64,000 bases of DNA, taken from positions 56,708,570 to 56,772,569 of the forward strand of contig NC_084667.1 in NCBI RefSeq assembly GCF_028389875.1, read 5' to 3'. Shown one piece after another: positions 1 through 64,000 of this stretch. How positions within the stretch are numbered: position 1 is the first letter of the stretch; each line of letters begins with the position of its first letter. A program made the position numbers and the translations under genes. This DNA comes from Rhea pennata. Its lineage: Eukaryota; Chordata; Aves; Rheiformes; Rheidae. Under the pieces are notes generated by a model, which was not told where the DNA came from, ran no database searches, and saw only the letters and a list, made by a program, of their open reading frames with translations.

Positions 1-1269
1 TCCGAGATTGTGCATGGATGCTAAACTACTCAAGGGCTGTAACAGTAAATCAAAAGGCTACAGGATAAATCTCATTATCACAGAATATGCTTGGTTACTG
101 TGACCCATTCTTTGTATATTAAGCATTGTTACAATGTTAATTAACAACATGTGTGGGTTTTTTTTTAATGGGATTTAAAAAAATCATCACAAACACCGAA
201 GTAACAGCTGGTGTTAACCAGAGGAATAATAGATTAACTGAGATGAGCAGGAAGATGTATTTACATTGGCTGTTTTTACAAAAATACAGGATTGCATAAC
301 TGCATACTTTTTTTGTGCATGGCATGCAAAGCTTTCAGGAGCAGTGGATGAGATAATGTGTTTTCTAATGCACTTACCAAGGCCATCCATAAAAAACTGT
401 TTTTAAATGACAAAAAATGAAAAAAGCAAAGCCGAGTAGAGAATTCTGAAGCAAGATCATTAGGTATCCTTGTTGTCTGTACAAATTCAAAGATTTTAGT
501 GACCTTACTTACAGTTACATAAGCATATGGAAAGGAAAACAAACTCTTATTAAACGCTGTAACACATATGGTCTCCTGACAGGATGTTCCAAATCATGCA
601 GTGATTTTACAGTCCATATGCACTGTACAGCAATTCTTTGGTCTCAAAACAGGAATCAAAAATAGCATATCAGCATGAACTCCACATTCTTTTTCTTTCA
701 TGGGCAGCCTGTGTGTTAAAATTAGAATACATACTACACTACGGCTAGCTGCCTTTACCAGCAAAAAATGCCACGTACTTGGGACTTAATAACTAATAAT
801 GTGAATTATAGTGCGGTATGCAAAAAAGGACCAACATTTGGAGTAATTTTTTTCCCCAGTGCTATGCCATAAAGCAGTTTAACACAGGAAATGTATCAGC
901 GGTTTTCTTCCCTCGGGCAGGCAGTTCACACGCACGTGCGAACGCCATCCCGACTGGAAGGCTATCTTCACGGGCTACCAGGGACCCCGTGGTGTCACGA
1001 CTACATCAGACCTTTATTCTCCAAGGTCAAGGCTGCATCTAACCAGAATCTCCCTCTACAGCGCCAAAGACTGTAGAAGCACTAGCCACACCTAAGCGAA
1101 GCTTCCTTGCTTTTAAGTATGTTTTTCAAAAGTCACATAAATTCACATAAACAAGCGTTGCTATCGGCCGTATTCTGGTCAGATACGGTATTCAGTGACA
1201 GAACCGAGCCCAGCAGCCAGCACTTGAGGATTCAGTTGGGGAATTTTGTTTCCAGTATTGTGTATTCCA
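1..1269. other. Upstream flank of HHIPL1, no gene recognised
   Basis: This AT-rich stretch shows only short open frames without family resemblance, and I see no exon of the gene expected upstream (CCDC85C in the human order). It becomes progressively GC-richer from about 900 onward as it enters the HHIPL1 promoter island. Nothing else is supportable here. Confidence 0.5.
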
Positions 1270-1580
1270 GCGTTGCACCCCACAGCAGGGACACAGCTCC
1301 GCGGCCGTGCCTGCCCGGGTCCCAACCACGCACCGCCTCCCGCGCCGGGGCGCAGCCGACGCCGCCTGGGCAGTAATTCGCTCCGTGCACAGCGCGGTCC
1401 ATCTGCAACCGCAGCTCCGCTCCGGGAGGCCCCCGGGAGCGGGCCGCCGCCGCCCCCCCGCTTTTGGAGAGACCCGAGTTTGGGAGCACATCTACGTGCG
1501 CGGCCGGACGCGCGGTGGCGGCGCCGCCGCCGCCCGCGTGCGCGCGCAGAGGCCGCGCGGAGCAGCCGCCCGCGGCAGCA

Positions 1581-1609
1581 GCGCTGCGCTGCGCTGCGCT
1601 GCGCTGCGC
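1581..1609. repeat. GCGCT pentanucleotide tandem repeat
   Basis: Five consecutive GCGCT units plus a partial one lie about 75 bases upstream of the HHIPL1 start codon, probably in the 5' UTR or core promoter. The unit length makes it prone to slippage. Seen directly in the sequence. Confidence 0.85.
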
Positions 1610-1683
1610 GGGGCGGGGGGCGGCGGCGGCGTTGCGCAGCGCTGCGCGCGCCCCCCGCGCGCTCCCCGCGGCCGCGGGCGGCG

Positions 1684-23070
<21,387 letters not shown>

Positions 23071-26000
23071 GCAGCGGGTTTTCGCTGGCTTTCCGTGCGC
23101 TAAGGGGCAGCGATCCCTTTGCAGTGCTGTCCGTCGGGACGATCCTATTGACTGTCAAAGAGAATGCACCTGTGTACCAGTCAAGAAAATCAGGAAAAAT
23201 CGTAGTGGCCTGCCTGCAAACTGCTTCTTCTGTTTACTCTAGAAATTTGGAGCTTTTCCCTGCAAGCAGGACTGTAATCCGTTTTAACCCCGAAAATCCT
23301 TTGTGCCTTTCTCCACTTCCTCAGGCGTCACGTAGCATTACGTTTATGCGTTCAGTTTCACAGGCATGAACGAGTAGACAAGACATCATGTATTGGAGTA
23401 AAAATCCTGCAATACCCTTTTTAAAGGAGAGCTTTAAAAACCTCGTTTTGTCTGAAATGTGTTTTTCACCTAAGTAATGATTGGAGGCACGTTTCCCTTT
23501 TTTGCGGTCTCACTGCTATTGGCAGCATTTTACCTGTTATTTTTTTCTGATGTGATAAAGATAGGTTTTATCTTACTGCTCATGCAAGAACCAAGGGAAA
23601 GACAGAACAAATGTAAAATAAGTAGTGCATCCAGCAAAGTTCAGAAGCAGGGCTTGGTATCTCAAGCTCTTAATTTGGGTATTTATTTTATTTCCCCAGT
23701 TTCAAGTTGACAATATCCTCTTAAACACAAAACAGTGATGCTTGTTTTAAATAAGATTGTTTTAAATAGTTTTTCTTGGACTTTCTGGTATAATCATTGA
23801 ATATTTTTTGATACTAAAGAACACCTTCACTGTAGGTGATCAAACAAGTAGCACTGTTTTCCCAATCTATGTACGATTTAAAGGGGAGAACAGACATGTA
23901 ACATGCCTTTTGGGTAGTATCACTTTTATTTCATTAGAGACGTAAAAATGCCATCAAGTACAACTTCCCACTGCAATAAGGGTGCAAGTACATCCACTTA
24001 AAGTGCAGAAATTCACCTGAGATGTGTCCAAATGCTCAGGAAACAAATAAGAGAGTCTTTTGTAAATGCTATGAGAGCAGTTGGCACCTATTGAGCCAAT
24101 GGAACTAGAGGGTTGGTGGGGGGAAGAGAAATGGAAAGTAAAGATTAAATATTCTTCAGAATTCAAGTTCCTTTGTTTCCTTAGCCGAATTTCAACTGTT
24201 TGTGACATTTTAAGGAGAATTCTGCTTAAAAACTTCTGGGTATAAAAATGGCCTGCATAGCAAAAGATACTGTGCAGTAACTGAGATGATTTGAGGATGT
24301 CTGTAAGATGGGAGTTTCACTATCATTTTCCAAGCACTTAAGTATTCCTTTTTTTTTTTTTTTTTTTGATCTAGCTATTAATTACCCTTCTCCTGAGTTA
24401 GCCCATTTGAACCTCCTGAGCATCTGCATCATCAAAGGCCACCTAGTTCTTGCATGCTGCTAGTTTTGACTGCCACCAACCCCCAGCTGACAATCACTTA
24501 ATGGCACACAGTCTCTGTTGACAGATTAAAGCATATGGAAACCAACCCACCAGGATCAGCTGTTGGCAACAGAGAGCTTTGCAAGGATGCAGCTGGCTCT
24601 ACAAATACAGAGCTGTAGCCCTGGATGTATATTGAGGGAGTTATGTGGGTGCCACATAAATCTCAGAGGAAATATTTATTGGTAGAGGAAGACAGAGACT
24701 TGCAAACACATCTTCTCCCTCTTATCCTTTCTCCCAGCCTACATGGAGTGGAAGAGCATTGCAGATAGGCAGCAAAAGCATCTGAGTATGTGTAGGCACG
24801 TATGTGTAAATGTATGTGCATGCCAGCTCAGTACATTTTTACGAAGGTAGGAAGATAATTATTGCAAGACTGTAATATTCAAAGCACAGAAGTACATGTA
24901 TATTTAAATACCTGATATATTATCTGCTGTTTAATAGGGTCTTTACTGGTAGCATTTTAAAATATGTTTTTATACCCAGCTCTCATATAAACTGAGCTTT
25001 CGATAAACACTGCTGCTGCATTTGAGTGTGCTAGTATACCAGTCTGGATGCTGATTCAGGACAAGTGTCAAAATAGCCTGGAATAATGCTGGTTATCACA
25101 TTACAGCTGCTTTTTTCTGTGTTATGTGCAGTCCTTGACTTCTGCCTCATAGTAATAGAGTTTATTGCCTTCTCTCTTAATACCACCTCTGTGATTCAAA
25201 CTGGAATATTTTGTATTTTTCCTTCCACTGCTGTAAAGCGTATGTGTTATGTCAGAGCAGCTGTATCTCATGGAGGATGCAGCCTACTTTCAGCCCACCT
25301 ACCTCCTCTTCTTTGTCTCCAAGGTAGAGTAGATGTGCAAAGAGCTCAGTTTTCTTTCACTTATGCAGCTTCTGGTACCCAACAGGCAGCCCAAGCATCT
25401 ATGCACTCTGTTACATTCTGTGCTATAGATACATCTTACAGGCAAAAATTTGAGTGTCCTTATAATGGTCTTTCTGAAGGGTCAGAGAGACAAGTTTTCC
25501 CGCAAATTACTGCAGAAAAATTCTAGAGTTTTCTGCCAAAATGAGGAAGATGCAAGAAATACATAAGGCTTTGCTGTGGGAACACTCAAAGGCTGGCAGA
25601 GCTGTTCGGGGTGCTCAGAACCGATGCCCGCCCCATGAAGACGTGGTTTTAACGCAGCGCAGTGAGGAGGACGGCGGGCAGCAGTGGGCGTCAGGGCAGC
25701 TGCCACAGCACCCTGTTCCCTGCTGTGCTGCGTTGTTGCACCAAGCTTATTTCTGCATTACTGGGGTGCCATGGCTTTGCACCTGAAGGGGGAAATAAAA
25801 GAGCGGATCAGCTGGCCAGCAAGCCTGCCCCGTGCCACGGAGCAGGGTGCCACTCCGTTGTGCATGCCAGGGCCCTGCTTGGTTGTCTTTTGATGACCAA
25901 TAACTGCGTTCCAAAATTAACCTTGCGTTTTTCTCTGTTGTACAAACAAGTAAGACTCCATACCCACCTGATGTTTGTCAATATTCTGCCACCTCTTTCA

Positions 26001-29000
26001 TGGTCTTCATGAGTTTTCATGTCCAGGCTTTACTCTGGGGCACAGCTGGTGAGAGAAGGCAGGAAAATGTGAATCTGGGACTCCAGCAAAGATTGGATAC
26101 ACACATGTGGGTGTAAGTATTGCCAAAGATTCTCTTTGGCTACATCCGCATTAGTAAATGAACCAGGAAAACACTTAGAAAAGTTTCCTGGCATTGGCAA
26201 TAAATGACTTGTGTCATTAAATCTTTAGAGCAGTCCCCAGCATGCTTTTGGCAGAGACCAGCCAGCACTCTCCCAAATAATCCTAGCATAGGATTCAGGA
26301 GTTCAGGAGTAAGTACAGGTGAGGGACCATTCCCAGCAGCAGGCAGCTTGGATGCAGCTGGCCAATTTTGGAAGTAAAAGTATTAAATTGTGTAAATGTG
26401 GGATGTCGTGCACCAGCTACCTTTAATCCTAGGGAACAACTCTGATTTGATAAATATAGGCGTAGGCTTTGTGAAAACTAAACCCAAGGTGACTGTTTTT
26501 TTCTTAAGGACTTAGTTTCAGATTGCAAGGCTATGTAATGTTCTTGACAATTTGTTTATGGGGTGATAAAGGAATACAAATTCTTGGAGCACATCAGAAG
26601 TGCAGGGAGAAAAAGTGGTGGTTTTATTTTTGTGCACTTGCTTTTGAACACAGTGAATATATTGCTAGTATTTGGACTGCTCACGTTTTTTTTCCCCTTT
26701 TCCTTTTACCATGTATTGTAGTTTTAGATAGATACCAGATGAGTTGCAGCCCACAAGGTATTTCATTCCTGTTTGTGTAGCTGTTCTTTAAACCAACATC
26801 TTAGACCATGTTTTGCAGTGCCCAACATTGCACAGACACCTAGGAGGTACAGGGAGTTTCTTGGGGAAGCAGCAGAGCCACTTTGGGGGCTGTTTTCACA
26901 GAGGCTCCATCCAGGTGTAGGACAACGAGGGATGTTCTTGTATCGCGAAGGTCTGCCGGGGGCGATTGCGGTGGTGTGCAGGGGGGGTTGAGCAGTTGTT
27001 GCATCATCTGAAGCTGTGCTTGGGAAGAGCTGGGGGAGAGGAAATTAAAGTTAAACCCATATCACAGAAGAAAGATCTCGCTTCAGGTCTTTTCCTCCTT
27101 GGTAACATGCTGTGCTGGGTGTGAGGTGCTGGGAAACATGACACAGCAGGTCCCTGTGCAGTCGTGTGGGGCCGTTGACCCACTGGTGCCTGACTGAGCG
27201 GGCCCAGCTTGAGTCCTCGCTTGCCGACGGCTTCCTTCTTTGTCAGCACTTGAAGATGCTCTGATGTTCCCTGGCAGGTTCTGTGACTTAGGGACTTGAT
27301 GCCTGGGGAGGTGATTTTCCCGGTGTCAAATGGAAAGTCAGATTTTTGTTGTTAATTTGGTGCTGTTTTTCTTTTTGTCCTGTCCCTTGATAATCAGGTT
27401 GAAATAATGGATTGTTTTCTGTTTCCAGAAACCCTGCAACACACCTCAGTAGCCTTGGCTTGAATGGACTTAGTTATGATTCACACAGATATAAATAACA
27501 GTAGAATTTGGCCTACTGCTTTACGTTGTATATTCATACACATATATATACATGTATATGCACATATGCTGAGAAAAGTTATGTAATTATTTTGAAATAG
27601 AAGTAACATTTTTCTTTTATTAATAGCTGGATTTAAAGGAAGGTCATCTACTGTAATTGTGCCGGCAATACAATTTAAGTATCTGTTTTGTAGTGTTATT
27701 TATAATACTGCAATTTGTCTTTTGTAATAAAAATAACCAAATGTTGAAGTTAAAGTATTCATCTCTCTTTCCCCCTCCCCCTTTTCAGTATGGTGTATGA
27801 ATAGAAGTGTAAGGACACAGCAGCAAATGTCTTCCTGAATATTGTAGATGATGAGTAACAAGGAAGCAATCACTGATTGTTCCAATGGAGGTGGTTTAAG
27901 ATAAATAGCTCTCTTATATTTTATTAAAAAAATTCTGTATGAATCTTACTATAAATAAGTTTATCTGCCTCAATACTTTTCACACTAGCTGACATAATAA
28001 TAGTAGGAACGAGGAGATCACATATTATTACTTGACCATCAGAACAGCAAGATGGGATTTGGAGGTATATTTCAATGCATATTTTGAAATCTTCTTACGT
28101 TCTTTATGCAGTGTTCCACTGAGCTGGATCACTGTCTTCTAGTATTGTGGAGTTTTAATTCCATGTTGAATGATACAGAGAATATTAAGCTGTCTAAACT
28201 CTTAGAATATTTTCGATTCAATGGCAGGTTGAGTGGTTTGATTTTGCAGTCATGCAGTACTGAATTTTTCAGTTCTTGCAGCAGAGAACTTGATCTTTTG
28301 CAGTATTAAAAGCAAATGATTATTTGCCACAAAGTAGTGACTGTGTGAGACTGAAGTCATCAAACAGATAAGGGGGTGAAGGCATGCTATATAAAGGCAC
28401 AATTAACATTATTTATTTCCAGTTAAACAGAATGTTTGAATTTTTCACAGCTGGATTTCTGCATTGTGTCTGCATGGTGGCCATATTAAAAACATTAAAA
28501 TTGTTGGAAACTGTAGATCTTTTTTTAATCTTCATCCCAAGTGATTTGAGTGTTCCCATAAGCAACAGACCCACAAAAAGTTACTACCAAAACATCTACC
28601 ATTTTCTCAACAGCTGGTGCATGTTTAGTAACTATATGCCATAAAAAGCCCTGTATTAGTTATAATGTGATGCTTTCATTATTGATGATCATATAAAATA
28701 GTAATACAAAGTACTGGTGGTTCTGCCTGGGGTTTTCCAGACCCTGGCATGTGCTCAAACACAGCACATTGCCTGCGTGCTGTTTTAATGTAGCTGTGTG
28801 GCACGTGAACATGAAGAAAACTTGTGCAGCTCATCCATGTCTCGGACACTTTTAGATCTCCATGACTTAACTTGTTGGGGTGTATGCAGTAGTACTTATA
28901 TGTGGGATTTCCCAGTGTGTGGCAGAGCTGCCAGAGCTAGACAGAAAGACTGAAGTCCCTAAGCAACTACCGGTTCTCAGAGTCCACTTGGACAATATTT

Positions 29001-30117
29001 CTGAATGGGAAAGGAGGACGTGCCTGGTAAAACCAGTCCCTGTGTTTGTACTTCCACTGGGCGTGGATGAAATGCATTGCTTATGGTAGCCCCAGACCCT
29101 GTTAATTCCATACGGACCTTTAGACAGAAGGTTGAGGTTTTAGCATGTAACTTCGAAACAGGTACTAATTTAATTGCCATCTGCAGTTAACCAGTAGTAT
29201 ACAACAGATGGAGATATTTAATGATAAAATTAAGAGCTTTTTATTTAGCAATGTATTTTATCGGCAAGCTCAGAACTGCCCCAAGATACCCACCCCGCCC
29301 CAGGTAATTATATGCTGCAGAGCTGAGAAGTGATTTCTAAGTGCAAGAGATGCCTGTGTGGTGTCCTCTACCTGCTGTCCTCATGTACCAGCTGAATGAT
29401 GCTGGACTTCTCAAGAGAAAGGAATGAATATTTTCAAAATTCATGACTATGAGAAGACAAGCAAAAGAGAACAGGAGTTTGGACTAATCACATTCACCTT
29501 GTAGCTTTACATCAGTTAATAGTTCCCAGGTTTCTGCTCTTCTGTTCTGCTCCCAAGTGTTTCTTGCTCTTTATACTTCTGAGAATGTGCAAGTTGGCAA
29601 AATGTTCACACGATGGCAGTTCAGCCGTCGGCAGAAGAGCGACAGGTGGGAAAGTTCAGCAGGTCCAAGTCTCCGCTCCTTTTTAGTGCAGCCTGTGGGT
29701 CCCGGATAGATATAAATACAACAGTGACTTTGTATCATGTCCTTCATTCAAGGGTATAGAAAATGTTAGAATACAAACAGAAGTTTTTATTAAAGCTTAT
29801 CTTTCAAGCCAGAAATATAATCTCCAATCTACCCAGGCTGAATACTTATGAAAGGGGAGTTATTGACTGATAATTACATTTGCATGAGAAGCTTCATTCT
29901 GAGAGCTTGCCTATTCTAATCAGGGATCAGAAATATATTACACAGACTCTCTATCCCATCAAAATGTATAAAATATCAAATATTTTATCACATATTAAAT
30001 ACTCCCTGTGAGCTGCTCACAAGGTAGGAGCTGGAATTTTCCAGAGGAATTATTCTGAGTGATTTCAAATGAATGAATACATTACAGATAGTCACAATCT
30101 ATTCCTGAATAATTCTG

Positions 30118-30162
30118 AAAAAAAAAAAAAAAAGGTTGATGAAACTCAGAAAATCAACCTTT
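30118..30162. repeat. A-run followed by a perfect 10-bp inverted repeat
   Basis: Sixteen A are followed by arms AAAGGTTGAT (30131-30140) and ATCAACCTTT (30153-30162) separated by 12 bases. The A-run could be the tail of an old retroposed element, but no element body was recognised. Confidence 0.6.
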
Positions 30163-30639
30163 CATCATGAAGTTCACTGAATGGCTTTAAAGACATGGTT
30201 TCATTAATTAGCTTCAATTTTTAAGCACTTTCTCTGAGTGATGCTATTTTTGTGATTAGCTATGTCTTTCCTACTGATTGGAATTCATATCAGGAGATCA
30301 TGATATGTATTGTCTGACAAAACGGGAAGGAATGTTAACTTTTTTCCTGAAAACAAGAGGTTATAAAACCCCAAGTTTAACAAAGAGAAAAAAAAATCAC
30401 TTTTAAAATAAATAGAAATGATAGTTACATAATATTTTTGGTCCTTGATAAAGCAAATAATTTCCAGATAAACAAAATCCATGTGAAGACAAAGCTAGTC
30501 TTGAGACTAAGTACCGAAAACATAGGGAAAAATCATTCTGTGGTTGCTGCAATTATTTCAAACAAAAGAAAGAAAATCAATGTTAAAATTAAATTCAACA
30601 GAAATCCAAACAATATCTAAAAAACAACCAGCTTCTGCT

Positions 30640-31670
30640 CTGTTGTCTACTGACAACCAATGTCCATTGTCCATCCACTGTCACTGTAGCATTACCAAGT
30701 TGCAGCATTTCTCAGTGGTCATAACGCAGCATTCTCAGCAAGTTCATAATGTGTGCTATGCAATGGGAGCCCACAAAAGAGGTGCCACATGGGGCACAGG
30801 TTGGAAATCAGTGGATGAAGAGACCAAGTTGTATTTGTTCTTAAAGGATACATCAGGTTTCATACCTCTCCTCCTTTGAGCATTGGGGCCACCCAAACCA
30901 GAAAGCCCAGGAACCCCTCCCAGCTGCCAGCCTTCATGGTTTTGTTCCATTTCTTGCCCTGCTTGGTGTTTCTGGCTGAGGTGCCAGCTGTCAATGACAC
31001 CTCAGATTTCAAGGCAAGAAAGCCACTAGCCTTGCGTCACCATACACATCTGACCTTCTTGACAGAGAAGGGAACCCATCAACATGCCTTGAGGATGGCT
31101 GGAAAGCTCTATGCAGTCCTGATGTCCTGTCTGGAGGTGAGGATCACATCAACCATTGCAGTGACCATCCCAGGTGAGCCCACTATGGTGAAGGGGCAAA
31201 GGGAGAAATGAACTTCTAAATGCACTGGAGGTGCTGGTTGCCATGCCCTAGTCACAGACATTCAGTGGCTCATCCGGGTCCTTCTGTCTCCACCAGGACC
31301 AGCTGTGCTGACAGCACCAAGCTCCTGTCCCACCACCAGCGGGAGAGTGGGCCAAATAACTGAAGCATGGGCAGAGCTGGGCCGTACTTGTCCTGAGATG
31401 TACCAGTTCCTGGGGATGTCAGAAGAAAATCCCTCATGTCCTTTGAAGACTGCAATACCAAAGCTTTCATTCTCGCTCAGTTGAGAGCCACCCAGTGCAG
31501 AGCAGGTGGGTCTGTAGGCCACCAAACTGCGGGCTGGGTGCTTCCTCTAGTCCAGTGCAGGCCCTGACTGATGTGTCTCCCACAGGCACCATCTCTCTCC
31601 CATATATCATCTGATCTCTAACACAGGCTGAGCTCAGATTACAAAACCAGACAATTTCTTTCATCTACCT
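30640..31670. other. Unidentified GC-richer block, possibly an old interspersed element
   Basis: The block has higher G+C and many short open frames on both strands, in contrast to its AT-rich surroundings. I could not match it to a protein family, LTR or CR1. An uncharacterised repeat, a decayed pseudogene or a non-coding exon are all possible. Confidence 0.3.
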
Positions 31671-33167
31671 GGTTTCCATCTATTTTGTGATCTGTATTTC
31701 TATGTCAAATTTTGATTAATTTGTCTGCTAGGTTCAAAAGTTGTTAGTGACGGGTATGTGGACAGACTGATAGGCATATCCCAGGGAACCAGGGGAAACA
31801 AGACACAGAGACTCAGTTGCTGCAGATGCTCTTTAAACTCTCCTTTACCTATTGGCTCCCCACTGCCTTGCTACCAGTCACAGGGCATTCAAAGTATTTA
31901 CCATTTTGAAACCAGAATAAAACAAAGATTAGAAACCCTCACCTTACCCCAGCATGAGCTGTTGTTGTTTTGATAGCAGTTCTCTGATAATCTCAGATCT
32001 GCTGTTCTCAAAAACAAGCAGAAGCAACACAAGAAAACCAACAAAAACTTGCAGGCTTTCTTACATCTAAAAGGCAAAGCAAGCTGTCTGAGGAGCCTGG
32101 CATATGATTGCTGCATCAGATGGACAACAACAGGGGGTGCCAAGAGTTACATCCCACCCTCCTGCTGAGGAGAGGCACAGCCATATGGGAGCTGCTGGGA
32201 GCGAGGCAGGGAGGCCTGGGAAAGACTCCACATCGGGAAAAGGCAGGGGTAGGAGCTCCTGGAGCGGCTTTGTACGGTGGTGAGAGACACGTCCAGATAC
32301 CCACGAGCAGCAAAATACAGGAACAAATGATAAAAATCCATCTAGCTTAGTGTCCCGTCTCCAGCAGGCTGGCAAAAGCGTGTACGGGGAGTGAGTGGAG
32401 GGGTCCTGTGCGAGATAGCTGGTGGGCCTTTCTTTCTTTAAAGGACATGGCTGGCTGCAGGATCTGTCCCATCTGTCCTTCCCCCGCAGCGCTCAGCGTT
32501 TTGGGAGGATAGCATCATTTCCCCTAGGGAAGCAGACATAACCCTGCCAGATGCTTACTCCGCATGTGTTTCTTTGGGCCTGCATTAGTGTTTCCATCAC
32601 TCTGGCACCAAAGCCAGGGCTGCTGCTCCCCGCTCCCGGGAGCACCTCCGGGAGCCCTTGGCGGAGGCGCCAAGCCGCCCCGGCCTCCTGGAGCATCGCC
32701 AGGTCGGGAATAAGGTACCGCTCGCCAGGCGGGCACGTTAACATTTGGGTCCCCTGGGGGATACTTCGCCAAGGGCCTGTTAGCATCCGGTTAATTATGC
32801 GGCAGAGTTTTTCGGGAGGCCCCAGGGAGGGTGCCAGGCTGAGGACAGCCTGCGGGCAGGGCACAGCGGGACCGGGGAGCACCACCGCCGTGCCGGCGCG
32901 CAGTGCCGGAGCTGGGCCCCCGACAGCGCTGCCGCCAAGCGCGGTAAAGGAGCGGCCGCGTTCCCGGACGGCCCCGATTTGCACCCGACGGTGCAGCTGC
33001 CACCTGCTTTCCTCCGCCGCCGAAGCGGCGCGCTGCTCGCCAGCGGGCGCCGGGGCCGTGCGCAGCGGCCCGCTGTGCTGCCGCTTTAAGCTCAGCCGGG
33101 CTCTGCCCTGGCTCCTTCCCAGCTTCCTGCTGCAGCCAGAGCTCATCCGGCCTCACGCCCGGAGGCC

Positions 33168-47484
<14,317 letters not shown>

Positions 47485-48555
47485 TTGTCAGGAAAGGGAG
47501 CGTGAAGTGGTAGTGGCAGAGTTTCTTCTGATTTTGAAGATTTCCCCACTAATCAAAGGTTAGATTTTGCAGATGCCTTCAGAGGATTACTAGACTGAAA
47601 ATTTTCCTTTCCATATTACTTATTGGAGAAAACCTTAGGGGATTAATTCTAGATATGTTTGAATATCTTCCGCCTAGAGGCTTGTTTTTTTTCTTCACCA
47701 GGGACTATATGATTCTGACCAGACTTTGAAAAGAACATCCCTTCACTGCAGTATCCCTGGTAGCTGCAAGCAAACCTGAGCCAAATCCCAGCTGATATTT
47801 TCCACTAATTCCACTTACAGTACAAGATGATCTAAGTAAAGGGCTTGAAGTTACTCAGAAATTACTTAGTTCAGGTGGTTTATTATTTACACAGTGAATC
47901 AAACACTCAGTAGGAGCATAAGGTTTGGGCTGAATTCAGGAACAAGAGTTTGAAGATATTGTCTTGGTCCAAACAATTTTTCTCTTCCTACTCTAAATAA
48001 GAATACGGATTGCTAGAAGCAATCTGAAGTAGAAATCATTACTATTGGCCATTAGTTTTTCCTGTTACTTCAGCCTCACTTTTCTTCAGTGTCTCCCACT
48101 TTTCTTCCAATACTGTTCAGAGCATAGGTTCACAATCCATTTAAGCCAGTGCTGTCAAAAGAGGCCCTCTGCTTTTCTCTGCCCCCCACTCATTCTCATG
48201 CAATACTATAGTTTTTAGGAGGCCTTACTGGGTAACCCTTACTGGGTTAACCCAAATCAGTTTCTGTCTGGCTCACCATGAAGTGGTATGAACACTTGGA
48301 CCAGACAGCCTAGTAAGTACAGCAGCCTTGGAAGTAAGTGCCTGGAAGAAGATGCTGCTTAAAGTGACATTGCCTCCGAAGAAACGTGCACTGAACTTGA
48401 GCCAGAGGCAATGGAACATCCTGCACCCTCCTTTGCTGCTACTGCTCCAAAATTGCTCACTGCTTGCCAGCTTTCAAAGAGCCTGTCTCTGATACGGGAA
48501 AAATGATGTGTGAAAATCCCATATTCCAGAAATATTTGGATAGTATTTGGGCATA

Positions 48556-48612
48556 AGATCTATCTTGAAATAAAGGAAATTCAAAGATCTATCTTGAAAT
48601 AAAGGAAATTCA
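48556..48612. repeat. Perfect 29-bp tandem duplication containing AATAAA
   Basis: Two copies of a 29-base unit (48556-48584 and 48585-48612) are identical as far as they overlap, so the hexamer AATAAA appears twice. It lies about 1.1 kb after the CYP46A1 stop codon, probably in the 3' UTR. Confidence 0.9.
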
Positions 48613-48948
48613 GGACTTTGTTATATCTTTTCTAATCAAAATGGGGAGAAGCCGGTATGCACACCATCAAGTTATTGCCTTGGTTTCCACACCAGTTCAG
48701 TGATTTCCCAAAGATTTCCCTTGGTCTGCTCACGTTGTGCAACAGCTTGATCAGTGCAACAGTGCAGTAACAGACCAATAAGGCTGATGTTATGTTATGT
48801 ACCTATGTTATACAGGGTACAAACAAGTATTACCTGTATCCAGAGGTACTAATGCTTGTATTGTTAGAGCAAGTTTAGCCTATCAATCAATAGGCCTGTT
48901 CTCCAGTCCCTTTTTTGCTGGAGATTTGCTTATATCTTCTTACAGATT

Positions 48949-48954
48949 AATAAA
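48949..48954 (+). terminator. CYP46A1: Candidate polyadenylation signal of CYP46A1
   Basis: AATAAA followed within 25 bases by a T/G-rich stretch (CTTGTTTGG), about 1.46 kb after the stop codon. The earlier AATAAA copies in the 29-bp duplication are alternatives. Confidence 0.4.
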
Positions 48955-49811
48955 ATCTTGTTTGGAAAACTAAGGACTCTCTGGCAGGAAGCAGGTTCGT
49001 GGGAGCCAATACGGCTGGGAGCCAGATGCTCAGTGTCAGTGGGGCTAGACTTGCTGGTGGCGAAACAACAGGCTGAATTCTGAGAATTTGTCAAAATGTG
49101 ACTCATTTGTCACAGCACCGAAGGAGTCATCGGGGACGCTGTGAAGGCGAGTGGCGTATGCTATGAGCAGCATGCAGACAGCATGACAGACAGGCTGGCA
49201 AATCACACCGTGGGGACGCAAGAAGCCGCCACCCCGGCTCTCTGCTCTGTCTTGCTAGTGAATGAGCTGAAATGCATTAGTAGCCCAAACAAGTATTTCC
49301 TTCTGCAACCTCTGCACTGAGGCTGGGCATCTCCAAAGAGGGGCCAGGGCTAACACGGGGGTGGGAGCTTGTTAGAACCCTTCACTGAGTTTTGCCAGGC
49401 CTCAACTGCTGCAGACCTGTCTGCTCTGTGCTCACCTTGCTCGGAGAGTGCCCACATTCCTGCTCTCTCTGCAGACCGAAATGCTAGCTTGCTCTCCAGG
49501 GATTACCAACACAGGCCTTTCATCTTCTTCTGCCTCCAGACTTGGAAGCATAACTCTTGCCAGACTGTTGCCTGCCAGTGCTGATCACTTGCCACCAGAT
49601 GGCAAGCGCTCATCGCCGATGCACCGAGCAGGAGCAGCATTCCTCCGCCTCAACCTCCCCTTCTCTTTGGAGACAGCCTGTCCCGAGCTTTTCAAGTGAG
49701 CGTGTGCCAGCAAGAGATCATTTCTAAACCTCAGGGATGGTGTGCCAATATGGTGCAGGGCTTTCTCCATTTCATCCTCACTCCTAGCCAGGAGATGATA
49801 CCTCATCCTCC

Positions 49812-49907
49812 AAAAAAAAGAAAAAAGAAAATAAAAAAAGAGAAAAAATATGAAAAAAAATAAAAAAGAAAGAAAGAAAGAAAGAAGAAAGAAAGAAAGA
49901 GAAAGGG
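49812..49907. repeat. A/G-rich low-complexity tract (GAAA repeats)
   Basis: Almost pure purine, with GAAA units dominating after 49865 and only scattered T or C. No coding meaning. Confidence 0.9.
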
Positions 49908-50941
49908 ATCCATGTTCAACCCACAAGATTCAAGAAAGCTGCTCCCCAGGGCTCTGTATGCCAGTTAGGTGTGTATACAGACTCTGCCAAACACTGCAAG
50001 GAGGCTTCAGGCCACAAGTACCCAGGCAGACACAACTGTGACAGTCATAGGCTATGAAGGAAGCTAGGTGCTGCAGCTTTCAGGGACAGCACAGAAAAAG
50101 AGTTTCTTCTTACTCTAGGAAAGAGAAGTACATTATTTCACTTCCAGGGTAAGTCAGCTTTATCTGTGCCGTGCACTCAGCCAGGGATCGTGGCCAGTAA
50201 AGAGGAAATGCAGAACAGGAGATGTCTCCCATCCCTGGTGCTCATCCTAGCTGCTTGTAGGAAAAAGTATCGAATGTGATGCTACTTTTCTCTGTATGCT
50301 TCTACCAGCATCTGGGGACAACAAAGAAAGATCTGAAAATGACTAATGGGCTGATTTTTCCATGGGCACCACCCAAAAGGGGGCAAACCCAGCCCTGCAT
50401 GGAGTGCTGCAGGCTGGATAGACAGGCAAGTCACGGTTTGCTCAGGACTGCCAAGCCAGGCTCTTCAGGACTGCTGCAGCTCCTGAACCCTGCAAGTAAG
50501 AACCTGCCTTCCAGCAGAGCTCAGAGCTCCTCCTGCCCTCACCCTCTGCAGATGCACATGTCTGGAGACAAACAGGAACTCTCAGCAAAGGCTCAGTCAG
50601 CAGGAGTCAAGGTAAAAAGTTGCCTACAAAGATGAGGGTACTCATTCCCAAGTGCTTTTTTTTTACAGGTGTCTAGTTCTTCCTCCTTTTCTGACCAATG
50701 GCTGCTGCAGATTTCTTTCATCCCCTTCCCAAAACTATAAACTCTTAGCCTTCCTCTTTTGAGTCCAGGAGTTTTATGGGCTCATGTGCTTGTATGTGCT
50801 CAAAGTGAGGACTTTCCCTAGGATTTCTCCCCAGGTTTTACATGCTGATCTGGGAGCCTTGATCTTATCCCTTTTCAATCAGTGCCATAGACAAATAACA
50901 AGAGAAACAGGGAAGTCACCACTGCATGGTGATGACTCTTA

Positions 50942-51020
50942 TGATAGGAGGGAACCAATTATGGGAAATGTACCCAGAGGAGCCTCTGTCTCTCAGAGAA
51001 AGGCGAATCACTTCACAGCT
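50942..51020 (+). repeat. Arm 1 of a dispersed inverted repeat (~80 bp)
   Basis: About 80 bases beginning TGATAGGAGGGAACCAATTA match the reverse complement of 52264-52347 with few differences and one 4-base gap. The family of the repeat is not recognised. Confidence 0.8.
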
Positions 51021-52263
51021 TCCTTACCGTGGAGCACAGGAGCAAGACTCAACAGTTTTGCATCTACACCTTGTGCAGGGAGGGGCGTACCTAGCATTAG
51101 TGCTAGGAGGGAAGTGGGAAGAAAACCCATAATTTTGCCTGGAGGAATATCACCTTAAACCTTTCATGAAACCATCAGAAGCTCAGAAGCATGGGATTCA
51201 ATTACAGTCTTTGCATTATAGCAGAACATGAAATTTTCTAAACAATGTAGGGACTTCTGATCTATCTAGAGCCTCTAAGGGAATGATTATAGATATGAGA
51301 GCATAAGATGTCGTCTTTTTTATTGCTGGAGCCACGTATGCAGAGTGCAGCAGGAATCAGGTGTTTCTCTGGATGTTTTGCTGTTCTCCAGGCTCATTTG
51401 TCCATCCGTAAACAGCTCCCTGCTGCCTTCTTTACCACAGTGGCTTTAGAGCATTGTACTAGGTTACTGTGCATTTGCACTTGGTCTGGTTACAGGAAGA
51501 CAACTGCAACATGAGACCTCCCCTGGATCTAGGCAAAATCTGCTACTGAGACAAGACGACTTAAAGTAGCTGTCCATAGCACATACCTAACAGATCTTCA
51601 CCACACAGAGCTCAAATGCTGGCAAAGGCAATATAGACAGGCAGAAACATTGCAACTAGCTTTCTTTTTCTGAGGGAGAGCAAAATAATGTGCTATATCT
51701 GCTTAACCAGGACTGTTGGGCTTTCTCTCATTTGCTCCTCTTTTACTCCTTACATTTTTTCATACACAAATTGTGAGATCCTGTGTTTTCTTAGGCTCAG
51801 GGACAAAAGAAACACTGCTGGAGGAGGAGTAACAATTCGTCTCAGAGGAACTGTGTCTGCTTTTTGTCATTCCTTCAGTCGTATCAGGGACAAGAGAGGC
51901 ACCAGTGTGTTGATGGAGCTGCCTACACTGGGACACTTGAATCCTGCCAACATCTCGGTAGGACCATTTTAGAGTTACTCCATCTTGCTGCCCCTGTCAA
52001 TGCTTTGGTCTTCTCTGCAGGACACTTTCTGACATGATTTGTAGCTAATAACCATCTATCTTGTGGTAACATTTGGAGATGACACTCTCACTCAACAGAG
52101 GACCCTTTACTCCATTTTACTGGTTGTGAACTAACTTGGTTTCTTGCTCTAGAATCATGGTCTTAATGCCAGTTAATGTGAGTTGGGGAGGCTCAGAAAA
52201 CTGAAAATAAGCTGACCCAATTCCAAACTCGCTGGAGTAAGGAGGGATCCTTTTCTCCCACCC

Positions 52264-52347
52264 CAGCTGTGGAAGGATTTGCCTCCCTCTGAAAGACAGA
52301 GGCTCCTCTGGGTGGGTATATTTCCCATAATTGGTTCCCTCCTATCA
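52264..52347 (-). repeat. Arm 2 of a dispersed inverted repeat (~80 bp)
   Basis: Read on the minus strand it begins TGATAGGAGGGAACCAATTA and follows arm 1 through CAGAGGAGCCTCTGTCT to CACAGCT. The arms are about 1.24 kb apart in opposite orientation, as expected for two copies of one interspersed element. Confidence 0.8.
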
Positions 52348-53869
52348 CAAGCAAATAAGAAAATAAGCTAACTGAAAATAAGAATTCAAATCTAGCGGGC
52401 TCAGAAAACTGTCTACACCTTCCCTTCTCAATAGAACCTCTGTGCAAAACGTGCTGACAAATGCTGCCTCAGTCGCTGTGCCCATGTGTGCCCGTACATG
52501 AGTCTGTGCGGGGTGGGAGTGTTTTGTCTCTGAACGGGCAGTGATGTGTGCTCAGTGAAACTGGAAGTACTGATTCAGGCATTTCTGCTTCAGGTCCTGA
52601 AGCATTTCCTGGCTATGTCCTACTCTGCTGTCTCAGCTGGCTCTGGAGTGGACACAGTCAAAGCCATTTATAACTCCTTTTGAGGAGCTGCTCTCAAATC
52701 CTCTTCCAGGTTCGGGCTGGCAGAGGCCACCAGAGCTTCTGGTAGGATACAGTGCTCAGCAGTGGCACCTCCCTGTGTTCACAAGGACTGGTACTATTTC
52801 TCCCCTCCTCAAGACACTAAGGCTACATCCCTGTTAACAAATTCAATATGTCCTGGACCTTTCCCTCGCACTGAGACCAACTGGCACACAACAGCTGTGT
52901 CTACTGAGCTCTCTTGCCCTTCTCATTATGTTGAAATTGTGTTGAAAATTGCATATTGTGAACAGCCTCTGGCACATCCTGACTCCCAAGCTATACCAGA
53001 AGCTGTCAGGGGCTATGCTAGTAGCCAGGGACTGTTCTAATGCTTAACGACTATGAAGAAGATCAAGCACCAGTGCATAGGAAAGTACCTGAGACTTCAT
53101 CCTACATAGTTTGTATCAGTCTAAAGAATAAAGAAACAGCCTGTGCTGGTCAGCCAATTCTGCTAGTAGACCATTTCTGCTAACACTGGACTTCTGATTT
53201 GCGTCCTTCCTCTTTAACTCCATTCCTTCTCCCTCTTAACAATGTTGAGGTCCACACATTTCCTCTCCTCAGCACTGGAAACACCACCATGCTCATTTCT
53301 CATGCTCCAACCATCCTTTTCCTCTTTGATCCATCTATAGGATTTGCTTCTTAATTATAACACTCCAATACTGAGGTCCAGATGGGATTCTTGAACTCTC
53401 TGCCCCATACCATCACTCTTACTAGACTGGGACAGAGTAAGTTATTCCTCCAGTACATACTCACTGTAAAAATATTAAAGAACAGATTTCTTCTAAGTCT
53501 TTTCAGAGGAACTTTATTCAGTTAAGCCTTATCCCTGCTCCATTCTTTAAAATATTACTGCACATAAGCTAGAAGCAGACAATGGGGAGTCTCCAATGTC
53601 TGAGGCACCAGAGGTGTCCAATAACAGATTATGTTGGATCTACTGAGAAGATCTGGGCAGGGGCCAGATACTGCCTCCAAATACAGAAGAGGACTCTACT
53701 CTGTGGAGTCTTTCCAGATTTTTTTGGTTAAGGGCTGATCCTTGTCTCTCTTATGCCCACCTTTCGTTGCTTTTCTCTTTTACCTCCTCTTCCCTCTTTT
53801 GTTTGAACAGTTTATCCAAAGAAAATAAAGGACGCTCAAATTAGCACTTACTCTTATACCTTTTTTGCC

Positions 53870-54025
53870 GCGCTTTGCTGTATTTCCCTTTTAATGTGTC
53901 AGCTGTATAAAGATGATGCTATCTTGTGCTATTGCCTGTAAGATGCCTTGCACAATAGAGCCAAGATCTTGGCAGGAATCCTCAAGTGCTACTATACAGT
54001 AAATAAATAATCTATCATTATTATT
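53870..54025 (+). repeat. Possible ancient amniote SINE/LINE tail
   Basis: The segment 'gatgccttgcacaatagagc' followed by 'ctcaagtgctactatacagt' and an AAATAAATAA end resembles a widespread old reptile/bird repeat tail of the form 'gcacctagcacaatgggg ... ctaccgcaatacaaataa'. Judged from memory of that pattern only. Confidence 0.3.
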
Positions 54026-56048
54026 TTTATTTATCTATGAATCTTCTCTAAGATTCATTGATATTATCATGCTGTTGAGGACATGCTGAAATTAAATAAT
54101 ACTACATTCAGTTGGCACCTATTTTCTTGGAAACAGGTAAAAATGCACTTAATAGCTCTTCAGTGACAATGAATATTCATTAATATGACACATATGTATA
54201 CTTGATTTGTAAATAAGAACAGTAATTAAAGAGCTATCAAGGTTAAAAAGCAACAAAGGAAATTTAACTATTTTAAGATTTGCCTGGTATTAGACTCTAG
54301 CCTACGTGTGGATGGAAAAGAACAGAAAGCCTGAGATTTTCTAGATTATTTTAAACAGATTTTATCTCCTGACTGTGTTGTATACCACTAGACTATGGGC
54401 TCTGCACTCACTTCCAAAACTCTTTATGTCTGTGTATTTCCCGATGAATTGAGGATTCATTTTTCCTGTTTTGCAGAACAGCTGTACTCCACTACTGCAC
54501 TGCTCTTCAAACTCCATCCCACACATCGCTCTTGGGATGTTGAAATGATGTGACTTGAAAGGGAAATTTTCTGCATGATTTTGGGAAGGAAGCTGTTTAT
54601 GATCGATTGCTTACATTCATTATTTCTGTTACAGCAGTCCGTGACCTGCTAGTCATGCTGCTTTAACTGCTTTGCTATAATCTCTGATTAGAGTCCTGCA
54701 TGGCCCCAGCTTTTAAGAGTACTTTATCAGAGAGGTTTCACACAAGTTGATTTGCAGGGGTGACTTCAGAAGAAGTGATCTGAGCAGTATGTACGTTATG
54801 AGTGAGTCAGAAGAGAGGTGATGGCACTGCTTTATGTGGAGTGAGGCAAGGTCCAAGGAAGTGGGAACACTTGGCAGGATCAAGTGACCACACTTCTCCC
54901 TCATGCCTAGAACAAATCTTGTGCAATTTTACTTACCTTATCCAACCATTCTCCTCCCAGTGTGCAAAGATACTGCAGATTGTCAGCAAGACCAGGATCC
55001 TGAGAGACAGCAGAGACAAGGGCAGTGGCAAGGAAGTACCAGCACCTCTATTTAGCATATAAAAAGTCAGCTGTATCTCTTCCAAATTGAGGTATGCTGT
55101 TGAGAGGAGGTCACCACACTTGGTCATACATCACCACTCTCCCTTTCCGGGGAGGATCTCCTAGATAATTTCCCCATAAGAAATTATGACAAGAACTGAA
55201 GCAAATCAGTGAGAGAGGCAGACAGATATTTTAACTTTTAACCCAGTTCTGTAGCAGTAAAGAAAAAAAGTGAATAAACTTACTGGTTTGGTGTTTCAGG
55301 CCAGCGAGGAGAGTTAACAGCATATTGCCTGAACTAGAAGCAGGTAAACTGCGTTTCCCTTCGCTATATGCTAACTTTTCCTTTCCTTTTTAAGACTCTC
55401 TTTCTAAACAGCAGCACACAGTGGAGAGATACACATAAAACTTGTGATAGAGCCAGGAGAGGAAACCTAGTCCCCTGAATCCCATTTCTTCACAGCAATC
55501 TCAGTAACACTTTAGTCTTCTTTATAGGTGTATGTTCACAGATGGCAACACTGGCTAGACTGTGTGTCACTGCACTGCTGTATTTCCTCACATACAAATA
55601 CCAAGGCAACATTTTTTGACTGGATTGTCAGCTTTTGGCAGGTGAAGTTGAGCTTTTTTGGCCTTTTTTTTTTTCCTGGAAACAATTAGAATTCCACCCT
55701 TCAACTAGCGTGTTGCTATTTCAATCCAATACAGTTTATCCTTCTAACAAGTGAAAGTGCCAGTATTTGCTTTTTTTTGAAACTCAACCTGAGAGTTTTC
55801 AAAAGCCTGGGAATTCGCTCACCCAGTTCTTAACGGTTTTTAATCAGTTTTCCAGCACCTTTAGCCGCATTCGGAAAAGCCTGGGCGGGAGATCCCCGCG
55901 GGGGGCTAGCAGCAGCCGCCAGGAGCGGGGCCCGGAGGGGCCTGGGGCGGGCGGGCGATGCGCGCTCCCGGCGGCGCCGCTGCCCCGTGCGTCCGTGCTG
56001 CCCGCTCGCGAGGAAGAGGCGGGTTTGGCCGCGGGGCGCGGCGGGGGC

Positions 56049-56108
56049 GGGGGCCGGGGCCGGGGCCGGGGCCGGGGCCGGGGCCGGGGCGGGGGCCGGG
56101 GCGGGCGG
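56049..56108. repeat. GGGGCC hexanucleotide repeat
   Basis: Six consecutive perfect GGGGCC units (56050-56085) are followed by interrupted G4-5C1-2 units to about 56108. The block ends some 60 bases upstream of the chosen kinase start codon and is in an open frame continuous with it, where it would read as alternating Gly-Ala. Confidence 0.9.
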
Positions 56109-56169
56109 CGCTCGCCTGGCCCCGCGGCGGCAGAGCGGCCGCAGCGCGCAGCGCGCAGCGCCGCTCCCC

Positions 56170-56649
56170 ATGGAGCCGGCGGAGCGGGCGCGACGGGCCG
56201 CCCGCCTGGGCGCCGCGGCGCTGCTGGCGCTGCTGGCGCTGCTGGCGCTGCTGGCGCTGCCGGCCGGCCGCGGCGGTGAGGGGCGGCGGCGGCGGGGCGC
56301 CCCGCCGCTGCCGCCGGGCTTGCTGGAGGAGCTGCGGCAGCGGCGGCGCGACGTGCGGCGCTTGGCGGCGGGCGGCGGCGGGGCGGCGGCGGGCGCGCTG
56401 GGCTGCGACGCCCTGCGGCGGGTGTCGGGCGCCAGCGTGGTGGGCTGGGGCTTCAGCAAGGTGGTGCTGCGGGCGGCGCTGGCGGGCGGCGGCGCGCTCG
56501 CCCTCAAGTCGGTGCACGGCGCGGGCCGCGAGGTGCGGCAGTGCGTGCAGCGCTACGCGGCCCCCGCCGGCTGCTACCGCCTGGCCGCCTACAAGCTGCT
56601 CAAGGAGGTGGCGCTGCTGCAGCGCCTGCGGCACCCCGGCATCGTGCAG
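56170..56649 (+). CDS. PKDCC-like: PKDCC-like exon 1 (residues 1-160)
   Basis: Signal peptide, basic/Pro-rich linker, then the kinase N lobe: glycine loop at 92-97, Lys113, helix C ([20 protein letters not shown]) and HPGIVQ. Donor TGCAG|GTACGG, phase 0. The hydrophobic core is encoded by four and a half copies of a 9-base GCGCTGCTG unit (56218-56260 region). Confidence 0.88.
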
Positions 56650-59600
56650 GTACGGCGCGGCGGCGGCCGGGCGCGCCCGGCGCCGTCGGGCGGCGGCGAG
56701 CCCCGCGCGGGCGGCGGGTTGCGCGGGTGTCGCGGCGGGCGCCGGCGCCGGGGCTGCAGCCGTGCGATGCGCCTCGTTCATAGGGAAATTCCCCCAGGCC
56801 GCGTCCTGCATCGCTCGCCGCCGCAGCCGCCCGGGGCCCCGACGCGGGAGCGCGGCGGGTCCCGGCCCGGCCCCGGCGCTCCGGCTTTGGCTTGCCGGGA
56901 GCACAGCGCGCGCGGTGGTGCCCGTGGCTCTAATTGACTCCCGAGGGCTGAGTCGGTCTGTCGGTATTTATTCAGCCTCCCCCAGTCCGCCTTGCTGCCT
57001 GGAAAGCCGTCCCGCGCTTCCTTGCATCCTGGCTGGCACTGCTCTGAGACTGCTGCTGCTCTCTCCGCAGCTGCATGGTCAATGCTATGATAACAGCGGA
57101 GATCCTGAAGTAAGGGTCACAGCTATGCTGGAGCTGGGATCCCCCCTGGAGATGATTCAGCTTCTGCAGACCCCCTGGGAGGAGAGATTTAAAGTAAGAA
57201 AACAAAACAAAGGGAGTTTTCTCAGTAGCTTTTAGACCTCGAACTGAGTAGATGTGAAGAGCCCATGATGACTGCCGGGGCAAAAGGGATTGTCATGCTG
57301 ACACTCTTGTTTGCTCCTGCAAATTACCTTTAAATCACTTTATTTTTGGTCCTTTTAAAATGCATTAAAAATAGCCATAGTCCAGAGTTTCACAGATAGA
57401 TTTCTTTCCTCTAACGTGGCTTAAAAGAGGAATTTTGCTGGGAAGAAATGGCAGCAAAATCTTGCTCAGGGTTGTGCTGGTGTGAATACACGGTATTATA
57501 CTACAGTTTTAGTTGATTGTCTCCTCCACAGAGGGACTAATGGCTTTCATGGCCAGACGCATCAGCAGACAGGGACTGACTCAGGAAAGCCACCTAACCT
57601 TGCTATGTGTCTGCTGTTGGCTGCCTGTGTATTACCTATTTCTAGGCAGCAAGCTGAGCAGCCTGTCTTGCTGTGTGTTTGTGTGATGTTTCTGATCTTA
57701 GCCCTTTAGGTACTACTCTAATACAAACACTGCTAAATTGCTTTCTTCATGCTGTAGGTGATAGGATCACATCCCTGTTCCTGGTATCTGTCTTGTCTCC
57801 TAAACATTACACATAGAGACTTTTAAGCTCGCCATGAGCATAAAGGACTTAAGACATGGCAGGTGCTTTGGTTATGGCATGTATTACAATTTTGCCTCAA
57901 GGTCTCAGTTGGGGGCTGATGCTACTTGTTTGCTTCCTGGGAGGAAGGACAGCATCAAGTAGAAGTGTGGGTACTTTAATGTCAATACAAAATGTTTTGG
58001 GTAAAATAAAATCACAGCAAAATTCCCAAAATAAAATTCCTTGCCATGCTGAATGTTGAAAATGAACCTTGCTGTCCAAGCCGGAGCAAGAGTGTGGCAG
58101 CTGGACTCACTGAGCTGCGGAAAGTGAAGCTGGGTTCACTTCGACTTGATTGCTTCACTAGTGAGGTTAAAATAGTGTCAAAGCTTCCAGAATCATTTCT
58201 CCTGACCTGTGGAGTTCCACTCTTGCTAGCAAGCTGTTTTATACTGGCTTCTGCATAGGTTTCTGTGCACTTCGTCTTCTCAAAAACGTAGACATCTTCT
58301 ACAGAGCTGAGAAACCAATATTACTGGATTTCATGGTGGCATTAAAATTTTAATAATCTTTCAATAGCTCAAGGCACTAACACAGAAAGTAGACTGACCC
58401 TATCTAGCCCTGTTTCCTGATTAGGGCATCTAAATGGATGGGATTTTCCCTGTAATGAGCTGCATCAGATACCAGGGAGTCTGTGAGTGGTTTCAAGTGA
58501 GCAAACGCTTGTGCCTGCATAGATCGCTATCTGAGGCAGAGAGACATAGTGCAGATCTGACTGTGGCACACCTGGCTGAGGATGCAGTTAATCTGACCCT
58601 AGGACTCCCAATAGTGAATGAAAAATGCTATAGCTGCTTAAAGTGCTGGGTCAGTGTAAATGCACTCTTTTAGCTGCAGTTTGTTCAAAAGTTGCCTACA
58701 AAGCTTTATGCTGGATCAGGTATTCTCTGACCTTTCCCTGCTGCCAGAAAGTTGACACAAAAGCAGAAAGCTGGCATAAAATACATTGCATACTTTGGCT
58801 AGTTTTTCAGAAATATGATTTTGTGCCCAAATTTGTACAGCTGAGTGATGCAGCAGCATATGAATCTGGTATTAATGACCATGGAGACTCAGTCTATATG
58901 GAGCAGCATGGGGGAAGGGAGGGGAAGGTATTAATTCTATGCCAGAATAGAGGGGGAAAAATTCTTCTGATTTCAGCTAGCAAATCAGTACAGATCCTGA
59001 AACACGAAGGCTGCTATAGTTTTTCTCATAGCTTTCTCCTCTAGTTAGTATAACTGCACATCTCTTTTTTGTACATACATGTTTTTAAAAAAATGTTGCT
59101 AAACTACTTACACAGTCAAATCCTGTGGCAATGTTGATAATAAATTTTGTAGCATACATATAATTACCTTTTAAGTACTATATGCTTTTTTGCCTTTAAT
59201 TTCATTGAATGCCCTCTCCTTTGTTCTATTTCCAGTTTAATAGCTGTTTTTCATCTGTTTTTCCATGCATATTCATCTTCTCTTTCTCAGATTTGCCTGA
59301 GTCTTGTGAAACTGCTGTTTTACTTGGCACATTCCCCCCTGGGTTCAATAGTCCTCTTGGATTTCCAGCCAAGGCAGTTTGTTATGGTGGATGGAAATCT
59401 AAAAGTGACAGACCTGGATGACGCCAGCACCGAGGAGCTGTCATGCAAGGAAGATAATGACTGCACACTGGACTTCCCTACGAGAAGCTTTCCTCTCAAA
59501 TGCTCTACAGCTGGGAAGTGTGAAGGGATGAATGAAAAGAAGAATCTTTTCAATGCATATCGGTATGTCCAATTAGCTAGGGAAGAAAATCTGGCTTGTT

Positions 59601-62600
59601 TGAACTCACAGAATGCCGGTAGCATGTAGTATCTCACATTTCTTCCATGCAGTGTTTCCCCCTCACCTCTGTCAGAGGGTAGTTAAGGATTGCTTTGAAG
59701 CAAGTTTATTTTCCCTGTAAGGCAGGAAAATAGTTTGGTTGTTGTCTAGGGAGAATGTAGGCATCCTTCTTCTACTGCTCCCTTTCCCTAATGCCCTCGA
59801 GAAATTTGCTTCAGAGGTTGCACCTGTGGATTTGCCTTTTGCCAAACAAGACCTACTAAAAGCCCTGTCATTTGAAAGCCACCGGCTGTGTTTGCTGGGA
59901 GCGGTGGCAGTGCAGGCTGCCTGCTGAAGCGCATCGGCTCTGACCCGCTGGTGCTGGGAACGGGCTAGCTACCCTTACCGTTGAACTCTGCCTCTCTGCC
60001 AAAACTGTGGGCAGCTACGGAACAGTAATGAAACACCCAAATGATGGGCGAGAGGCTGAGGCTGCTGCATCACTTCACATAGGCCCCCAGCTAATCTTTA
60101 AAGTGTGATGACTTCCACTCACCATTGATGTTTGGCAGATCGGGTGAAAGTGGAAGTCTTGGCAGCTGGATATTTATACAGTTTTAGTGACTTGTTATGG
60201 GAGCCCTTGTTGGCAGGACTTGCTGTTAAAGGGTGAATCCCTGCATAGACTGTTACAGCCGTGCGATGATGTATTTATCTCTTGTAAACAGGAGTTTTCT
60301 GGAGGGTTCAGAAAATAAATAAGAGAGTATTCCACCTTTCCATGGGTAATCGGGTTGTGAACCCTTTTCAGGGCAAGAAGAAGGTCTTGCATGAGTCTTC
60401 TTTTGTATAGGTCTTTTTTATTGATGTCAAGTCCATTGGTTAGTGCACAAAAGCTGGGTCCAAGGAGTACAAATGAGGGAAAGCTCCATTGCTCGAGGCT
60501 TTGAAAGCTGAAGTGTGGTGCTTGGCTGCACTCTGTGCTGTAAAGACTAAGCTTCCACATTAGTCCGCAGAATGGTCTGTGAGATGCCAATGAAGTGTTC
60601 AAACATAATTTAAGAACCAAGGTAGACTTGCTAGTCACATGGGGCTAATCAAGCCAGAGGAAAATGTAGACAACTTAATCACTAAGGAATTTGAGCAACT
60701 GTATTCTAATCTGCCTGTGGGATTTTTGCAGGTATTTTTTCACCTATCTTCTGCCACACTCTGCACCTCCACCTTTACAGCCCTTTTTAAGTGATATTCT
60801 GAATGCAACAGGTACGGGCTAATATTCATAAACGAAGGCTTTTTTATTAGAAGATTGTAGATGGTATTTTTCTGGAATTACGCATCTCCTGTCATTTTTT
60901 TTCTTTAAATGTAGGTGATTTACGATATGGAATAAATGAAACCCTGGAAGCTTTTGAAAAGGTTTTACATCTGTACAAGTCTGGGCTCTATCTACAGAAA
61001 AGACCTCTTCTTTTAAAAGGTACATTATTTCAGATGCTTTAAGTAATACTAATAATTCCCAAGGGAGCAAGAAACTTTCTAATTGGCCAAATTCTGACTT
61101 CTCTTACATTCAGACAATCTGTAGTTACAAGAAATAGAATTCAACATCAAAGTATCTTTCTTTCCTCCCTCATTTAAGCAGTCTGTTGTTGTTTCTTTAT
61201 GGGAGTTATGCATGATTACATTGTCTTGCAAAGTAAATGCCGTACAGACAGTCTGGCATACATATGAACATATGTTTGCACTACTTCTAAATACCGTTTT
61301 CAGAACGGGCATCAGCCTGTATTTTAAGTGAATTGATGTATTTGCTATAGCTTAAGCAAGTAGACCAGAGAAGTAAACTTGAGTCTCTCGTTTTCTTCTC
61401 TCTTCAGTGTCGTCTTATTCTCTTGACAAATAGAGCAATTTTTCAGGTTGATACACAGTCTTCCCCTGTTTCACTTGATGGCTTCTGGCTGGTCAGCACA
61501 GTTTATTATAGGAGCACAAGGTGTGTGGGGGTCACGCAGTGACTCAGCTGAATGTGGCTAGAGCCTTGCTGCCCTATTATGTATCTTTTTTTTCTGAAGA
61601 CCATTCCTCTGTTTGATGTATGGGTAGATAAAGGAGCCTTTATCAGTCATGTTCTTGTGTATAAATGGGACCTATTCCATGGTAGAGATGTGGCTGATCA
61701 TCCTTTCCAACTGGAAAGGCTCGGAAAGTCCAGCAGTTACTATGGCTTACATTTTCCTGAGTGTTTCCTTGAGGTGGTGGAGGAGTGATGGCAGCTTGAA
61801 GAAGGAAATCACTTTGTGCTCAGAGCAGCTGGAATTGGCACATTTATGAACAAAAATAGCAGGGCATTTGTGCTGAAGGATCAGCAGTTTTGACAGGAAT
61901 TGCCAGTGTTTTCCTATGATACCTACCTGTTGACTTAGCAGTTGGCCCAATAGCAACATGCTAACGTGATCACCGTCCCAGAGGTGTGGGAGGGTGGGGA
62001 GAGACTCTTAGTGAGCAATAACCTTCCCATTGCCTGCTCAGGCTTGTCAAGTCTTTTGTGTTCTGCTGGAACAAGATTTAGCCTCCCTTTCCTCTACTGT
62101 GGCTCTTAAATCTCCTGTTCCTGTGGGTGGCACCACAGTGTGTGGGTCACCGTGTGCCCCGTACTGCTACATGGCAGATCTGCAGTTCCCCAGGGAGCTG
62201 GTGCTGCTGTCGGGGCTGAGGGCACCGCTGCAACGTTGGCTCCTTTGGATCCCTGCTAGAACAGGCCACTCCTCATTGCAGCCTACGGATGTAGCCTCTG
62301 CCCTCTCATGCGCCCCCGTAGTCTCTCCCTGCCCCTTCATCCCATGTTGATTCTCTGCAGGAGAGAGCAGGCAGATCTCTCAAGTTTCCATCTGTTGAGG
62401 AATTGCTGCCCAGTGCTTGATAGGAGAAGTAAAAGTAAGGACTTGGGAGCTTTCTACTTTTGGAGCTTCGCTCACTCCATTTAAGCAGATCAGTTCAACC
62501 TATCGCTATCTCATTTCAGTGAAGAATTTCACTGGAGTGCAAAGTGTAACGTTTATGGTGTAACTAGTCATTGAAAGTGCACTTAGTTTCTCTAAATATC

Positions 62601-62793
62601 GTCTTTGTGTTCCCAGAATACATCTCCCTGAAGGGCTTCCGAACTGTGGAAGTAGAAGACTATAAATGCTGGCCCTCCTACAGCCACCTGCGATGCCTGC
62701 TGTCTGTCCATGGTGCCGAGGAAGCTGCTGCAATTTGCAACTCCCAGTCCCAATGTCAGAGTTTTATTGTCACTCAGCAGAGGACATGGACAG
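56170..62793 (+). CDS. PKDCC-like: PKDCC/VLK-family secreted tyrosine kinase, second paralogue (3' end outside window)
   Basis: Joined exons: 56170-56649, 57071-57193, 59291-59562, 60732-60811, 60915-61019, 62617-62793 (1237 nt, 412 codons, in phase throughout). Human PKDCC has 493 residues, so about 80 residues and the stop should lie in one more exon past 64000. PKDCC (vertebrate lonesome kinase) is secreted and phosphorylates tyrosines of proteins in the secretory pathway and outside the cell; it acts in skeletal growth. Visible: signal peptide (about 11-32, an ALL repeat), glycine loop GWGFSK (92-97), ATP-binding Lys113 in ALALKS, helix C Glu146, LLDF catalytic-loop segment with Asp225, and DLDD (242-245) in place of DFG, the divergent form typical of this family. 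N-glycosylation motifs NAT and NET lie near 316-330. Chosen start has CCCCATGG context. Mammalian PKDCC sits beside EML4, not CYP46A1, so I infer the second paralogue, corresponding to the second Pkdcc gene of Xenopus. Confidence 0.88.
57071..57193 (+). CDS. PKDCC-like: PKDCC-like exon 2 (residues 161-201)
   Basis: Acceptor CTCCGCAG|CTG and donor TTAAA|GTAAGA, 41 codons. Encodes [40 protein letters not shown]: the hinge and start of the C lobe, strongly PKDCC-like. The following intron (57194-59290) shows nothing I can name. Confidence 0.9.
59291..59562 (+). CDS. PKDCC-like: PKDCC-like exon 3, catalytic core (residues 202-291)
   Basis: Acceptor TTCTCAG|ATT and donor TATCG|GTATGT (split Arg codon). 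Encodes [31 protein letters not shown] and a cysteine-containing insert ([38 protein letters not shown]). The canonical HRD and DFG triplets are replaced as in other PKDCC proteins. Confidence 0.9.
60732..60811 (+). CDS. PKDCC-like: PKDCC-like exon 4 (residues 292-318)
   Basis: Acceptor TTTTGCAG|GTA and donor AACAG|GTACGG. Encodes [20 protein letters not shown] then DILNAT. Too short to show as a long open frame; found by phase matching of splice sites. Confidence 0.88.
60915..61019 (+). CDS. PKDCC-like: PKDCC-like exon 5 (residues 319-353)
   Basis: Acceptor AATGTAG|GTG and donor AAAAG|GTACAT. Encodes [20 protein letters not shown] then [14 protein letters not shown]. Only 103 bases of intron separate it from exon 4. 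Confidence 0.88.
62617..62793 (+). CDS. PKDCC-like: PKDCC-like exon 6 (residues 354-412)
   Basis: Acceptor TTCCCAG|AAT and donor GACAG|GTGAGC, leaving one base for a further exon. Encodes [37 protein letters not shown] and [16 protein letters not shown], the conserved cysteine-rich C-terminal part of PKDCC. Confidence 0.9.
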
Positions 62794-64000
62794 GTGAGCT
62801 TGGGCCAGGACTGAAGGTCTTGTAGCAGGAGCGTGAAGCCAGTGACCACACGGTCCCCCAGCTTCATCATTCGTAAGTGGGGATAACACTGCTGCCCTCC
62901 TTCATAGTGCCTTGAGTGTACAGGTCATATAAGAGATGACTTTCTTGTTCTCAAGGCAGGTGGCTGCCATGGTGGCCATCCAGGTGTCAAGAGTATTTGC
63001 AAGGAGAGAGGTGCTCACATAAGAGAAAAAATGCACTCTCCTTCTGCGGATTTCTGCTGCCTTTCCAGAACGTATGATATTTTTCTGAATTTTTCTCTCA
63101 AATTTTTACACAGCACTGCTATGTCATGTTAAACAGTTACTTATTCCACATGGAGATGGCTTCATTTTGGTGTAGGTTAAACAATTCCTGTGGTATATAT
63201 AGTTTTCAAAAAGCTGTGGGGTTTTGTGAGATGAGAGCAGCTGTGTAAAAGTAGGTGGTTATTACTGTTGTAACTGGAAGAATTACAAGAACTTGTAAGC
63301 TGTTATCCTCTTTATCAAAGCTAAAGCCCCAAACCAATGGATTTCACAAATGTCCCTGTAATTAGCTCTGATTATAGCCTTTTATAGCTAGCGTGTTTTC
63401 GGAATTGTATTATGAATTACCTCATTTAGCTGACACTTCAATTGTGGGCTAAATTGTTACTCATAAAGTAAAACATTAAATGAGGTAAATGAGAGTTTTC
63501 AGTGACAGCGCTGAAGAGTCGTGCCTTGTCAGCTCACATGACGAATTCTGTTAAAACAACAAAAATACAGTCTTTCATGAGTTTGTGTGGAACTGGCATG
63601 TGTTTAACTATTGACATAACAGTGCTTGCTTTGATACAACCTAAATCTCTTAGAGCCAGTTTCGTACTAGCGATGGATGGTGTGAGTTCTGCTTGATGTG
63701 TCACATTCGGTCTCCTAACAGGGTGCATGCTAGATGCTGTGTTTAGTGCATGACCGGAAGGAACTGCACTTAAAACTGTGCAAAATGGTGCAGAGTAAGA
63801 GCCCGCGTAGAAGGGCTCATCCTTTCTGCAGTGCCACGCTGTGCTTGCCATCCAGCGCTGCGCCTGCAGTCTGTTACGTTTCTCTTGCTGCAGTTTTTCT
63901 TCCTCTCGTTTTTACAGTAAATCTTTGCAACTGAAGATAACGAAAGTGTGTGGCAGGCCTCTGAAATACTGACTGCCCAACTTTTCTGTTTGGATTAATG
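62794..64000 (+). other. PKDCC-like: Intron 6 of the PKDCC-like gene, running past the window end
   Basis: I searched acceptor-like AG sites in the required phase and found no segment resembling the PKDCC C terminus, so the last coding exon is placed beyond 64000. No other gene or repeat was recognised here. Confidence 0.6.

Follow-up and report, generated by a model that had tools for sequence, protein, structure and literature searches.

The genome of Rhea pennata carries, in addition to PKDCC, an intact second gene of the same kinase type, PKDCCB, which very probably arose by duplication of an ancestral PKDCC-EML block during the early vertebrate genome duplications, and which likely encodes a secreted kinase. 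The gene lies near the right-hand end of the window, i.e., the whole 64,000-nucleotide stretch of DNA analysed here (C5:56708570-56772569, where C5 denotes contig NC_084667.1); the genome searched alongside it comprised 1.27 Gb in 180 contigs. Below we describe the structure of the gene, its sister copy on a second contig (C3), the matching neighbourhoods of the two copies, and the correspondence of the window gene to genes reported from chick and Xenopus.

Results

An intact seven-exon gene to the right of CYP46A1

All six exons that the initial annotation had described as a PKDCC-type gene spanning 56170-62793 are in place, following a single frame throughout, with GT at six of six donors and AG at five of five acceptors (Table 1). 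The last exon, noted there as missing, was found just to the right of the window and ends in a stop. Together, the seven exons encode a complete protein of 446 aa, with neither a stop nor a frameshift in any of them. Within the listed open frame of exon 1, no in-frame ATG occurs 5' of position 56170. Promoter and exon 1 lie within a CpG island, whose composition may be set against whole-window averages of 0.45 for GC and 0.44 for CpG observed/expected. The locus is thus a real, intact gene, and chance is excluded as an explanation for it.

To the left, the proposed neighbours HHIPL1 and CYP46A1 agree with what the window contains. The frames at 7119 and 11490 bear folate-receptor and GSDH domains, a make-up shared with HHIPL1, which we take this gene to be; for the P450 heme exon at 46249, the two best matches among solved chains are cholesterol 24-hydroxylase/CYP46A1.

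Table 1. Features of the PKDCCB locus and its left-hand neighbours (window positions unless a contig is given)
Feature	Position	Strand	Remarks
HHIPL1-type exon frame (presumed name), left neighbour	7119..7838	+	folate-receptor and GSDH domains
CYP46A1 heme-binding exon frame, left neighbour	46249..46491	+	P450 heme match to solved chains
CpG island, promoter and exon 1 of PKDCCB	55880..56940	.	GC 0.834; CpG observed/expected 1.07
PKDCCB exon 1	56170..56649	+	start codon, hydrophobic putative signal region, N-lobe; donor GTACGG
ALKSVHG, with lysine	56500-56520	+	in exon 1
LLKEVALL	56596-56619	+	in exon 1
PKDCCB exon 2	57071..57193	+	123 nt; same length in C3 PKDCC
PKDCCB exon 3	59291..59562	+	272 nt; same length in C3 PKDCC
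LLDFQPRQF, putative catalytic loop	59354-59380	+	in exon 3
KVTDLDDA, putative metal-binding loop	59402-59425	+	in exon 3
Chick PKDCCB forward primer site	59460-59479		in exon 3; 2 mismatches
PKDCCB exon 4	60732..60811	+	80 nt; same length in C3 PKDCC
PKDCCB exon 5	60915..61019	+	105 nt (108 in C3 PKDCC)
PKDCCB exon 6	62617..62793	+	177 nt (174 in C3 PKDCC)
PKDCCB exon 7 (last)	L009:261-364 = C5:56772830-56772933		beyond the window end; terminates in a stop

A sister copy on a second contig

The whole genome was searched in six frames with residues 1-412 of PKDCCB (exons 1-6) as the query, at E values up to 10, and 16 of 16 candidates were scored. Fourteen matches were returned: six belong to the window gene, one of them crossing the junction of intron 1 and exon 2; six lie at C3:27814753-27848306, the weakest exon match there having an E value of 0.499; and two weak ones fall elsewhere. 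The latter (C3:75472841, E 2.64; C6:18073833, E 8.7) showed no kinase likeness on re-comparison. The C3 locus assembles into seven exons encoding 485 residues. Both genes have six introns of identical phase, with exons 2-4 measuring 123, 272, and 80 nt in each. Another PKDCC in the same bird genome, as the initial annotation had supposed, is therefore present, and it sits beside an EML4-type gene.

By BLASTP, the two rhea proteins share 204 of 361 residues across the kinase and C-terminal domains (E 3e-153). Over the stretch that begins with the kinase region and reaches the C-terminus they are 56.0% identical; for human PKDCC, the provisional figures over the same stretch are 73.4% to the C3 protein and 57.1% to the window protein. 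A grouping of the window gene with mammalian PKDCC, named in advance as an observation against its being a second copy, did not emerge from these pairwise identities, which here stand in for a tree. Over the whole protein the two rhea copies agree in 52.4% of aligned columns or, counted otherwise, in 229 of 485 residues.

The C3 protein begins MRRRKVAA and carries an RRLMDLAP stretch. On the identity pattern and the MRRRK start, the C3 copy is, as judged by sequence, the PKDCC orthologue and the window gene an outparalogue. The converse assignment, in which mammalian PKDCC would be orthologous to the window gene and the extra copy would be that on C3, we regard as scarcely credible. Nothing was found in its favour, and the C3 copy has the higher identity to the human protein, begins with MRRRK, contains RRLMDLAP, and is the one that an EML4-type gene adjoins. 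Since the two rhea copies are so much less alike than are the C3 copy and human PKDCC, the split between PKDCC and PKDCCB looks older than that between birds and mammals.

Matching neighbourhoods on C3 and C5

EML1, for which a check to the right of the window gene had been proposed, is present there. A probe for its first exon matched at C5:56854232 in 20 of 22 residues, which places the start of EML1 81 kb past the PKDCCB stop, and the HELP exon at C5:56908013 is identical to solved EML1 at 46 of 49 positions; an EML4-type right-hand neighbour, which had been listed as contrary evidence, was not seen. The interval separating the PKDCCB stop from the first exon of EML1 holds 479 frames of at least 60 aa; of these, the ten longest were inspected by eye, with one resembling reverse transcriptase and none an obvious host gene. 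The HELP exon on C3 (C3:28226429) matches solved EML1 at 38 of 49 positions, and no solved EML4 matching this stretch was found; the designation of the C3 gene as EML4-type follows from this lower likeness to EML1 and from the human gene order. On C3 as on C5, PKDCC is followed by EML, both on the + strand.

The two contigs are also paired further afield. A genome search with the HELP domain gave nine matches, including a triplet on C3 (14.8-14.95 Mb), a triplet on C5 (51.05-51.16 Mb), and one match on C59; we presume the triplets to be EML5/6-like. SIX genes number two on C3 (30.56-30.64 Mb) and three on C5 (63.68-63.74 Mb), with one weak match on C17, and reticulons (RTN) occur at 14.78 Mb on C3, at 64.14 Mb on C5, and also on C118. 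Beyond PKDCC-EML1/4, the C3/C5 pairing thus extends to three of the four families tested (EML5/6-like, SIX, and RTN), which are a non-random sample, having been picked with the human 2p/14q map in mind; a match on a third contig exists for SIX (weak), RTN, and the EMLs alike. For the fourth family, MTA, genes were located on C3, C8, and C59 and not on C5, and it was rejected as a further member of the duplicated block. Calmodulin, spectrin, SOS, and PRKD are candidates for other paired families.

An alternative account would have PKDCC and its adjoining EML gene duplicated later and on a small scale, in the sauropsid or amniote lineage. It can draw on the failure of MTA to follow the C3/C5 pairing and on the indirect nature of the date for the split, which comes from pairwise identities. 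However, it would need to reconcile a recent origin with (i) an identity between the two rhea copies far under that of the C3 copy to human PKDCC, (ii) EML, SIX, and RTN pairs that cover ~16 Mb on C3 and ~13 Mb on C5, and (iii) the report of two genes in Xenopus also, with kinase-domain identities that are similarly patterned (PMC4536202). We hold such a late duplication to be very improbable. The ohnologue pair put forward by the initial annotation is instead the reading favoured by the sister copy, by the matching PKDCC-EML order and strand, and by the EML5/6-like, SIX, and RTN pairs, with none of the three contrary observations that had been named against it having been made.

Predicted properties of the PKDCCB protein

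The six-exon PKDCCB protein matches Pfam PF12260 (protein-kinase domain of FAM69; E 3.2e-10); applied exon by exon to the genome, the same profile gave eight matches, with none in the window and none in C3 PKDCC. Among PDB sequences no solved VLK came up; the only three matches returned were weak, at E ~5e-4 (ScRIPK kinase protein, hypothetical protein). No PKDCCB relatives that could point to vertebrate contamination were found among IMG/VR contigs and GTDB genome contigs.

PKDCCB resembles PKDCC/VLK, as represented by the C3 copy, in its intron phases, kinase region, and C-terminal domain, and all 13 of its 13 cysteines recur in C3 PKDCC; identity to PKDCC/VLK (of mammals and the C3 copy) amounts to 56-57%. 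The motifs ALK, KE, LLDFxPRQF, and KVTDLDDA are common to both rhea proteins, and within PKDCCB we take K113, E146, D225, and D242 to be the lysine, glutamate, and aspartates of the kinase motifs. The two proteins differ in the N-terminal linker, which is shorter in PKDCCB, such that its kinase region begins 45 residues earlier; in the number of N-glycosylation motifs, two as against six in PKDCC; in the glycine loop, which reads GWGFSK in PKDCCB and GSGYTK in PKDCC; and in the C-terminal tail.

The altered glycine loop, the earlier start of the kinase region, and the fewer glycosylation motifs could be taken to indicate a pseudokinase, or a decaying copy devoid of catalytic function. We consider this unlikely, given seven exons clear of stops and frameshifts, canonical splice sites, retention of the motifs around K113, E146, D225, and D242, and the full complement of cysteines common with the C3 copy; moreover, the 20-base stretch covered by a chick PKDCCB primer differs between the two birds at synonymous bases only, and the chick gene is reported to be expressed by in situ hybridisation (PMC4730756). 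A hydrophobic segment occupies residues 13-31 (mean hydropathy 2.56), and this segment, the 13 common cysteines, and the kept motifs would fit a kinase that folds in the secretory pathway and acts either within it or outside the cell, as reviews describe for VLK.

Correspondence to chick PKDCCB

A gene named PKDCCB (ENSGALG00000011166) was reported in 2016 to be expressed, by in situ hybridisation, in the vestibulo-acoustic ganglion of chick (PMC4730756). The forward primer of that gene matches window exon 3 at 18 of 20 bases, with both differences at third positions and synonymous, and no other site in the window fits it with three or fewer mismatches; at the homologous C3 site it matches 12 of 20 bases (8 differences). 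The best match of the reverse primer, at 15 of 20 bases (5 mismatches), falls in the 3' UTR at position 64563 of the extended sequence, while in the C3 loci it reaches 13 of 20 at best. On the forward-primer match, chick PKDCCB and the window gene are almost certainly one gene in two birds.

Probable correspondence to Xenopus Pkdcc1

For the Xenopus proteins, the reported identities cover the kinase domain only: 57.5% between Pkdcc1 and mouse, 57.8% between Pkdcc1 and Pkdcc2, and 75% between Pkdcc2 and mouse (PMC4536202). This pattern is like that of the two rhea copies and human PKDCC, though ours covers a different stretch, which takes in the C-terminal domain as well. Over whole proteins the agreement is poorer, with 40.9% given for the Xenopus pair (PMC4536202) against the 52.4% of aligned columns noted above. 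Xenopus laevis Pkdcc1 is similar to PKDCCB in length (449 versus 446 aa; Pkdcc2 has 489 aa) and in its 57.5% identity to mouse versus the provisional 57.1% of PKDCCB to the human sequence. The published pkdcc2 morpholino encodes MRRRKIAV, very like the start of the C3 protein, whereas the start MKNTISLC derived from the Pkdcc1 morpholino is unlike that of PKDCCB (PMC4536202). Considered together, the window gene is probably the counterpart of Xenopus Pkdcc1.

Discussion

The sequence of events that we propose begins with an ancestral PKDCC-EML block, whose duplication in the early vertebrate genome duplications would have yielded PKDCC and PKDCCB. PKDCCB would later have been lost in mammals, judging from the human gene map and from abstracts in which VLK is the one secreted or extracellular tyrosine kinase known. 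In birds, the hydrophobic N-terminal segment would bring the PKDCCB product into the secretory pathway where, in the manner of VLK, it may phosphorylate tyrosines on Golgi and extracellular proteins; its gene would be expressed in the embryo in a pattern of its own, which in chick includes the vestibulo-acoustic ganglion. Secreted tyrosine kinase activity is on record in published papers for mammalian VLK. For PKDCCB, the most likely product would be a tyrosine kinase of VLK type, located in the Golgi or secreted, and expressed in the embryo in its own way.

The initial annotation had further suggested that little was published on this copy and that its expression might be new. This has to be corrected, as the expression of chick PKDCCB (PMC4730756) and the function of Xenopus Pkdcc1 (PMC4536202) are both in print. 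With an Ensembl number and expression data to the name of chick PKDCCB, the gene is already known, yet little studied. In the open-licence literature, which leaves most subscription journals outside, no paper stating an ohnologue origin of PKDCCB was found.

Knockdown of Xenopus Pkdcc1 was published in 2015, with blastopore and neural tube closure reported to be delayed in embryos without Pkdcc1 and Pkdcc2. Both proteins are described as bringing Dishevelled to the membrane, and an Atf2 reporter as being induced by Pkdcc1 and not by Pkdcc2, which inhibits the response of this reporter to Wnt11 and Wnt5a (all PMC4536202). If the orthology holds, the Xenopus pair would thus set a precedent for divided roles.

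Abstracts from 2022-2023 state that no secreted/extracellular tyrosine kinase besides VLK is known (PMC10017657, PMC9016620). A further proposition, which we judge to be evenly balanced between true and false, is that PKDCCB in birds is a second such secreted kinase, active and acting on substrates of its own in neurons of the inner ear, and that mammalian VLK would be "lonesome" only through loss of its ohnologue in mammals. Birds carry an intact second copy and frogs have two genes, so roles assigned from mouse knockouts may be split between two genes elsewhere, and chick work labelled "PKDCC" should specify the copy examined. As a clean setting, the duplicated block would ultimately allow the functions kept by PKDCC to be separated from those that went with PKDCCB, apparently absent from mammals.

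Neighbourhood of PKDCCB and a possible third arm of the PKDCC-EML block

On contig C59 of the same genome, an EML-type HELP exon lies close to an MTA_R1 exon, a pairing that fits the human EML3-MTA2 neighbourhood. This locus is a possible third arm of the PKDCC-EML paralogous block; a six-frame whole-genome search with exons 1-6 of PKDCCB, the second PKDCC/VLK kinase gene, returned no PKDCC match there (E up to 10). Between PKDCCB and EML1, a minus-strand frame resembles, as judged by eye, a non-LTR (CR1-like) reverse transcriptase.

Coordinates of repeats, exons and reading frame
Feature	Position	Detail
(GGCCGG)n hexanucleotide array	window 56027-56102	12.5 copies, 87% matches
9-bp tandem repeat	window 56209-56264	6.3 copies
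HELP exon	C59:165937	12 kb from MTA_R1 exon
MTA_R1 exon	C59:177769	
Minus-strand frame	C5, between 56772933 and 56854232 (L009-L017)	228 aa

Repeats and expression probe

Human C9orf72 carries a known GGGGCC repeat, and the hexanucleotide array that lies a short way 5' of the start codon of PKDCCB belongs to that motif family.

In passages of an otic induction study (PMC3552847) and an axis positioning study (PMC4371885), chick array probe Gga.12157.1.S1_at is labelled PKDCC, with neither copy (PKDCC or PKDCCB) specified.

The Leu-Ala-Leu core of the presumed PKDCCB signal segment is coded by the 9-bp tandem repeat, and for this reason it may differ in length from one individual or species to another.
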